NCBI RefSeq assembly: GCF_900100265.1
Contig: NZ_LT629696.1
Location: 806,001 to 870,000 of the forward strand
DNA from: Leifsonia sp. 466MF
GTDB taxonomy: Bacteria > Actinomycetota > Actinomycetes > Actinomycetales > Microbacteriaceae
Direction: 5' to 3'
DNA: 64,000 nt
The notes under the pieces were generated by a model. The model did not search any database and was not told where the DNA came from. It saw only the letters and a list, made by a program, of their open reading frames with translations. Each line of letters begins with the position of its first letter. Position 1 is the stretch's first letter. Positions 1-64,000 of this stretch are shown here, piece by piece. Made by a program: the position numbers and the translations under genes.

Positions 1-78
1 CCGGCGGCCTCCCGCCTGCGCAACCTCGACTACTACCGCTACGCCTACGCGAACAAGCCCTCCTGGCAGACCCTCTGA
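1..78 (+). CDS. C-terminal end of an unidentified protein (partial)
   Basis: The window opens inside a plus-strand reading frame whose last 25 codons end at TGA 76-78. The visible tail is rich in aromatic residues (LDYYRYAYANK, then PSWQTL). Codon use matches the neighbours, so this is very likely the real end of a gene, but too little remains to name it. It converges on the nagA gene across a long palindrome. Confidence 0.6.
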   Translation, partial: PAASRLRNLDYYRYAYANKPSWQTL

Positions 79-97
79 CCCCTTCCCAACCGCTCCG

Positions 98-173
98 CCC
101 CGCCGTCGAGTCGGCACAAACTGCACGCGAAACGCCGCCGGGGCGTGCAAAGTTCGCGTACTCGACGGCGGGG
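98..173. repeat. Long intergenic palindrome P1 (family shared with 21862-21935)
   Basis: Outer arms 98-111 and 160-173 are perfectly complementary over 14 bp (CCCCGCCGTCGAGT). Inside are imperfect arms around GCACGC and GCGTGC. It sits between two convergent genes. The arm core and the inner GTGCAAAG word recur in the palindrome at 21862-21935, so the two belong to one family. There is no T tract after either arm, so it is not a classical intrinsic terminator, although it could end transcription from both sides. Confidence 0.75.
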
Positions 174-209
174 GAGACGGCGCGCGCGGACGTAGGGGAT
201 CGGGCGCGG

Positions 210-1388
210 TCAGGCGAGCGGGGCGCCGTCGGCGACGACGGCGGTGACACGCCAGTCGTGGTCGAGGAGGACCGCGTCGGCCACGTAACCGGCGTGCAGC
301 CGTCCGAGGCGGTGGCCCTCGCCGAGCACGTGCGCGGGGGCCCGCGTCAGGGCGGCGACCGCGGTGACCGGGTCGAGCCCGGCGAGCGTGACCGCGTTCC
401 GCAGCGCGACATCCTGGGTCAGCGTCGAGCCGGCGATCGTGTCGGTGCCGGAGAGCACGGCCAAACCGTTGTGGACGGTCACGTTGAGGCCGCCGAGCCG
501 GTAGTCGCCGTCAGTGGCGCCGGCCGCGGCCATCGCGTCGGTCACGAGCGCGACGCGCCCCGGCGCCTCGCGGAACAGCAGCGCACCGACGGTCGGGTCG
601 ACGTGCAGCCCGTCGAGGATGAGCTCGAGCGTGACCTCAGGGTTGTCGATCGCGGCCAGGACGGGGCCCGGCGCCCGGTGGTGGATGCCCGGCATCGCGT
701 TGAACGCGTGCGTGAGCAGCCGCGCGCCCACCTCGAAGGCACGGGCCGTCTCGGCGTACCCGGCGGTCGTGTGGCCGACGCCCACGACCGCACCGGCCTC
801 GATCAGCACGCCGATCGCCTCCAGGGCGTTCGGCAGTTCCGGCGCGATGGTCGCCGTCCGGAGGGTTCCGCGGGCCGCGGCGATGAGCTCCTCCACGGCC
901 TCCGGCTCGGGGTCGCGGAGGAAGCGGGCGTCGTGCGCTCCGCGTCGCTCCGGCGCGAGGAACGGGCCCTCCAGGTGCGATCCGAGCACCAGCGGGTCGC
1001 TCGCCGTCAGCTCGGCGACCACCGCGAGGCTCTCGCGCAGCGACGCCAGCGGGTTCGCGACGTGCGAGATCAGGGAGCGGGTCGTGCCGTGCGCGCGGTG
1101 CGTCGCGAGCGCGGCACGCATCTGGTCGATGCCGTCGTCGTAGGGGTGGCCTCCACCGCCGTGGCAATGCAGGTCGATGAAGCCCGGGGTCAGCCAGTGA
1201 CCGTGCGCGTCTATGACGTGCGGCCCGGCGGTCGATGAGGCGTCGTCATCCGGGCCGCGCACCGCCTCGCGCCAGCCGGATCCGGTACCGGTCGCGGTGA
1301 TGTGCGCTCCGTCGGTGACGAGCCAGAAGTCGTCGACCAGCCCATCCGCATCCACCTTGCGGGCGCTGTGGACGACGAGGCCGCTCAT
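210..1388 (-). CDS. nagA: N-acetylglucosamine-6-phosphate deacetylase (first copy)
   Basis: 392 residues, the usual NagA length. It should remove the acetyl group from an N-acetylhexosamine 6-phosphate in the cytoplasm. Amidohydrolase-fold hallmarks are present in order: metal motif HCH at residues 74-76 in IDLHCHGGGG, LEGPFL, GHTTAGY, HAFNAMPGIHHR, the DGLHVDP helix and VTDAMAAAGATDGDY. The ATG start at 1388 overlaps the stop of the upstream small membrane gene (ATGA), so the two are translationally coupled. It lies outside the amino-sugar operon and is clearly paralogous to the copy at 6700-7875; it may serve cell-wall GlcNAc recycling, which is inference. Confidence 0.93.
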   Translation of the reverse strand: MSGLVVHSARKVDADGLVDDFWLVTDGAHITATGTGSGWREAVRGPDDDASSTAGPHVIDAHGHWLTPGFIDLHCHGGGGHPYDDGIDQMRAALATHRAHGTTRSLISHVANPLASLRESLAVVAELTASDPLVLGSHLEGPFLAPERRGAHDARFLRDPEPEAVEELIAAARGTLRTATIAPELPNALEAIGVLIEAGAVVGVGHTTAGYAETARAFEVGARLLTHAFNAMPGIHHRAPGPVLAAIDNPEVTLELILDGLHVDPTVGALLFREAPGRVALVTDAMAAAGATDGDYRLGGLNVTVHNGLAVLSGTDTIAGSTLTQDVALRNAVTLAGLDPVTAVAALTRAPAHVLGEGHRLGRLHAGYVADAVLLDHDWRVTAVVADGAPLA

Positions 1389-1747
1389 GAGAACTCGCGC
1401 CGTCCGTTGATCACGCCGCTGATGGTCGCGATCACCGCGAAGACGATGGCGACGACCGGCTGGCCGAGGTCCCACCAGGCGAACGCCGCGGAGCCCATCA
1501 CGACGATCTCGACGATCGCCTTCACAAACGGGTCGACGTGCAGCACCGCGCGCGGCGAGCGGAACAGCGCCCACAGCAGGATGGCCACGACCGGAGCGCC
1601 GATACCGACGAGGAAGTTCCACGGCAGCGGCCAGGCCAGGAACCCCCAGATGCCGAGCGAGACGATGGCGAACAGCTCCAGGACGAAGCGCAGGATGTCG
1701 TTCGGCCCCACCGTGAGCCGGGCGTGCTGGTCGGGTGCTGAGGTCAC
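1385..1747 (-). CDS. YrdB/DUF2568-like small membrane protein
   Basis: About 120 residues with four hydrophobic segments (near residues 18-37, 43-62, 72-90 and 93-112 by eye), no signal peptide and no catalytic motif. It resembles the YrdB (DUF2568) family of unknown function. I chose GTG 1747 because a -10-like TAGACT (1754-1759 on the minus strand) lies exactly 6 nt upstream, which suggests a leaderless transcript; the adjacent GTG at 1750 is the alternative. Its stop overlaps the nagA start. Confidence 0.8.
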   Translation of the reverse strand: MTSAPDQHARLTVGPNDILRFVLELFAIVSLGIWGFLAWPLPWNFLVGIGAPVVAILLWALFRSPRAVLHVDPFVKAIVEIVVMGSAAFAWWDLGQPVVAIVFAVIATISGVINGRREFS

Positions 1748-1790
1748 CACGGCAGTCTACCGACGCGTCGTGGGGCTGAGACAGCGCGGC

Positions 1791-2654
1791 TCAACGGAAG
1801 ATGATGGTGCGCGCGCCGTCGAGCAGTACGCGGTCTTCGGCGAACCACTTCACGGCCTGCGTCAGCGTCCGGCTCTCCTCGTCCTGTCCGATCGCGACAA
1901 GCTCCTGCACGGTGTTGCTGTGGTCGACCCGGACGACGTTCTGCTCGATGATCGGCCCTTCGTCGAGGTCGCTGGTGACGAAGTGGGCGGTCGCTCCGAT
2001 CAGCTTCACGCCGCGCGCGTGCGCCTGGCGGTACGGGTTGGCGCCCTTGAAGCCGGGGAGGAACGAGTGGTGGATGTTGATCGCGCGCCCGGCGAGGCGC
2101 TCGCACAGCTCCGGCGAGAGGATCTGCATGTACCGGGCGAGCACCACCAGCTCGATGTCGTGCTCGTCGACCGCCTCGAGGATGCGCTGCTCGAACGCCG
2201 CCTTAGAGTCCGGGTCGGTGACGACCCGCGACTCGAAGGGGACGCCGTAGAACCCGGCGAGGTCGCTCAGGGCGTCGTGGTTGGAGAGCACGAGCGGGAT
2301 CTCCACCGGCAGCTGGCCGGCGCGCTGGCGGAAGAGCAGGTCGTTGAGGCAGTGCGCGGCCTTGGACACGAGTACCAGCGTCCGGAGCGGACGGCCGACG
2401 TTGTCGACCCGGTGCGTCATCCCGAACTCCTCGATTACGGGGGCGAGCGCGCGCTCGAACTCGTCGCGTCCCGCCGCCGACTCGACCTGCAGCCGCATGA
2501 AGAAACGGCCGGTGTCGGTGCTCGCGAACTGCTGGCTCTCGGTGATGTTGCCGCGCGCGGCGACGATCGCGCCGCTGACCGCGTGCACGATCCCGGGGCG
2601 GTCGGAGCAACTGAAGGTGAGCACCCAGTGGTTGGAGGCGGAGGAGTCGGTCAC
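1791..2654 (-). CDS. purU: Formyltetrahydrofolate deformylase
   Basis: 287 residues. PurU hydrolyses 10-formyl-tetrahydrofolate to formate and tetrahydrofolate, balancing one-carbon units. An N-terminal ACT-like regulatory domain (DRPGIVHAVSG) is followed by a formyltransferase-fold catalytic domain with the INIHHSFLPGFKGA and DEGPIIEQ motifs. The frame can be extended to a TTG at 2699, but GTG 2654 is preferred: TACCCT lies 6 nt upstream as a leaderless -10 box, and the family begins close to this point. Folate genes glyA and folD lie 17 kb away, so there is no operon link. Confidence 0.93.
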   Translation of the reverse strand: MTDSSASNHWVLTFSCSDRPGIVHAVSGAIVAARGNITESQQFASTDTGRFFMRLQVESAAGRDEFERALAPVIEEFGMTHRVDNVGRPLRTLVLVSKAAHCLNDLLFRQRAGQLPVEIPLVLSNHDALSDLAGFYGVPFESRVVTDPDSKAAFEQRILEAVDEHDIELVVLARYMQILSPELCERLAGRAINIHHSFLPGFKGANPYRQAHARGVKLIGATAHFVTSDLDEGPIIEQNVVRVDHSNTVQELVAIGQDEESRTLTQAVKWFAEDRVLLDGARTIIFR

Positions 2655-2725
2655 CAGATCAGGGTAGCGGTCGGGGTGATAGCCTTGGTTGATATCCAAA
2701 ATATGTCTGCATTAGGAGGCATTTG

Positions 2726-2941
2726 ATGATGAAGCAAGTATCGGTGACCGTCGGTCTCGACGTGGACATCTACGAGACCCTCGAGCTCATGGCTCGCGGC
2801 GAGAGCCGGACGGTCGGTGAAGAGCTCGAATACATCGCGGGACGGGTCGCGGTGGGGGAACCTGTCGACCCGCGTCCGAACTACAAGAAGCTGGGCTTCG
2901 TGGAGTTCATCCGCAACCGGGTCGAAGCGATGGACGAATGA
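2726..2941 (+). CDS. Small antitoxin-like protein (VapB/FitA type)
   Basis: 71 residues. The N-terminal strand VSVTVGLDVD followed by two helices suggests a ribbon-helix-helix DNA-binding antitoxin, with a basic C-terminal tail that would contact a PIN toxin. An AGGAGG ribosome site (2714-2719) sits 6 nt before ATG 2726. The next gene starts in its stop codon (ATGA), the usual antitoxin-toxin arrangement. The family assignment is inferred mainly from position, since no diagnostic motif is decisive. The upstream AT-rich stretch with GATATC (2691-2696) could hold the autoregulatory operator. Confidence 0.7.
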   Translation: MMKQVSVTVGLDVDIYETLELMARGESRTVGEELEYIAGRVAVGEPVDPRPNYKKLGFVEFIRNRVEAMDE

Positions 2942-3177
2942 TCCTGCTCGACACGAACGTCCTGTCGGAGTTCGCCCGCACGCTCCCGTTCGATCCGGTC
3001 GCCGCGGCGGAGTGCGCCACCATCAGATCGGTCCGGGAGGCGGCGGGCCGCCCGATCGCGCTCGCCGACGCCATGATCGCAGCAACGGCCCTCGCCGCCG
3101 AAGCCGACGCTGTGGCGACTCGCGACAAGGATTTCGCCGACGTCGGCGTCCCCGTCATTAATCCCTGGGCTGCCTGA
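2938..3177 (+). pseudogene. VapC-like PIN-domain toxin with an internal deletion
   Basis: 79 residues against about 130-145 for a VapC/FitB ribonuclease. The first strand with its acidic residue (MILLDTNVLSE) and the C-terminal half (ALADAMIAATALA, then VATRDKDFADV with the later acidic residues) are both present, but the middle, including the central helices, is missing. The join near FARTLPFDPV is in frame. The protein could still be made, but a fold lacking this core is unlikely to be an active nuclease. Overlap with the antitoxin gene is intact. A short PIN variant is the alternative. Confidence 0.7.
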
Positions 3178-3224
3178 GCGCGCCGCGGTTGACGCGCCGG
3201 GGCGGGGTGCACCACGATCGGTGC

Positions 3225-4691
3225 ATGACCAGCACCGGTGAGGATGCGCCCGATACCCGTTCGGGCGCGGCGTCCGCTTTCGACGTGGAGCTGAACGGGC
3301 TCAACACCATTCACGAGAGTGAGCGGAAGGGGCGGCCGCGCGACCTGTTCTGGCCGTGGTTCGGCGCCAACGTCTCCGTGTTCGGTCTCAGCTACGGGTC
3401 GTTCCTGCTCGGGTTCGGCATCTCGTTCTGGCAGGCGACGATCGTCGGCGTGGTCGGGATCGTCGTCTCGTTCCTGCTGTGCGGCGTGATCGCGCTCGCC
3501 GGAAAGCGTGGATCCGCGCCGACGATGGTGCTCAGCCGCGCCGTGTTCGGCGTGGAGGGCAATCGCGTCCCCTCGGCGTTGTCGTGGCTGCTGACGGTCG
3601 GATGGGAGACCGTGCTGGTCTCGCTCGCCGCGCTCGCCACCGCGACGGTGTTCCAGCAGCTCGGCTGGGAGGGCGGGGTCGTCACCAAGCTGGTGGCCCT
3701 CATCGTCGTCGTCGCGCTCGTCATCGTCGGCGGCGTGATCGGCTTCAACCTGATCATGCGCATGCAGATGGTCATCACGATCGTGACCGGCGTGCTGACC
3801 GTGGTCTACATCCTGCTGGTCCTGAACCACATCGACCTCGGCGCCGTGGCTGCACTCCCGGCGGGAGACGCGCCGCATGTGATCGGCGGGTTCGTGTTCA
3901 TGCTCACCGGCTTCGGGCTCGGCTGGGTGAACGCCGCCGCCGACTACTCCCGTTACCTGCCGCGCAGCGCCCGCAGCGGGGGAGTGGTGGGATGGACGAC
4001 CTTCGGCTCGTCGCTGGCCCCGGTCATCCTGCTGATCTTCGGCATCCTGCTGGCCGGTTCCTCGTCGAAGCTGAGCGAGGCCATCGCCGCCGACCCGATC
4101 GGCGCGCTCGCGTCGCTGCTGCCCACCTGGTTCCTGGTTCCGTTCGTCATCGTCGCCGTGCTCGGGCTGGTCGGCGGGGCGGTGCTCGACATCTACTCGT
4201 CCGGGCTGGCGCTGCTCAGCGTCGGCGTCCGCGTCCCGCGGTACGTCGCGGCGGGCATCGACGGCGTCATCATGACCGCCGGCGCGATCTACGTCGTGTT
4301 CTTCGCCACCGACTTCCTCGGCCCGTTCCAAGGCTTCCTCATCACGTTGGGCGTGCCGATCGCCGCCTGGTGCGGCATCTTCGTCGCCGACATCCAGCTG
4401 CGTCGGCGCGACTACGCGGAGGCCGAGCTGTACGACCGGCGCGGTCGCTACGGCGCCATCCGCTGGCTGCCGATCGCCCTGATCGTGATCGGAACCGCGA
4501 TCGGCTGGGGCCTCGTCACCAACGGCTCGGCCTCGTGGCTGGCCTGGCAGGGCTACCTGCTCGGTCCGATCGGCGGCAAGCAGGGCGACTGGGCCTTCGC
4601 GAACCTCGGCGTCCTCGTCGCACTGGTCATCGGATACCTGGGCACGCTGCTGTTCTCGCGCGGTGCGGTGCGGCGACAGGAGGAGCGATGA
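3225..4691 (+). CDS. NCS1-family cytosine/purine permease
   Basis: 488 residues with about twelve hydrophobic segments, typical of the nucleobase-cation symporter-1 family (CodB-like). Family features are FWPWFGANVSVFGLSYG at the first membrane helix and DYSRYLPR after the central helices. It should import cytosine, purines, allantoin or a related base; the exact substrate cannot be read. ATG 3225 is chosen because CACGAT (3213-3218) ends 6 nt upstream and TTGACG (3189-3194) is 18 nt before that, which fits a leaderless promoter. The stop overlaps the hydrolase start (ATGA 4688-4691), so the pair is co-translated. Confidence 0.88.
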   Translation: MTSTGEDAPDTRSGAASAFDVELNGLNTIHESERKGRPRDLFWPWFGANVSVFGLSYGSFLLGFGISFWQATIVGVVGIVVSFLLCGVIALAGKRGSAPTMVLSRAVFGVEGNRVPSALSWLLTVGWETVLVSLAALATATVFQQLGWEGGVVTKLVALIVVVALVIVGGVIGFNLIMRMQMVITIVTGVLTVVYILLVLNHIDLGAVAALPAGDAPHVIGGFVFMLTGFGLGWVNAAADYSRYLPRSARSGGVVGWTTFGSSLAPVILLIFGILLAGSSSKLSEAIAADPIGALASLLPTWFLVPFVIVAVLGLVGGAVLDIYSSGLALLSVGVRVPRYVAAGIDGVIMTAGAIYVVFFATDFLGPFQGFLITLGVPIAAWCGIFVADIQLRRRDYAEAELYDRRGRYGAIRWLPIALIVIGTAIGWGLVTNGSASWLAWQGYLLGPIGGKQGDWAFANLGVLVALVIGYLGTLLFSRGAVRRQEER

Positions 4692-5233
4692 CCGGCCCGA
4701 CGCTCGTCGTCGTCGACATGCAGCAGGTGTTCGGCGACCCGGCGAGCCCGTGGTTCACGCCGCGCTTCGCGGACGCGGAGGCCGTGATCGCGGGGATGGT
4801 GCCCGCCTTCGAGCGCGTCGTGTTCACGCGCTTCATCGCACCGGAGCGGCCGGAGGGCGCCTGGGTGCCGTATTACGAGCAGTGGCCGTTCGCGCTCGTC
4901 CCCGCCGACGACCCGATCTACGACCTGGTGCTCGCCTTTCGCGACACCGGGCATCCGGTGGTCACCGAGACGACGTTCGGCAAGTGGGGTCCTGCTCTGC
5001 GGGATGCGCTCGACGGGTCGCAGGATGTGGTGCTCGCCGGCGTCTCCACCGACTGCTGTGTGTTGAGCACGGCACTGGGAGCCGCGGACGCGGGCGTGCG
5101 CATCCGGGTCGCGGCCGACGCGTGTGCCGGCCTGAGCGACGCAGACCACCAGCGCGCCCTGGATGCGATGGCGCTGTACGCGCCGCTGATCGAGATCTCG
5201 GACAGCGCTGCCATTCTGGACGGCCTCCGGTAG
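4688..5233 (+). CDS. Isochorismatase-fold cysteine hydrolase
   Basis: 181 residues. It carries the cysteine-hydrolase triad: Asp in VVVDMQ near residue 10, Lys in TFGKWG, and the nucleophile in VSTDCCVLST. Family members hydrolyse amides or vinyl ethers (nicotinamidase, ureidoacrylate or N-carbamoyl compounds, isochorismate). An AGGAGG ribosome site lies within the end of the permease gene and ATG 4688 overlaps its stop. Coupling to an NCS1 base transporter suggests a substrate from pyrimidine or purine breakdown; that is inference from context. Confidence 0.87.
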   Translation: MTGPTLVVVDMQQVFGDPASPWFTPRFADAEAVIAGMVPAFERVVFTRFIAPERPEGAWVPYYEQWPFALVPADDPIYDLVLAFRDTGHPVVTETTFGKWGPALRDALDGSQDVVLAGVSTDCCVLSTALGAADAGVRIRVAADACAGLSDADHQRALDAMALYAPLIEISDSAAILDGLR

Positions 5234-5397
5234 AATCGTCCGTGGTCGGCGGTTCCCGCACGGCCCTGGGCGCGCACATGGGCGCGTAGTCGACCCGCCA
5301 TCCCCTCCCGGAAGCCGCAGCCAGCCACTGGCACCGGCGCCGAGGCCCGCAGTAGCGGCGGAATGGCCGGGGAACGCCGTCCGTTGGACAGATCCGT
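5231..5397 (+). promoter_or_regulatory. MFS-gene leader with -10 box and possible leader peptide
   Basis: TAGAAT (5231-5236) is a good -10 box that overlaps the end of the previous gene. A 15-codon frame starts with GTG at 5242, only 5 nt downstream, and ends at TAG 5287-5289 (MVGGSRTALGAHMGA). About 108 nt of GC-rich sequence follow, with several possible stems, before the ATG at 5398. This is the arrangement of a translated leader controlling a drug exporter, but the secondary structure was only judged by eye and I recognise no Rfam family. Confidence 0.45.
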
Positions 5398-6621
5398 ATG
5401 ACTGCCACTTCGACGACTCCGGCGCGCATTGCGCCGAAATTCCCGTGGACCGGGCTGATCGCCCTGGCCACCGCCACCTTCCTCTCGGTGACCAGCGAGA
5501 TGATCCCGACCGGCCTGCTGCCGGACATGAGCGCCTCCCTCGGCGTGAGCGAGGCCCAGATCGGGCTGCTCGTGACGGTGTTCGCGTTCACCGTGGTGGT
5601 CACCAGCGCCCCGCTGACGGCGCTGACCCGGCGCTGGCCGCGGCACGGCCTGCTGATCGGCATCCTTGTCGTGCTCGGCATCTCGAACGCGCTCACCGCC
5701 ATCGCGCCCGACTACGCCTTCGTGGTCGGCTCGCGCGTGCTCGGCGGTGTGGCGCACGGGATGTTCTGGTCGATCGTCGGCGCGTACGCCGGCCACCTGG
5801 TGCCCAAGGAGCAGATCGGCCGGGCCGTCTCCATCACCCTCGGCGGCGGGACGCTGGCGTTCGTGCTCGGTGTGCCGCTCGGCACGTTCGCCGGGCACGT
5901 CTTCGGCTGGCGGCTGTCGTTCGGGCTGCTCGCCGCGCTCATGATGGTCGGCGCCCTGGTGATCTGGAAGTTCTTGCCGGCGGTCGAGCGGGAGGCGGAC
6001 GGCAAGCGTCGGCGCGAGCGCGACCGCACGGTTCCCCGACCGCGCGACCGCACCATCCCGCTGGTCATCATGGTCTGCGTGATCGCGGCCGTCACGATGG
6101 TCGGGCACTACGCGTTCTACACGTTCGTGGTGCCGTTCCTGACCGGGCCGATGGGCGTGCCGTCGGGTGACGTCGGTGCGCTGCTGTTCCTCTATGGGAT
6201 CGCCGGTGCGGGCGGCCTGATCCTCGCCGGTTCGGTGTTCGGTCCGCGGCCGCAGCTGGGGCTCATCCTCGCGCTCGTCGTGACCGGGATCGCCGTTGCG
6301 GCGCTCGCCGTGCTCGCCGGCCAGATCGTGCTGGCATTGATCGCGTTCATCCTGTGGGGGCTCGCCTTCGGCGCGCTCCCGCCGCTGCTCCAGACGCGGA
6401 TGCTGCACACGTCGTCCCCGGCGTTCCGCGACACCGCGAGCGCGCTGTACACGACGTCCTTCAACGTCGGGATCGGCGGGGGAGCGCTCGTCGGGGCGGT
6501 CATCTACGACGCGGGCGGCCTGATGGTGCTGCCGTGGGCGTACGTCGGTCTGCTGGTCGTGTCGGTCGCGCTCGTGCTCGTGGTCGGCCGGATGTCGCGG
6601 ACGGTCGTCGCGACGCACTGA
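5398..6621 (+). CDS. MFS transporter (AraJ/SetC-like sugar or drug efflux)
   Basis: 407 residues with about twelve membrane segments split by a charged central loop (RRRERDRTVPRPRDR near residues 200-220). The first helix carries TSEMIPTGLLPDMSASLGVS and helix 2-3 the loop TRRWPRH, both typical of the AraJ/YdhP efflux branch of the major facilitator superfamily. Substrates in this branch include sugars, chloramphenicol and other small molecules, and cannot be told here. It is monocistronic behind a roughly 160-nt leader and converges on nagA across a 53-bp palindrome. Confidence 0.88.
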   Translation: MTATSTTPARIAPKFPWTGLIALATATFLSVTSEMIPTGLLPDMSASLGVSEAQIGLLVTVFAFTVVVTSAPLTALTRRWPRHGLLIGILVVLGISNALTAIAPDYAFVVGSRVLGGVAHGMFWSIVGAYAGHLVPKEQIGRAVSITLGGGTLAFVLGVPLGTFAGHVFGWRLSFGLLAALMMVGALVIWKFLPAVEREADGKRRRERDRTVPRPRDRTIPLVIMVCVIAAVTMVGHYAFYTFVVPFLTGPMGVPSGDVGALLFLYGIAGAGGLILAGSVFGPRPQLGLILALVVTGIAVAALAVLAGQIVLALIAFILWGLAFGALPPLLQTRMLHTSSPAFRDTASALYTTSFNVGIGGGALVGAVIYDAGGLMVLPWAYVGLLVVSVALVLVVGRMSRTVVATH

Positions 6622-6643
6622 CGGCGACGCACTGACCGCGGCT

Positions 6644-6696
6644 GTGGGACGCAACACGCCGTTCTGGACCGCCCATAACGGCGGGTTGCGACCCAC
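6644..6696. repeat. Long intergenic palindrome P3
   Basis: Arms 6644-6663 and 6677-6696 match over 20 bp with two mismatches and a 13-nt loop. It lies between the convergent MFS and nagA genes, 22 nt after one stop and 3 nt after the other. No T tract follows either arm. Its sequence differs from P1 and P2 but size and placement are the same. Confidence 0.75.
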
Positions 6697-6699
6697 GGA

Positions 6700-7875
6700 T
6701 CAGGCGACGGGTTCGCCCGCCGCCCACACCTGGCGGACACGGAAGTCCGCGTCCAGCAACACGGCGTCGGCCGCGTAGCCTGGGGCCAGACGGCCGAGGT
6801 CGTGAGCGCGCCCGACGGCTGCGGCCGGCGTCTCGGTGAGCGCGCGCACCGCCTCGGCGACCGGGATGCCGACCTCGAGCACCGCGCGCCGCAGAGCGTC
6901 GTCGAGGGTGAGCGTCGACCCGGCGATCGACCCTCCGCCGGCGAGCCGGGCGACGCCGTCGCGCACCTCGACGTCCAGCGACCCGAGCACGTAGTCGCCG
7001 TCGGCGGAACCGGCGGCGGCCATCGCGTCCGTCACCAGGGCCATCCGGCCGGGGGCGGCGGCGAAGGCGATCCGGACCATCTCGGGATGGACGTGCACGC
7101 CGTCGTTGACGATCTCGAGCGTCACCCCCGGGGTGCGGGCGGCCGCGGCGACCGGTCCGGGCGCGCGGTGGTGCAGTCCCGGCATGGCGTTGAACGCGTG
7201 CGTGAGGATGCTCGCGCCCGCGTCGAAGGCGGCCAGCGCCTGGTCGTAGTCGGCGGCGGTGTGACCGACGGCGACGGCCGCGCCGGCGGCGGAGAAGGCG
7301 CGCACGGCGTCCATCCCGCCGGGACGTTCGGGCGCGATGGTGACCTGTCGCAGGGTGCCGGCGGCGGCATCCAGCAGCAGCTCGATGTCGGCCGGGGTCG
7401 CCGAGCGCAGCAGCGCCGGGTCGTGGGCGCCCTTGTGCCCGACGTCGAGGAACGGCCCCTCCAGGTGCGACCCGAGGATGCGCGGATCGGCCGCTGTGAG
7501 CGCCGCCACCTCCTGCACCCGACGGGCCAGCTCCGGCACCGGCGCCGTGACGAGCGACAGCACCGAGCGGGTGGTGCCGTGCCGCCGGTGCAGCTCCAGG
7601 GCCCGGCCGATCGCGTCGGGCCCGTCGTCGAAGCTCGCGCCTCCGCCGCCGTGGACGTGGATGTCGACGAAGCCGGGCGTGAGCCACGCACCTCCCGCAT
7701 CGGTCACGGTCACACGATCGGCGCCGGCCATATCCAGTACGCCCGGCTCATCGCGCCATGTCGCGCCGCTGCCGAGCGCGGCGATCGTGTCGCCGTCGAA
7801 CCGCACCCAGCCGTCTTCGACGACCGTGCCGCCGTCGACCAGCCGCGCCGAGTGGATGAGATGGCCGTCGCTCAC
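6700..7875 (-). CDS. nagA: N-acetylhexosamine-6-phosphate deacetylase of the amino-sugar operon
   Basis: 391 residues with the amidohydrolase signatures of NagA/AgaA: metal motif HVH at residues 73-75 in DIHVHGGGG, LEGPFLDVGHKGAHDP, VGHTAADYDQ, HAFNAMPGLHHRAPGP and VTDAMAAAGSADGDY. In this operon it probably deacetylates N-acetylgalactosamine 6-phosphate to galactosamine 6-phosphate (AgaA role); GlcNAc-6-P is the alternative. GTG 7875 overlaps the stop of the DeoR gene (GTGA), and it is the last gene of the six-gene operon. It is a paralogue of the gene at 210-1388. Confidence 0.92.
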   Translation of the reverse strand: MSDGHLIHSARLVDGGTVVEDGWVRFDGDTIAALGSGATWRDEPGVLDMAGADRVTVTDAGGAWLTPGFVDIHVHGGGGASFDDGPDAIGRALELHRRHGTTRSVLSLVTAPVPELARRVQEVAALTAADPRILGSHLEGPFLDVGHKGAHDPALLRSATPADIELLLDAAAGTLRQVTIAPERPGGMDAVRAFSAAGAAVAVGHTAADYDQALAAFDAGASILTHAFNAMPGLHHRAPGPVAAAARTPGVTLEIVNDGVHVHPEMVRIAFAAAPGRMALVTDAMAAAGSADGDYVLGSLDVEVRDGVARLAGGGSIAGSTLTLDDALRRAVLEVGIPVAEAVRALTETPAAAVGRAHDLGRLAPGYAADAVLLDADFRVRQVWAAGEPVA

Positions 7876-8657
7876 GCGACGATCACCTCGATGCCCTGCT
7901 CGACGAACGCGGCACGCTGCTCGGCGGTGATGCCCTCGTCGGTGATGAGGGTCGTCAGAACCTTCGGGCCGCCGAGGGTGGCGAACGCCTTGCGGCCGAT
8001 CTTGGACGAGTCGGCCACCACGACGGCGCGGGTCGCCCGGCGCGCCATCAGCGAGTTGACGCTCGCCTCGCCCTCGTCGTGCACGGTGGCGCCGACCACC
8101 GGGTCGATGCCGTTGACGCCGATGAACGCGATGTCCATCGTGATCTTCTCCAGCACGACGTCGCTGTACGGCCCGACGAGCTCGTACGAGCGCGCGTGCA
8201 CGACGCCGCCGGTCATCACGGTCTTGATTTGCGGTCGCATCACCAGCTGTGCAGCGATGTTGATGGCGTTGGTCACAACGGTGAGGCTGGGATGCGGCGA
8301 GGGTTCCATGAGGTCCGGGCGCGACCCGAGCACGGTCGCGACGGCGGTGCTGGTCGTTCCGCCGCACAGGCCGACCACGGCGCCGCGAGGCACGAGGGCG
8401 CTCGCCGCCTGCGCGATCCGCAGCTTCTCGGGCGCGTGCTGCTCACGCTTGTACCGGATGGGCAGGTCGTAGGCGACCGACTGGCCGATCGCTCCGCCGC
8501 GCGTGCGGGTGAGCAGCTGCTGCGACGCCAGGGCGTCGAGGTCGCGGCGTGCGGTGGCCGCCGACACATCCAGCTTGGCCACGATGTCGTCGACCTCGAT
8601 CTGGCCGGCCTCGGCCAGCAGGTCCAGCACGGCGTTCAGCCGTTCGGCTCTGTTCAT
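7872..8657 (-). CDS. DeoR/GlpR-family transcriptional regulator (AgaR-like)
   Basis: 261 residues. The N-terminal winged helix (residues 5-57, with SAATARRDLDAL as recognition region) is followed by the DeoR sugar-phosphate sensor domain with LCGGTTS and FIGVNGID. It is embedded in the aldolase-NagA operon with 4-bp overlaps on both sides, so it most likely represses this cluster and is released by a pathway sugar phosphate such as tagatose 6-phosphate. The inverted repeats at 12460-12505 between the two operons are candidate operators. Confidence 0.92.
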   Translation of the reverse strand: MNRAERLNAVLDLLAEAGQIEVDDIVAKLDVSAATARRDLDALASQQLLTRTRGGAIGQSVAYDLPIRYKREQHAPEKLRIAQAASALVPRGAVVGLCGGTTSTAVATVLGSRPDLMEPSPHPSLTVVTNAINIAAQLVMRPQIKTVMTGGVVHARSYELVGPYSDVVLEKITMDIAFIGVNGIDPVVGATVHDEGEASVNSLMARRATRAVVVADSSKIGRKAFATLGGPKVLTTLITDEGITAEQRAAFVEQGIEVIVA

Positions 8658-9514
8658 CGCTGTGCGCTCTCCGTTCCGCCTGCCACATCGAACAGGGTCA
8701 TCAGCCGTGCCGCCTCCCTGGTCACCGCGGCGCGTCCCTCCCGCACGTACTTCCGCGGGTCCACCACATCGGGATGCGCGCTGAGGTACGCCCGGATCGC
8801 GTCCGTGAAGAACCGGTTGAGGTGGGTGGAGACGTTGACCTTGGTGATCCCTGCGCGGATCGCCGCCTCGATCGTCTCATCCGCGACGCCGCTGGAGCCA
8901 TGCAGGACCAACGGAACCGGCACGGCGTGTCGCAGCCGGGCGATCAGGTCGAGGTCGAGGGACGCGGTCCGCTCGGTCATGGCGTGCGAGCTGCCGACCG
9001 CGACGGCGAGGGCGTCGACGCCGGTCTCCTCGACGAAACGGCGGGCCTCGTCCGGGTCGGTCCGGACGCCGGGTGCGTGCGCGCCGTCCTTCCCGCCGAT
9101 CTCGCCCAGCTCCGCCTCCACCAGCACGTCGTTGGCATGGGCGTGCTCGACGACGCGCACGGTGGCAGCGACGTTGCGCTCGTAGTCGAGCGCGGCGCCG
9201 TCGTACATGACCGAGCCGAAGCCCAGTTCGACCGCCTGCCGCGCGAGCTGCTCGTCCTCGGCGTGGTCGAGGTGCACGGCGACGTGCGCCGTCGACTCCC
9301 GGGCCAGTGCGAGGGTCGCCGACGCGATGGGGTCGAGCGAGCCGTGGTACGCGACGCAGTTCTGCGAGATCTGCAGGATGACGGGGAGCCCGGTCTGCTC
9401 GGCCGCGTCGACGAGGGCCTCGGCGGTCTCCAGCTGGATGACGTTGAACGCGGCCAGGCCCGTGCGGCGGCCGACGGCCGCGTGCAGCAGGTCGGCGGTG
9501 GGCACGAGGGGCAT
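8654..9514 (-). CDS. Class II aldolase (tagatose- or fructose-bisphosphate type)
   Basis: 286 residues, the length of KbaY/GatY rather than the longer Fba proteins. Class II zinc-aldolase features are HLDHAED (catalytic Asp and zinc His), VEAELGEIGGKD, VGSSHA and VLHGSSGV, and the phosphate-binding KVNVSTHLNR. It should split a ketohexose 1,6-bisphosphate into dihydroxyacetone phosphate and glyceraldehyde 3-phosphate. The SIS isomerase and PfkB kinase in the same operon point to tagatose 1,6-bisphosphate. ATG 9514 follows 67 bp of purine-rich sequence after the kinase stop. Confidence 0.88.
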   Translation of the reverse strand: MPLVPTADLLHAAVGRRTGLAAFNVIQLETAEALVDAAEQTGLPVILQISQNCVAYHGSLDPIASATLALARESTAHVAVHLDHAEDEQLARQAVELGFGSVMYDGAALDYERNVAATVRVVEHAHANDVLVEAELGEIGGKDGAHAPGVRTDPDEARRFVEETGVDALAVAVGSSHAMTERTASLDLDLIARLRHAVPVPLVLHGSSGVADETIEAAIRAGITKVNVSTHLNRFFTDAIRAYLSAHPDVVDPRKYVREGRAAVTREAARLMTLFDVAGGTESAQR

Positions 9515-9581
9515 GGCGGCGGCTCCGGGTGGGGGTGGTGGATGTGGGTGGATGGGCGGCGGATGGGATGGATCGGCCGGC

Positions 9582-10493
9582 TCAGCCGGTCTCGATCCGC
9601 TCCTCGAACTCCCGGAAGCCGGGGGCGAGCTCGCCGGCGAGGGGCGCGAGCACCGCGGCGGCCGACCAGGCGGTGGCGCGCCGGACGAGCGCAGACGGGT
9701 CGGTGACGCCGACGGCGAGCAGGCTCGCGATCGCGGCGACGGCCGCATCGCCCGCACCGGTGGCGTTGCCGGTCAGCGGCGAGCCGAGCCGCGCGTGGAG
9801 GGGTGCGCCGTCGCGCGGCACCGCGAGCATCCCCTCGGCGCCGAGCGACACCACCACCAGGCCTGCGCCGGCGTCCAGGAGAACGCGCGCGCCGGCCACG
9901 GGGTCGTCGTGGCCGGTCGTCTCCGTCAGCTCACGGCGATTCGGCTTCACGACGGAGGCGCCGGCCTCGGCAGCGAGCACGAGCGGCGTACCGACGGCGT
10001 CGATCACACTCGGCAGACCGCGGGAAGCGGCCGCAGCGACGACGCGCGCGTAGACGTCGTCCGGAGCGTCGGGCGGCAGGCTGCCCGAGCCGACGACGCA
10101 GGTCGCTGGCACGACAAGCCGGTCGACGGCGTCGTGCAGGGCCGTCCACTCGGCCGCGCTGAGGGTGCCGCCCGTCTCGTTGATGACCGTCGTCTCGCCG
10201 GTGGACTCGTCGACGACGGCGACGCTGCTGCGGGTCGGCGCCTCGACCGGCACCAGCTCCGAGGGCAGGTGGGAGGCCTCGAGGTCGTCGGCGAGCCGCA
10301 GCCCGGGCGGACCGCCGGCTGTGGTGAGGATGAAGGCCGCGGTCCTGGTCTGGGCGAGCACCCGCGCGACGTTGAGACCCTTGCCGCCCGCCCGCACGGC
10401 GGGGGCTGCCGCACGATGCGTCTCGCCCGGTTGCAGCCGGGGCACGCGGTAGGTGAGGTCGAGGGCCGGGTTCGGCGTGACGGTGAGGATCAC
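9582..10493 (-). CDS. PfkB-family hexose-phosphate kinase (tagatose-6-P / 1-phosphofructokinase)
   Basis: 303 residues. PfkB signatures are TVTPNPALDLTY at the N terminus, GGKGLNVARVL, and the second motif GNATGAGDA with the catalytic Asp. Members of this branch (LacC, FruK, AgaZ-like) phosphorylate a ketose phosphate. Between an aldose/ketose isomerase and a class II aldolase, the natural role is tagatose 6-phosphate to tagatose 1,6-bisphosphate. GTG 10493 overlaps the stop of the ROK kinase (GTGA). Confidence 0.88.
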   Translation of the reverse strand: MILTVTPNPALDLTYRVPRLQPGETHRAAAPAVRAGGKGLNVARVLAQTRTAAFILTTAGGPPGLRLADDLEASHLPSELVPVEAPTRSSVAVVDESTGETTVINETGGTLSAAEWTALHDAVDRLVVPATCVVGSGSLPPDAPDDVYARVVAAAASRGLPSVIDAVGTPLVLAAEAGASVVKPNRRELTETTGHDDPVAGARVLLDAGAGLVVVSLGAEGMLAVPRDGAPLHARLGSPLTGNATGAGDAAVAAIASLLAVGVTDPSALVRRATAWSAAAVLAPLAGELAPGFREFEERIETG

Positions 10494-11500
10494 GACGCCA
10501 CCTCGGCGGTCGATGCGGTGGACGCCACCGACGTCGAGGGGGATCCGGCGAGCCGGTCGCGTGCCCGCAGGGCCGCCCCGATCAGCCCGGCGTTCTCGCC
10601 GATGCTCGCCGGCAGCAGCACCGGACGGCGGTGGAAGGTGAGGATGGCGTCCAGCTTCTCCGCGAGCGGCTCGAACAGCGCGGAGCCGGCCTGCGCCAGT
10701 CCGCCGCCGATTACCACGGCCTCGGGCGCCAGCAGCGCGACGGTGTGCGAGAGGTCGAGCGCGAGCGCATCCACCGCCGAGTCCCACACGGCCTGAGCGG
10801 TCTCGTCTCCCGCCTGCGCCAGCGCGAGCACCTCCCGCGCTCCCGGGACATCCGCCCCGGTGAGCGCGTTGTACCGGCGCGCGATGGCTGCGGCCGAGGC
10901 GACCGCCTCCAGGCAGCCGATGCCGCCGCAGGCGCACAGCGGCCCGTCGGCGACCCGGGAGTGCCCCATCTCGCCGGCCATGCCGCCACCCGTGTGCAGG
11001 CGGCCGTCGAGGAAAATCGCCCCGGCGATCCCCGTGCCGATCGCCATGACGACGACGTCGCGGTAGGGCGCGGCGGCACCGAGCCGATGCTCGGCCTCGC
11101 CGGCCCCGCGCACGTCGTGACTGAACGCCACCGGGACGCCGAGTGCGGCCTCCGCCCGGTCGCGGAACGGGAAGTCGCGCCAGCCCAGGTTCTCGGCGAA
11201 GACGCCGATCCCCGCGTCGTCGTCCACGTGCCCGGGCACCAGCAGCCCGGCCGCGCGCGGCGCGATGCCGGGGTGCTCCTCCCGGAACCGCTCGGCGAGA
11301 CCGGCGATCGCGGTCACCACGGCCTCGCCGGTCGCGTCGCCCGCATGCGGGGTCGGGATGCGCACCACCTGCACCAGCCGGCCGCGGTCGTCCACGAGCG
11401 CGGCCTTGGTGTCGGTCCCTCCGACGTCGAACGCCAGCACCGGTGCGCCGTCTCCCAGCGGAGCGGCGGCCGGTGGCGGGGTCAGGGGGTCTCCGGTCAC
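10490..11500 (-). CDS. ROK-family sugar kinase (N-acetylhexosamine kinase)
   Basis: 336 residues. The phosphate-binding motif LAFDVGGTDTKAAL lies near the N terminus and the ROK zinc motif CACGGIGCLEA is intact. GHSRVADGPLC just before the zinc site is also typical. ROK kinases phosphorylate glucose, GlcNAc, GalNAc or ManNAc. Because sugar enters here by an ABC importer, not a PTS, this gene supplies the 6-phosphate needed by NagA/AgaA. GTG 11500 overlaps the stop of the SIS gene (GTGA), giving an unbroken chain of coupled genes. Confidence 0.9.
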   Translation of the reverse strand: MTGDPLTPPPAAAPLGDGAPVLAFDVGGTDTKAALVDDRGRLVQVVRIPTPHAGDATGEAVVTAIAGLAERFREEHPGIAPRAAGLLVPGHVDDDAGIGVFAENLGWRDFPFRDRAEAALGVPVAFSHDVRGAGEAEHRLGAAAPYRDVVVMAIGTGIAGAIFLDGRLHTGGGMAGEMGHSRVADGPLCACGGIGCLEAVASAAAIARRYNALTGADVPGAREVLALAQAGDETAQAVWDSAVDALALDLSHTVALLAPEAVVIGGGLAQAGSALFEPLAEKLDAILTFHRRPVLLPASIGENAGLIGAALRARDRLAGSPSTSVASTASTAEVAS

Positions 11501-12405
11501 GAGGGGAGGATGACCGATCGGGTGAGGTTGCGGGGGCTGTCGGGGTCGAGGCCGGCGCGGCGGGCGCGCGCGAGGGCGACCCGCTGTGCGCGCACCAGGT
11601 CGGCCATCCCGTCGATCGGGCGGTCTTCGAAGCGCGCCCCGGTGACGGCGAGGTCGCCGGAGAGCCCTGCGGGCGCCTCGCCCAACATCCAGGTGACCCG
11701 GCCGGGAGCGGCGATCGCGATCGGTCCGTGGCGGTACTCCTTGGCGGGATACGACTCCGTCCACGACTGCGACGCCTCGCGCATCTTGAGCGCGGCCTCG
11801 TGCGCGAGCCCGACCGTCCACCCGGCGCCCAGGAACGAGTACTGGTCGGCGGTGACGAGCTCGTCGTCCAGCTCCTCCTCGATGGCCGCGGCAGCCTGGT
11901 CGATCGCGGGGGAGAGGTCGTGGCCGAGGGAGGCACGGACGAGGGCGAGCGCCGTGGTCGCGAAGCGCGTCTGTACGACGGACTGCTCGTCGGCGAACGG
12001 GAGCCGGATGGCGACATCCACGAGGCTCACGAGCGGGGTGTCGGGGTCGCCGACGATCCCCACCGTGCGCGCCCGGTTGCCCGAGGAGCGGAGGCCGTCG
12101 AGCAGCTCGAGCACCTCGGTCGTCGTCCCGGAGCGCGTGATGGCGACGACCGCGTCGTAGTCGCGGTCGACGAACGCCTCGGAGGCGGCGAACGCGTCGG
12201 TGACACCGTGCCCGGCGCTCTCGCGCAGCACCGCGTACGACTGCGCCATGAACCAGGAGGTCCCGCAGCCGACGACGGCGATGCGCTCACCGGCGGCGGG
12301 GAGCAGCGACTGCTCCTCGCGCAGGCCTGCCGCGGTCGCCCAGGTCTCCGGCTGCGACCGCAGCTCGGCCTCCATGTGGGCTCCGGCGGTGGGTGCGTGC
12401 GTCAC
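11497..12405 (-). CDS. SIS-domain sugar isomerase/deaminase (AgaS-like)
   Basis: 302 residues with two SIS half-domains and no glutaminase domain. The sugar-phosphate site GCGTSWFMAQSYAV and the ITRSGTTTEVLEL loop are clear in the first half; LGAGWTVGLAHEAALKMRE marks the second. Such stand-alone proteins (AgaS) convert galactosamine 6-phosphate into tagatose 6-phosphate with release of ammonia. It is the first gene of the minus-strand operon, divergent from the ABC importer. ATG 12405 is used; an in-frame ATG at 12375 is the alternative. Confidence 0.85.
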   Translation of the reverse strand: MTHAPTAGAHMEAELRSQPETWATAAGLREEQSLLPAAGERIAVVGCGTSWFMAQSYAVLRESAGHGVTDAFAASEAFVDRDYDAVVAITRSGTTTEVLELLDGLRSSGNRARTVGIVGDPDTPLVSLVDVAIRLPFADEQSVVQTRFATTALALVRASLGHDLSPAIDQAAAAIEEELDDELVTADQYSFLGAGWTVGLAHEAALKMREASQSWTESYPAKEYRHGPIAIAAPGRVTWMLGEAPAGLSGDLAVTGARFEDRPIDGMADLVRAQRVALARARRAGLDPDSPRNLTRSVILPS

Positions 12406-12459
12406 TGATCGCTCCTGTTCTGCGCTTCTCGCGGCTGAGTGCGTGGATGTCTCGTCACA

Positions 12460-12505
12460 ATGATCACTGATGATCGAACACTATGTCTAGTGATCATGTT
12501 CAATC
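12460..12505. promoter_or_regulatory. Nested inverted repeats, candidate operator of the amino-sugar cluster
   Basis: ATGATCACT (12460-12468) pairs with AGTGATCAT (12489-12497). Interleaved with it, GATCGAACA (12472-12480) pairs with TGTTCAATC (12497-12505) with one mismatch. They lie between the divergent SIS and ABC operons, where the DeoR regulator encoded in the cluster would act. The protein-site link is inference. Confidence 0.6.
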
Positions 12506-12575
12506 GTTTCTCCGGGATCGCTTGGTCGTGTCGAGTCGTCCTGTAAACGCCGTGTAACGATCTTGCGCATTGTCC

Positions 12576-12649
12576 TTGACGCGGAGAACCGAACGCGCCA
12601 TGATTTCGATCATCCATTGAGTGCAAGTGCTTGTTTCAAGCAGAAACAA
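12576..12649 (+). promoter_or_regulatory. Promoter of the ABC importer operon with a downstream palindrome
   Basis: TTGACG (12576-12581) and CATGAT (12599-12604) are separated by 17 bp. Downstream, in the untranslated leader, TTGTTTC (12631-12637) and GAAACAA (12643-12649) form a perfect 7-bp inverted repeat overlapping a second palindrome TGCTTG/CAAGCA region at 12628-12642. This looks like a roadblock operator. The leader to ATG 12738 is about 125 nt and holds no other gene. Confidence 0.6.
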
Positions 12650-12737
12650 ATCACTAAGCATCAACAGCTACGCATCGTCGCGCAGGTTCCATCGGCAGTG
12701 ACGGTTCGCGTTTTCCCTTCAAGAAGTGAGGAAGTCA

Positions 12738-13979
12738 ATGAAGAAGTCACTGCGGTGGGGAGCGGCGGTCGCAACAGCGGCGGTCGCCACCATGACGCTC
12801 GCCTCCTGCGGCTTCAGCGGCGGGTCCGGAGGCTCGTCCGGCGGCGCGCAGACGCTCGACCTGATGGTCGCCAGCTACTCGGACAACACCAAGACCGAAT
12901 GGCAGCAGATCATCAAGGACTTCGAGGCGAAGAACAGCGACATCAAGGTCAACCTCGACGTCGAATCCTGGACCGACATCAACAACGTCATCAAGACACG
13001 GATCCAGGCGCAGAAGCAGCCCGACATCCTGAACATCGACGCGTTCGCCGGCTTCGCGGCCGACGACCTGCTCTACCCGGCGAAGGACATCGTCTCCTCC
13101 GCCACGCTCGACGACTTCCAGGACGCCTTCAAGAAGAACGCGAGCATCGACGGCACGCAGTACGGTCTCCCGTTCATCGCGTCCGCCCGCGCGCTGTTCT
13201 ACAACAAGGACGACTTCTCCAAGGCCGGCATCTCGGCCCCGCCGAAGACCTGGGCCGAGTTCGAGGACGCCGCCGCCAAGCTGAAGGCAGCCGGGATCAC
13301 CCCGTACGGCATGCCGCTCGGCAGCGAGGAGGCGCAGGCCGAGACCGCCATCTGGTTCTACGGAGCCGGCGGCGGATACGGCGACGCCAAGAAGCTGACC
13401 ATCGACAGCTCGGAGAACGTCGAAGGCGCCACCGAGATGCAGAAGATCATCACGCAGGGCTACACGGAGGCGAACCCCGGTTCGACCAACCGCACCCCGC
13501 TGCTGAACGTCTTCATCCAGGGCCAGCTCGGCATGCAGGTCGGCCTGCCGCCGACAGTCGGGCAGATCAAGGACAAGAACCCGTCGCTGCAGTACGGCAT
13601 CGCGCCGATCCCCACCAAGGACGGCTCGCCGTTCACCCTGGGCGTCGCGGACCACCTGATGGCGTTCAAGAACAAGACGGACAAGACGGCGTCGATCAAG
13701 AAGTTCCTCGACTACTTCTACTCGAAGGACGTCTACACGAAGTGGGTCTCGGCCGAAGGCTTCCTGCCGACGACCAAGTCCGGTGCCGACGCGATGGGCT
13801 CCGACGAGACCATCAAGCCGTTCCTCGACCTGCTGCCGAACGCGAAGTTCTACCCGTCCACCAACCCGAACTGGTCGGCCGCCCAGGGCGCGATCCAGAG
13901 CCAGATCGGTCAGCTCGGTCAGGGCGCCAAGCCCGAAGACCTGCTGAAGTCCATCCAGGCGAAGGCCGACGGCCAGTAA
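12738..13979 (+). CDS. Extracellular sugar-binding lipoprotein of an ABC importer
   Basis: 413 residues. A lipoprotein signal peptide ends at the lipobox LASC (Cys near residue 23), followed by a Gly/Ser linker and a solute-binding-protein family 1 domain (KNSDIKVNLDVESW, then ARALFYNKDDFSKAG). It would capture an oligosaccharide or amino sugar at the outer face of the membrane. GAGG at 12728-12731 precedes ATG 12738. It is first in the importer operon, divergent from the catabolic genes; substrate GalNAc or GalNAc-containing glycan is inferred from context. Confidence 0.9.
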   Translation: MKKSLRWGAAVATAAVATMTLASCGFSGGSGGSSGGAQTLDLMVASYSDNTKTEWQQIIKDFEAKNSDIKVNLDVESWTDINNVIKTRIQAQKQPDILNIDAFAGFAADDLLYPAKDIVSSATLDDFQDAFKKNASIDGTQYGLPFIASARALFYNKDDFSKAGISAPPKTWAEFEDAAAKLKAAGITPYGMPLGSEEAQAETAIWFYGAGGGYGDAKKLTIDSSENVEGATEMQKIITQGYTEANPGSTNRTPLLNVFIQGQLGMQVGLPPTVGQIKDKNPSLQYGIAPIPTKDGSPFTLGVADHLMAFKNKTDKTASIKKFLDYFYSKDVYTKWVSAEGFLPTTKSGADAMGSDETIKPFLDLLPNAKFYPSTNPNWSAAQGAIQSQIGQLGQGAKPEDLLKSIQAKADGQ

Positions 13980-13984
13980 CCCGG

Positions 13985-14941
13985 ATGACCAGCACCGCTG
14001 AAGCGACCCGCGCGGGGGCGGCCACCGGCCGTCCCCGCCGCGGGGCGTCCCCCAAGCCCACCGGCGGGGCGTCCGACCTGTGGCACGCCGTGCCGTGGAC
14101 GCTGCCCGCCCTCATCCTGATCTTCGGCGTCGTGCTGTTCCCGGCCGGCTACATGATCTACAACTCCACCCGGAAGATCTCCATCGCCGGCGTGGACCAC
14201 GGATCGGTCGGCCTGAAGAACTACATCACGGTGCTGTCGCGGCCGGAGCTCCCCGGCATCCTGCTCAACACCCTGGTCTGGGTGGTCTCGGTCGTCGTCA
14301 TCACGGTGGTGATCTCGCTCGCCCTCGCCCAGTTCCTCGACAAGAACTTCCCCGGTCGGCGCTGGGTGCGGATGGCGATCATCGTCCCCTGGGCGGCCAG
14401 CGTCGTGATGACCACGACCGTGTTCGTCTACGGCCTCGACCCCTTCTACGGGATCATCAACAAGTTCCTGGTCGACATCCACGTGCTCGCCGAGCCGTTC
14501 GGCTTCACCAAGGAGCCGATCCCCGCGTTCATCTCGTCGATCGGCATCGCGGTGTTCGTCTCGTTGCCGTTCACGACCTACACGATCCTCGCCGGGCTCG
14601 CCGGCATCCCGGGCGACATGCTCGAGGCGGCGAAGATGGACGGCGCCGGAGCGTTCCGCTCGTACTTCAGCGTGACCCTCCCGAACCTGCGGAACGCCAT
14701 CGCACTGGCCGCGCTGATCAACATCATCAACGTGTTCAACTCGCTGCCCATCCTGAAGCTGATGACCGGGTCCATCCCCGGCTACAAGGCGGACACGACG
14801 ACCACCTACGTGTTCAAGCTGCTCCAGAACGAGCAGCGGATCGACCTGTCCAGCGCTCTCAGCGTGATCAACTTCCTGATCGTGCTCGTCGTGGTCGGCA
14901 TCTACCTCTGGGTCGTCAAGCCGATGAAGGAGGTCTCGTGA
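13985..14941 (+). CDS. ABC sugar importer permease 1 (MalF-like)
   Basis: 318 residues with six membrane segments after a cytoplasmic Pro/Arg-rich tail. The EAA loop that contacts the ATPase reads EAAKMDGAGAFRSYFSVTLP. It starts 5 nt after the binding-protein stop and its own stop overlaps the next start (GTGA), so the three importer genes are coupled. No ATPase gene is in the operon. Confidence 0.92.
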   Translation: MTSTAEATRAGAATGRPRRGASPKPTGGASDLWHAVPWTLPALILIFGVVLFPAGYMIYNSTRKISIAGVDHGSVGLKNYITVLSRPELPGILLNTLVWVVSVVVITVVISLALAQFLDKNFPGRRWVRMAIIVPWAASVVMTTTVFVYGLDPFYGIINKFLVDIHVLAEPFGFTKEPIPAFISSIGIAVFVSLPFTTYTILAGLAGIPGDMLEAAKMDGAGAFRSYFSVTLPNLRNAIALAALINIINVFNSLPILKLMTGSIPGYKADTTTTYVFKLLQNEQRIDLSSALSVINFLIVLVVVGIYLWVVKPMKEVS

Positions 14942-15834
14942 CCGCGCCAGCCCCCGTCGCGCTCGCCGGAGCGCCAACGCCGCGCCGCCGTCGCTCCCGG
15001 TCCGCCGGATCCTCCTGGCGCGTCGCCGGGAAGACCGTCGCCGGCATCGTGATCGCCCTGGTCTTCATCGCGCCGTACCTGATCATGCTGATGGGCTCGT
15101 TCAAGAGCAGGAACAACATCCTCGCCGTCCCTCCGACCTACCTGCCCGAGCAGTGGCACCCCGAGAACTACCTCACGATGTGGTCGACGCCGGAGACGCC
15201 GCTGCCGTACAACCTCATCTCCACGATCGTGATCTCCGTGTTCGCGACGGTGCTGGTGCTGGTGGTGTGCGTCCCCGCCGCCTATTACACGGCACGGTTC
15301 CGGTTCCCGGGGCGCGGGATCTTCCTGTTCCTCGTCATCGTGACGCAGATGCTCCAGCCGACGGTGCTCGCGACGGGTCTCTTCAAAGAGATGGTGGCGC
15401 TCGGGATCAACGACACCTGGCTGGCGATGATCCTCGTCAACGCGGCGTTCAACCTCGCGTTCGCGATCTGGATCATGCACAGCTTCTTCGCGGGAGTGCC
15501 GAAGGAGGTCGACGAGGCCGCCCAGCTCGACGGAGCGGGAAAGTGGACCGTGCTGTTCCGCGTCCAGCTTCCGCTCGTCTGGCCCGGCATCGTCACGGCG
15601 ATCATCTACACCTTCGTCGCGTCCTGGAACGAGTTCGCGGCGAGCCTCGTCATCCTGTCGACGGATGCGAACCAGCCGCTCTCGGTCGCGCTCACCAAGT
15701 TCGTCGGCCAGTACGACGCGGCCTGGCAGTACGTGTTCGCGGTGTCGGTCGTCGCCGTCATCCCCGTGGTCATCCTGTTCATGCTCATCGAGAAGCGCCT
15801 CGTCGGCGGTCTCACCGCGGGCAGCGTGAAGTAG
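14938..15834 (+). CDS. ABC sugar importer permease 2 (MalG-like)
   Basis: 298 residues with six membrane segments. The EAA loop is EVDEAAQLDGAGKWTVLFRV, and the periplasmic-side motif SFKSRNNILAVPPTYLP after the first helix is typical of the MalG family. GTG 14938 overlaps the stop of permease 1. With no MsiK/UgpC-type ATPase nearby, the importer must use a shared ATPase encoded elsewhere, as is common in actinobacteria. Confidence 0.92.
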   Translation: MTAPAPVALAGAPTPRRRRSRSAGSSWRVAGKTVAGIVIALVFIAPYLIMLMGSFKSRNNILAVPPTYLPEQWHPENYLTMWSTPETPLPYNLISTIVISVFATVLVLVVCVPAAYYTARFRFPGRGIFLFLVIVTQMLQPTVLATGLFKEMVALGINDTWLAMILVNAAFNLAFAIWIMHSFFAGVPKEVDEAAQLDGAGKWTVLFRVQLPLVWPGIVTAIIYTFVASWNEFAASLVILSTDANQPLSVALTKFVGQYDAAWQYVFAVSVVAVIPVVILFMLIEKRLVGGLTAGSVK

Positions 15835-15848
15835 GGCTCACCCCGACC

Positions 15849-15895
15849 CGGCGGGAGGCGCCGCGCGTGTGGCGCGATGCGGTGGCCTCCCGCCG
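15849..15895 (+). terminator. Hairpin after the ABC importer operon
   Basis: Perfect 11-bp arms CGGCGGGAGGC (15849-15859) and GCCTCCCGCCG (15885-15895), with further pairing inside the loop. It begins 15 nt after the permease stop. There is no T run, as usual for high-GC terminators. Confidence 0.6.
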
Positions 15896-15987
15896 TATGA
15901 GGACTCTCTCAGGCCGCGTCAACCGGCTGCCGGAGGACCGTTTCCGGCGGGTACCATCCCAAAGGGCGATTCCCCGACGGGGATCGG

Positions 15988-17250
15988 ATGGCGACGGACG
16001 GGACGATGACAGCGGGCACCACGAGCACCAGGCGACCGGAGCTGCCCGGCCGCCCGATGGCGGTACCGCGGCGGCTGCGCTTCGCCGGCCGCGAGGTGCC
16101 CTGGTGGGCGGCGGTTCTCGTGCTCTACGCCGTCTCGCGGCTGCTCACGACCACGCTCATGCTGGCGCTGTTCGTCACCGCCAACGTCGCGCACTGGGAC
16201 TACGCCAGCCCGCGGATGAACCCGACCTTCTTCACGTTCTCGGGCTCGTGGGACGGCTCGTACTACAGCCAGATCGTGGAGCAGGGATACCCCACCCGCC
16301 TTCCGCTCGACAGCGACGGCTCCGTGCAGCAGAACCCGTGGGCGTTCCTGCCCCTGTTCCCGATGGTCGTGCGCGTCGTGATGCTCCTCACCGGGCTGAG
16401 CTTCTATCCCGCCGGGTTCGCCGTCGCGATCGTTTTCGGGGCCGCCGCCAGCGTGGTGCTGTTCCGGCTGGTCGCGGCGCGGGCGGGAGTCTCGAGCGCG
16501 TTCTGGGCGACCGCGTTCTTCTGCTTCGGCCTACTCTCCTTCGTGTTGCAGATCGCGTACGCCGAGAGCATGTTCTTCTTCCTGATGTTCTCGGCGCTGC
16601 TGACCATGATCCAGCGGCGGTATTGGCTGATGCTGCCGTTCGCGGTCGCCGCGGCGTTCACCCGCCCGGGGGCGCTCGCCCTGCCGCTCGCACTTGCGAT
16701 CGTGCTCGTCGTCCGGATGGTGCGGGCCCGGCGCGGCACGGACGCGTTCCTGCCGCGGGAGCGCTTCACGATGCTGCTGACCGGCGGGCTGATGGCGCTG
16801 GCCGGTCTCGCCTGGCCGATCATCGCGGCCGCCGTGACGGGGACGGGCGACGCCTACGTCAGCACCGAGCTCTCGTGGTGGACCGGCTTCATCGGCAAGG
16901 TGGCGTTCATCCCGCTGACCCCGTGGTTCCTGCTCAGCTGGAAGTACCTCAGCATCCTAGGCGCGCTGATCGTGCTCGCGATCGTCGCCGGGTTCGCATG
17001 GGTGGTGACGCGGCCGTCCGTCCGGGCGCTCGGGACCGAGACCGTCGCGTACGCGGTCAGTTACGGGCTGTACCTGTTCGCGGTGTTCCTGCCGCAGCAG
17101 AGCACGTTCCGGTTGCTGCTGCCGCTCGCACCCCTCGCGGGAGCGCGCGGCCTCACGCGTCATCGGAAGGCGCGGAAGGCGGTACTCATCGCGGGCATCG
17201 CCCTGCAGCCGGTGGCGATCGTGCTGCTGTGGTTCATCGGATACCCGTGA
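15988..17250 (+). CDS. PIG-V-like GT-C glycosyltransferase, membrane protein
   Basis: 420 residues with about ten to eleven membrane segments. The first large outer loop carries WDGSYYSQIVEQGYP, the hallmark of PIG-V-like polyprenol-sugar-dependent mannosyltransferases, followed by AFLPLFP. It should transfer a sugar from a lipid carrier onto a lipid or protein acceptor outside the membrane. The start may be ATG 15988 or ATG 16006. The end overlaps the end of the convergent GH20 gene by 17 bp. A link to the amino-sugar cluster is not evident. Confidence 0.8.
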   Translation: MATDGTMTAGTTSTRRPELPGRPMAVPRRLRFAGREVPWWAAVLVLYAVSRLLTTTLMLALFVTANVAHWDYASPRMNPTFFTFSGSWDGSYYSQIVEQGYPTRLPLDSDGSVQQNPWAFLPLFPMVVRVVMLLTGLSFYPAGFAVAIVFGAAASVVLFRLVAARAGVSSAFWATAFFCFGLLSFVLQIAYAESMFFFLMFSALLTMIQRRYWLMLPFAVAAAFTRPGALALPLALAIVLVVRMVRARRGTDAFLPRERFTMLLTGGLMALAGLAWPIIAAAVTGTGDAYVSTELSWWTGFIGKVAFIPLTPWFLLSWKYLSILGALIVLAIVAGFAWVVTRPSVRALGTETVAYAVSYGLYLFAVFLPQQSTFRLLLPLAPLAGARGLTRHRKARKAVLIAGIALQPVAIVLLWFIGYP

Positions 17251-18757
17251 CCTCTCGCCACGGCACCTCGGGCACACGCCGGTAGCGGGTGCCCGCGGCA
17301 TCCCAGTGCTCGGCGAGCTCGGCCACGCGCCCGGTGAAGTCGTCGAGGTCGCGTGTCGCCTCGACGGGCTCGGTGTCGGCGGGCGCGCGTGACCAGCCCA
17401 CCTCGGCGACTGCCGCGAGCCGGGGGAGGACCATCTCCTCCACCTCCTCGATGGAGGTGACCGTCTCGGTCCACAGGGCGGCCTCGACGCCCAGGATGTG
17501 CGCATCCCCGACGCCCGGGATGACGCGAGCCGGGTCCCACACGAACGCGTCGCGCAGAGTGGTCGGCTTGCCGGTCCAGTCCTGGCCGATCGGGTCGCCC
17601 TCCGCGTAGACGATGTCGAGGTAGGCGGCGTCCGACGGCGAGAGGATGAGGGACCCGCCGCCGCGGACGAAGGTGACCGCGTACTCCGCCGAGCGCTCGC
17701 GCGGCGTGGTGAAGTCCCAGTACTGCCCGACGGTCCCGGCCGGCAGGTCGCCCGCCTTGCCCATCTCGTGCCAGCCGACGGCCGTCTTTCCGTTCTCGGC
17801 GACCACCCGGGCGGCCTCCTCCACGAACGCGACGAAATCGTCCGGCGACGTGCTCAGGCACTCGTCGCCGCCCAGGTGCAGCAGAGGTCCCGGCGTGAGC
17901 GCCGCCACCTCGCGGACGACGTCGCGCACGAAGCGGCGGGTCACCGCATCCCCCGTCTGCAGCGTGCTGAAGCCCACGTCGGACCCGGTATAGAGCGGAC
18001 GCGCGACCCCGTCCGGATTCAGCTCGGGATACGACGCGAGCGCCGCGTTCGTGTGGCCCGGCATGTCCAGCTCCGGGACCACGGTGACATGCCGTTCGGC
18101 TGCATACGCGACGAGATCGCGGAACTCGTCCTGCGTGTAGAACCCGCCGCGGCTGCCGTCGCTGCCGGTCGAGCCGCCGACGCGGGTCAGCTCCGGCCAC
18201 GACTCGATGTGGATGCGCCAGCCCTGGTCGTCGGTCAGGTGCAGGTGAAGGTGGTTGACCTTGAGCAGGACGATCGCGTCGATGAACCGCTTCACCTCGG
18301 CCGGCGTGAAGAAGTGGCGCGCCACATCCAGCATCGCTCCCCGGTACGCGTACCGGGGATGGTCGTGGACGCGCACGGGCTCGATCGTCAGCGGGTCGCC
18401 GTCGCAGATCGCCGGGACCAGCTGGCGCAGCGTCTGCACGCCCCAGAACGCACCGGCCGGGGTGGCGGCGCCGATACGCACGCCCTCCGCGGCGACCTCC
18501 AGCGTGTAGCCCTCCGCGCTGTCCGAACCGTCCTCGTGCGGACCCTCGCCCGGTGCGATCACCACGGCGATGTCGCCGAACGCGGGCGGCTCGTCCACGA
18601 TCGCGAGATCGCGGGAGCAGTCGGCGGCCAGGGCGTCGCGGAGGAGCCGTGCGACGGCGTCCGCTCCGGGCCCGGCGACGCTGATGCGGGCGGTCGGCGC
18701 GAGCACGAAGGGCGAACCCTCCGACGGCTCGGCGGAGACAGGGCGGGGCACGACCAC
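17234..18757 (-). CDS. GH20 beta-N-acetylhexosaminidase
   Basis: 507 residues. An N-terminal GH20b domain (to about residue 125) is followed by the catalytic barrel. Substrate-assisted catalysis residues Asp-Glu lie in HLGGDECL near residue 297; HLHLTDDQGWRIHIESWPEL and PELDMPGHT are also diagnostic. No signal peptide is visible, so it probably acts in the cytoplasm on imported chito- or GalNAc-containing oligosaccharides. Start is GTG 18757 behind a GGGAG site. It stands next to the amino-sugar importer and would feed GlcNAc or GalNAc to the ROK kinase and NagA. Confidence 0.92.
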   Translation of the reverse strand: MVVPRPVSAEPSEGSPFVLAPTARISVAGPGADAVARLLRDALAADCSRDLAIVDEPPAFGDIAVVIAPGEGPHEDGSDSAEGYTLEVAAEGVRIGAATPAGAFWGVQTLRQLVPAICDGDPLTIEPVRVHDHPRYAYRGAMLDVARHFFTPAEVKRFIDAIVLLKVNHLHLHLTDDQGWRIHIESWPELTRVGGSTGSDGSRGGFYTQDEFRDLVAYAAERHVTVVPELDMPGHTNAALASYPELNPDGVARPLYTGSDVGFSTLQTGDAVTRRFVRDVVREVAALTPGPLLHLGGDECLSTSPDDFVAFVEEAARVVAENGKTAVGWHEMGKAGDLPAGTVGQYWDFTTPRERSAEYAVTFVRGGGSLILSPSDAAYLDIVYAEGDPIGQDWTGKPTTLRDAFVWDPARVIPGVGDAHILGVEAALWTETVTSIEEVEEMVLPRLAAVAEVGWSRAPADTEPVEATRDLDDFTGRVAELAEHWDAAGTRYRRVPEVPWREVTGIR

Positions 18758-18886
18758 GGTGAGCTCCCTTGCGGGTCGGGGCAGAGCGGATGAGACCGAC
18801 TCCGCCCGCCCCGCATGCGTCGGCCATCAGCGAGTATCGCAGGGCCTTCGGCGATGGGCAAGGGTTCCGCCCGGCCCCCGCTTTGC

Positions 18887-18985
18887 TATGCTTGGCCCGT
18901 CGCGACTGGCGCTCAGATGGTCACCATCGGGGAGCGACACGGAACCTCGAGAACACGGATGGATGCGGCCGCGCGCCTGGGTCGC
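18887..18985 (+). promoter_or_regulatory. ZTP (pfl-type) riboswitch and promoter upstream of glyA
   Basis: TATGCT (18887-18892) is a -10 box; transcription would start near 18899. From about 18898 come the features of the ZTP/ZMP aptamer: CGCGACTGGCGC, a GATGG-TCA-CCATC hairpin, GGGGAGCGA, and at the 3' side GCGCCTGGGTCGC. GGCGC (18908-18912) can pair with GCGCC (18973-18977), the expected pseudoknot. ZTP riboswitches are known to control glyA and other folate and purine genes when 10-formyl-THF is short. The call rests on motif memory, not a covariance-model search. Confidence 0.78.
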
Positions 18986-19021
18986 TACGCAATAGTCCAT
19001 CCCTGTACGAAGGAGCCGGCA

Positions 19022-20365
19022 ATGACCGATACCCTCCCCTCGACGAGCCCAGCGTTCTCGTCCTTTGGCGCCCCTCTGGCGGAGGTCGACCCCGAGATCG
19101 CGGAGGTGCTGCAGCTCGAGCTCGGCCGCCAGCGCGACTACCTCGAGATGATCGCCTCCGAGAACTTCGTGCCGCGCGCGGTGCTCGAAGCGGTCGGCTC
19201 CGTCCTCACCAACAAGTACGCGGAGGGCTACCCGGGCCGCCGCTACTACGGCGGCTGCGAGTACGTCGACATCGCCGAGCAGCTCGCGATCGACCGGGCG
19301 AAGGCCCTGTTCGGCGCCGAGTACGCAAACGTCCAGCCGCACTCCGGCGCATCGGCCAACGCCGCCGTGCTCTCCGCCATCGCGGCTCCCGGCGACACCA
19401 TCCTGGGCCTGGAGCTCGCCCACGGCGGTCACCTGACCCACGGGATGAAGCTCAACTTCTCGGGCAAGCTCTACAACGCCGTGTCGTACGGCGTCGACCC
19501 CGAGACGTTCCTCGTCGACATGAACGTCGTGCGCGACAAGGCGCTCGAGCACAAGCCGCAGGTCATCATCGCCGGCTGGTCGGCCTACCCGCGTCAGCTC
19601 GACTTCGCGGCGTTCCGCGAGATCGCCGACGAGGTCGGAGCGAAGCTGTGGGTGGACATGGCGCACTTCGCCGGTCTCGTGGCCGCTGGGCTGCATCCCT
19701 CGCCCGTGCCGTTCGCCGACGTGGTCAGCTCGACCGTCCACAAGACCATCGGCGGCCCCCGCTCCGGCTTCATCGTGAGCCGCGACACCGAGCTCGCCAA
19801 GAAGCTCAACTCCAACGTGTTCCCGGGCCAGCAGGGCGGACCGCTCATGCACGTGATCGCCGCCAAGGCGACCGCATTCAAGCTCGCGGCGACGGAGGAG
19901 TTCAAGGACCGCCAGGAGCGGACCATCCGCGGCGCGAAGCTGCTCGCCGAGCGCCTGACCGCCGACGACTCCCGCGCCGCCGGTGTGGACGTGCTCACGG
20001 GCGGAACCGACGTGCACCTCGTGCTCGCCGACCTGCGCACGTCGGAGCTCGACGGCCAGCAGGCGGAGGACGTGCTGCACGAGGTCGGCATCACCGTGAA
20101 CCGCAACGCCGTGCCGTTCGACCCGCGCCCGCCGATGGTGACCTCCGGTCTCCGGATCGGCACCCCGGCGCTCGCGACACGCGGCTTCGGCGACACCGAG
20201 TTCACCGAGGTGGCCGACATCATCGCGCTGGCCCTGCGTCCGGGTGCGGACACCCGCGCGCTGCGCTCCCGGGTCGACGCGCTGACCGCGGCGTTCCCGC
20301 TCTACCCGGGCCTGACGCCGTCCGGCGCCGAGGCCGTCCAGGTCGAGCTCCCCTCCTCCATCTGA
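19022..20365 (+). CDS. glyA: Serine hydroxymethyltransferase
   Basis: 447 residues, about 20 longer than usual because of an N-terminal extension. It interconverts serine and glycine while charging tetrahydrofolate with a methylene group, using pyridoxal phosphate. Seen: [48 protein letters not shown], and the Schiff-base lysine in [11 protein letters not shown] (residue about 242). ATG 19022 lies behind GAAGGAG (19009-19015). It is downstream of a ZTP-type riboswitch and upstream of folD, which uses the product. Confidence 0.97.
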
Positions 20366-20386
20366 CCCACCCCCTACCCAAGCCAT

Positions 20387-20443
20387 CAGCTCCTGAGTTT
20401 TTCCGCCGATTCGCGTCGATTCGTGCGAAAAACTCAGGAGCTG
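20387..20443. repeat. Long palindrome P4 between glyA and folD
   Basis: Perfect 17-bp arms 20387-20403 (CAGCTCCTGAGTTTTTC) and 20427-20443, with a 23-nt loop containing CGATTCG twice. Unlike the other long palindromes in this window it lies between two genes in the same direction, 18 nt before the folD ribosome site. It could stabilise glyA mRNA, attenuate folD, or both. Confidence 0.8.
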
Positions 20444-20471
20444 GCGGCTTCGTTCTGTGGAAGGAGCGAAC

Positions 20472-21353
20472 GTGACCGCACAGATTCTGGACGGGAAGGC
20501 GACCGCCGCCGCGATCAAGGCGGAGCTGAAGGAGCGCGTCAGCGCGCTGCGTGAGAAGGGCATCGTCCCGGGGCTCGGCACGATCCTGGTCGGCGACGAC
20601 CCGGGCTCGCAGTGGTACGTCGCGGGCAAGCACCGCGACTGCGCCGAGGTCGGCATCGCCTCCATCCGCCGCGATCTGCCCGCCGACATCTCGCAGGCCG
20701 AGCTGGAGGCAGTGGTCGAGGAGCTCAACGGCGACCCCGACTGCACCGGCTTCATCGTGCAGCTGCCGCTGCCGGGCCACCTCGACACCGACGCCATCCT
20801 CGAGCTCGTCGACCCGGCGAAGGATGCGGACGGCCTGCACCCGACGAACCTCGGCCGCCTGGTCCTCAACGTCAACCGGCCGATCACGTCGCCTCTGCCG
20901 TGCACGCCGCGGGGCGTGATCGAGCTGATGCTGCGGCATGGCATCGACATCCGCGGCAAGGATGTCGTGGTCGTCGGGCGGGGAGTCACGGTCGGCCGCT
21001 CGATCGGCGCACTGCTGACCCGCCGCGAGTACAACGCGACCGTCACGCTCACCCACACCGGCACCCACGATCTCGACGCGCACCTCCGACGCGCCGACAT
21101 CATCGTGGGCGCCGCCGGTGTCGCCGGGCTGGTCACCGCCGCGAACGTCAAGCCCGGTGCGATCGTGCTCGACGTGGGCGTGAGCCGCGTGGAGGACCCG
21201 GTGACCGGCAAGAGCGTCGTCGCGGGCGATGTGGCTCCGGATGTGGCCGAGGTCGCCTCCTGGGTCTCCCCGAACCCGGGCGGAGTCGGGCCGATGACGC
21301 GCGCGCTGCTGCTGCAGAACGTCGTCGAGTCGGCGGAGCGGGAGCTGCAGTGA
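20472..21353 (+). CDS. folD: Methylene-THF dehydrogenase / methenyl-THF cyclohydrolase
   Basis: 293 residues. FolD oxidises 5,10-methylene-THF and hydrolyses the product to 10-formyl-THF, the purine formyl donor. Catalytic Tyr and Lys sit in [38 protein letters not shown] and [14 protein letters not shown] are the other family signatures. GTG 20472 follows AAGGAGC (20461-20467). It is downstream of glyA across a palindrome, and its stop overlaps the ybaK-like start (GTGA). Confidence 0.97.
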
Positions 21354-21838
21354 CCGACGCGTCGCGCGAGCGGACGCATCCTGCTGTCGAGCGCGTCGAG
21401 GCGGCGCTGCTCGCGGCGGGGGTCGAGCCGCGGGTCCGCTGGTTCGAGTCGGCGACGCCGACCGCAGCGTCTGCCGCCGCCGAGCTCGGGGTCGAGGTGG
21501 GGGCGATCGCGAACTCGCTCGTCTTCACCATCGACGGCGAGCCCCTTCTCGTGATGACCTCCGGCGCCCACCGCGTCGACACCGCGTTCCTGGGCGAGCG
21601 GCTCGGCGGCCGCATCCGCCGCGCCGACGCCGAGACCGTCAAGGCGGCGACCGGGCAGACGATCGGCGGCGTCGCACCCGTCGGTCACCCCCAGCACCTG
21701 CGGACCGTGGTGGATGTGGCGCTCGCCGGCTACCCGGAGGTCTGGGCGGCCGCAGGTCACGCCCACACCGTCTTCCCCACCACGTTCGACGAGCTGGTGC
21801 GCCTCACCGGCGGCGACCCGCACCCCGTCGAGCCCTAG
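21350..21838 (+). CDS. YbaK/EbsC-family aminoacyl-tRNA deacylase
   Basis: 162 residues. The fold is that of the proline-tRNA-synthetase editing domain; the conserved lysine context IANSLVF and the [13 protein letters not shown] glycine loop are present. Family members hydrolyse mischarged tRNA such as Cys-tRNA(Pro). GTG 21350 overlaps the folD stop, so it is co-translated with folD, probably without functional relation. Confidence 0.85.
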
Positions 21839-21861
21839 CCCCTCCTCATCCCGCCCCCGCC

Positions 21862-21935
21862 CCCACCGTCGAGTCCGCAAACTTTGCACACGACGCGCCG
21901 CAGGGGCGTGCAAAGATCGCGGACTCGACGGTGGG
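21862..21935. repeat. Long intergenic palindrome P2 (family shared with P1)
   Basis: Outer arms 21862-21878 and 21919-21935 pair perfectly over 17 bp, and inner arms CTTTGCAC (21882-21889) and GTGCAAAG (21908-21915) pair perfectly over 8 bp. It lies between convergent ybaK-like and beta-lactamase-fold genes, starting 24 nt after one stop and ending 15 nt from the other. The CGTCGAGT core and the GTGCAAAG word match palindrome P1. Confidence 0.8.
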
Positions 21936-21950
21936 CGGAGGGGGAGTGGG

Positions 21951-22757
21951 TCAGCGGTCGACGACGACGATGAAGCGCTTCGTGACGACGCGCTCGCCGG
22001 ACGTGCCACGGAGTTCGCCGAGGGCCGCGAGCACGCGGTCGAGGATGCGCGGGCGCAGGGGCAGCGGTGCCTCGTCCGGCTGGTCCACCGTCCCCGCCGG
22101 ATAGTCCACGCCCGGCTCCGTGGACATCTCGATGTGCGCGCCGCGCAGCTCGCGCACGGGCGCGGGCGGGTCGTCGCGGAAGCGGATCAGCCGCTCGATC
22201 GTCGCCCGGTACTGGCCGAGGTCGCGCACGTACAGCCGCGCTGGGAGGACGGTGTCGCCGGTGAACAGGATGCCCGTCTGCCGGTCGAAGAACACCACGG
22301 CGGAGGGTTCGTGCCCCGGCCCGCCGATGACGTCGATCACCCGGCGGCCCAGATCGTACGTGACAGCCGCATCCGGCCAGGTCGGGAAGCCGAAGAAGCC
22401 GATCACCTCGGCTGGGCTGGTGCCGACGACCGTCGTGCCCGGCCGATCCCGCAGCAGCGCGTCACCCGCGATGTGGTCGCCGTGCGCGTGCGAGTGCGCG
22501 ACGACGAGGGGATACGGCCGCACGAACACGACCGGGTTGCGCCGCAGCCAGTCGGCGATCAGGCCTTCGACCGTCGCTCGCAGCGGGAACACCGCCTCAT
22601 CGGAGGTCGCGCCGGTGTCGATCAGGAGGGCCCGCTCACGCCCGAACAGCAGGTAGAGGAACGGCGCCTCCCAGTGCGACGTCTTGGGCTGCCGCACCTG
22701 GACGGTGTCCGCGTCGAGCCACACGACGACCGGATCGTTCACTCCCTGTCCACTCAC
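21951..22757 (-). CDS. Metallo-beta-lactamase-fold hydrolase
   Basis: 268 residues. The metal motif is HSHAHGDH, with a second histidine in GGPGHEPSA and the bridging Asp in LFTGDTVLP. These are features of the general MBL hydrolase family (glyoxalase II-like, lactonase and phosphodiesterase members), so the substrate is open. GTG 22757 is the chosen start; an in-frame GTG five codons in is possible. It is a single gene downstream of nothing obvious and converges on the YbaK-like gene. Confidence 0.8.
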   Translation of the reverse strand: MSGQGVNDPVVVWLDADTVQVRQPKTSHWEAPFLYLLFGRERALLIDTGATSDEAVFPLRATVEGLIADWLRRNPVVFVRPYPLVVAHSHAHGDHIAGDALLRDRPGTTVVGTSPAEVIGFFGFPTWPDAAVTYDLGRRVIDVIGGPGHEPSAVVFFDRQTGILFTGDTVLPARLYVRDLGQYRATIERLIRFRDDPPAPVRELRGAHIEMSTEPGVDYPAGTVDQPDEAPLPLRPRILDRVLAALGELRGTSGERVVTKRFIVVVDR

Positions 22758-22825
22758 GCGTCACAGTGTGACACCACAGGGTGACCGGGAGGTGAACCGG
22801 CCGACCGGCCGAACAGGCCGCCCGC

Positions 22826-23986
22826 TCAGCTCTCGCGCCGAGCACCCTCCGACGCCTGCACCGTGAAGAGGTCCGGCTGGCCGAACCCGTGCTCCGCGAA
22901 CGCGCCGTCCAGCGCGACGAGCACGCGGCTGAGCGCGTCCGTCGGCACGAGGGCGATGGCCGAGCCTCCGAAGCCGCCGCCGGTCATCCGCGCGCCGATC
23001 GCGCCGTTCGCCTGCGCCGTCTCCACGGCGAGGTCGAGCTCGGGCACCGAGATCTCGAAGTCGTCGCGCATCGACACGTGGGACGCGTCGAGCAGCTCGC
23101 CGATCGCGGCCGGCCCCTGCTCGCGGAGGGTGCGCACGGTGTCGAGCACCCGCTGGTCCTCCGTGACGACGTGACGGACGCGACGGAAGGTCACGTCGTC
23201 CATGAGCTCGCGCGCGCGGTCGAGGTCGCCGACGGACACATCCCGCAGCGCCTCGACGCCCAGGATGCGCGCGCCCTCTTCGCACGAGGCGCGGCGTTCG
23301 GCATAGCCGCCGGTGGCGTGGGAGTGCGTCACACCGGTGTCGATGATGAGGATCTCGAGCCCGGCGGCCTCGAGCCCCAGCGGCACGACCTCGGAGTCGA
23401 GCGACCGGCAGTCGAGGAAGACGGCCGCGTCGCGCTCGCCGAGGAGGGAGGCGGACTGGTCCATGATGCCCGTCGGCGCTCCGACCGCGACGTTCTCGGC
23501 GCGCTGGCCGACCCGGGCAAGGGTGCGGCGGTCGAATCCGAGACGCCACAGGTCGTTGAGCGCCACGGCAACGGCGCCCTCGATCGCCGCGGACGACGAC
23601 AGGCCGGCACCGACGGGCACATTGGAGTCGAGCAGGATGTCGACGCCCGGCACGGCGGCAAGGTCGGTGCCGAACTGGCCGAGCGCCCAGGCGACGCCCA
23701 GCGGGTACGCCGACCAGCCGGAGAGCACCTCGGGCGCCAGATCGTCGAGCGGGATCTCGACCACCTCGTCCGCGAAGGTGCTCCCGACGCGGATGACGCG
23801 GTCGTCACGCGCCCCGACCGCGGCGACGGTGCGCCGGTTGATCGCGAACGGCAGGACGAATCCCAGGTTGTAGTCGGTGTGCTCGCCGATCAGGTTGACC
23901 CGGCCCGGCGCCGACCAGACGCCGTCGGGTTCGCGGCCGAACACCTCGGCGAAGTCGTCGCGGACGCCCGTGCGCAGGTCGGTCAT
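22826..23986 (-). CDS. galK: Galactokinase
   Basis: 386 residues, normal for the family. GHMP-kinase motifs: GRVNLIGEHTDYN near the N terminus (the galactokinase signature), VPVGAGLSSSAAIE as the phosphate loop, and GGGFGGSAIALV near the C terminus. It makes galactose 1-phosphate. ATG 23986 overlaps the galT stop (ATGA), so galTK form one minus-strand operon, divergent from a DeoR regulator. Confidence 0.96.
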   Translation of the reverse strand: MTDLRTGVRDDFAEVFGREPDGVWSAPGRVNLIGEHTDYNLGFVLPFAINRRTVAAVGARDDRVIRVGSTFADEVVEIPLDDLAPEVLSGWSAYPLGVAWALGQFGTDLAAVPGVDILLDSNVPVGAGLSSSAAIEGAVAVALNDLWRLGFDRRTLARVGQRAENVAVGAPTGIMDQSASLLGERDAAVFLDCRSLDSEVVPLGLEAAGLEILIIDTGVTHSHATGGYAERRASCEEGARILGVEALRDVSVGDLDRARELMDDVTFRRVRHVVTEDQRVLDTVRTLREQGPAAIGELLDASHVSMRDDFEISVPELDLAVETAQANGAIGARMTGGGFGGSAIALVPTDALSRVLVALDGAFAEHGFGQPDLFTVQASEGARRES

Positions 23987-25197
23987 CGGTCAGCCTCTCG
24001 GTCGGAAGTGGATGCGGCGCCCGCCGGAGCCGCGACGGGCTCGGTGACGAGCCCGGTCACGGAGACCGGCAGTTCGCCGACCGGGTTGTCGCGGTCGGCG
24101 CGGGCGACGGCCTCGCGGAGCGCAGCGGCCGCCTGCTCGGGCGGGATATCGCCCACCCAGGCGCCCATGGCCGACTCCGAGCCGGCCAGGAACTTCAGCT
24201 TATCCGCGCCGCGGCGGGGCGAGGTCAGCTGCAGCATGAGGCGGATCTCGTCTCGGCGAACGCCGACGGGAGCCTGGTGCCACGCGGCGATGTACGGCGT
24301 GGGGGAGTCGTAGAGCGCATCCACCCCGCGCAGCACCCGGAGGTAGAGCGTGGCCAGCTCGTCCCGCTCGGCGGCGTTGGTCTCGGAGATGTCGGCGACG
24401 TGGCGGTGCGGGAGCACGTGGATCTCGACCGGCCAGCGCGCGGCGAACGGCACGTATGCCGTCCAGTGCTCTCCGGCGAGGACGACGCGCTCGCTGGCGC
24501 GCTCCCGCTCCAGGATGTCGGCGAACAGCGTCGGTCCGTACGCGTCGAGCGAGCGGATGAGCGCGGAGGTGCGCGGCGTGATGTACGGGTAGGCGTAGAT
24601 CTGCCCGTGCGGATGGTGCAGCGTGACGCCGATCGCCTCGCCGCGGTTCTCGAACGGGAACACCTGCCGGACGCCGGGGAGTGCGGAGAGTTCGGTGGTG
24701 CGGTCCGCCCACGCCTCGATGACCGTGCGTGCGCGCGACGGGCTGAGGCTTCCGAAGGATCCCGTGGTGGCCGGGCTGAAGCAGACGACCTCGCACCGGC
24801 CGACGGACGTGCGGGTGCGCCCCAAACCGACCTGGGCCAGGTCGTCGATCCCCTCCGGGGCGTTGTCGTCGACGAGCAGCGGCCCGAAGGAGGGCGACTT
24901 GTTCTCGAATACGGCGACATCGTAGAGGTCGGGGATCTCGGACGGGTTCGTCGGTGTCGCGGGAGCGAGCGGATCGAGCTCGGCGGGTGGGAGCATCACC
25001 CGGTTCTGGCGCGCTGCCGCGATGGAGATCCATTCGCCGGTGAGCGGGTCCTGCCGCATCGTCGCGGTGGCCGGTCGAGGTGCGGGCTCCCGGAGGTCGG
25101 GCTTGCGCTCCGGGCCGAGCGTCGTGTCGGCGTCGTCGTAATAGATGAGGTCCCGACCGTCGGAGAGACGGGTGGGACGCTTCGTGATCGAGGCCAT
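23983..25197 (-). CDS. galT: Galactose-1-phosphate uridylyltransferase
   Basis: 404 residues. The active-site motif HPHGQIYAYP lies near residue 192, and HVLPHRHVADISE further on; both are Gal-1-P uridylyltransferase signatures of the HIT superfamily. It exchanges galactose 1-phosphate with UDP-glucose. ATG 25197 is preceded by GAAAGGAT and by a promoter inside an inverted repeat. No galE is in the window. It is first in the galTK operon. Confidence 0.96.
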   Translation of the reverse strand: MASITKRPTRLSDGRDLIYYDDADTTLGPERKPDLREPAPRPATATMRQDPLTGEWISIAAARQNRVMLPPAELDPLAPATPTNPSEIPDLYDVAVFENKSPSFGPLLVDDNAPEGIDDLAQVGLGRTRTSVGRCEVVCFSPATTGSFGSLSPSRARTVIEAWADRTTELSALPGVRQVFPFENRGEAIGVTLHHPHGQIYAYPYITPRTSALIRSLDAYGPTLFADILERERASERVVLAGEHWTAYVPFAARWPVEIHVLPHRHVADISETNAAERDELATLYLRVLRGVDALYDSPTPYIAAWHQAPVGVRRDEIRLMLQLTSPRRGADKLKFLAGSESAMGAWVGDIPPEQAAAALREAVARADRDNPVGELPVSVTGLVTEPVAAPAGAASTSDREADR

Positions 25198-25207
25198 GCC
25201 ATCCTTT

Positions 25208-25260
25208 CGATTGCGAAAGCGAGGATACCGCTTCCGCTTTCGTATTGACAAGCAATCGCA
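25208..25260. promoter_or_regulatory. Divergent galT / deoR promoter-operator region
   Basis: CGAAAGCG (25214-25221) and CGCTTTCG (25235-25242) form a perfect 8-bp inverted repeat. For galT: TTGTCA (25246-25251) and TATCCT (25222-25227) on the minus strand, 18 bp apart, so the repeat overlaps the -10. For the regulator: TTGACA (25245-25250) and CAGCAT (25268-25273), 17 bp apart. The two -35 boxes overlap each other. The repeat is the natural site for the DeoR protein encoded at 25280. Confidence 0.65.
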
Positions 25261-25279
25261 AGCGCTCCAGCATGGGCGT

Positions 25280-26065
25280 ATGAGCGAAGCCCTCCCCGCG
25301 GCGCTCCGGCGCGAACGAATGCTCGAGCTGATCGGGCGCGCCGGCTTCGCCCGGGTGTCCGACCTGAGCGAGGCGTTCCAGGTCTCCGATGTCACCGTCC
25401 GCAGCGACCTGGATGCGCTCGACCGCGAGCAGAGCATCCGGCGCGTCCACGGCGGGGCGGTGCTCCGAACAGCAGGGATGCGGGAGCCGAGCTTCGAGGA
25501 GGCCCTGGAGTCGTCGGCAGAGGAGAAGCGCCGGATCGGCCTGGCTGCAGCGGCGATGGTCTCCTCCGGCAGCAGCGTGCTGCTCGACGTCGGAACGACC
25601 CCCGCCGCTATCGCCCGCGCCCTCGTCGAGCGGGACGACCTGGAGAACGTGACGGTCATCACGAACGGCCTGACCATCGCGCTAGAACTGGAACGCGCCA
25701 TCCCGCGGTTCGAGGTCGTCGTCACCGGCGGCACTCTGCGGCCGCTGCAACACTCGCTCGTCGAGCCGCTCGCCGCCGTTCTCCTGGGCCGTGTGCACGC
25801 CGACATCGCCTTCATCGGCTGCACCGGCGTGCATCCCACCGGCGGCATCACCAACGTGAACCTGCCCGAGGCCGACCTCAAGCGCGTCATGGTCGGTTCC
25901 GCCGAGCGGGCGATCGTGGTGGCCGACGGCAGCAAGCTCGGCCGCACGCATCTCGGCCGGATCGCCGCGGTGGATGAGGTGGCCGAGCTGGTCACGGGCG
26001 AGTCGGCTGCACCGGAGGCGGTGGCGGCCCTGCGGGACGCAGGGCTGCCGGTGATCGTCGCCTGA
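25280..26065 (+). CDS. DeoR/GlpR-family regulator of the galactose genes
   Basis: 261 residues. The N-terminal winged helix (recognition region SDVTVRSDLDAL, then IRRVHGGAVL) is followed by the sugar-phosphate sensor domain with DVGTTPAAIA and FIGCTGVHPTGG. ATG 25280 follows the -10-like CAGCAT by 6 nt, suggesting a leaderless mRNA. It is divergent from galTK and 16 nt upstream of galM, so it very probably controls both, in response to a galactose-derived phosphate (inference). The wider family also includes the regulator at 7872-8657. Confidence 0.92.
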   Translation: MSEALPAALRRERMLELIGRAGFARVSDLSEAFQVSDVTVRSDLDALDREQSIRRVHGGAVLRTAGMREPSFEEALESSAEEKRRIGLAAAAMVSSGSSVLLDVGTTPAAIARALVERDDLENVTVITNGLTIALELERAIPRFEVVVTGGTLRPLQHSLVEPLAAVLLGRVHADIAFIGCTGVHPTGGITNVNLPEADLKRVMVGSAERAIVVADGSKLGRTHLGRIAAVDEVAELVTGESAAPEAVAALRDAGLPVIVA

Positions 26066-26081
26066 GGCCTAATCTGTTGCC

Positions 26082-27017
26082 ATGCGACCCGCCACCGGTG
26101 AACAGTACGAACTCGACTTCGGCGACCTGAGCGCCACCATCGTGCAGGTGGGAGCCGGCATCCGCTCCCTGCGCTTCGCCGAATCCGACCTGACCGAGCC
26201 TTACCCGGCGGGGGAGCAGCCGCCCTCGGCGTGTGGGATCGTGCTCGTCCCCTGGCCCAACCGGGTCGCGGACGGCCGGTGGGAGTTCGACGGGGAGCCG
26301 CGGCAGCTCGACCTGACCGAACCGGCGAAGCGGAACGCCATCCACGGCCTGCTGCGGCGCCGCCCGTATGAGCTGGTCGAGCAGTCCGACTCGATGGTCA
26401 CGCAGGCCGCGACCGTCTATCCCGAGCCCGGTTACCCGTTCCTTCTCGACACCACGGTGACCCACGAACTGCACACCGAGGGGTTGCAGGCCACCCACAC
26501 CATCAGCAATGCCGGCGAGACGGCGGCGCCGGTGGCCGTCGGCGCGCATCCCTACCTCCGCATCGCGGACGTTCCGCCGGAGCAGTTGACCGTCACCGTG
26601 GCGGCGCGCACCCGGTTCGAGACGGACGATCGAAGCAACGTCACCGGCGAGTCGCCGGTCGCCGGCACGTCGTTCGACCTCTCGGCGGGTCGCCGGGTCA
26701 GCGAGCTGGAGCTCGACACCGGCTTCGCCGACCTGCCCGACGGGCCGGTGGAGCACATCCTCGCCGCCGATGACGGCCGCCAGGTCGTGCTCTGGGCCGA
26801 TGAGGCGTTCCGCTACGTGCAGGTGTTCACGCACCGGTCGTTCGCGACGAAGCCCGGGGGAGTGGCCCTTGCGATCGAGCCGATGACCGCCCCGGCGAAC
26901 GCCCTCAACTCGGGCCGCGGTCTGCGCTGGCTGGAGCCGGGCGAGACCTGGTCGGTGAGCTGGGGCGTCCGCCCGGAAGGATTCGGCGGCGAGGCCTACC
27001 TGGCCAGCTGGGGGTAG
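26082..27017 (+). CDS. galM: Aldose 1-epimerase family protein (mutarotase)
   Basis: 311 residues with the beta-sandwich motifs of the epimerase family: NRVADGRWEFDG, NAIHGLLR with a catalytic-type His, GAHPYLRI with the second His, and a late acidic stretch AIEPMTAPANALNSG with the likely catalytic Glu. It would equilibrate galactose anomers for GalK. TAATCT (26070-26075) lies 6 nt before ATG 26082, so it may have its own leaderless promoter. Its end overlaps the SDR gene by 22 bp tail to tail. Confidence 0.85.
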   Translation: MRPATGEQYELDFGDLSATIVQVGAGIRSLRFAESDLTEPYPAGEQPPSACGIVLVPWPNRVADGRWEFDGEPRQLDLTEPAKRNAIHGLLRRRPYELVEQSDSMVTQAATVYPEPGYPFLLDTTVTHELHTEGLQATHTISNAGETAAPVAVGAHPYLRIADVPPEQLTVTVAARTRFETDDRSNVTGESPVAGTSFDLSAGRRVSELELDTGFADLPDGPVEHILAADDGRQVVLWADEAFRYVQVFTHRSFATKPGGVALAIEPMTAPANALNSGRGLRWLEPGETWSVSWGVRPEGFGGEAYLASWG

Positions 27018-27700
27018 AGCACGCGGACGTCCTCGTGGAGGTGCGACTTGACCTGCTGCGCGACCTCTCCGACGATCGCCTCCGCTCCACCCTCCTGCAC
27101 GGTGTCGAGGGCCTCGTCGGCGACCTGACGCGGCGGGACCTTCACGCCGGTCGCGTCGGCCGCCATCTCGGTGTCGACGTAACCGACGTGGACGCCGACG
27201 ACCTGGATGCCCGCGGGCGCGAGCTCCACGCGGCTCGAGTTGCTTGCCGACCACAGGGCGGCCTTCGTCGCGCTGTAGGAGCCGAACGCGAGCCAGCTGA
27301 GGGCGGAGTGCATGTTGATGATGGCGCCGCCGCCGTTGGCCTCGAGGACGGGGGCGAAGGCGCGCGTGACGAGCACCGGTCCCCAGAAGTTGGTGTCGAA
27401 CTCGCGGTGGATCTCGTCGAGGTCGCCGGTGACGAGCGACTCGTTGACGGCGATGCCCGCGTTGTTGACGAGGATCGTGACGTCGCTCGCGACCTCGGCC
27501 GCCCGGCGGATGCTGTCCGCATCGGTCACATCGAGGGCGAGGGGGACGACGCGCGGGTCGTCGCTCGTGACGGTCTCGGGGCGGCGGGCGGCGGCGTAGA
27601 CCTTCGTCGCGCCGCGTTCGAGGAGCGCTGCGACGAAGGCGGCGCCGAGGCCGCGATTGGCGCCGGTGACGAGGGCGACGCGGCCGGTGATGTCGGTCAT
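26996..27700 (-). CDS. Short-chain dehydrogenase/reductase
   Basis: 234 residues. NAD(P)-binding motif TGANRGLGAA near residue 13, NNAG near residue 85, and the catalytic pair in GSYSATKAAL (Tyr and Lys). The catalytic Ser is probably in MHSALSW. The substrate is unknown. It is divergent from a TetR regulator across a shared 41-bp operator that covers its -10 region, so it is almost certainly the regulator's target. Both ends are tight: 22 bp overlap with galM downstream. Confidence 0.9.
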   Translation of the reverse strand: MTDITGRVALVTGANRGLGAAFVAALLERGATKVYAAARRPETVTSDDPRVVPLALDVTDADSIRRAAEVASDVTILVNNAGIAVNESLVTGDLDEIHREFDTNFWGPVLVTRAFAPVLEANGGGAIINMHSALSWLAFGSYSATKAALWSASNSSRVELAPAGIQVVGVHVGYVDTEMAADATGVKVPPRQVADEALDTVQEGGAEAIVGEVAQQVKSHLHEDVRVLYPQLAR

Positions 27701-27720
27701 GTGAAGAGTCCTTCCGAAGG

Positions 27721-27771
27721 TAAACCGATCTGTGTACTCGCAATGTACACAGATCGGTTTACTTTTTGCAA
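27721..27771. promoter_or_regulatory. 41-bp TetR operator with divergent SDR / tetR promoters
   Basis: TAAACCGATCTGTGTAC (27721-27737) and its exact reverse complement (27745-27761) flank a 7-nt centre: a perfect 17-bp-arm palindrome. For the SDR gene TTGCAA (27766-27771) and TACATT (27742-27747) on the minus strand are 18 bp apart, the -10 within the operator. For tetR, TTTACT (27758-27763) and TAGGAT (27781-27786) are 17 bp apart, the -35 within the operator. One protein could therefore shut both. Confidence 0.85.
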
Positions 27772-27792
27772 GCGCCTGATTAGGATCGAGGC

Positions 27793-28365
27793 ATGTCCAC
27801 AGCCACCGCCCCCGCCCGGCCGAAGCCGCGGGATCGCGTGCTCGCCGCCGCCGCGCGCCTGTTCGTGCGCGAGGGCGTCAACGCGGTCGGCGTCGACCGG
27901 CTCGCTCAGGAGGCCGAGGTCTCGAAGCGCTCGATCTACCAGCACTTCGACGGCAAGGATGCGATCGTCGCGACCATGCTCCAGGAGTACGGGCCGCGTG
28001 TCGTCACGGGATACTTCGACGCCGACGAGGGTGCCGCCCCACGGGACCGCGTGCTCCACGTCTTCGACGCCCTGCACGCCGCCGCGGAGGCCAGCGACTT
28101 CTACGGCTGCCCCTTCGTCAACGTTGCGACCGAGCTGCGCGACCGCGAGCATCCCGCCGCCGTGGTCGCCCGCGGGTTCAAGGACGAGCTGACCGCCTAC
28201 TTCGAGCGCCAGGCCGCGGCCGCCGGAGCAGCTGACACCCGCACCCTCGCCATCCAGCTGACCCTGCTGTTCGACGGCGCTTCGGCGAGTGCCGCCATGC
28301 GCGGCGGCACGCCCGACGCGGCCCGCCTCGCCGCCGCCCAGCTCTTCGACGCCGCGACCGCCTGA
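27793..28365 (+). CDS. TetR/AcrR-family transcriptional repressor
   Basis: 190 residues. The helix-turn-helix lies at residues 26-58 (GVNAVGVDRLAQEAEVSKRSIYQHFDGKD, split by its turn), followed by a helical ligand-binding domain ending around GGTPDAARLAAAQLF. TAGGAT (27781-27786) ends 6 nt before ATG 27793, indicating a leaderless mRNA. It should bind the long palindrome at 27721-27761 and repress itself and the SDR gene; the ligand may be the SDR substrate (inference). Confidence 0.92.
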   Translation: MSTATAPARPKPRDRVLAAAARLFVREGVNAVGVDRLAQEAEVSKRSIYQHFDGKDAIVATMLQEYGPRVVTGYFDADEGAAPRDRVLHVFDALHAAAEASDFYGCPFVNVATELRDREHPAAVVARGFKDELTAYFERQAAAAGAADTRTLAIQLTLLFDGASASAAMRGGTPDAARLAAAQLFDAATA

Positions 28366-28372
28366 CCTGCGC

Positions 28373-28429
28373 ACATTCGTGCCGAATGTGCGTTCTGGCG
28401 CCGCCATACCGCACATTCGGCACGAATGT
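28373..28429. repeat. Long intergenic palindrome P5
   Basis: Arms 28373-28392 and 28410-28429 pair perfectly over 20 bp. Each arm is itself a near palindrome (ACATTCG-TGC-CGAATGT), so two small hairpins or one large hairpin can form. It lies between the convergent tetR and antiporter genes, 7 nt from each coding end. Confidence 0.8.
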
Positions 28430-28435
28430 CGCGAG

Positions 28436-29530
28436 CTAGGGCGCGATCGACAGGAAGATGAACGCCGCGAACAGCACCAGGTGGATGCCGCCCTGCAGCC
28501 GCACCGCGCGTCCCTGCACGATGGTGAGGATGCTGACGAGCACTGTCAGCACCAGCAGAACGATCTGACTCGACCCGAGTCCGAGGTGCAGTGCGCCCGG
28601 CAGCCAGATCGACGCGACCGCGATCGCCGGAATGGTGAGCCCGATGCTCGCCATCGCCGAGCCGAGCGCCAGATTGAGGCTCGTCTGCGTGCGGTTGCGC
28701 GATGCCGCCTTGGCTGCGGCGATTCCCTCCGGCAGCAGCACGAGCAGCGCGATGACGACGCCCACGAACGACTGCGGCAGCCCGATCCCGGTCACAGCCC
28801 GCTCGATCGGTGTCGACTCCAGCTTGGCCAATCCGACGACCGCGACCAGGGACACGAGCAGCAGCCCGAGGCTGATCAGGGCGGCGCGCTTGGTCGGCGC
28901 TTCGGCGTGGTCGTCCTCGGTCAGGGGCTTGCCCTTTCTGCCCACCGGGAGGAAGAAGTCGCGGTGCGCCACCGTCTGGGTGAAGACGAACATCCCGTAC
29001 AGGGCGAGGGAGGCGATCGCCGCGAACACCAGCTGCGGTCCGGAGAACACCGGGCCGGGCGCCGACGTGAAGCTCGGCAGCACCATCGTCAGGGTGGCGA
29101 GCGCGGTGACCGTCGCCAGGGCCGCTCCACTGCCCTGTGCATTGAAGGCGGTGGACTCGCGGCGGGATGCGCTGAGCAGCAGCGAGAGGCCGACGATGCC
29201 GTTCATCGTGATCATCACGGCCGAGAAGACGGTGTCGCGCGCGAGCTCGGGGGAGTCCTTGCCCGTGGTCATGAGCGTCACGATCAAGGCCACCTCGATG
29301 ATGGTGACCGCGACGGCGAGGACGAGCGAACCGAAGGGCTCCCCGACCCGGTGGGCCACCACCTCCGCGTGCTGGACGGCCGCCAGCACCGTCCCGGCCA
29401 GGACGACGGCGATCACGATGACGGCGATCGTGTTCAGCTCCACCGCCCAGAACGCCACCAGGACCACGACGCCGATCACCGGCACCCCGATCGTCCACCA
29501 TCGTGCGAGCCAGGTGCCGAGCGCTTTCAT
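28436..29530 (-). CDS. chaA: ChaA-like calcium (sodium)/proton antiporter
   Basis: 364 residues with about eleven membrane segments. Both alpha repeats of the cation/Ca exchanger family are visible: VTIIEVALIV with its acidic residue and MNGIVGLSLLL in the first half, and LLPEGIAAAKAASRNRTQTSLNLALGSA (split) in the second. It exports calcium or sodium against protons. ATG 29530 was chosen because membrane helix 1 begins right after MKALGTWLARWW. It stands alone. Confidence 0.88.
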   Translation of the reverse strand: MKALGTWLARWWTIGVPVIGVVVLVAFWAVELNTIAVIVIAVVLAGTVLAAVQHAEVVAHRVGEPFGSLVLAVAVTIIEVALIVTLMTTGKDSPELARDTVFSAVMITMNGIVGLSLLLSASRRESTAFNAQGSGAALATVTALATLTMVLPSFTSAPGPVFSGPQLVFAAIASLALYGMFVFTQTVAHRDFFLPVGRKGKPLTEDDHAEAPTKRAALISLGLLLVSLVAVVGLAKLESTPIERAVTGIGLPQSFVGVVIALLVLLPEGIAAAKAASRNRTQTSLNLALGSAMASIGLTIPAIAVASIWLPGALHLGLGSSQIVLLVLTVLVSILTIVQGRAVRLQGGIHLVLFAAFIFLSIAP

Positions 29531-29635
29531 GCATCCATCCTGCCAGGCCGCCCTCCGAGGGCTTCGGGCAGGTTCCGTCGCCGTCGTTCGGCGGGTCCCG
29601 CAGGTTCGGCCGCCGGGGCCCGGTTGGATGGGCCT

Positions 29636-30241
29636 ATGACCGGGACTACGACCCTCCGCGCGCTCTCCGCGACCGCCGTCGCCTTCACGTTCGCCGTGCT
29701 CCTGGCGGGATGCGTCTCGCCGAGTCCGGCGCCGACCGGATCGCCCTCCGCATCCACGACCTCGACGTCGCGGCCGACCCCGACCTCCACGGCGACCTCG
29801 ACGCCGATCGACGGCCAGTGCGACACGGGAGACCTCTCCGGCACTATCGCGCAGGGTGGCGGCGGGGCGGCGGGCAGCGTCGAGGTGACCCTTGTGCTCA
29901 CGAACAACGGCTCGGGCGAATGCTCGCTGCAGGGCTGGCCGGGGGTGTCGTTCGTCGGCGATGGAAACGGCACGCAGCTGGGTGCCGCGGCCGAGTTCGA
30001 CCGCAGTACACCGCATCCGACCGTCGTGCTCAAGCCGGGCGGCACCGCGCAGGCGCCGCTGCGCATCACCCAGGCGCTGAACTACCCCGAGGCGGACTGC
30101 GCCCCGAAGCAGGTCGACGGCTTCCGGGTCTACCCGCCCGGTTCGACCGAGTCGCTGTTCGTGAAGGACGCGGGCGTGACGGCCTGCACGAAGGATTCGG
30201 TGTCGCTGCTCACCGTCGGCGCGCTGGTCGCCGGCAGCTGA
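29636..30241 (+). CDS. DUF4232-like secreted lipoprotein
   Basis: 201 residues. A lipoprotein signal ends at LLAGC (Cys near residue 26), then a Ser/Thr/Pro-rich linker (residues 28-58), then a beta-rich domain with NNGSGECSLQGWPGVSFVG and ITQALNYPEADC, which match the DUF4232 family of actinobacterial cell-surface proteins of unknown function. TTGGAT ends 6 nt before ATG 29636, a weak leaderless -10. Paired cysteines suggest disulphides outside the cell. Confidence 0.8.
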   Translation: MTGTTTLRALSATAVAFTFAVLLAGCVSPSPAPTGSPSASTTSTSRPTPTSTATSTPIDGQCDTGDLSGTIAQGGGGAAGSVEVTLVLTNNGSGECSLQGWPGVSFVGDGNGTQLGAAAEFDRSTPHPTVVLKPGGTAQAPLRITQALNYPEADCAPKQVDGFRVYPPGSTESLFVKDAGVTACTKDSVSLLTVGALVAGS

Positions 30242-30254
30242 TCCGGCGTCCGAG

Positions 30255-30809
30255 TCACTGGCAGACGCGGGCGAGCGGTCCGTCCCACGACTCCCGCAGA
30301 TCTGTCGCGGCCCTGTTGGCATCGGCGAGTGCCGCGGCGGGGTCGCGAGCGAAGCCCTGTCCGTCGACGGCGCCCTGCAGGTCGTCCAGCCTCCGGTCGA
30401 CGGGGTCGAGGGCGCGCTCCACGGCGTCCGTCGCGATGTCGCTCGTTTCCGCGCGGAATGTCGTCACCGCTTCCTGGATCGCCGACCCCGCCTCGACGGG
30501 ATGCGCTCCGAGCGCGGCGAGGTGTGCATCCAGCGCGGCGTCGAGGGCATGGCGCGCGCTCCGGATCGTCGTGCAGTCGCGCCCCCGCTCGGCCGACGCC
30601 TCGGAGAACAGCGGAAACTCCGTTGCGGCCGCCACGCCGAGCATCGCGACGGCCGCAACGCAGCCCAGCATCAGCGCCGCAACTCCCGGCCAGAGCCGGA
30701 CCGCACGCGCCAGCATCCCGGACCGGGTGCGGGTCGCCGCATCCACGGCCGGCGTCGAGCGCGGAGTGCCGGCATCGACATCCGGCACGCTCGGGCGCGA
30801 GATGGTCAC
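30255..30809 (-). CDS. Single-pass membrane protein of unknown function
   Basis: 184 residues. A short cytoplasmic Thr/Arg-rich tail (residues 1-32) precedes one membrane segment near residues 35-62 (VAALMLGCVAAVAMLGVAAA), followed by a helical outer domain with two cysteines (one in RGRDCTTIRSA, one at the C terminus in ARVCQ). No family recognised. GTG 30809 is chosen over longer frames because TAGCGT lies 7 nt upstream on the minus strand. It diverges from the gene at 30879. Confidence 0.65.
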   Translation of the reverse strand: MTISRPSVPDVDAGTPRSTPAVDAATRTRSGMLARAVRLWPGVAALMLGCVAAVAMLGVAAATEFPLFSEASAERGRDCTTIRSARHALDAALDAHLAALGAHPVEAGSAIQEAVTTFRAETSDIATDAVERALDPVDRRLDDLQGAVDGQGFARDPAAALADANRAATDLRESWDGPLARVCQ

Positions 30810-30810
30810 G

Positions 30811-30878
30811 GTCGCAACGCTAGGGCCGCTCGGTGAACAGTTCGTTGCATGATTTCCGGTGCCCGGTAGCGTTGCGAC
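30811..30878. repeat. Inverted repeat carrying two divergent -10 boxes
   Basis: GTCGCAACGCTA (30811-30822) and TAGCGTTGCGAC (30867-30878) are a perfect 12-bp inverted repeat 44 bp apart. Each half contains the -10-like TAGCGT of one divergent gene and abuts its start codon (7 nt to GTG 30809, 6 nt to ATG 30879). It may be a common operator or simply matched promoters. Confidence 0.7.
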
Positions 30879-31778
30879 ATGGACGCCGCCTCCGCCATCG
30901 ATGTACTCGTGTTCTCCGCGGAGTTCGCCTGCTGCGGCACGCCTTTCGCGGCCGGCGAGGATGTGACGTTGACGCTCCGCGCTCCCACCCAGGACTCGTC
31001 GGCCCACGATGGCGTTCCCACGTATCTCCACGAACTCCATCCGCATGACGACCGTGTGCCTCTCGCCGATGTCACCGGGCGCGTCGAGCGGATCGTCGCG
31101 TCGTACGAGCGGTTGGTTCCGGTCCCCGGTGCTCACTACCGCACCAACGACCCGGAGGATCGGATCGAACGCGATGTCGACCGGGTGCCGACCGAGGACC
31201 ATCCGGCGGGTTATGGCGGCCCGGACTACCGGGTGCGCCTCCGCATCCCCTCCGGAACGCGCCTGCCCGATCCCGCTCCCGAGGTCGAGCTGTCGCCTGC
31301 CCCCGACTTCGACGTCCCTCCGCCGCCGCGGATACTGCCTCTGCTGACGACGCTGGTCGCAGAAGTCGCCTCAGAGTTCGGAGACGCGGTGGACGTGCTC
31401 CGCGGCCGCGAGGACGCCTCCGTCACGCTGCAGCCGCGTCGGGAAGGGGCGGCCGCTGTGCGGTGGAACGCCTACCTCGATCAGCTCACGGCGGAGATCG
31501 AGCATGCGGAGTGGACGCTGACCGACGACGAAGCTGGCGTCGCCGTCCTCCGCGACCTCGTCGCCGCGGCCGCGGCGGGGCGCTTCTCCGAGACGGTGGA
31601 TGACTGGACGATTGTCTCCGTCGCGACGACGGCAGATGGGCGCGCGTACGAGGCGACGACGACCGTCTCGCGGTTTCCCCTCGGCGGCGACGTCGTGATG
31701 CTGGGAGGTTCCGACCACGAGCGGATCGAGCGCGCGCGGTCCGGAAATCCTTTCCTTCCGTGGAGCGACGAAGTCTGA
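30879..31778 (+). CDS. Hypothetical protein (DUF6578-like N terminus)
   Basis: 299 residues, acidic, without signal peptide or membrane segment. The N-terminal stretch VFSAEFACCGTPFAAGEDV resembles the DUF6578 proteins of actinobacteria, with the adjacent cysteines conserved. The second half (ILPLLTTLVAEVASEFGD onward) shows no known motif. ATG 30879 follows TAGCGT by 6 nt. Function unknown; it sits just upstream of the AAA ATPase and could be transcribed with it. Confidence 0.7.
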   Translation: MDAASAIDVLVFSAEFACCGTPFAAGEDVTLTLRAPTQDSSAHDGVPTYLHELHPHDDRVPLADVTGRVERIVASYERLVPVPGAHYRTNDPEDRIERDVDRVPTEDHPAGYGGPDYRVRLRIPSGTRLPDPAPEVELSPAPDFDVPPPPRILPLLTTLVAEVASEFGDAVDVLRGREDASVTLQPRREGAAAVRWNAYLDQLTAEIEHAEWTLTDDEAGVAVLRDLVAAAAAGRFSETVDDWTIVSVATTADGRAYEATTTVSRFPLGGDVVMLGGSDHERIERARSGNPFLPWSDEV

Positions 31779-31830
31779 TGGCAGGTCGCGCGCATCCACC
31801 TGCGTCGGCGGCCCCCGATACGATCCCGGA

Positions 31831-33033
31831 GTGATCTCCACCGTCGCCGTCTCCGGCTACCGCTCGCTGCGCGACCTCGTCATCCCGGTGGGGCGGCTGA
31901 CCGTGGTGACGGGCGCGAACGGGGCGGGTAAGTCGTCGCTCTATCGGGCGCTGCGGCTGCTGGCCGGGTGCGGGCGGGATGAGGTGGTCGTCGCGATCGC
32001 GCGCGAGGGCGGCCTCGACTCCACCCTGTGGGCCGGTCCGGAGCGCCTCGGCCGGGCGATGCTCCAGGGCGACGCGCCCGTCCAGGGAACCGTGCGTCGT
32101 GGTCCGGTCGCGCTCCGGCTGGGCGTGCAGCTCGACGACGGCGGCGTTGGCATCGGCTACGCCCTCGACCTCGGACTGCCGCAGCCCAGCAAGGACACCG
32201 CGTTCGGCCGCGATCCCGAGCTGAAGCTGGAGACCGTGTGGACGGGTCCTGCGCCTCGACCGTCGAGCCTGGCGGCCGAGCGGCGCGGCGGCCACGTCCG
32301 TGTGCGCGGCGACGACGGCGGCTGGACGGAGCTCGGGAAGACCCTGCGCACGTTCGAGAGCATCCTCACCGAGGTCGTCGATCCCGTCCGTGCCCCGGAG
32401 GTGCTGCGGGTGCGCGAGAACCTGCGCGCGTGGCGCTTCTACGACCACTTCCGCACCGACACGGCGGCCCCGGCGCGGCTTCCGCAGCTCGGAACGCGCA
32501 CGCCGGTGCTCGCCGCCGACGGGACGGATGTCGCGGCGGCCATCCAGACCATCCGCGAGTCGGGCGGCGGCGGCCCTTTCGACGCGGCCGTGGATGCGGC
32601 GTTCCCCGGCAGCCGGGTCGAGATCGTGGTCGACGGCGCGCAGTTCTCGGTGGCCGTCCGGCAGCCCGGGCTGCTCCGTCCGCTCGCGGGCGCGGAGCTG
32701 TCGGACGGCACCCTGCGCTTCCTGCTCTGGGCGGCCGCGCTGCTGTCACCGCGTCCGCCGCAGCTGCTGGTCGTCAACGAGCCGGAGACCAGCCTTCACC
32801 CGGACCTGCTGCCCGCGCTCGGCTCCCTCATCGTCGCCGCGTCGGCCAACGCGCAGCTCGTGGTCGTCACGCACTCCCACGAGCTGCAGGACGCGATCCG
32901 GCGTTCCGCGGCCGACCGCGACCTCGTCGACGACGTGAGCCGCATCCACCTGGAGAAGCAGCTGGGGGAGACCCACGTGCGCGGCCAGGAGGGCCTCCTC
33001 GACCGTCCCACCTGGCACTGGCCCACCCGCTGA
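31831..33033 (+). CDS. AAA-family ATPase, OLD-like, without nuclease domain
   Basis: 400 residues. Walker A GANGAGKSS lies at residues 28-36, the ABC-like ELSDGTLRFLLW signature near residue 290 and Walker B LLVVNEPETSLHPDL near residue 315, followed by THSHELQD with the H-loop. This is the RecF/SMC-like ATPase head seen in OLD-family and RloC-type proteins, but the TOPRIM nuclease is absent, as in AAA_21-type ATPases. GTG 31831 follows TACGAT by 6 nt. No partner effector gene is adjacent, so a defence role is speculative. Confidence 0.8.
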   Translation: MISTVAVSGYRSLRDLVIPVGRLTVVTGANGAGKSSLYRALRLLAGCGRDEVVVAIAREGGLDSTLWAGPERLGRAMLQGDAPVQGTVRRGPVALRLGVQLDDGGVGIGYALDLGLPQPSKDTAFGRDPELKLETVWTGPAPRPSSLAAERRGGHVRVRGDDGGWTELGKTLRTFESILTEVVDPVRAPEVLRVRENLRAWRFYDHFRTDTAAPARLPQLGTRTPVLAADGTDVAAAIQTIRESGGGGPFDAAVDAAFPGSRVEIVVDGAQFSVAVRQPGLLRPLAGAELSDGTLRFLLWAAALLSPRPPQLLVVNEPETSLHPDLLPALGSLIVAASANAQLVVVTHSHELQDAIRRSAADRDLVDDVSRIHLEKQLGETHVRGQEGLLDRPTWHWPTR

Positions 33034-33042
33034 ATGCTCGTT

Positions 33043-33078
33043 GCGGCTCCGGTGTAGATTCTGGCGTGTGAGTGACCC
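33043..33078 (+). repeat. Direct repeat copy 1 at the left edge of the RHS island
   Basis: Positions 33043-33072 are identical over 30 bp to 45048-45077; after one mismatch (33073) another five match. The repeat contains a -10-like TAGATT (33055-33060) and the GTG start of the gene at 33068, so it is a duplicated promoter-start segment. Similarity ends at both sides. Confidence 0.85.
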
Positions 33079-33427
33079 CGGCCGGCGGCACCGATGGGAC
33101 CGCGCGGTCTCGCGCCCGCTGACGCCCAGGAAAGATAGCCGAGCGCCGGGACTCGCGCAGCCCGGCGGATGGCTGGCGGGTGTCACGACGCCCCCGCGGC
33201 CGGTGAGCACGTGGGGGATGGCCTGGCGGCTGACCGCGCGGTGGACGGCCACGGTGGTCATGTCCGCCTTCCTCGCCGCCGCCATCTGGTCCGTCGCGGC
33301 GACGCCGTCGTCCCAACACTGGCTCGTGCTGCTCGCGGTCGTCGGTAGCTGGCTCTACAGCGTCCTGGTGACCGTCGTCCTCACTGTGGTGCTAGTGCGG
33401 GCTCCCCGAGCGCCGCGCCGAGGGTGA
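33068..33427 (+). CDS. Small membrane protein starting in the direct repeat
   Basis: 119 residues: a basic N-terminal tail (MSDPGRRHRWDRAVSRPLT), then two membrane segments near residues 58-78 and 86-108, ending in a basic PRAPRRG. No family recognised. GTG 33068 is chosen because TAGATT lies 7 nt upstream and because the same segment with the same start precedes the gene at 45073. The first four residues (VSDP) are shared with that gene, the rest is not, so the join may mark a recombination event. Confidence 0.65.
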   Translation: MSDPGRRHRWDRAVSRPLTPRKDSRAPGLAQPGGWLAGVTTPPRPVSTWGMAWRLTARWTATVVMSAFLAAAIWSVAATPSSQHWLVLLAVVGSWLYSVLVTVVLTVVLVRAPRAPRRG

Positions 33428-33529
33428 GCGCCGCTGTCAGCTAGCGCTTCTCTCGGGCTGGATGACCTTCCCTCCGGTCAAGCCCCCGAACTGGGGCATA
33501 CCACGATGGTCCCTACAGTTCCATGAGAA

Positions 33530-33559
33530 TTGATTAAGAATTCGCCGGGCGGCTAGGGT
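33530..33559 (+). promoter_or_regulatory. Promoter of the RHS locus
   Basis: TTGATT (33530-33535) and TAGGGT (33554-33559) are 18 bp apart in a locally AT-rich stretch. Transcription would start near 33566, giving a leader of about 40 nt with a G-rich ribosome site (CGGGGGGA) before GTG 33605. The rest of the 177-bp gap after the gene at 33068 shows no gene. Confidence 0.6.
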
Positions 33560-33604
33560 GTGGCTTGGCCGCCGGGGGCGGCCAGTGTCTCGGGGGGATT
33601 TTTC

Positions 33605-36600
33605 GTGAAGTTGTTCTCTGCTGCCGGTTCATACCGGATGCCCGCTTTTCTGCTCGCCGCGGGCCTGTGCGTCGCATTCGGGGCCGGATCGCTCGCCGCC
33701 CCACAGCCGGCGCAAGCCATGGACAGCGCGCCGGCCGCTGAGGCGCCTGCCGACTCTCAGCAGGTCGAGTCCGAGGCGGAGGCCCGTGAGGTGGCCGCAA
33801 CCCACAACCACGAGGTCGTCGTCGCAGACCAGTCATCGCCGAACGTCCTGGTCAAGGCGCGCCCTGACGGGTACATGGAGGCAGTGAGCAGCCAGGTGCC
33901 CGAACAGGCGGAAGTCGGCGGCGTCTGGACTGCTGTGGATACGACACTTGTCGAGAAGGAAAGCGGCTACGAACCGAAGGTCGCTGCCGTGCCGGTGCGA
34001 ATCGGCAAAGGCGGTTCCCCGCTCATCGTCTCTGTGAAGTCGGAGTCGGGCGACTGGGTCAGTGAGAGCTGGCCGTACGGCGATCTTCCGGTGCCGACCG
34101 TGAGCAAGAGCGTTGCCGTGTTCGCGAACGTCCTGCCGGACGTGGACCTGAGGGTGACCGCGACGAAGGCCGGTATGCGTGAAGTCCTGGTCGTGAAGAC
34201 AGCGGATGCGGCAGCCGACCCGCGGCTGGACGAGGTTCGTCTGACGATCAAGGGCGCTCGGCTGGTGATGGCGACCGAGACGGACACCATGCAGGCCCAC
34301 ACCGGGTCGGGGGACCCCGTGGTCGCCGCAACGCCACTGTGGTGGGATTCGTCGCATGAAAGCGCCAGCGCGGAGTCACCGGGGGCGGTGGAGCCGAAAG
34401 CCGTCGAGGCGACAGTGGACGGCTCGCAGTCGGTGCTGGACGTCGGAGCCGTGACCGACGGGGACGTGACATATCCGCTGTACGTCGACCCGGACTGGAG
34501 CGCATACCTGCAGTACGACTGGTACACAGACCGGGCCTACCCGAATCAGGCGTACTTGAACCCGCCGGAGAACAGCGTTGGCTACGGCATTCAGAACGGT
34601 GTCGGCTATCTGTCCCGGGCCTTCTACCGGTTCGATACGAGTTTCCTCGCCGGGAAATCTGTTTCGAGCGCCCATTTCGATGTCGTGCAGAACTGGGCCA
34701 ACAGCTGCGCGAGCACGTGGACCCAGCTCTGGCAGTACGGTGGCTCGGCTGTCGGCTTCACCTGGAACACCGACCCCGGCCTATGGGTGCGCGCGATCGA
34801 TGCCCAGGCATACAACAACGGCGGTCCGTGCAGCCCCAACCCGGCGTGGGTCGGGTTCTCCGCTACTCCCACGGCGCAGGACGCCGCGACATACTCGGCT
34901 CCGTTCATCGTGTTGGCCCTCAGGACCGCCGACGAAGGGAATTCGCTGTCCCGCAAGCACTTCCGCTGGGATGCAAAACTCACGGTCACCTACAACTCCC
35001 GGCCGAATCAGCCGGCGAATCCCGCAATGACCGCGCCCTCGCGCGGCTGCAGCACCGATCCGAACAATCCCTCCTATGTGTACGGGAAAGCGAAGATCAC
35101 GATGAAGGTGAACGTCACCGACCCGGACACCGATCAGCTGACGGCAGCCAACTTCTTCCTCAAGAGGATCTCGACCGGTGCCGTGAAGACCACCCCGACG
35201 TCCTTCCAGGCTCAGGGCGCCAACTTGACCTACACGATCGATCCGGCCTCCGCGACGCTGAGCGCTGTGGAGAAGCTCGTCGACGGTGAGAAATACGCGT
35301 GGTCGGCGAGAGGAAGCGACAACATCCAGGACTCCGCGACGGATTCTCCGTGGTGCTATTTCGTCGTCGACTCGAGCGCGCCGGCACTACCGACGGTCTC
35401 CATCGATACGTCAGGGGGCGCCCGGATCGGATCGCCTCTGACGGCCACCATCACGCCGGCGCCTGGTGAACAGATCGCCGGCTACCAACTCTGGTGGACG
35501 GACACCGCGAAGACGAGCTCCAGCCCGGCGGCTCCGGTCACCTCGTACACCACGGAGTTGCCAGGGTGCGGCGCAGGAGTGGTGGGGACCGTGCGCGTGA
35601 TCTGCGCCTCCGCTTCGGGAGGGGCGACCGTCACCGTTGCGCCGATCGCGAATCCCTCGACACTGTGGGTGGCCGCGTACGACAAAGCCGGAAACGTGTC
35701 GTTCGATGCGGCGACCAACTCCTCCGCGGCAGGCGCGCAGGTGGACGCTACGCTGCCGCTGGATCTGTCCGGTGGTCACCTGTGGAAGGCGGACACGGAT
35801 CCGCCGGTCGGGCTCTCCGATGTGATCGGGACGGCCGCTGTCACGATGGGGAGCTTCAACGGCTGGGGGACTGATGCCGGCGAGAACGATCCGCAGCTGA
35901 CGTCGGTCGGGCTGACCGCCCTGAATCGCTACGTGAAGGCGGGAGTCGGGCACGCCACCGAGGTAGACGGGGGACAGGTGCCCGGATACACCCTCGAATT
36001 CCCCGTCGGTCACGTCGCCCGATACGGTGCGGGCAGCAAACAACCCGTGAACTCGCAAGTGCTCTATGCGTGCAAGTACGGCGTGGGCAACATGCTCTCC
36101 ACGTCCGCGACGTGCGAGGGAACCGGGCTCACAGGTCGCCCGCTCGGCTATGACTGGAAGACCGCGGCGGACGTTCCGTCGGGGTATCAGGCTCGGGAGA
36201 TCTTCCGTTGCCGGATCGGGACGGACTACTTCGTCAGCGTCGTTCCGGCCTGTGAGGGTGGCGCAGCCGTCGAAGGAAGCCGGGGCTTCGTCGCGGTCTA
36301 CGTCCCCACCACCACAGCGGCGGGCGTGGTGGACACCACCAAATCGTTCACGGTCTCGGCCCGAGTGAAGGCCAACGGTGGGAGCGAAGCCCAGACGATC
36401 GTCTCGGCCAGCGGGGCTACCAACGCCGGGTTCTATCTCCAGAACTCGGGCGGCTACTGGCAGTTCTGCGTCCGCTCCCAGGGCGCGACCCTCATGACAG
36501 CGTGCGCAAAGGGTGCAGCGATTCCGGCGACGCCCCGGTTCGTGACCGTCTCCGGCGTGTGGGATGCGATCAACAAGCAGGTCATGCTGGTCGTTCACGA

Positions 36601-36802
36601 CGAGGACCTCACTGAGGCGACCACGACCAGCTACACCCCACCGGCCGACGACAAGGCGGCGACGGGGGCGGTGGTGTTCGGGGCCGCCGGCTCGGGATCC
36701 ACACCGTTGCAGATCCTCGACGGGCAGATCGCAGACGTGTCTTTCTATCCGGTGGCGTTGCCACGGACCGCGCTGTCCCAAGTCCCCGTCCCCGCTCCCT
36801 GA
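33605..36802 (+). CDS. Secreted DNRLRE / LamG-like protein, partner of the RHS protein
   Basis: 1065 residues. A signal peptide ends at AQA near residue 38. After a beta-rich region with repeated YVDPDWSAY-type segments comes a DNRLRE-like carbohydrate-binding domain (about residues 300-460; FYRFDTSFLAGKSVSSAHF and WNTDPGLW are typical), then Ig-like modules, and a C-terminal concanavalin/LamG-like fold (about 890-1060; FTVSARVKANGG, ADVSFYPVAL). Such proteins precede RHS genes in actinobacteria and probably attach to or assemble with the RHS shell. The RHS gene starts 28 nt downstream, so the two form an operon. Confidence 0.82.
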   Translation: MKLFSAAGSYRMPAFLLAAGLCVAFGAGSLAAPQPAQAMDSAPAAEAPADSQQVESEAEAREVAATHNHEVVVADQSSPNVLVKARPDGYMEAVSSQVPEQAEVGGVWTAVDTTLVEKESGYEPKVAAVPVRIGKGGSPLIVSVKSESGDWVSESWPYGDLPVPTVSKSVAVFANVLPDVDLRVTATKAGMREVLVVKTADAAADPRLDEVRLTIKGARLVMATETDTMQAHTGSGDPVVAATPLWWDSSHESASAESPGAVEPKAVEATVDGSQSVLDVGAVTDGDVTYPLYVDPDWSAYLQYDWYTDRAYPNQAYLNPPENSVGYGIQNGVGYLSRAFYRFDTSFLAGKSVSSAHFDVVQNWANSCASTWTQLWQYGGSAVGFTWNTDPGLWVRAIDAQAYNNGGPCSPNPAWVGFSATPTAQDAATYSAPFIVLALRTADEGNSLSRKHFRWDAKLTVTYNSRPNQPANPAMTAPSRGCSTDPNNPSYVYGKAKITMKVNVTDPDTDQLTAANFFLKRISTGAVKTTPTSFQAQGANLTYTIDPASATLSAVEKLVDGEKYAWSARGSDNIQDSATDSPWCYFVVDSSAPALPTVSIDTSGGARIGSPLTATITPAPGEQIAGYQLWWTDTAKTSSSPAAPVTSYTTELPGCGAGVVGTVRVICASASGGATVTVAPIANPSTLWVAAYDKAGNVSFDAATNSSAAGAQVDATLPLDLSGGHLWKADTDPPVGLSDVIGTAAVTMGSFNGWGTDAGENDPQLTSVGLTALNRYVKAGVGHATEVDGGQVPGYTLEFPVGHVARYGAGSKQPVNSQVLYACKYGVGNMLSTSATCEGTGLTGRPLGYDWKTAADVPSGYQAREIFRCRIGTDYFVSVVPACEGGAAVEGSRGFVAVYVPTTTAAGVVDTTKSFTVSARVKANGGSEAQTIVSASGATNAGFYLQNSGGYWQFCVRSQGATLMTACAKGAAIPATPRFVTVSGVWDAINKQVMLVVHDEDLTEATTTSYTPPADDKAATGAVVFGAAGSGSTPLQILDGQIADVSFYPVALPRTALSQVPVPAP

Positions 36803-36830
36803 CACGCTGCAACGAAACTGAGGATTCGAC

Positions 36831-39800
36831 GTGACATTCTCCACTTGGTTAACTCGCAGCTCGGCGCTCGGCGGCCTCGTCATCGCCACGCTGGTCGCAG
36901 CCACCCTGCAGGGCGCGCCTTCCTCCGCCGCTGAGGCGCCGACACCTCCGGCGTGGGCGAAGGTCGTGCCCGGCTCTGCCGCGAAAGAGCACGTCGGCAA
37001 GGGCGGCACACCCCCGGAGTCGGCTGCGATCTCCACCGCCCCCGCGCCAACGGGCGACTATCAGGTCGATATCGACGGCGGGGCGAAGGGCGAGTCGATC
37101 GCGGTCGACGACACGACCGGTCGATCCGCCGTCGTCGTCGACGGGAAGTGGCATCCGGTCGGCGACACCGGACTCACGGTCGCCAGCGCGGGAGACACGC
37201 AGTCCGCTGCGGATGCGCGCAAGCAGCTCGAAGCTTCCAAGATGGGGACCGCGAAGGCCAAGGCCAAAGACCGGGCCGAGAAGGTCTCTGTGAAGTTCCT
37301 CCCGTCCGCGAGTGCCGAGAAGCTCGGCGCGGCCGGCCCGATCGTACAACTGAGCCGCGCAGACGGTTCTGCGACCGAGGCGGCGATCGGGGTTCGGATT
37401 CCGACGAAGGTTCTGGCTGCGGCGTATGGCGCGGACTTCGCCTCCCGCGCCCACTGGGTTCAGCTCGACGGGACGGCGCTGCCCAAGTCCGGGAAGGACC
37501 TGCGGAGGAAGGCCACCTCTGTTCCGTCGGAAGTGGATTCCGAGTCCGGAACGGTGACAGCGGCCCCGACGATCGGTCGCGCACCAGTACTGATGATGGC
37601 CCTCGCCACCGCGACGGGCGCGTCCGGGACAGGGGATTTCACAGCTACGTCGCTCAAGCCATCGGCGGAATGGGATGTGTCAGCGCAAACCGGGACATTC
37701 AGCTGGAAGTATCCGCTGCGAATCCCGCCGGCGCCTGCCGGCCCGGCACCCGACCTCGCGCTGTCGTACGACTCTCAGTCCGTCGATGGGCTCACGGGCT
37801 CGACCAACAACCAGCCATCCGCGATCGGTGAGGGCTGGTCTCTCGCCGGAAGCGGATTCATCGAGCGCTCCTATGTCGGCTGCGCAGTGGACGACGGTGC
37901 GTCGGGGCCGGTGAAGACCTCCGGTGATCTGTGCTTCAAGAACGCGAATGCCACCGTCTCCTTCGCGGGCCACTCCGGCGAGCTGATCCGGGTCGGTGCC
38001 ACCAACCAGTACCGCCTCGCCGCCGACGACGGCACGCGTTTCACGGAGTACAAGGGAGCGCCGTGCGCCTCCAACGGCACCGCCGACACCGCCTGCTGGC
38101 AGATGGTCACCACTGACGGCACTCAGTACTTCTTCGGGCTGAACCAGCTCCCCGGATACGTCGCGGGGAAGCCGACCACCAATTCGGCCTGGACGGTGCC
38201 GGTGTTCGGCAACGACGCGGGCGAGCCGTGCCATGCCGACACTTTCGCGGCGTCATCCTGCCAGCTGGCGTGGCGGTGGAACCTCGACTATGTCGTCGAC
38301 GTGCATGGCAACGCGGAAGCGTATTACTACAACGCGCAGACGAACATGTACGCGAAGAACGGGTCGACTGCGACCGCTTATGTGCGCGGCGGTGAGCTCG
38401 AGCACATCGAATACGGCCTCAGCGCTTCCACCGTCTTCGGTGCAAACGCCGCGTCGGGCAAGGTGTTCTTCAGCTACGACAAGAACGGGCGCTGCTCCGA
38501 CGGCAGCGGCGCACAGTGCACCACGCAGCCGGCGGCCGGCAACGCCGTCAAGCCGGCGAACGCCGCCTCCTATCCCGACATCCCGTTCGACCAGCTGTGC
38601 GCGTCCGGCACCTGCGCAGGCCTGGTGTCGCCAACATTCTGGACCACGTCGAAACTGTCGACCGTGAAGACGCAGGTCCTGTCGGCCGGTGCCTACAAGG
38701 ACGTCGACTCGTGGGCGCTCAAGCAGTCCTTCCCCGCTCCGGGCGATGGGACGTCGCCTGCGCTTTGGCTGGACAGTGTCACCCACACCGGCTATTCCGG
38801 TACCGCCACCTTGACCGAGCCGACGGTGAGCTTCGGCGGCGCGGTCCTCCAGAACCGGGTCTGGGCTGTTGACGGCCTCGCGCCGCTCGACAAGTGGCGG
38901 ATCGGATCCATCAAGACCGAGCTCGGCGCGACCGTCAGTGTCAACTACTCGGCCCAGGAGTGCGTGCCCGCCGACCGGGCAGCGATCTTCGCAGCACCGC
39001 AATCGAACATCAAACGCTGCTACCCGCAGTGGTGGTCGCCGTCGGTGACGCCACCGCAGGCGCCCCAACAGGATCTGTTCCACAAGTACGTCGTCACCAG
39101 CGTCATCGACAACCCCAACACCGGGGGAGCCGGTGCGCCTGCCGTCGAGAAGTACTACGTCTACGGCACGCCCGCTTGGCGGTACAACGATTCTCCGCTC
39201 GCTCCGGCGGAAAAGCGGACCTGGTCGATCTTCGCTGGTTTCGACACCACTGAAGTTCGCGTCGGACAGGCGACGAAGCCGTCCGAGCAGAACGTCACCA
39301 AGTACACCTTCTTCCGCGGATTGGATGGCGACAAAGCGTCACCCGCGGGTGGAGTGAAGTCCGTCCAGGTGGGTGGCGTCCCCGACTACCGCCCGTTCGC
39401 CGGGAAGGTCCGCGAACAGGTCGCCACTCTCGGCGTCGGGGGAGCAGTCCTCTCGACGACGACCACCACGCCGTGGGGGTCCGCACCGACCGCCAATGAC
39501 GGTGTGCATTCCTCGTGGTACACCGGCGACTCTCAAGTCGTGGTGGTCGAGCCCGTATCGACCGGCGGGACTCGATCCACGACCACGACAACGAGTTACG
39601 ACCCCACCTGGGGGCTGCCGACGAGCGTGCAGACCACCCACACGGACGCGCCGGCGACGTGCGTCACCACCACGTACGCGCCGGCGAACACCAGCCGCTA
39701 CCTCATCGGAAGCGTGGCGGAATCTCTCACGACTGCAGGGACGTGTGACCAGGCAGCCACAGCGGAGGCCGACCGGCTCATCAGCGATGTGCGCACGAGT

Positions 39801-42800
39801 TATGACGGCCAAGCTCCAGGAGCGGCTCCGACGACCGGTGACCCGACCACGGTCGAAACCGTCACGTCGATGACCGGAACTTCGAAGACGTGGTCGACCA
39901 TCGCCACGACCGGCTATGACGCGATGGGCCGGACTGTGCAGGTCACGGACGCCCTCAACCGGATCACCAAGACGGCGTACACGCCGGCCGGCACCGGCGG
40001 GCCGACGACCAAGGTGGTCGTCACCAACCCACTCGGCTGGACCTCCAGCACGGAGTTCGACCCCGCATGGGGCGCCGTGCTCAAAGCGACGGATGAGAAC
40101 AACAAGATCACGTCCGCCAGCTACGATGCCCTCGGCCGGCGCACGGGGGTGTGGCTTCCCAACAAGTCCCAGACGACCTATCCGACTGCCCCGTCGACGA
40201 AATACACGTACAACCTGTCCCAGAGCCTCGCTTCAACGGTGGCCACCGAGTCCACCATCCCGGGCAGCACCATCACCGCCTACGACCTGTATGACGGTCT
40301 GGGCCGGATCGTGCAGCACCAGGCCAAGGCGGTACAGAGCGGGGGTGTGATGACCGACACCGCCTACGACTCCCAAGGCCGGGCGATTTCGAGCACATTG
40401 CCGTACTGGGCAACGGCCGCCCCATCGAGCAGCCTGTTCATTCCCACCAGCATGGCGCAGGTGCCTTCCCGTACGGACACGGTCTACGACGCCGCCGGGC
40501 GCACAACCGCGTCGATCCTTTACACCTACGGCAACGAGAGCTACCGCACCACCACCGGGTACCCCGGAGCAGAGCGGGTGAACGTCACCCCGCCCGCAGG
40601 CGGCACTCCGGCCAGTACGATCACCAACTCGGCCGGTCAGAAAACAGCACTCACTCAGTACCAGGCGCCCACTCCGACCGGTAGCGGACTCACGACCTCC
40701 TACGCGTACACGCCGGCAGGCAAGCTCGCCCGGATGACGGACCCGGCAGGAAACGCGTGGTCGTGGCAGTACGACCTGCAAGGCAACCAGATCGTCGCCG
40801 ACGACCCTGACTCCGGTCACACCACCTCCAGCTACGATCTCGCGGGTAACGTCCTTTCCACCACGGATGCTCGAGGTCAGGTTCTCGCCTACAAGTACGA
40901 CGACCTCAACCGCAAGACCGAGAAGCGCTCCGGATCGAAAACCGGCCCGCTGCTGGCATCGTGGACCTACGACACGGCGGCGAAGGGCAAGCCGGCGTCG
41001 GCGACGAGCTACACCGGCTCGACGGCAACCACTCCGGGACTCGCCTACGTCACGTCCACCGACAGCTACGACGACCTTTACAACCCGACATCCTCCACGG
41101 TGAAGATCCCGGCAGGAGCGCCGGCGTTCGGCGGCACCACCTACACGGTGACGATGACCTACAACAACGCCGGTCTCCCGCAGCAGCGCACCCTACCGGC
41201 GATCGGAGGACTGCCGCTCGAGCGCATCCGCATCGGGTACAACGGCATCGGCAGCGTCGACAACGTTCAGGGCGCGACCATGTACGGGGTCACCTCGTAC
41301 ACGCCGACCGGACAGCTCGCCGCCATCACGCGGGGCACCAGCGGGTACACGATGAACACCACGTTCGGCTACGACCCGAGCACCGGGCAGCGCAATCAGG
41401 TCATCGACACCGCGTCTACGCCGACCGGCTCCGGTACCCAAGCGAACCGCCTCTACAAGCGCAACCCGGCCGGGGATGTCACGAGCATCCAAACAACGGG
41501 CCTCACCGGCACGGACACGCAGTGCTTCCGCTACGACGCCATGCGTGCACTCACCGAAGCCTGGACACCCAGCACCACGGACTGCGCCGCCGACCCGACA
41601 GTGGCGGGACTCGGCGGAGCGGCGCCCTACTGGAAGTCCTATCGTGTTGACCCATCCACCGGTAACCGCACTTCTTTGACTACGCACGACGCTTCTGGTG
41701 ATTTGACCGCCTCCTACGCGTACCCGCCAGCCGGGCAGCCTCATCCCCATGCGGCAATTGCCGTGGGCGCGGCAGCATACGTGTACGACGCGAGCGGGAA
41801 CACGACAACCCGAGCGGACCAGTCCCTCAGCTGGGATGAGTCGGGGAAGCTCTCCGTCGTGTCAACTCCTAACGGCGCGCAGAACAGGGTGTACGACGCG
41901 GCCGGGAATGTGTTGATACAGGTTGATGCCGAGTCTGGAGCCCAGCTGTATCTAGGCGAAACGCGGCTGACCCTTGCTCCGCAAGGCACTGCCGCCTCCG
42001 CCATCCGCACTTACGCCATAGCGGGATCCGTCGTGGCGGAGCGGGTGAGCCTGGCCGGGGCGTCGGGCTCAAAAGTCACATGGCTTTCGGGTGACCTCAA
42101 CGGCACGCAGGATATGGCTATCCAACAGTCGACTGGCGCGGTCACGCGACGATTCGCTGACCCCTTTGGAAACCCGCGAGGCGCCTCCACTGGCTGGGGC
42201 AGCGATCACGGGTACCTGAACGCACCGGCATCTCCCTTCTCCGGACTGACGCAGCTCGGAGCGCGCGCCTACGACCCCCTAATCGGGCGATTCGTATCCG
42301 TCGATCCTGTTTTGTCGCAGGACAACCCGAGTCAAAACAACGGGTACAGTTACTCCGCCAACAACCCTGTTTCCTTCAGCGATCCGGACGGAAAATGCTA
42401 TGTAGGGTCGGTTGATTCCCTCAATCACAAACCCAACTGCTCGTCCGGTGGGGCAAAGCCCATCGTGTCTCGAAACAACCCTGCGGCACCTGGACCTGAT
42501 AAGGGCACTTACACAGGTACCGGAAACAACAGCCGAGGAAAGGCCGCCGATGGAGGAAACAATTGGCGCGCTCCGAGCACAAAAACGGTGTTGGATTGTG
42601 CGATACATGGCTCCGTATGTGCTGGAACTCTGCCACAGGCGCCGCCCGTTCCTGGTCAAGACATTCCCGATGTGTGCGTAGGTGCAGCGAAGTTCAGGCA
42701 CTGTTCGCCAGATGGGTATGGCTACGTTTATGACAGCTACATCACGGACGCGCTCGGTGCCCAAGATGTCATGGACATCTTCAAGAAAAACCCTCAGCGT

Positions 42801-43145
42801 ATATTCCCATTCCCTGTTAGCGGGTGCGAATCCTTCACTGACGGGGCGACATGTCATCTGAAGGCTTTAGGCAATTGGTTCACATCTGAGGGCGACGTAG
42901 TCGTCTCGACCACCGCAACGAGCGTAACCTTTACTGTCGCATCTGAGGGCTATTTTGATCCTCCGGGATCTACCATCGAATTCTCCGCAGTGCAGTACGG
43001 AAGCGATGTCTATCTCCGTCGTACTGCGCGAGCACTCGGCGGCGGTGATGGGGGTGTGCAAATTGGCATACAGCTACTTAAGCTGAATCAGCCGACCTGG
43101 GACCAGCAAGCCGCGAATTTGAGAGACCTGATCAATGGACGATAA
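36831..43145 (+). CDS. Secreted RHS-repeat polymorphic toxin with variable C-terminal domain
   Basis: 2104 residues. A signal peptide (cut near residue 34) leads to an SpvB/TcdB-like N-terminal part (LALSYDSQSVDGL at about residue 308, GEGWSLAGSGFIERS), then dozens of YD/RHS repeats (about 1020-1800, e.g. YDAMGRTVQVTDALNR). The RHS core ends with GARAYDPLIGRFVSVDP (about 1810) and NNPVSFSDPDGK (about 1845). The last roughly 250 residues are unrelated to the core, are encoded in visibly less GC-rich DNA, and contain cysteine-bearing motifs VSGCESFTDGATCHL and EGYFDPPGSTIEFS; this is the expected toxin or effector domain, of no family I can name. GTG 36831 follows GAGGA. The next gene overlaps its end. 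Confidence 0.9.
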   Translation: MTFSTWLTRSSALGGLVIATLVAATLQGAPSSAAEAPTPPAWAKVVPGSAAKEHVGKGGTPPESAAISTAPAPTGDYQVDIDGGAKGESIAVDDTTGRSAVVVDGKWHPVGDTGLTVASAGDTQSAADARKQLEASKMGTAKAKAKDRAEKVSVKFLPSASAEKLGAAGPIVQLSRADGSATEAAIGVRIPTKVLAAAYGADFASRAHWVQLDGTALPKSGKDLRRKATSVPSEVDSESGTVTAAPTIGRAPVLMMALATATGASGTGDFTATSLKPSAEWDVSAQTGTFSWKYPLRIPPAPAGPAPDLALSYDSQSVDGLTGSTNNQPSAIGEGWSLAGSGFIERSYVGCAVDDGASGPVKTSGDLCFKNANATVSFAGHSGELIRVGATNQYRLAADDGTRFTEYKGAPCASNGTADTACWQMVTTDGTQYFFGLNQLPGYVAGKPTTNSAWTVPVFGNDAGEPCHADTFAASSCQLAWRWNLDYVVDVHGNAEAYYYNAQTNMYAKNGSTATAYVRGGELEHIEYGLSASTVFGANAASGKVFFSYDKNGRCSDGSGAQCTTQPAAGNAVKPANAASYPDIPFDQLCASGTCAGLVSPTFWTTSKLSTVKTQVLSAGAYKDVDSWALKQSFPAPGDGTSPALWLDSVTHTGYSGTATLTEPTVSFGGAVLQNRVWAVDGLAPLDKWRIGSIKTELGATVSVNYSAQECVPADRAAIFAAPQSNIKRCYPQWWSPSVTPPQAPQQDLFHKYVVTSVIDNPNTGGAGAPAVEKYYVYGTPAWRYNDSPLAPAEKRTWSIFAGFDTTEVRVGQATKPSEQNVTKYTFFRGLDGDKASPAGGVKSVQVGGVPDYRPFAGKVREQVATLGVGGAVLSTTTTTPWGSAPTANDGVHSSWYTGDSQVVVVEPVSTGGTRSTTTTTSYDPTWGLPTSVQTTHTDAPATCVTTTYAPANTSRYLIGSVAESLTTAGTCDQAATAEADRLISDVRTSYDGQAPGAAPTTGDPTTVETVTSMTGTSKTWSTIATTGYDAMGRTVQVTDALNRITKTAYTPAGTGGPTTKVVVTNPLGWTSSTEFDPAWGAVLKATDENNKITSASYDALGRRTGVWLPNKSQTTYPTAPSTKYTYNLSQSLASTVATESTIPGSTITAYDLYDGLGRIVQHQAKAVQSGGVMTDTAYDSQGRAISSTLPYWATAAPSSSLFIPTSMAQVPSRTDTVYDAAGRTTASILYTYGNESYRTTTGYPGAERVNVTPPAGGTPASTITNSAGQKTALTQYQAPTPTGSGLTTSYAYTPAGKLARMTDPAGNAWSWQYDLQGNQIVADDPDSGHTTSSYDLAGNVLSTTDARGQVLAYKYDDLNRKTEKRSGSKTGPLLASWTYDTAAKGKPASATSYTGSTATTPGLAYVTSTDSYDDLYNPTSSTVKIPAGAPAFGGTTYTVTMTYNNAGLPQQRTLPAIGGLPLERIRIGYNGIGSVDNVQGATMYGVTSYTPTGQLAAITRGTSGYTMNTTFGYDPSTGQRNQVIDTASTPTGSGTQANRLYKRNPAGDVTSIQTTGLTGTDTQCFRYDAMRALTEAWTPSTTDCAADPTVAGLGGAAPYWKSYRVDPSTGNRTSLTTHDASGDLTASYAYPPAGQPHPHAAIAVGAAAYVYDASGNTTTRADQSLSWDESGKLSVVSTPNGAQNRVYDAAGNVLIQVDAESGAQLYLGETRLTLAPQGTAASAIRTYAIAGSVVAERVSLAGASGSKVTWLSGDLNGTQDMAIQQSTGAVTRRFADPFGNPRGASTGWGSDHGYLNAPASPFSGLTQLGARAYDPLIGRFVSVDPVLSQDNPSQNNGYSYSANNPVSFSDPDGKCYVGSVDSLNHKPNCSSGGAKPIVSRNNPAAPGPDKGTYTGTGNNSRGKAADGGNNWRAPSTKTVLDCAIHGSVCAGTLPQAPPVPGQDIPDVCVGAAKFRHCSPDGYGYVYDSYITDALGAQDVMDIFKKNPQRIFPFPVSGCESFTDGATCHLKALGNWFTSEGDVVVSTTATSVTFTVASEGYFDPPGSTIEFSAVQYGSDVYLRRTARALGGGDGGVQIGIQLLKLNQPTWDQQAANLRDLINGR

Positions 43146-43572
43146 CCGATACGAGACGGACCTTCGGGCCCCCATCTGGTGGTCTATTGTCCTTAGTGTC
43201 GGACTCGGCGTTTTCATACATGGGATAGCCATGGCACCGCCGCTCGGGGTGACGCCGAACTTGGTGGTGGGATTTTACGGGCTGTTTCTTGTTATCTGGA
43301 CGCTCCCTACCTCTCTACTAGTAGGGCTGGCCGTGGGGTTTGCGCTGAGGCTGACCGTCCGACGGTATGGTGGACGAGTACTCTCGTCGTGGCGCACGCG
43401 GCTCTTAGTGTCTCTCTCCTACGGGCTTCTGCTTTCAGGAGGGTTCTATTTGATCTTCTCCCACCTCTGGACTAATGGCGTCGGCTTCGTCGCCCTGGGC
43501 GTTGCGTTCGGCGCGGGCGTGGCGATGGCGCTGTTTTTGACGTCCTCGCGAGCGGTCGTCCATTCCGCCTGA
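43135..43572 (+). CDS. Four-pass membrane protein, putative immunity protein (copy 1)
   Basis: 145 residues with four membrane segments (about 12-31, 40-64, 84-106, 110-132). It begins inside the last codons of the RHS gene (11-bp overlap), the classical place of an immunity gene. It is clearly paralogous to the protein at 45073: in the segment starting SIVLSVGLGV, 41 of 59 aligned residues are identical (counted by hand). Its DNA, like the toxin domain, is less GC-rich than the flanks. A membrane immunity protein would suit a membrane-active toxin; this is inference. Confidence 0.75.
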   Translation: MDDNRYETDLRAPIWWSIVLSVGLGVFIHGIAMAPPLGVTPNLVVGFYGLFLVIWTLPTSLLVGLAVGFALRLTVRRYGGRVLSSWRTRLLVSLSYGLLLSGGFYLIFSHLWTNGVGFVALGVAFGAGVAMALFLTSSRAVVHSA

Positions 43573-43585
43573 GAGTCATCGCGGC
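43572..43585 (+). repeat. 14-bp half-repeat after immunity copy 1
   Basis: AGAGTCATCGCGGC at 43572-43585 is identical to 45039-45052. At 45048 that same sequence runs straight into the 30-bp repeat shared with 33043-33072, so the right-hand site looks like a fusion of this left half and the 33043 right half with a GCGGC crossover. Confidence 0.7.
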
Positions 43586-43616
43586 GGCAGGGCACCTGTG
43601 CGGGTATCCTCCACGC

Positions 43617-44036
43617 GTGTCTGAATTCGCGACCTACGTGGAGAACGTCGTGCGGCCGTACCCGGGGACGGGCAAGAAGCGCGACCCCGCTAGCCTGCTC
43701 CACGACTATTACGCGATCATTACCAACGTTGCAGACGTCTATAATGACTACGTTGCCGAGTACTTCAACGATCTCGCGCCCCGAGACTTCATCGAACAGG
43801 TTCTCCGCGATCCGACCGCTCAACGGTTCCCGGAGTTCGAAGAGTTCGCTCGCCAGGTCGATGACTTGGATGAGCAATTCCGGCGGCTGCTCACTCCGAC
43901 ACCGGTTGCGCCCGGCAAGGGCTGGTGGACCACGCACCTGCCGCTACGCGCTGGGCGCAGGTTCAACGACGAGATGTGGACACTCTTCGACTACCGAGCT
44001 GAACCCGCCGAAGACGGGGGCGGCACCTGGTACTGA
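43617..44036 (+). CDS. Small acidic protein of unknown function in the RHS island
   Basis: 139 residues, no signal peptide or membrane segment, mainly helical, with an aromatic run (LLHDYYAIITNVADVYNDYV) and an acidic middle (FPEFEEFARQVDDLDEQF). No family recognised. TATCCT (43605-43610) lies 6 nt before GTG 43617, so it has its own leaderless promoter. Position right behind a toxin-immunity pair makes an immunity or accessory role plausible but unproven. It converges on the gene ending at 44049. Confidence 0.65.
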   Translation: MSEFATYVENVVRPYPGTGKKRDPASLLHDYYAIITNVADVYNDYVAEYFNDLAPRDFIEQVLRDPTAQRFPEFEEFARQVDDLDEQFRRLLTPTPVAPGKGWWTTHLPLRAGRRFNDEMWTLFDYRAEPAEDGGGTWY

Positions 44037-44048
44037 GTGGCATGGCGG

Positions 44049-44450
44049 TCAACTGACCCGTCTGGAAAACGGGGGATCACCCCACCAGCCCACACCGCCG
44101 GCATCGAACACGAGTCCATCGGCGACGCGCCCTAGCGGCTCGGCGATGCTGAAGTCAGCGATGTCCGTCCCGAACTCCTCCGCCGTCGGTTGATCGGTGT
44201 ACGCACCGGAGTATTGCTCGCCGGTTGCCGTGACAGGTAGCCCCGCGGTGGGACCCCAGGGCGATCCGTAGACGACACAGAAGCCATCGTCGAACGCCCA
44301 CGCGTCGACGACGGTGACCTCCTCCGCTGAAGTCGGGCCGCCCGAACGGAGACGCTCGAGACAGCTCAGCAGAGCGGTCTGACCCCACGACAGCTCGGGG
44401 AGAGCCCGCAGCTCGTCGATCGCTGCGCTGTGCGCGGGGGTCGCGCTCAC
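44049..44450 (-). CDS. Unknown protein coupled to the barstar gene
   Basis: 133 residues, soluble. Recognisable stretches are WGQTALLSCLERLRSGG, YGSPWGPTAGLP, and a C-terminal FDAGGVGWWGDPPF. The spacing of Trp and Gly resembles small immunity-type proteins, but I can assign no family. GTG 44450 overlaps the stop of the barstar gene (GTGA 44447-44450), so the two proteins are made together from one transcript. Confidence 0.65.
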   Translation of the reverse strand: MSATPAHSAAIDELRALPELSWGQTALLSCLERLRSGGPTSAEEVTVVDAWAFDDGFCVVYGSPWGPTAGLPVTATGEQYSGAYTDQPTAEEFGTDIADFSIAEPLGRVADGLVFDAGGVGWWGDPPFSRRVS

Positions 44451-44983
44451 GGCGCGGCCCCGTCCACGCGGTCGGAGAGGAGCCACTCGCATGGGCTCCA
44501 CGGGGGCTCCGCGCCACCGACCGGTCCGACATCCAGCAGCGGGTCGTCCGACCGGATCACGCACAGGATCCGGTTGCCGAGGAGTGCTCCGAGACGAGCC
44601 GTGTCGACGAGGATGTCGAGCAGGATCCGACAGGCGGCCGGCATCGTCGCGCGGAACCGGTCGAGGTGGTCGAGTTCGATGATGAGTCCCGTGTCGGCCT
44701 TCGTCCATCCGTAGGCCTGCTCGGCGACGTCCTGGAGGCAGTCGGACAGCGCGGAGAAGTTGCGGCCGTAGTAGGCGGGGAAGTCGAGGGCGGTACTCAG
44801 CGCCTCGTGAAGGTCGGCTTCGTCGGTCCAGGATGCGGTATCCAGCCGGACGACGCGGTAGCCGGCCGACCGGAAGGAGGCGAGCGACTCATCGACGACG
44901 GCCGCCGAGTGGAACTTCGTCACGAATCCGTTCCTGGCCAGTTGGAATCCGGGATCCTGATCGTCCGCTTCCCACACAGCCAC
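44447..44983 (-). CDS. Barstar-family ribonuclease inhibitor (immunity protein)
   Basis: 178 residues. The barstar hallmark FPAYYGRNFSALSDCLQD lies at about residues 73-90, preceded by an acidic DEADLHEALSTALD helix; barstar uses this region to plug barnase-type nucleases. The protein is longer than barstar itself (about 90) owing to an N-terminal and a C-terminal extension. GTG 44983 follows TAGGTT by 6 nt on the minus strand. No barnase-like toxin gene is visible in the window, so it is an orphan immunity gene within the RHS island. Confidence 0.85.
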   Translation of the reverse strand: MAVWEADDQDPGFQLARNGFVTKFHSAAVVDESLASFRSAGYRVVRLDTASWTDEADLHEALSTALDFPAYYGRNFSALSDCLQDVAEQAYGWTKADTGLIIELDHLDRFRATMPAACRILLDILVDTARLGALLGNRILCVIRSDDPLLDVGPVGGAEPPWSPCEWLLSDRVDGAAP

Positions 44984-45038
44984 GAGAGAAACCTATCTCG
45001 CACGAGACGCCGTCGAGCAAGCGACGGCCACTGCTCCA

Positions 45039-45083
45039 AGAGTCATCGCGGCTCCGGTGTAGATTCTGGCGTGTGAGCGACCC
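45039..45083 (+). repeat. Composite repeat at the right side of the RHS island
   Basis: 45039-45052 equals 43572-43585, and 45048-45077 equals 33043-33072 (30 bp, extended to 45083 with one mismatch). The two identities overlap in GCGGC. It carries TAGATT and the GTG start of the paralogous membrane protein. The direct-repeat copies are about 12.0 kb apart. Confidence 0.85.
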
Positions 45084-45567
45084 ACGAACCTCCGGCCGGG
45101 CCGAGGAGGCGGCGACGACACCGTCGGGGCCTGCCACCCGCCACCGGAGGAGATGGGGACCTTTCGTCTGGTACTCGATCGCTTTGTGCACCGGCCTCGG
45201 CGTGCTCATCCACGGGACGGCGATGGCGCCGCCGTTGGGGTGGACTCCGCCCCTGGTCGCGGGCTTCTACCTGTTATTCCTGTTCATCTGGACAATTCCG
45301 ACGTCGATGCTGCTCGGCTTGGCACTCGGGCTCGGGCTGCGCTGGGCGGTCGACTGGTCTGAGCGGCGGGCGCCCGCATGGTGGCGCTCCGGGATCGCGC
45401 TGTCAATCGCCTACGGTTTGCTGGCAGCGGGAGGCTTCGCTCTGATCTTCTCCCGGGCGTGGACGAACGGTGTGGGCCTGTTCGCGGCGGGAGCGGGCTT
45501 CTGCGTGGGCGTGGCGATGGTGCTCGTCCTTCGGAAGACGCTGGACACTCGTGCAGCGCATCACTGA
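45073..45567 (+). CDS. Four-pass membrane protein, putative immunity paralogue (copy 2)
   Basis: 164 residues: a hydrophilic N-terminal tail of about 35 residues, then four membrane segments aligned with the protein at 43135 (identical words HG-AMAPPLG, IWT-PTS, WTNGVG, GVAMVL/AL). It is not next to a toxin domain, so it looks like a retained immunity gene of an earlier toxin or a duplicate. GTG 45073 lies in the repeat shared with 33068. Its end overlaps the next gene by 17 bp. Confidence 0.72.
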   Translation: MSDPRTSGRAEEAATTPSGPATRHRRRWGPFVWYSIALCTGLGVLIHGTAMAPPLGWTPPLVAGFYLLFLFIWTIPTSMLLGLALGLGLRWAVDWSERRAPAWWRSGIALSIAYGLLAAGGFALIFSRAWTNGVGLFAAGAGFCVGVAMVLVLRKTLDTRAAHH

Positions 45568-46093
45568 CCCCGATCGCCTCCAGGCCGTCGTCGGCCTGAG
45601 GGACGCTGCCGCCGACGGCCCCTACGACCTCCGCGCCGAGTGGCTGTCCGCGACGGGTTCCTTCGTTCTCGCACAGGAGGCTGCATCGCGGATCGACCCC
45701 GACCAGATCGAGCGCATCATCAGAGCGAGCGCCGTGCACGGCATCGGGGGCTACATCGCCGTGTCGAATGACGATGCGTTTGTGGACCCGACGACGATGG
45801 CCTTCGAGGTTGACGTGACGCAATCGGAGCTCCACGCCTGCAGCGACGAGTTCTTCGGCCTCAACATGATGCTCTTGGCGCCGGACCATGCCATCGCGCT
45901 GCTCTCAACCGTCGACGACTATTCGATCCTTGCGGGCCCTCGAGCCTTCCTCCTCGGCTACGAACCCGACATCGATCGGGCGCTCGAGGAGTTCAGATCG
46001 TTTGCGCTTCAGCAGATTGAGAGCCTCCGCCCTGCTGCTCTTCGGGCGCTCGAGACTTTTGAGAGCCGTTTCCCGACACGATCGGTCGACTGA
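45551..46093 (+). CDS. Unknown protein at the end of the RHS island
   Basis: 180 residues, soluble, no signal. GTG 45551 overlaps the membrane gene by 17 bp, so the two are probably coupled. Visible stretches are GIGGYIAVSNDDAFV, LLAPDHAIALLSTVDDY and ILAGPRAFLLGYEPD, with a helical C-terminal tail. No family recognised. The overlap with an immunity-like gene suggests a role in the same island. Two strong hairpins follow the stop. Confidence 0.65.
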   Translation: MQRITDPDRLQAVVGLRDAAADGPYDLRAEWLSATGSFVLAQEAASRIDPDQIERIIRASAVHGIGGYIAVSNDDAFVDPTTMAFEVDVTQSELHACSDEFFGLNMMLLAPDHAIALLSTVDDYSILAGPRAFLLGYEPDIDRALEEFRSFALQQIESLRPAALRALETFESRFPTRSVD

Positions 46094-46141
46094 ACGTTCC
46101 GCGGCGGGCAAGAGCTTGTCCCGCGCCAGCATCGAACAAGC

Positions 46142-46215
46142 GAAGGGCCGGACCCGATGTCGCGGGTCCGGCCCTTCCGGGCGGCGCCTGTCGTGCTGGG
46201 GGCGACAGGCGCCGC
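46142..46215. terminator. Tandem bidirectional hairpins between convergent genes
   Basis: Hairpin 1: perfect 15-bp arms 46142-46156 and 46163-46177. Hairpin 2: perfect 13-bp arms GCGGCGCCTGTCG (46181-46193) and 46203-46215. They lie between the end of the RHS-island genes and the end of the glycoside hydrolase gene, and mark the edge of the island. Confidence 0.8.
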
Positions 46216-46232
46216 TCGAGAAGCGGTGTCCC

Positions 46233-48473
46233 TTACCGGACGACCGCACCCGCCGGGGAGGAGAACTGCGCGTAGTCGAGCTCCGCGTAATTCTGGTTCG
46301 CCTGGTGGGCGATCGTGACCGTGTTCGTGCCTGCGTTGAGCTGCACCGTCGTGGTCGCCACCGGGAAGGATCCGCCGTTCGCACCCCACGGCCCCGTGAC
46401 GGGGAGGGTCACGTTCGTCGCGGGTCCACCGTTCACGGAGAGCCCGACCACCGCATCCAGCGTCCCGTTCTGCGTGTAACCCCCGTCGTTGGCGTAGCCC
46501 AGCTGGAGCCGGTAGGTGCCGGCGGTGGGGACGTTGGGGCGGAAGGTCACGGAGCTGGTGGAGGAGTCGAGTCCGCCGACGAAGCTTCCGCCGGACGCGT
46601 TCGACGAGGCGATGACGTTGCCGCCGGAGACGGTACCGGATTCCGCCTCCAGCCGCTGCACGAAGGTCGCCGCGGGCGGATTCGACGGCTGCGACCAGCC
46701 GGGGACGGCCGCGGTCGTGGACAGGGAGATGGAGTCGAGCTCGGCGTAACCGGTGCCGCCGGCGAAGTACGGCGACCCCTTCGCGAGCCGGATCATGTTG
46801 TATCCGGCGGTGAGGTGGAGGGTCGGTCCGGAGACCGTCGCGAATTTCCCTTGGGCGCCCCATCCGCCGGTCGCGGGATAGCTGACCGTGCTCCAGGCGC
46901 CGCCGTCGTAGGCGATGCCCTGGGTGGAGGTGGCACCCGTGCCGTTGGCGTAGCGGATCGACAGACTGTAGTCGGCCGCGACCGGGACGTTGACCAGGAA
47001 GTCGACGAAGCTGTCGTTCCGCATGTCGCCGCTGTTGTCCAGGCCGCCGACGTATCCGCCGTTGGATGCGGCGGAGGAGGAGTAGCGGATGCCGTTGACC
47101 ACGGAGGCGTTCTCTGCCTCGTACGTCTGCTGGTACGAGGTGACCGGTCCGCTGGTCGGCGTGACGACGATCTCGTACGCGGCGCCCGGGTCCTGCCCGG
47201 TGAGCGGGACGCTGATGGCTCCGTTGGCGACCGTGAGGGATCCCGACCAGATGGTCGTCGGAGCGGACACGGCGTGCAGGCGGCCGGAGTCCGGCGTGGA
47301 GAGCACGGTGACCGCGACCGACGAGCCGAAGCCGCTGAGGTTCTTCACCGACACGGTGTTGTCGCCGGTTGCGCCGCCCACGACGGCCGTGAGGATCTTG
47401 CGGGTCGTGTCCAGTGAGGCGATGCCGTCCTGCAGGCCGTTCTGGGCCACGGACACCATGTTGCCGGTCATGTCGCCGTACCACTTGTAGAGCCAGTAGG
47501 TGCCGGTCGGCTGCCCGTTGACGAACAGGCCGTTCATCGTGCCGGACTCGTACCAGTAGGCGCGTTCGGCGTCACGGACATCGGTGGCGCGCTCGAAGGT
47601 CGCGAGGTAGCGCAGCGATGATGCGGGCACATCCACCTGGTCGGGCCAGGCGCACTCGTTGATCGACACCGGGCGCGGCGAGATGCCGAGTGAGCTCTCG
47701 ATCCCGCGCAGGTCGGCCAGTTCGCCGGGCAGGGCGTCGGAGCTCCACAGGTGCCAGCTGATGACATCCGGCACGGTGCCGGCGTTCTTCGCGGCGGTGA
47801 GGAAGCTGGTCATCCAGTCGTGGTTGTAGCTGGAGATGCTCGGGCCGACGATCGGAGTGACGGTGTCGTACTTCTTGACTTCGTTATAGATGCGCGACCA
47901 GCCGTCGTTGAACGGACCTGCCGCCGAGGTGTTCCAGGTGCCGTCCGGCTCGTTCCACAGCTCCCACCCGTTGATGTTTGTTGTGGAGGAGGCCGAGACG
48001 CGCGCCTGGACCATCGTGTCGACCTTCGACAGGTAGTCGCTCCAGCTGACCCACTTGTACGGCCAGTCCGGGTAGATATCCGGCATGCGGACGGTCTCCT
48101 GGCCTCCCGCGGAGATCAGCGACGGCGCGACCTTGAGCGCGTCGCCGGATGGAGTGGTCGCGCCGTTCCCCAACTGCTGGACGCCCGGTGCCGGCTGGGT
48201 GAACTGGTTCACGTGCAGCGGCAGCAACGAGGCGGGATCGGGCGTGCTCGCGGTCGCGAGACCGTACAGGCCGCCGGCGGCGACATGCGTGACGGGACGC
48301 ACGACCGACGCCGCGTCGATGGAGAGGGTGTTTCCTCCGATTGCCGCGACGGCAGGAAGCGCTGCTCCGGCAGCGACCAGAGAAGCGGCTGCAGCGCCCG
48401 CGACAGAGATGCGCAACAGGGGGGACCGGCGGCGAGATCGCCTGCTCGTGAGGGTCGAGTGGGTGAGTGACAT
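46233..48473 (-). CDS. Secreted clan GH-A glycoside hydrolase with two CBM35/CBM6-like modules
   Basis: 746 residues. An Arg-rich twin-like signal peptide (RRSRRRSPLLRISVAG) is cut after AVA near residue 44. The catalytic domain (about 45-440) has LWNEPDGTW with the likely acid/base Glu and SINECAWPD with the likely nucleophile Glu, as in clan GH-A (GH39-like). Two beta-sandwich modules follow (about 447-595 and 600-745), each starting with an AE-rich strand (YEAENASV, RLEAESGTV) and ending with YAELD, typical of calcium-binding CBM35/CBM6. It degrades a plant or fungal polysaccharide outside the cell; which one is unknown. LacI-type operators lie upstream. Confidence 0.82.
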   Translation of the reverse strand: MSLTHSTLTSRRSRRRSPLLRISVAGAAAASLVAAGAALPAVAAIGGNTLSIDAASVVRPVTHVAAGGLYGLATASTPDPASLLPLHVNQFTQPAPGVQQLGNGATTPSGDALKVAPSLISAGGQETVRMPDIYPDWPYKWVSWSDYLSKVDTMVQARVSASSTTNINGWELWNEPDGTWNTSAAGPFNDGWSRIYNEVKKYDTVTPIVGPSISSYNHDWMTSFLTAAKNAGTVPDVISWHLWSSDALPGELADLRGIESSLGISPRPVSINECAWPDQVDVPASSLRYLATFERATDVRDAERAYWYESGTMNGLFVNGQPTGTYWLYKWYGDMTGNMVSVAQNGLQDGIASLDTTRKILTAVVGGATGDNTVSVKNLSGFGSSVAVTVLSTPDSGRLHAVSAPTTIWSGSLTVANGAISVPLTGQDPGAAYEIVVTPTSGPVTSYQQTYEAENASVVNGIRYSSSAASNGGYVGGLDNSGDMRNDSFVDFLVNVPVAADYSLSIRYANGTGATSTQGIAYDGGAWSTVSYPATGGWGAQGKFATVSGPTLHLTAGYNMIRLAKGSPYFAGGTGYAELDSISLSTTAAVPGWSQPSNPPAATFVQRLEAESGTVSGGNVIASSNASGGSFVGGLDSSTSSVTFRPNVPTAGTYRLQLGYANDGGYTQNGTLDAVVGLSVNGGPATNVTLPVTGPWGANGGSFPVATTTVQLNAGTNTVTIAHQANQNYAELDYAQFSSPAGAVVR

Positions 48474-48524
48474 GGTCGGATGCTCCTTCGCATCAAAACG
48501 GTGACGGCCTTCGGCACCGCATTG

Positions 48525-48572
48525 TCGAACCGGTTCGATAGTCACCTTAGCGCAAGCGCTTTGCGCCGCCAA
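48525..48572 (-). promoter_or_regulatory. Promoter of the glycoside hydrolase with LacI-type operators
   Basis: TTGGCG (48567-48572) and TAAGGT (48544-48549) on the minus strand are 17 bp apart. TCGAACCGGTTCGA (48525-48538), a perfect 14-bp palindrome with central CG, covers the start site, and the spacer itself holds GCGCAAGCGCTTTGCGC (48550-48566), a second LacI/CRE-like palindrome. Repression by a LacI-family sugar regulator is expected. Confidence 0.8.
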
Positions 48573-48648
48573 TAGATGTTGTTTCGCGCAACATTTGACC
48601 GGATGGCCGCGTAAATCTCCGCGTCGAGTCTGGCGTTAGGCACGTGCG

Positions 48649-48662
48649 TCGAACCGGTTCGA
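48649..48662. promoter_or_regulatory. Second TCGAACCGGTTCGA operator
   Basis: Exact copy of the palindrome at 48525-48538, 124 bp upstream. The spacing fits DNA looping between two LacI-family tetramer sites. The 242-bp gap between the two minus-strand genes holds nothing else. Confidence 0.7.
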
Positions 48663-48715
48663 GGAACGGACTCAGCGGTACCTGAGCCGTGAGCAGGCGT
48701 TACGACCCGATGCCC

Positions 48716-49318
48716 TCAGCGGATCTTTTCGACATCATGCAGCCAGTCTCTCGCCGCTTCAGCCGGTGGTTCCCCCGCCATCGCCGCGAGGGCGGTCTGA
48801 TAGTGATCGCCGAAGATCACCGTCGTGATGGTCTTGAGTTTGTAACCCAGAGCCCCTTTGTCCCAGGTGGCTTGGGGAGTGGCTTCCCAGAGATAAAGGA
48901 ACTTCTTCGTCAGGCCGCCCGGTACGCCTATCCACATTCCGTCGAGTCGACGGTCCCGCTCGATGCCAACCAGGTGACCCGTGACGAGGAGCGATCGCAG
49001 CATCCGTTTGGTGCCGTCGAGGTCGGGTTGCGTGCTGACGGGAGGCAGCGCTGGGGGCCATTCGGGCGCGGACTTGGCGAACTCCGACTGAAACGACCGA
49101 TCCGGCCGCACGCTCTTGACGTCGCTGATTCGAATCGCCGCATAGCCGTCCAGGTAGCCACCCGCGGTCGTCTGCGAGAGCAGCACCCACTGTCGTCCGA
49201 CAGCGAGGACGAATCCATCGATGGTGTAGCCCGGACGCGATCGCCGACGGATCCTCATGATCTTTTCGCCACTGACGCCGACCTTCAGGTTTGAGCGGAT
49301 CTTCGCGCGCGACGCCAT
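48716..49318 (-). CDS. Conserved-looking hypothetical protein
   Basis: 200 residues, soluble, basic N terminus (MASRAKIRSNLKVGVSGEKIMRIRRRSRPG). A beta-rich first half (GYTIDGFVLAVGRQWVLLSQ) could be an SH3-like or Lsm-like barrel; the second half contains TKRMLRSLLVTGHLVGIERD. No family recognised. It lies between the glycoside hydrolase and tRNA-Lys on the same strand. Start ATG 49318 is the first in frame. Confidence 0.65.
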   Translation of the reverse strand: MASRAKIRSNLKVGVSGEKIMRIRRRSRPGYTIDGFVLAVGRQWVLLSQTTAGGYLDGYAAIRISDVKSVRPDRSFQSEFAKSAPEWPPALPPVSTQPDLDGTKRMLRSLLVTGHLVGIERDRRLDGMWIGVPGGLTKKFLYLWEATPQATWDKGALGYKLKTITTVIFGDHYQTALAAMAGEPPAEAARDWLHDVEKIR

Positions 49319-49384
49319 GCGTTCATACTGTCATGTCGGATCGTTCGGGCTCCGGGTCGCGAGTCAGTCGCGTCATGACGAGGG

Positions 49385-49457
49385 TGGGCCCGGTGGGGCT
49401 CGAACCCACGACCCGCGGATTAAAAGTCCGATGCTCTGCCAACTGAGCTACAGGCCC
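49385..49457 (-). tRNA. tRNA-Lys (anticodon TTT)
   Basis: 73 nt on the minus strand. The acceptor stem GGGCCTG/CGGGCCC has one G-T pair; D arm GCTC...GAGC, anticodon stem CGGA-CTTTTAA-TCCG with anticodon TTT, and T arm GTGGG-TTCGAGC-CCCAC are complete. The 3' end is followed by CCC, so CCA is added after transcription. No integrase or attachment duplication is visible beside it. Confidence 0.97.
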
Positions 49458-49513
49458 TCACCTCCAATCTAGCGTGGATTCACCCCGTCCCGCGGCGGGG
49501 GCAGAATAGGGGG

Positions 49514-50143
49514 ATGTCTGACCGGTTCCACAAGCCCGCGCTGTTCACGAGTGGGATGTTCGAGGCCTTCATGGGCGGGGAGGATCCCGCGCAGATCAGC
49601 AGGGTCGCGCATGAGACCGCCCGTGCCCTGCTCGCGCGGGTGCGCGAGAACCCGGACGCGGAGGTCGTGGACCGGCTGGTCGCGTTCACCGACCAGCACG
49701 GCATCGATGCGCTCGCCGAACTGTGGTCTCGGTCCAACGCCAAGAGCCTGCCCGGCGCGCTGTGGCGCATCTACCTCATCCGGCTTCTCATTCGCCAGGA
49801 TGCGGAGGGCACCGCGTACCTGTTCCAGCGCGGCACCGAGGTGCTCGGGTCCATCGACGCGGTCGTGGCGGGCGCCCCGAATCCGGCGGGACCGGCGGAG
49901 ATCACCGAACTCGCCGACCGCATCCTCCGTGGCCTGTTCGAGGGCGACTTCGCCGTCGCGCTCGACCGGGCGGCTGCGTTCTGCCGGGTCGCAGCAGCCG
50001 GGGCCGCCTCCGTCGCCGACGACCGCGACGTGCTCGACCCGGAGCGGGCGAGTGAGCTGACCACGCGGGCTCTGCGCTTCACCCGCACCGCAGAGGAACT
50101 GACGGCGTGCGCACGGCTGTGGCGGTCGGGATCGCTCGACTGA
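49514..50143 (+). CDS. Conserved hypothetical protein, helical
   Basis: 209 residues, no signal peptide, predicted almost entirely helical. Notable stretches: ALFTSGMFEAFMGGEDPAQI at the N terminus, ALWSRSNAKSLPGALWR-type helices in the middle and RALRFTRTAEEL near the end. Similar proteins occur next to sigK in other Microbacteriaceae as far as I recall, without assigned function. ATG 49514 follows GAATAGGGGG closely. A structured intergenic RNA region separates it from sigK. Confidence 0.7.
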   Translation: MSDRFHKPALFTSGMFEAFMGGEDPAQISRVAHETARALLARVRENPDAEVVDRLVAFTDQHGIDALAELWSRSNAKSLPGALWRIYLIRLLIRQDAEGTAYLFQRGTEVLGSIDAVVAGAPNPAGPAEITELADRILRGLFEGDFAVALDRAAAFCRVAAAGAASVADDRDVLDPERASELTTRALRFTRTAEELTACARLWRSGSLD

Positions 50144-50220
50144 GCAGGTCAACCCCCGCGGCGGCATCCGCGTTCTCCCGCTGCGAACGCCACGCCGATA
50201 GGCGCCGCGAACCGCTCCTG

Positions 50221-50345
50221 TACACTGGATGTCGCCGGGCCGCAGTAACCCCGGGCTCCAAAACTAGCCGCTTCGAGCGGCCTCGCGCCGAGAGGCGTTC
50301 TGCGGCCCGGCACTCTTCTGTTCAGGAGAAGCCCGTTCGAGCATC
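50221..50345 (+). ncRNA. Structured RNA region upstream of sigK
   Basis: TACACT (50221-50226) can act as a -10 box. From 50234 a perfect 12-bp stem GCCGGGCCGCAG (50234-50245) pairs with 50300-50311 and encloses two hairpins: GCCGC-TTCGA-GCGGC (50267-50281) and CGCC-GAGA-GGCG (50286-50297), the latter with a GNRA loop. An unpaired TAACCCCGGGCTCCAAAAC joins them. A small CTTCT/AGAAG hairpin carrying AGGAG follows. The multibranch shape suggests a folded leader or small RNA, but it matches no family I recognise; a terminator of the preceding gene is the simplest alternative. Confidence 0.5.
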
Positions 50346-50351
50346 GGCGGG

Positions 50352-50948
50352 ATGACTCCCGGCAGGCCGGATGAGAGCGGAGACGACGTGGACGACGCCC
50401 CTGCGGTCGACCTCGACGCCCTCCTCGTCCGCACCGCCGCGGGCGATCAGGAGGCGTTCTCGCGCTTCTACGACTTGACCGCGGCGCGCGTCCTCGGACT
50501 CATCCGCCGGCTCCTCATCGACGGCGCGCAGTCGGAGGAGGTCGCCCAGGAGGTCTTCCTCGAGGCGTGGCAATCCGCTCCGCGGTTCGATCCGAATAAA
50601 GGTCGAGCGCAGACGTGGATCATGACCATGGCCCACCGGCGCGCTGTCGACCGGATCCGCGCATCGCAGGCGTCGCGCGACCGGGACACGGTTGTGGGCA
50701 TCCGCGACCTCCCGACCGCCTACGACCAGGTGGCTGAGACGGTGGAGGTCCGGGTCGAGCACGAGAGGGTGGAGGTGGCCATGGCGAAATTGAGCGAGCC
50801 GCAACGGCAGGCCGTCACCCTCGCCTACTACGGGGGACTCAGCCAGTCCGAGGTCGCGGCCGAGCTCGGAATCCCGCTCGGCACAGCGAAGACTCGGCTG
50901 CGCGATGCGATGATACGGCTGCGAGAGGAACTGGGGGTGACGACATGA
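50352..50948 (+). CDS. sigK: ECF-type RNA polymerase sigma factor SigK
   Basis: 198 residues. Region 2 (about 28-105: FYDLTAARVLGLIRRLL, EVAQEVFLEAWQ, AQTWIMTMAHRRAVDRIR) and region 4 (about 138-190: LSEPQRQAVTLAYYGGLSQ, GIPLGTAKTRLRDA) are complete and no extra domain is present. It is followed by an overlapping RskA-type anti-sigma gene, which identifies it as the SigK group that answers redox or envelope stress. ATG 50352 lacks a close strong ribosome site; AGGAG at 50324-50328 is distant, and the leader is structured. Confidence 0.92.
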   Translation: MTPGRPDESGDDVDDAPAVDLDALLVRTAAGDQEAFSRFYDLTAARVLGLIRRLLIDGAQSEEVAQEVFLEAWQSAPRFDPNKGRAQTWIMTMAHRRAVDRIRASQASRDRDTVVGIRDLPTAYDQVAETVEVRVEHERVEVAMAKLSEPQRQAVTLAYYGGLSQSEVAAELGIPLGTAKTRLRDAMIRLREELGVTT

Positions 50949-51721
50949 CCCGCGAGGACGACCGAGACGCCGGGCGCCTCGGCTACCGCCTGGGCGCGGA
51001 CGACGAGCAGGAGGCCCGTGCCTTCGAGGACGTCGCCGCCGAACTGGCGCTCTCCGCCGAGCCCGTCCAGCCCCGCCCGGAACTCAAGGCGGCGCTGTTC
51101 GCGCGGCTGCAGAACACCCCGCAGCTGCCGGCTCAGGATGTCGCCCAGCCGACGGCGGAGCCCGTCGCGGCCCCAGCCGAAGCAGCCGACGCCTCTCCGG
51201 CCCCCGAAGCAGCTCCCGGAGCCACCCCGGGCCGCGCCGAGCGCGCCGCACAGCGCCGCTGGTTCCAGCGCCCTGGACTTCTCCTCGGCGCCGCGGCCGC
51301 CGCGATCGTGCTGTTCGTCGGCGGAGCGTTCGTCGGCTCGACACTCTCCGGCGGCAACTCGTACCAATCGCAGCAGGCGTCCGCCCTGGCCGAGATCAAC
51401 GCGGCTCCGGACGTGCAGCGGGCGACCGCGCAGGTCGAGGGCGGCGGAACGGCGACCCTCGTGTGGTCGGGCGAACTGGGACGTTCCGCGCTCGTCGCCA
51501 ACGACCTCCCGGCGCTTCCCAGCGACAAGACCTACGAGCTCTGGTACCTGCGCGACGGGCAGGCGATCCCCGCCGGGACGATGAACCCGGCGAACTCGGG
51601 ATCGACCTGGCGCGTGCTCACCGGCGACATGGCGGCGGGGGACACGGTCGGCGTCACGGTGGAGCCGAGCGGTGGGTCCGACAAGCCGACGAGCCCGCCC
51701 ATCGTCGCCATCGCGTCCTGA
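50945..51721 (+). CDS. rskA: Transmembrane anti-sigma factor RskA
   Basis: 258 residues. A cytoplasmic anti-sigma part without obvious zinc motif (residues 1-60), an Ala/Pro-rich linker, one membrane helix (about 111-131), and an outer RskA domain with ALPSDKTYELWYLRDGQAIPAG and AGDTVGVTVEPSGGSDKPT, both family signatures. It holds SigK inactive until regulated proteolysis. ATG 50945 overlaps the sigK stop (ATGA). A 14-bp hairpin ends the operon. Confidence 0.93.
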   Translation: MTREDDRDAGRLGYRLGADDEQEARAFEDVAAELALSAEPVQPRPELKAALFARLQNTPQLPAQDVAQPTAEPVAAPAEAADASPAPEAAPGATPGRAERAAQRRWFQRPGLLLGAAAAAIVLFVGGAFVGSTLSGGNSYQSQQASALAEINAAPDVQRATAQVEGGGTATLVWSGELGRSALVANDLPALPSDKTYELWYLRDGQAIPAGTMNPANSGSTWRVLTGDMAAGDTVGVTVEPSGGSDKPTSPPIVAIAS

Positions 51722-51759
51722 TCGGGATCGCCCGGCAGGAGACGACGAGCGAACGCAAA

Positions 51760-51792
51760 GAACGCCGCCGATCGCACTGATCGGCGGCGTTC
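51760..51792. terminator. Bidirectional terminator between rskA and pstB
   Basis: Perfect 14-bp arms GAACGCCGCCGATC (51760-51773) and 51779-51792 with a 5-nt loop, between two convergent genes. TCTCG follows on the plus strand. Confidence 0.85.
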
Positions 51793-51826
51793 TCGCGTCT
51801 GCTGCGACCGCGGGGTCGCGTCCGGA

Positions 51827-52606
51827 TCAACCGAAGCGGCCCGAGACGTAGTCCTCGGTGGCCTGCACGGTCGGGTTGGAGAAGATCTGGTTGGTGTCGT
51901 TGTACTCGATGAGCTTGCCCGGCTTGCCGGTGCCCGCGATGTTGAAGAACGCGGTGCGGTCCGAGACGCGCGACGCCTGCTGCATGTTGTGGGTCACGAT
52001 CACGATCGTGTAGTCGTTCTTCAGCTCCTCGATGAGGTCCTCGATCGCGAGCGTCGAGATCGGGTCGAGGGCCGAGCACGGCTCGTCCATCAGCAGGACG
52101 TCGGGGGAGACGGCGATCGCGCGGGCGATGCACAGACGCTGCTGCTGACCACCGGAGAGTCCGGAGCCGGGGAGGTTGAGTCGGTCCTTGACCTCGTTCC
52201 ACAGGTTGGCGCCCTGCAGCGAGCTCTCGACCAGGTCGTCGGCCTCGCTTTTCGACATCCGGCGGTTGTTGAGCTTCACGCCGGCGAGCACGTTGTCGCG
52301 GATGCTCATGGTCGGGAACGGGTTCGGGCGCTGGAACACCATGCCCACCTGGCGGCGCACGAGGACGGGGTCGACGCCCGGGCCGTACAGGTTGTTGCCG
52401 TCGATGAGCACCTCACCCTCGACATACGCGCCGGGGATGACCTCGTGCATGCGGTTGAGGGTGCGGAGGAACGTCGACTTGCCACATCCCGACGGGCCGA
52501 TGAAGGCCGTCACGGAGCGGGGCTCGATGGTGAGCGAGACGCCCTCGACGGCGCGGAACTTGCCGTAGTAGACGTTGAGGTCGTTGACTTCGATGCGCTT
52601 GGACAA
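51827..52606 (-). CDS. pstB: Phosphate ABC transporter ATP-binding protein
   Basis: 259 residues. Walker [10 protein letters not shown], signature LSGGQQQR, Walker B VLLMDEP and the H-loop VTHNM are intact. It powers high-affinity phosphate import by PstSCA. The start is a TTG at 52606 behind AAGGAATC; family members begin exactly here ([15 protein letters not shown]). It is the last gene of the pst operon, 36 nt after pstA. No phoU gene follows. Confidence 0.97.
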
Positions 52607-52641
52607 TTGATTCCTTGGCTGTCGGGTGGAGGGGTGCGGGT

Positions 52642-53733
52642 TCAGCGGCCGTACTTGGGAGCGAAGGCCTTGGCGATGATGCGGCCGGCCAGGTTGAGCA
52701 GCATCACGATGATGATCAGCGCGAGGGCGCCCGTCCAGGCGCGGTCGATCTGGGCTTGCGCGTGGAGCCCGGCGGCCTGCGTGTACTGGGTGTACACGAA
52801 GACCGGGAGGGTCATCATCCGGTCGTTGAAGAGGTCGTAGTTCATGCTCGTCGTAAAGCCGGCGACGATGAGCAGTGGTGCCGTCTCGCCGATGACACGG
52901 GCGATGGCGAGCATGACGCCGGTGACGAGACCGGCGAGCGAGGTCGGCAGCACCACCTTGAGCACGGTCAGCCACTTGGGGACGCCGAGGGCGAGGGACG
53001 CCTCACGCAGTTCGTTCGGGACGATCCGCAGGATCTCCTCACTGGACCGCACGACGACCGGGATCATCAGCACCGAGAGGGCGACGGCTCCCATGAAGCC
53101 GTTGCGGATGCCGGGACCGAAGAACAGCGCGAACAGGGCGTACGCGAACAGGCCGGCGACGATCGAGGGGATGCCGGTCATCACGTCGACGAAGAAGGTG
53201 ATGCCGCGCGAGAGCATGCCGCGCCCGTACTCCACCAGGTAGATCGAGGTCAGCAGGCCGATCGGCACGGAGATGACCGCCGCCATGAGGGTGATCTCGA
53301 GGGTTCCGACGATCGCGTGGAGCGCGCCGCCGCCGTCGCCGATGACGTTGCGCATCGACTCCGAGAAGAAGGCGATGTCGAAGCGGGCGAGACCCTGCGA
53401 GACGACCGTCCAGCCGAGGGAGATCAGCGGGAGGAGGGCGATGATGAACGCGGTCGCGACGAGCGAGGTGACCAGCCGGTCCACGGCCTTGCGGGAGCCC
53501 TCGACCAGCAGGGATGTGGTGTAGATCGCGACGTCGAACAGCACGGTCCCGAAGAAGATCGCGCCGACGATGTTGAAGTCCTTCGTCGCGCCGCTCGCGG
53601 CGAGCATCGCGAAGATCGCGGCGAAGACGACCCACGAGACGACGAGCATCGTCCACGGCGCCCAGCGGGGCAGCTTGCCTGCCGTGTAGGAGTTGGCGAG
53701 GGGGCGCGGGGCGGTAGCGGTGGTGGTGGCCAT
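52642..53733 (-). CDS. pstA: Phosphate ABC transporter permease
   Basis: 363 residues, longer than the E. coli protein because of an N-terminal extension carrying two extra hydrophobic segments (about 28-48 and 55-80). The binding-protein-dependent permease domain follows, with [22 protein letters not shown] as ATPase-contact loop and [14 protein letters not shown] 53733 shares its A with the pstC stop (TGATG), so the permeases are coupled. Confidence 0.95.
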
Positions 53734-54680
53734 CAGTTCGCTCCAGAGAAGGCCTTGCGGCGGCTGACGATGTAGCGGGCGAGCATGTTGATGAGCAGGG
53801 TCACCACGAACAGCACGAGACCGGAGGCGATGAGCGCGTTCACGCCGAGGCCGGTCGCCTCCGGGAACTGCAGGGCGATGTTCGCCGCGATCGTGTTCGG
53901 GCTCTGCGCCTGCAGCACCGCGAACTTCACGATCAGGGCGGGTGAGAGCACCATAGCGATGGCCAGGGTCTCGCCGAGGGCGCGGCCGAGGCCGAGCATG
54001 ATGGCGGAGATGATGCCGCTGCGGGCGAAGGGGAGGACGGCCATCTTGACCATCTCCCAGCGCGTCGCGCCGAGGGCGAGGGCGGCCTCCTCGTGGAGGC
54101 GCGGGGTCTGCAGGAAGATCTCGCGGCAGATGGCGGTCATGATCGGGATGACCATGACGGCGAGCACCAGGCCGGCGGTGAGGATGGTGCGGCCGGTGCC
54201 GGAGACCGGTGGCGCGAAGAACGGGATCCAGCCGAGGTTGTCGCCTAGCCAGACGTAGAAGGGCTGGACGAACGAGGAGAGCGTCGCGATGCCCCAGAGG
54301 CCGAAGACGACGGAGGGGACGGCGGCGAGAAGGTCGATGATGTAGCCGAGCACCGAGGCGACGCGGCGCGGTGCGTAGTGCGAAATGAACAGCGCGATGC
54401 CGATGGACAGCGGGGTCGCGATCAGCAGCGCGATCAGCGCCGCCCAGATGGTGCCGAAGACGAGCGGCCAGACCCACGACCAGAAGTTCGTCGCGTTGTT
54501 GGGAAGCTCGCCTGCGTGGGCGAACAGAGCCGGGATGCTCTGCACGACCAGGAAGATCGCAACGGCGGCGAGGGTGGCGAGGATCAGGGATCCGGCCACG
54601 ATGGTGCTGGTCGAGAAGACCCGGTCGCCGAGGCGGACCTTCGCCTTCGGCCTGATGGCTCCTACTGTTCCGGCGGTCAT
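53733..54680 (-). CDS. pstC: Phosphate ABC transporter permease
   Basis: 315 residues with six membrane segments. EEAALALGATRWEMVKMAVLP is the ATPase-contact loop and LGRALGETLAIAMV the conserved channel helix. ATG 54680 follows GAGAAAG; an in-frame upstream start exists but would add a tail without family support. A hairpin separates it from pstS. Confidence 0.95.
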   Translation of the reverse strand: MTAGTVGAIRPKAKVRLGDRVFSTSTIVAGSLILATLAAVAIFLVVQSIPALFAHAGELPNNATNFWSWVWPLVFGTIWAALIALLIATPLSIGIALFISHYAPRRVASVLGYIIDLLAAVPSVVFGLWGIATLSSFVQPFYVWLGDNLGWIPFFAPPVSGTGRTILTAGLVLAVMVIPIMTAICREIFLQTPRLHEEAALALGATRWEMVKMAVLPFARSGIISAIMLGLGRALGETLAIAMVLSPALIVKFAVLQAQSPNTIAANIALQFPEATGLGVNALIASGLVLFVVTLLINMLARYIVSRRKAFSGAN

Positions 54681-54733
54681 TCGTTGCTTTCTCTCATCGG
54701 GTGCGCCGTGGGGGACGGCTGAGGACGGGAGCA

Positions 54734-54772
54734 CCGCTCGGCCCGGGCTGCGGGGCAGCCCAGGCCGAGCGG
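54734..54772 (-). terminator. Hairpin between pstS and pstC (partial terminator)
   Basis: CCGCTCGGCC (54734-54743) pairs with 54763-54772 and GGGCTGC (54745-54751) with 54755-54761, with one C-A mismatch between the two stems. It has no T tract. A hairpin right after pstS would let the abundant binding protein be made in excess of the membrane parts. Confidence 0.7.
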
Positions 54773-54779
54773 CGTGGTG

Positions 54780-55874
54780 TTACTTGATGCTGGCGACGGC
54801 CTTGGAGACCTTGTCGGCCAGGTCGCTCGCGAGCGGGGCCGAGCCGGCCTGCTCCGCAGCGGCCTTCTGGGCGTCGCTCGAGATGATGTAGTCCACGTAG
54901 CCCTTCACCAGGTCCGCCTTGGCGGCGTCCTTGTACTCCTGGCACGCGATGATGTAGGAGACCAGGACGAGCGGCCAGGCGCCCTTCTTGGTGTCCTTGC
55001 GGTCGATCTGGATGGCCAGGTCGTTGGCCTCGCGACCATCGGCGATGGGGGAGGCGGCGACCACGGCGGCAGCACCGTCGGCGCTGATCTTCTCGTAGTT
55101 GTCGCCGACCTTGAGCTGGGCGATGCTGAGGCCCGCCGAGCCCGACTCGTCGATGTACGTGATGGAGTTCTTCGCGTTCTTGGTGGCGTCCGCGACACCC
55201 GAGGTGCCCTTGGCTGCGTCACCGACCTGGAACGGGAACGTCTGGGAGGCCGGGGCCGTCCAGACATCGGGGGCGTTCGCGGCGAGGTACTCGGTGAAGT
55301 TCTGGGTGGTGCCCGAGTCGTCGGAGCGGTGAACGACCGTGATCGGGGCCGACGGGAGCGAGGCGCCCGTGTTCTGGTCCTTGATCTTGGCGTCGTCCCA
55401 CGTGGTGATCTTGCCCGAGAAGATGCCGGCGATGGTCGCGGCGTCGAGCTTGAGGTCCTTCACGCCGTCGACGTTGTACGCGATCGCGATCGGGGAGATG
55501 TAGACGGGGAGGTCGATGCCCTTGCTTTCCGCGGCGCAGCCGGCGAACGTGGAGCCGAGCTCCTCGGTCTTCAGCGCGGCGTCGGAGCCGGCGAAGTCGG
55601 CAGCACCCGAGATGAAGCTCTTGCGGCCGGCGCCGGAGCCCTGCGGGTCGTAGTTGATGGTGGCCTTCGGGTTGGCCTCCTGGAAGCCGGCGGCCCACAC
55701 CGTCTGCGCCGCGCCCTGGGCGGACGAGCCGATGCCGTTCAGCGTGCCGGACAGGTTCGAGGCCTTGGCCGTCGTGGTCGACGGCGTGCTGCCCTCGTTC
55801 GCCGCGCAGGCGGTGAGAGAGATGGCGGCTGCGGCGAGGAGTGCCACGGGAGCGCCGATGCGCTTGAGTTTCAC
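54780..55874 (-). CDS. pstS: Phosphate-binding lipoprotein
   Basis: 364 residues. Lipoprotein signal with lipobox LTAC (Cys near residue 23), then the phosphate-binding fold: GSSAQGAAQTVWAAGF, YDPQGSGAGRKSFISGAADFAGSDA and VVHRSDDSGTTQNFTEYL, whose Ser, Gly and Asp hold the phosphate. GTG 55874 is chosen because AAGGGA lies just upstream and the signal peptide starts there; the longer frame has a non-signal N terminus. First gene of the operon, behind a Pho box. Confidence 0.96.
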   Translation of the reverse strand: MKLKRIGAPVALLAAAAISLTACAANEGSTPSTTTAKASNLSGTLNGIGSSAQGAAQTVWAAGFQEANPKATINYDPQGSGAGRKSFISGAADFAGSDAALKTEELGSTFAGCAAESKGIDLPVYISPIAIAYNVDGVKDLKLDAATIAGIFSGKITTWDDAKIKDQNTGASLPSAPITVVHRSDDSGTTQNFTEYLAANAPDVWTAPASQTFPFQVGDAAKGTSGVADATKNAKNSITYIDESGSAGLSIAQLKVGDNYEKISADGAAAVVAASPIADGREANDLAIQIDRKDTKKGAWPLVLVSYIIACQEYKDAAKADLVKGYVDYIISSDAQKAAAEQAGSAPLASDLADKVSKAVASIK

Positions 55875-55930
55875 AGTTGTCCCTTCGGGGATCAGTAACA
55901 ACAGGACGGGGTCGGTGCGACCCGCGTGAG

Positions 55931-55985
55931 ACGCTATTCCCGGTGTCTGTCCAGAGTCCCCCGCGGTGGTAAACGGGAGGTTAAC
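55931..55985 (-). promoter_or_regulatory. Pho box and promoter of the pst operon
   Basis: On the minus strand GTTAACC (55979-55985) and GTTTACC (55968-55974) are direct repeats with an 11-bp period, the layout of actinobacterial PhoP/RegX3 sites. TAGCGT (55931-55936) is a -10 box; there is no good -35, as expected for an activator-dependent promoter. Phosphate starvation should induce pstSCAB. Confidence 0.75.
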
Positions 55986-56027
55986 GCCGGGCGTCCTCTT
56001 GTCCTCGTGCTCCTGTGAATCCGCGGG

Positions 56028-56894
56028 TCAGCCGGTGATCTGCACCGGTGTCCCGAGGGGGAGGGCGTCGACGGCGGCGATCGCCTCGGCCGACAGCCGC
56101 ACGCAGCCGTGCGAGACGGCGCCGGCCGCCGTCGACTGGTAGTGGATGCCGATGAGGCCGCCGTCGGAACCGTCGTAGGGCTCGTCTGCCGCGGTCGCAT
56201 GCAGCGAAGTGAGTTGGATGCGGTGCTCCTCCTGGCCCTGCGCGGGGTCCAGGTAGCGGGCCTGCAGGTAGCCGGTGCCGGTCGGAGTGGGCGTCGAGTC
56301 GGTGCCGACGCCGACCGCGAACTCCTGCAGGGTGCGGCCCGCGCCATCCAGGATGCTGAGCTTCTGCTCCTCCGTCGAGATCACGACCCGCTTGGTGAGG
56401 GTCGCCGAGACGCGCAGCAGCCTCGTCGGCACCCAGGCTGCGCTCTGGGCGGGTGCGGGGTCGGCCGCGGTCGCCTTCGAGGGGAGCTGTTTCCTTGCCG
56501 GCGTGAGGATGAGTGACCAGTCGCCGCGCGTCTTCACACGGACCACCACGGTCGGCTCGCCGAGGAAGTTGTTGGCGGGGATGAGCGCGACCGGCGTCCG
56601 GAAGTCGCCGGCGTACGCGGCGGTGTCGAAGGCCAGACGGAACGCGGTGCGGATCTCGGCCTTCTCGGGCGCCGCGATGAGGCCGGGGATGACCGCGTTG
56701 AAGGAGGCGGTGGGGAGCGCCTTCAGCTCGGACGGGGAGAGGCCGGGCGGCAGCGCGGCGCCGGCTTCGGCGGTTGCCGTGGGCCGCGGTGAGGCGCTGT
56801 GGGTGGGCTTCGCGTCGCCGGGGGCACAGGCGGAGAGCGATGCGAGCAGGGCGGCGGTGCAGAGCAGGGCGGGGAGGATGCGGCGGTTCGTCAT
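56028..56894 (-). CDS. L,D-transpeptidase (YkuD domain) lipoprotein
   Basis: 288 residues. Lipobox LSAC near residue 23, a spacer region, then the catalytic domain (about 165-288) with the active-site motif IHYQST, followed by SHGCVRLS containing the nucleophilic Cys. Such enzymes form 3-3 peptidoglycan cross-links outside the membrane. The mRNA leader would contain a CA-dinucleotide run about 42 nt upstream of ATG 56894. The gene precedes pstS on the same strand but the Pho box separates them. Confidence 0.9.
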   Translation of the reverse strand: MTNRRILPALLCTAALLASLSACAPGDAKPTHSASPRPTATAEAGAALPPGLSPSELKALPTASFNAVIPGLIAAPEKAEIRTAFRLAFDTAAYAGDFRTPVALIPANNFLGEPTVVVRVKTRGDWSLILTPARKQLPSKATAADPAPAQSAAWVPTRLLRVSATLTKRVVISTEEQKLSILDGAGRTLQEFAVGVGTDSTPTPTGTGYLQARYLDPAQGQEEHRIQLTSLHATAADEPYDGSDGGLIGIHYQSTAAGAVSHGCVRLSAEAIAAVDALPLGTPVQITG

Positions 56895-56935
56895 GGTGTC
56901 TCTGTCGTCGGGTCAGGTCTGGGCGGGGTCGGAGG

Positions 56936-56958
56936 GTGTGTGTGTGTGTGTGTGTGTG
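56936..56958. repeat. GT/CA dinucleotide microsatellite
   Basis: A run of alternating G and T spanning 23 nt (about eleven GT units), unusual in this GC-rich setting. It lies 42-64 nt upstream of the L,D-transpeptidase start, where slippage could change promoter or leader length. Confidence 0.9.
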
Positions 56959-56982
56959 GATGGAGGGCGCCGTGAACCGCGA

Positions 56983-57017
56983 GTGGCGGCGCGGACCGAT
57001 CGGGTCCGCGCCGCCAC
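56983..57017 (-). terminator. Hairpin after the secreted Ig-like gene
   Basis: Perfect 15-bp arms GTGGCGGCGCGGACC (56983-56997) and 57003-57017 with a 5-nt loop, 18 nt after the stop of the minus-strand gene at 57035. Confidence 0.8.
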
Positions 57018-57034
57018 GAATCGTCAGGCGCCGA

Positions 57035-57823
57035 TCAGCCGCTGACGACGGGGAGGCGCGACGGGCCGGAGGCCGCCGCAGTCGCAGCGCCACCGAGCGA
57101 CGGCGCGGTGCCGCCGCCGACGGCGACGTCCTCACCGGTGACCTGGATGGTCACGCTCTGGCTGACGCCGGACTGCTGACCGGCCACCGTCACGGTGAGC
57201 GGGCCGGCGGTCGCGACGCCGCCGGCGAGGTAGAAGCCGAAGACGACGGAGCCGTCCGCCTCGACCGTGTACGGGCCGAGGTCGAGGGCGTCACCCGCGT
57301 AGTCGACCGTCACCTTCACCTGCTCGCCGGGGGTGTAGCCCGAGGCGAGGATGGAGATGCCGCTGTTCTTGTCGGTCAGCTGCGCCGTCGTGATGGTGGA
57401 GACGCTCGAGACGATGCTCTTCGGCAGCGTCGCGGGGTTCACCGTGAGCGGCACCGAGTTGGAGGTGTCACCGAGGTTGCTCGTCGCGGTCACCGAGAGG
57501 GTGTCGCCCGCGGCCGGGAGGGGCAGCGTGACGAACGGGGTGTAGGTCTCCTGGAAGGAGCCGGAGGCGTCGGCCGTCACATCGTGCAGGTCGATGGCGG
57601 TGTGGTCGGAGGTCTCCACGGTGATGGTCACGACCGCGTCGGCGGTGAAACCGGAGCCCGCGACGTTGAGGCCGGCGCCCCAGTCGCCCGCGGTGAACGT
57701 GGTGTTGGCGAGCGTCAGGGTGCCGGTCGCGGCAGTGGCCGGAGCGGCGGCGAAGAATCCGCCGGCGACCACGGCAGCGGCTGCCGTGAGCGCGCCGAAG
57801 CGGATGCGCGTTGAGCTGGTCAT
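57035..57823 (-). CDS. Secreted protein with Ig-like beta-sandwich repeats
   Basis: 262 residues. A signal peptide is cut after ATAA near residue 32. The mature part holds two similar beta domains of about 95 residues; each contains an ASGYTPGEQVKVTV or GSGFTADAVVTITV strand, as in actinobacterial cell-surface Ig-like proteins. The C terminus ends abruptly in SRLPVVSG, a sortase-motif-like word with no membrane segment or positive tail behind it. It is secreted or loosely wall-bound; function unknown. Confidence 0.78.
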   Translation of the reverse strand: MTSSTRIRFGALTAAAAVVAGGFFAAAPATAATGTLTLANTTFTAGDWGAGLNVAGSGFTADAVVTITVETSDHTAIDLHDVTADASGSFQETYTPFVTLPLPAAGDTLSVTATSNLGDTSNSVPLTVNPATLPKSIVSSVSTITTAQLTDKNSGISILASGYTPGEQVKVTVDYAGDALDLGPYTVEADGSVVFGFYLAGGVATAGPLTVTVAGQQSGVSQSVTIQVTGEDVAVGGGTAPSLGGAATAAASGPSRLPVVSG

Positions 57824-57922
57824 TCATTTCCTCTGGTGGAACGGAGACGTGCCGAATGGCACCTCCCGACACTAACAGGGTGATATCTCAGCTGCAACTA
57901 TGGAAGATGGATGTGCGGTGTG

Positions 57923-58857
57923 CTAACCCTCCACGGGTGCGTAGGTCTCGATGGAGACGATCCCGGACGCCGGGTTCGTCGCCGAGAGATGCACGACCGA
58001 GAAGCCGCCGGTGTCGAGATCGGCCGCGTCGTCGAGGTAGGCGCCCGGCATCGTGCCGGTCGCCAGGGCGATCTCGCGCATGATCTCGGGCAGCACCGGA
58101 CCGTGGCTGCACAGCACGGCTGTCTTGCGGGAGCGGACGCGCTTGCCGACGACGCCCCGCACATCCCCGCGGCCCTCCTCGTAGGCGTCCTGGCTGATGT
58201 CGTGGTCGCGGTGGGGCTTGATGCCGGTCGCCGCCGCGAGCGGAGCCACCGTGGTGACGCAGCGCACCGCGTCGCTCGTGACGATCCGCTTCGGACGCCA
58301 CGTCTCGAGGGTCGCCACGTCGGCCGCGGCCTGCTTGACGCCGCGCTCCGTGAGGGGCCGGGAGGCGTCGGAGCCGTCCCAGCGGTCGCGGGGCGCCGCC
58401 TTGCCGTGGCGCAGCGCGATCAGCGCGAAGGTTGAGGTGATGCCCTGGTGGACGAGCGCGTCGAACGCGTCCAGGATCTCGACATCCCGCTCGTAGGTGA
58501 GGTAGCCGCGCGCCTTCTTGATCGTGACCCACTCGATCGCGGCGATCTCGCTGTTCGGCACGAAGGTGGAGCGCAGGATGGCCTTCTCGCCGACCTCCGC
58601 CGCCCAGTAGTGCACGATCTTCTCGCGGCCGCTGCTGAGGGGATAGGTCGAGACGCCGAGCGGGACTCCGAGGCCGATCTTCAGCCCGGTCTCCTCCTCG
58701 ATCTCGCGCACGGCCGTCTGCGGCAGCGTCTCGCCGGGGTCGACTTTGCCCTTGGGGATCGTCACGTCGCCGTACTTGGTGCGGTGCACGACGAGCACGA
58801 CGATCCGATCGTCCACGACGCGCCAGCAGAGGGCGCCCGCGGCGTAGATGGCCGGGC

Positions 58858-58861
<4 letters not shown>
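57923..58861 (-). CDS. mutT1: MutT1-type NUDIX hydrolase fused to a histidine phosphatase domain
   Basis: 312 residues. The N-terminal half has the Nudix box [20 protein letters not shown] (about 38-57); the C-terminal half (about 145-312) is a phosphoglycerate-mutase-like phosphatase starting with ALRHGKA, the catalytic His motif, and ending with [11 protein letters not shown]. This two-domain layout is that of mycobacterial MutT1, which cleans 8-oxo-GTP/dGTP and dinucleoside polyphosphates. GTG 58861 overlaps the ppk stop (GTGA). The ppk-mutT1 neighbourhood is also conserved in mycobacteria. Confidence 0.92.
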
Positions 58862-61068
<2,207 letters not shown>

Positions 61069-61160
61069 CCCCCCATCATGGCACCGGGAGCGGGCCGTGG
61101 TGACGGCGCTGCGTAAACGGTGGATAAACGCTGCCTGTGGAGGGAATCCGCGTTGATGAG

Positions 61161-62060
61161 CTACGCCGTGCGGTCCCTGCGGTACTGGATGTCGACCGTG
61201 TGGTCGACGAACCCCGCAGAGCGGTACAGCGCGAGCGCCGACTCGTTGTCGTCCTCCACGTAGAGGTCGGCCGTGCTGACACCGCGATCGGCCAGCCGCG
61301 CGAATCCAGCGCGCAGGAGGCTCCGGCCGAGCCCCTGCCCGGCGAGTTCCGGGTCGACGCCCAGCACGTAGATCTCGCCGGCGTCGTCCTCCACCTTCAG
61401 CCAGTCGTAGCCGACCATCCGGCCGTCGCCGTCGCGCAGCACGAGCAGGTCGTCCGCGTCGAACCACGGCTCGTCCATCCGGTCGCGGAGATCGTCGGCG
61501 GTGAGCGAGCCCTGCTCGGGATGCGACGAGAAGATGCGCGCGTTGAGCGCCACCCACTCCTCGTCGTCGGCGCCCGGGCGGAACGCCCCGATCAAATACG
61601 GCGCGGAAATGGGCCACGGACCCGGCGCTGACGACGCCGGAGGCACGGGGGCGGTCAGGTGGAGGAGCCGCCGCACCGGCACGAATCCGAAGCGCTCGGC
61701 CAGCCGTGCGGCCGCGGGATGCGCCCCGTGCGACCAGGCGGTCAGCGACCCGGCCGCGCTCGCGAGCATCCCCTCGAGCACGGCCTCTCCGAAGCCGAGG
61801 CCGCGGAACAGCGGGTCGACGACCAGGTCGAGTTCGCCGCGTCCGACCGCCCCGGCCGCGACCACCCGTCCGTCCGCCGCGTCGCCGGTCGCGGTGGCGA
61901 CGACGGGAGAGCGCCGGCCGGCGTCGAGATCGAGGCGCGCCTGCTCGTTGAAGGCGTCGGCGCCGTCCTCCTCCGCGGCGGCCGCGGCGACCTCGAAGAA
62001 CGCCTGCCGTTGTGCGGGATCGCCGAGGTCAGGGACGGAGAGACGTAGGGAGGCGGTCAT
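61161..62060 (-). CDS. mshD: Mycothiol synthase (two GNAT domains)
   Basis: 299 residues with tandem GNAT acetyltransferase domains. The C-terminal, catalytic one carries [21 protein letters not shown], the acetyl-CoA pyrophosphate loop, and [20 protein letters not shown]; the N-terminal one is degenerate ([19 protein letters not shown]). MshD acetylates Cys-GlcN-Ins, the last step of mycothiol synthesis. ATG 62060 lies within the end of the upstream glnR-like gene (32-bp overlap), so translation is coupled. Confidence 0.93.
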
Positions 62061-62781
62061 TCTCCTCCTCGTACACGTTGAACCGGTATCCGACGTTGCG
62101 CACGGTGCCGATCAGCGACTCCAGGTCGCCGAGCTTGGCCCGCAGGCGTCGCACGTGGACGTCGACCGTCCGGGTGCCGCCGAAGTAGTCGTACCCCCAC
62201 ACCTCGCTGAGCAGCTGCTCGCGGGTGAAGACGCGCGAAGGATGCGTCGCGAAGAAGCGGAGCAGCTCGAACTCCTTGAACGTGAGGTCGAGCTGGCGGC
62301 CGTGGGCCTTGGCGGAGTAGCTGGCCTCGTCGATCGTGATGCCGGAGGCCTGGATCTTCGACTGAGAATGCTCCTGCGTCTGGCGCCCGATCGCGAGACG
62401 GATGCGCGCATCCAGCTCGGCGGGGCCCGCGGAGTCGAGCACGACGTCGCTGACGCCCCAGTCCGCGCTGACCGCGGTGAGGCCGCCCTCGGTGAGCACC
62501 AGGACGAGCGGGACCGTGACGCCGGTCGTCGTGAGGATCTTGCAGAGCGACTTCGCACTCGCCAGGTCGCGCCGCGCATCCACGAAGATGAGGTCGCAGC
62601 TCGGGGCGTTCACCAGGGAGGCCGGTTCGGCCGGGATCTGACGCACCCGGTGGCTCAGCAGCGCGAGGGACGGCAGCACCTCCGCGCCCGGACCGGCGGC
62701 GTCGGAGACCGAGGAGGTCGCCCCTGGAGTGCGGGGCGCGGTGGGGTTCGGCGCAGAGGTCAGGATCAGAAGCTGCGCCAC
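62029..62781 (-). CDS. glnR: GlnR-like OmpR-family orphan response regulator
   Basis: 250 residues. The receiver domain is degenerate: the phospho-acceptor region reads [12 protein letters not shown] (Asp68) but several acidic-pocket residues are missing, as in GlnR. The winged-helix domain (about 150-240) has [44 protein letters not shown] (split at its turn) and NVGYRF. No kinase gene is adjacent. GTG 62781 follows GAGGAGG by 5 nt. GlnR next to mshD is the arrangement known in mycobacteria, which supports the nitrogen-regulator call. Confidence 0.82.
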
Positions 62782-62886
62782 ACATTCCTCCTCACCCGCC
62801 GGGAAACCGTGCCGTAATGCTACCGGAAACAGCCGCCCGCCCTGTCCGGCAGCCGCCGCGGGCTCGCGCCGGGGCACAATGGGAGG

Positions 62887-63240
62887 GTGAGCGACGACAC
62901 CCCGGACACCCCGCCGATGCACGTGATGGGTCCGGCTGCCGCGGCCGGCCCTGTGCAGCCGCCGCTGCCGCGATGGGCCACGCTCACCAGCATCGGCGCC
63001 GTGTGGGCCGTCTCGTTGCTGCTGGGCATCCTCATCGCCACGGTGGCGCGATCGGCCGAGTACGCCTCCTGGCTGTCCCTCGCGCTGGGCGTCTCGGTGC
63101 TCCTGGGATTCGTCGCGCAGCTGGCGACGCAGCAGAAGGACGGCTTCATCGACCGGCTCGCGGTGACCTTCGTCGGCAGCTTCATCATCCTGGGCCTGTT
63201 CGGAGGCGTTCTTGCCCTGGTGTCGGCGGCTGCTGGGTAG
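62887..63240 (+). CDS. Small three-pass membrane protein
   Basis: 117 residues: a Pro-rich N-terminal tail of about 28 residues, then three membrane segments (about 31-52, 60-80, 92-114). No family recognised. GTG 62887 is used after a GGAGG site. It diverges from glnR and is 9 nt upstream of the 36-residue gene that follows. Confidence 0.75.
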
Positions 63241-63249
63241 ACTGGCAGC

Positions 63250-63360
63250 ATGCTGGTCGCTCTCGAACTCTTCTTCATCGGCCTTCTGGGCCTGGCCACT
63301 CTCGCCATCCTCGGCGTCTCGGGCGTGGTCGTGTACAACCTCTTCCGCGGTCAGCGCTGA
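63250..63360 (+). CDS. 36-residue single-pass membrane miniprotein
   Basis: ATG 63250 to TGA 63360. The protein is one membrane helix (about residues 5-28: [18 protein letters not shown], then VVVYN) with a basic end LFRGQR. TAGACT (63238-63243) lies exactly 6 nt before the ATG and overlaps the stop of the previous gene, giving a leaderless promoter. Below the usual length cut-off, so easily missed. Function unknown. Confidence 0.65.
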
Positions 63361-63377
63361 GCCCTGAGGCCGAAGCC

Positions 63378-63974
63378 ATGATCGAGATCCCCACCGATCT
63401 CCCCGCCGAGCTCGTCCCTCTCTCCTGGCTGATCGGCGTCTGGGAGGGCACAGGTGTGCTCGACTACACGGTCGACGAGGAGCACACCCAGCTGGAGTTC
63501 GGCCAGCGTGTCAGCTTCAGCCACGACGGGCTCGGTTACCTCAACTACTCGGCGACCTCGTGGGTGCTCGATGAGCAGAACACGCCGCTCGCCGCTGAGA
63601 CCGGCTACTGGCGGCTGCGCCGCAAGCTGGTCGAGGGCGACGCCGGTCCCGCGATGCTCCCCGGTGTCGGCTCCCGCCCGTTCAACACGGCGCAGTCGGT
63701 CGAGACCCTGCGCAATTCGCACGGCGCCTTCGACATCGATGTCTCGATCATCCATCCCGACGGCGTGAGCGAGATCTACGTCGGCCAGGTGGCCGGTCCG
63801 CGCATCGACCTGGCGACCGACGCGGTGCTGCGGACGGCCGGGGCGAAGGAGTACACCGCGGCGACCCGCCTCTACGGTCTGGTGGACGGCCACCTGCTGT
63901 GGGCATGGGACATCGCCGCCCTGGGCCAGGAGCTGCGCACGCACGCCTCCGCCCGGCTCGCCAAGGTCGACTGA
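63378..63974 (+). CDS. Nitrobindin / FABP-family heme protein (peroxynitrite isomerase)
   Basis: 198 residues. The DUF1794 fingerprint GVWEGTG lies near residue 20, and the heme-ligand region is near the C terminus. The fold is a ten-stranded barrel like fatty-acid-binding proteins; actinobacterial nitrobindins bind ferric heme and isomerise peroxynitrite. ATG 63378 follows 17 nt after the miniprotein stop. Nitrobindin near glnR-mshD also occurs in mycobacteria. Confidence 0.9.
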
Positions 63975-63986
63975 GAGGCGCCGCCG

Positions 63987-64000
63987 ATGTCCGACCAGTT
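63987..64000 (+). CDS. Start of a further gene (partial)
   Basis: ATG 63987 opens a frame (MSDQ...) that runs off the window. GAGAGGCG lies upstream and the distance to the nitrobindin stop is 12 nt, so it is probably the next gene of that operon. Nothing can be said about function. Confidence 0.45.

Follow-up and report, generated by a model that had tools for sequence, protein, structure and literature searches.

The window, by which we mean the whole 64,000-nucleotide stretch of DNA that was analysed, corresponds to C1:806001-870000 of a 4.14-Mb single-contig genome. The initial annotation described in it an RHS polymorphic-toxin island followed by a string of six candidate immunity genes. 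The reading frames of the LamG gene, the RHS gene and the six small genes (43135-46093) lie where that annotation placed them, and the features are as follows:

33605-36802, plus strand: LamG-domain protein gene, 1065 aa (Laminin_G_3, E 1.5e-9)
36831-43145, plus strand: RHS protein gene, 2104 aa
36831-42398, plus strand: RHS carrier, residues 1-1856, with RHS_repeat, YD_repeat_2x and Rhs_assc_core, and an identity profile against genome G308
42399-43145, plus strand: variable C-terminal tip, residues 1857-2104, without a family above cut-off, with a predicted fold and low GC
42681-43142, plus strand: folded tip domain, predicted Bet v 1/START-like fold (structure model, fold search)
43135-43572, plus strand: gene A, 145 aa, four-pass; candidate cognate immunity gene
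43617-44036: gene B, 139 aa
44049-44450, minus strand: gene C, 133 aa
44447-44983, minus strand: gene D, 178 aa, Barstar
45073-45567, plus strand: gene E, 164 aa, four-pass; resident paralogue of A, candidate orphan immunity gene
45551-46093: gene F, 180 aa
33435-43598, plus strand: present/absent unit of LamG gene, RHS gene and gene A, missing in genome G267

The genes are tightly packed: gene A overlaps the RHS stop by 11 bp, gene C (start 44450) overlaps the stop of the barstar gene D, and the start of gene F lies within the end of gene E. The first protein had been labelled DNRLRE/LamG-like; Pfam supports the second half of this label through Laminin_G_3, but no DNRLRE match came up at E <= 1. 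Its N-terminus carries a signal-like stretch, judged by eye. In the RHS protein, YD/RHS repeats and an Rhs-associated core lie ahead of the tip as in RHS polymorphic toxins (Pfam RHS_repeat, E 1e-14, and DUF6443, E 9.6e-8; NCBIfam YD_repeat_2x, E 3.5e-17, and Rhs_assc_core at residues 1777-1854, E 8e-15). The tip itself has no family above cut-off in Pfam, NCBIfam or PHROGs, in line with its earlier designation as an undescribed toxin, and its GC content is 0.546, compared with 0.596 in gene A, 0.664 in RHS residues 1-1640 and 0.691 in the window. Among the small proteins, D is indeed a barstar homologue (Pfam Barstar, E 1e-18), A and E are paralogous four-pass proteins (56% identity over 133 aa, E 8e-39), and B, C and F, which had been called unclassifiable, have no Pfam or NCBIfam family above cut-off. 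PADLOC gave no match for seven proteins at E <= 0.1, and PHROGs gave none for five proteins at E <= 0.01 except a weak tape-measure match for F (E 0.0044).

The extent of the island became evident from G267, a genome of the same genus, from which 33435-43598 is missing. The flanks join there across about 20 bp, with 93-95% DNA identity on both sides, and around 48598-49375 there is a further, smaller gap. M0 (33068) and all of genes B to F are kept in G267, their proteins being 89-92% identical; gene A alone of the six small genes is absent together with the RHS pair. Because B to F are kept where the pair and A are missing, the island is, on this comparison, the RHS pair plus A, and B to F are residents. 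Membership of all six small genes in the island is ruled out by the same comparison. The initial annotation had itself held that small genes conserved without the RHS pair would speak against its reading; this applies to B, C, D, E and F, and not to A. G267 has a distant RHS gene elsewhere (C1:1277211-1280513), and this tip was not found in that genome. Two 41-nt repeats (33038-33078 and 45043-45083) were considered as boundaries of the unit and rejected, as both copies are present in the unit-less G267 and the unit ends at other positions; the two stretches around the unit junctions share no common 9-mer. In the flank at 31126-33424, identity is 94.4% to G267 and 89.3% to G308, so it is the closer relative that lacks the unit and the more distant one that has it. 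Either loss in G267 or transfer would explain this pattern.

The residents B to F could form a small polyimmunity locus against the toxins of neighbours, a reading that is compatible with the one we prefer for the island and that we regard as doubtful. D belongs to the Barstar family, E is an orphan A-type gene, the pairs D-C and E-F overlap, and a C-like match (36%) stands beside a barstar in G306 as well; passages of PMC3482391 describe extended immunity loci that lack toxin genes. Yet no RHS match was found in stretches of 14-19.5 kb around the relative of B (G304) and the barstar relatives (G055, G178, G306), the neighbours in G304, G055 and G306, inspected by eye and not by family search, looked non-toxin, and B, C and F match no immunity family.

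In G308, a second species, this site is occupied by the same carrier, but both the tip and the gene after it are different, which bears out the assignment of the locus as an RHS polymorphic-toxin island. The LamG protein of G308 is 97.1% identical and its RHS residues 1-1590 are 98.4% identical; identity falls at about residue 1590-1640 (window 41600-41750), to 53.9% over residues 1640-1856 and to about 20% in the tip. The tip is therefore not the invariant domain that, if also harmless, would according to the initial annotation count against its reading. The gene after the G308 tip encodes a 172-aa protein with no hydrophobic segments, and further behind come an A-like relic and B, each spread over two frames, together with C; the G308 stretch yielded no D, E or F. 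Related carriers in G306, G125 (two) and G319 bear other tips, and a comparison of the tip with six RHS stretches from the genus (L051, L106-L110) gave E 0.055 at best. A conserved carrier with a variable tip is thus found among the relatives, as in RHS polymorphic toxins, and tip exchange would take place through recombination within the conserved core's 3' end. The three genomes form a natural series, from no unit through a unit with one tip to a unit with a different tip plus an A-like relic, and replacement is legible in their sequences.

Differences from G308 at four-fold degenerate sites amount to 9.5% (97/1016) in RHS residues 1-1590 and 16.1% (103/641) in LamG, lower than in seven neighbouring genes pooled (201/872, 23%), which suggests that the carrier moved between the two species after their split. 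This falls short of proof because the lowest of the single neighbours, which range from 11.3% to 32.3%, is near the RHS value. The LamG protein has matches in 7 of 28 genomes of the genus, its own included, and in G267 through the LamG domain only.

Judged by homology searches, the tip is rare. At E <= 1e-3 it matches in 7 of 299 genomes of the family, its own included and two of them weakly, and it occurs in 2 of the 28 genomes of the genus, spread over two frames in the second (G301). A draw from the order gave 4/396 at E <= 1e-3, own included, with the other three at 1.4e-4 to 4.5e-4; a draw from the class gave 4/394 at E <= 0.01, own included, where the further matches have E 2.0e-15, 6.6e-13 and 6.1e-6 and the strongest and the weakest of these three extend over fewer than 50 positions; and a draw from the phylum gave 2/396 at E <= 0.01, own included, the other being weak (E 0.005). 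The tip had no match in the plasmid collection. Seven tip loci came from a scan of named genomes: Microbacterium, Agreia (two), Mycetocola, Subtercola, Agromyces and an unclassified actinomycetote, where Agreia and Mycetocola lacteus are Microbacteriaceae, the family to which the window's own genome also belongs. The carriers include RHS proteins as well as L018, a protein of 345 aa without an RHS match, and L065, whose 334 aa begin with a signal-like stretch.

In all nine close tip loci, the window included, the next gene encodes a multi-pass protein of 124-172 aa, multi-pass being defined as having three or more hydrophobic segments of 19 residues with a Kyte-Doolittle mean of 1.5 (raising the mean to 1.6 leaves L057 with two). 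The membrane gene overlaps the tip stop by 4-14 bp in seven of the nine; it is split in two frames in L019 and lies 417 bp from the tip in L060. Two distant tips, L065 and L069, also have a multi-pass next gene, among six opened matches outside the family. Several loci were left out of the count: L008 and L009 (weak; next gene not examined), L122 (weak, not examined), L064 and L066 (judged by eye to be repeats within proteins of surface type), L068 (a match of 45 positions with no multi-pass ORF listed on that strand) and L070 (a match of 49 positions in a 62-aa frame, with a 92-aa ORF of three segments behind it); L058, L059 and L062 duplicate L018, L019 and L020. As a control, the other main tips of the genus (G308, G306, two in G125, and G319, whose tip is in a different frame from its core ORF) were followed by a multi-pass gene in 0/5 cases, the next genes having none or one segment; this control omits genes behind the second RHS gene of the own genome and behind orphan cassettes. 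Membrane partners also occur with a different tip type: in G306, a multi-pass ORF lies behind each of two orphan cassettes of that type.

Gene A lies behind the tip and changes with it, and by position and co-change it is a candidate cognate immunity gene. Structure prediction, proposed earlier for the small proteins, gave four helices for the A protein, but at low confidence (pLDDT 64.9, pTM 0.41). The orthologue of E in G267 is 91% identical, in a genome without such a tip. A/E-type genes without the tip are present in G267 (E 4e-88) and G315 (4e-15), in addition to the relic in G308, and four more genomes have weak A/E-type matches (E 8e-5 to 0.003). E is best read as an orphan immunity gene and may be either a leftover or a protective copy. 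These same genes bear on the idea that the tip is a ligand-binding end and not a toxin, with the four-pass protein as its exporter or anchor. Some membrane proteins of the Lipocone family do bear an extracellular lipid-binding helix-grip domain, according to passages of PMC12419801, but A/E-type genes stand in genomes without such a tip, and related RHS proteins bear other tips and other neighbours at the tip position, which makes this idea highly improbable.

The helix-grip fold consists of a strand, two helices, a curved sheet and a long C-terminal helix. The structure model and fold search of the tip, likewise called for at the outset, yielded a compact alpha/beta domain with this arrangement, that is, a predicted Bet v 1/START-like fold (compared with Foldseek and VIA-align). 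No Pfam or NCBIfam model of the Bet v 1/START/SRPBCC superfamily matches it at E <= 1, and a search of the PDB with a profile of nine tips brought up no START or Bet v 1 sequence (best E 1.2); because of the latter, kinship with START and Bet v 1 proteins is proposed through the predicted fold alone. A disulfide would probably stabilise most members. Nineteen columns are invariant in the nine tips, all hydrophobic or aromatic, Gly, Pro, Ser, Thr, Tyr or Asn. The fold matches include thebaine synthase, norcoclaurine synthase and onion lachrymatory factor synthase, and the invariant polar residues T78, S81, T85, Y91, S97 and N146 could likewise speak for an enzyme built on a helix-grip scaffold and modifying either a membrane lipid or a substrate in the cytosol. 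However, none of the invariant columns is charged and the partner is a membrane protein at every close locus, and we consider an enzyme quite improbable.

The explanation of the whole that we prefer, as an evenly balanced judgement, is an RHS toxin island whose helix-grip tip acts at the membrane of a neighbour, with A as immunity protein. The island would probably move between species, and its RHS protein and LamG partner would be exported via the general secretion route. The tip would act at the outer face of the neighbour's cytoplasmic membrane, where it would most likely bind a lipid or isoprenoid and withdraw it; A would block the tip in the producer's membrane. Computation shows the presence or absence of the unit, the replacement of the tip, its pairing with a membrane gene and the predicted fold, while toxicity, immunity, secretion, the site of action, the disulfide and the ligand are inferred. 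Many RHS tips must enter the cytoplasm to cut nucleic acid, and to our knowledge it is unclear how RHS tips cross the Gram-positive envelope. If the proposal is true, a tip of the lipid-binding type that is paired with a membrane immunity protein could work without having to pass through it. In a more specific version, which seems rather unlikely, the tip is a non-enzymatic START-fold cup that sequesters a scarce essential isoprenoid (the polyprenyl-phosphate cell-wall carrier or menaquinone) on the rival's membrane, an integral membrane immunity protein guards that lipid, and across actinobacteria the cup is shared by RHS proteins and carriers of other kinds. Action at the membrane is proposed because the putative immunity protein is membranous. 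The same reasoning was used for Lipocone toxins, where, in the passages on them, membrane immunity is taken to mean membrane action and one group comes with a four-TM-core protein (PMC12419801).

The tip might instead kill by membrane insertion and depolarisation, the helix-grip domain being its soluble form. Passages on known toxins offer precedents: multi-pass membrane immunity for TspA/TsaI (PMC9484751), and depolarisation by EsxX (PMC12744356) and by the RHS toxin Tse5 (PMC10684867). In four of the nine tips, hydrophobic 15-residue stretches with means of 1.4-1.7 lie close to the last helix. Against this, none of the nine reaches a transmembrane-like 19-residue mean (best 1.08) and the model is a compact alpha/beta domain, so that we hold insertion to be unlikely.

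Our preferred reading of a membrane-acting helix-grip tip has several known relatives. Passages of PMC3967940, PMC9484751 and PMC3482391 already report the exchange of RHS tips as well as orphan and polytopic immunity. RHS/WapA-type polymorphic toxins (main and orphan rhs-CT/rhsI pairs) share the long YD-repeat carrier with Rhs_assc_core, the change of tip by recombination near the core end, the immunity relic behind the new pair and the orphan cassettes in relatives; this locus differs in its LamG partner, its actinobacterial host and a tip family outside Pfam and NCBIfam. A polymorphic system whose C-terminal toxin is named as a START-like helix-grip domain has been published (eLife 2025, PMC12419801); as described in passages there, it has cystatin-like carriers and a related, BamE-like, membrane-anchored immunity protein, unlike the RHS or other carriers and four-pass immunity candidate here. 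TspA/TsaI and EsxX of Staphylococcus aureus are likewise similar by description as secreted toxins that act at the membrane, and TsaI is a polytopic membrane immunity protein of which extra copies are kept, a type that A matches by hydropathy and position; they differ in type VII secretion delivery, and the literature passages on them do not report a helix-grip fold. Bet v 1/START/SRPBCC proteins have no detectable sequence relation to the tip, which here ends putatively secreted carriers. Our literature search, whose coverage left out most subscription papers and preprints, found no paper on this RHS-borne tip family. Within the literature searched, two things are new: the use of the predicted helix-grip tip by RHS proteins and other carriers of actinobacteria, together with a four-pass family of candidate immunity proteins, and the record of tip replacement between related species.

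The small resident gene upstream of the LamG gene (M0) and the paralogue of gene A that is the resident orphan immunity candidate (gene E) begin within two copies of one repeat, which are 93% identical to each other:

33038-33078, 41-nt repeat, copy at the start of M0
45043-45083, 41-nt repeat, copy at the start of E

Each copy contains TAGATT and the GTG start of a small membrane-protein gene, and apart from this repeat at their starts M0 and E are different genes. From its sequence, the repeat resembles a leaderless promoter common to both. Its 23-nt core has two matches genome-wide with up to three mismatches allowed. Both copies are present in G267, a genus genome without the RHS unit, and the M0 copy is present in G308, which has the same carrier with another tip.

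A 14-nt stretch directly 3' of gene A (43572-43585) is found again at 45039-45052, just 5' of the region in which E starts, and the paralogues A and E look as if they had formerly stood in tandem.

A second presence/absence difference between the window and G267 includes one gene:

about 48598-49375, the differing segment
48716-49318, minus strand, gene within it

No match to this gene was found in the G267 stretch compared; its counterpart in G308 is 77% identical.

RHS loci elsewhere in the genus, and a tip match outside the family, present other arrangements:

G306:C4:839500-849500, main RHS gene followed by two RHS-core cassettes
G000:C1:2836331-2843184, second RHS locus of the window's own genome
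G301:C1:2238628-2246886 and 2410388-2420420, two RHS loci whose carriers are interrupted by stops, in a 2.7-Mb genus genome

A multi-pass ORF stands behind each of the two G306 cassettes. Both cassettes carry a short tip of another type, by sequence a second tip type with predicted membrane partners. In G531 (L112/L065), a 334-aa protein has a signal-like N-terminus and a tip-like domain at its end, and its gene is overlapped by a 180-aa multi-pass gene; the protein is possibly a stand-alone secreted form.

The second RHS locus of the window's own genome is surrounded by more RHS-core fragments and by small ORFs that have hydrophobic segments, two or three each. In 17 of the 28 genus genomes the matches include distant RHS genes of this type. 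One of the two G301 loci ends in a copy of the window's tip, split over two frames.
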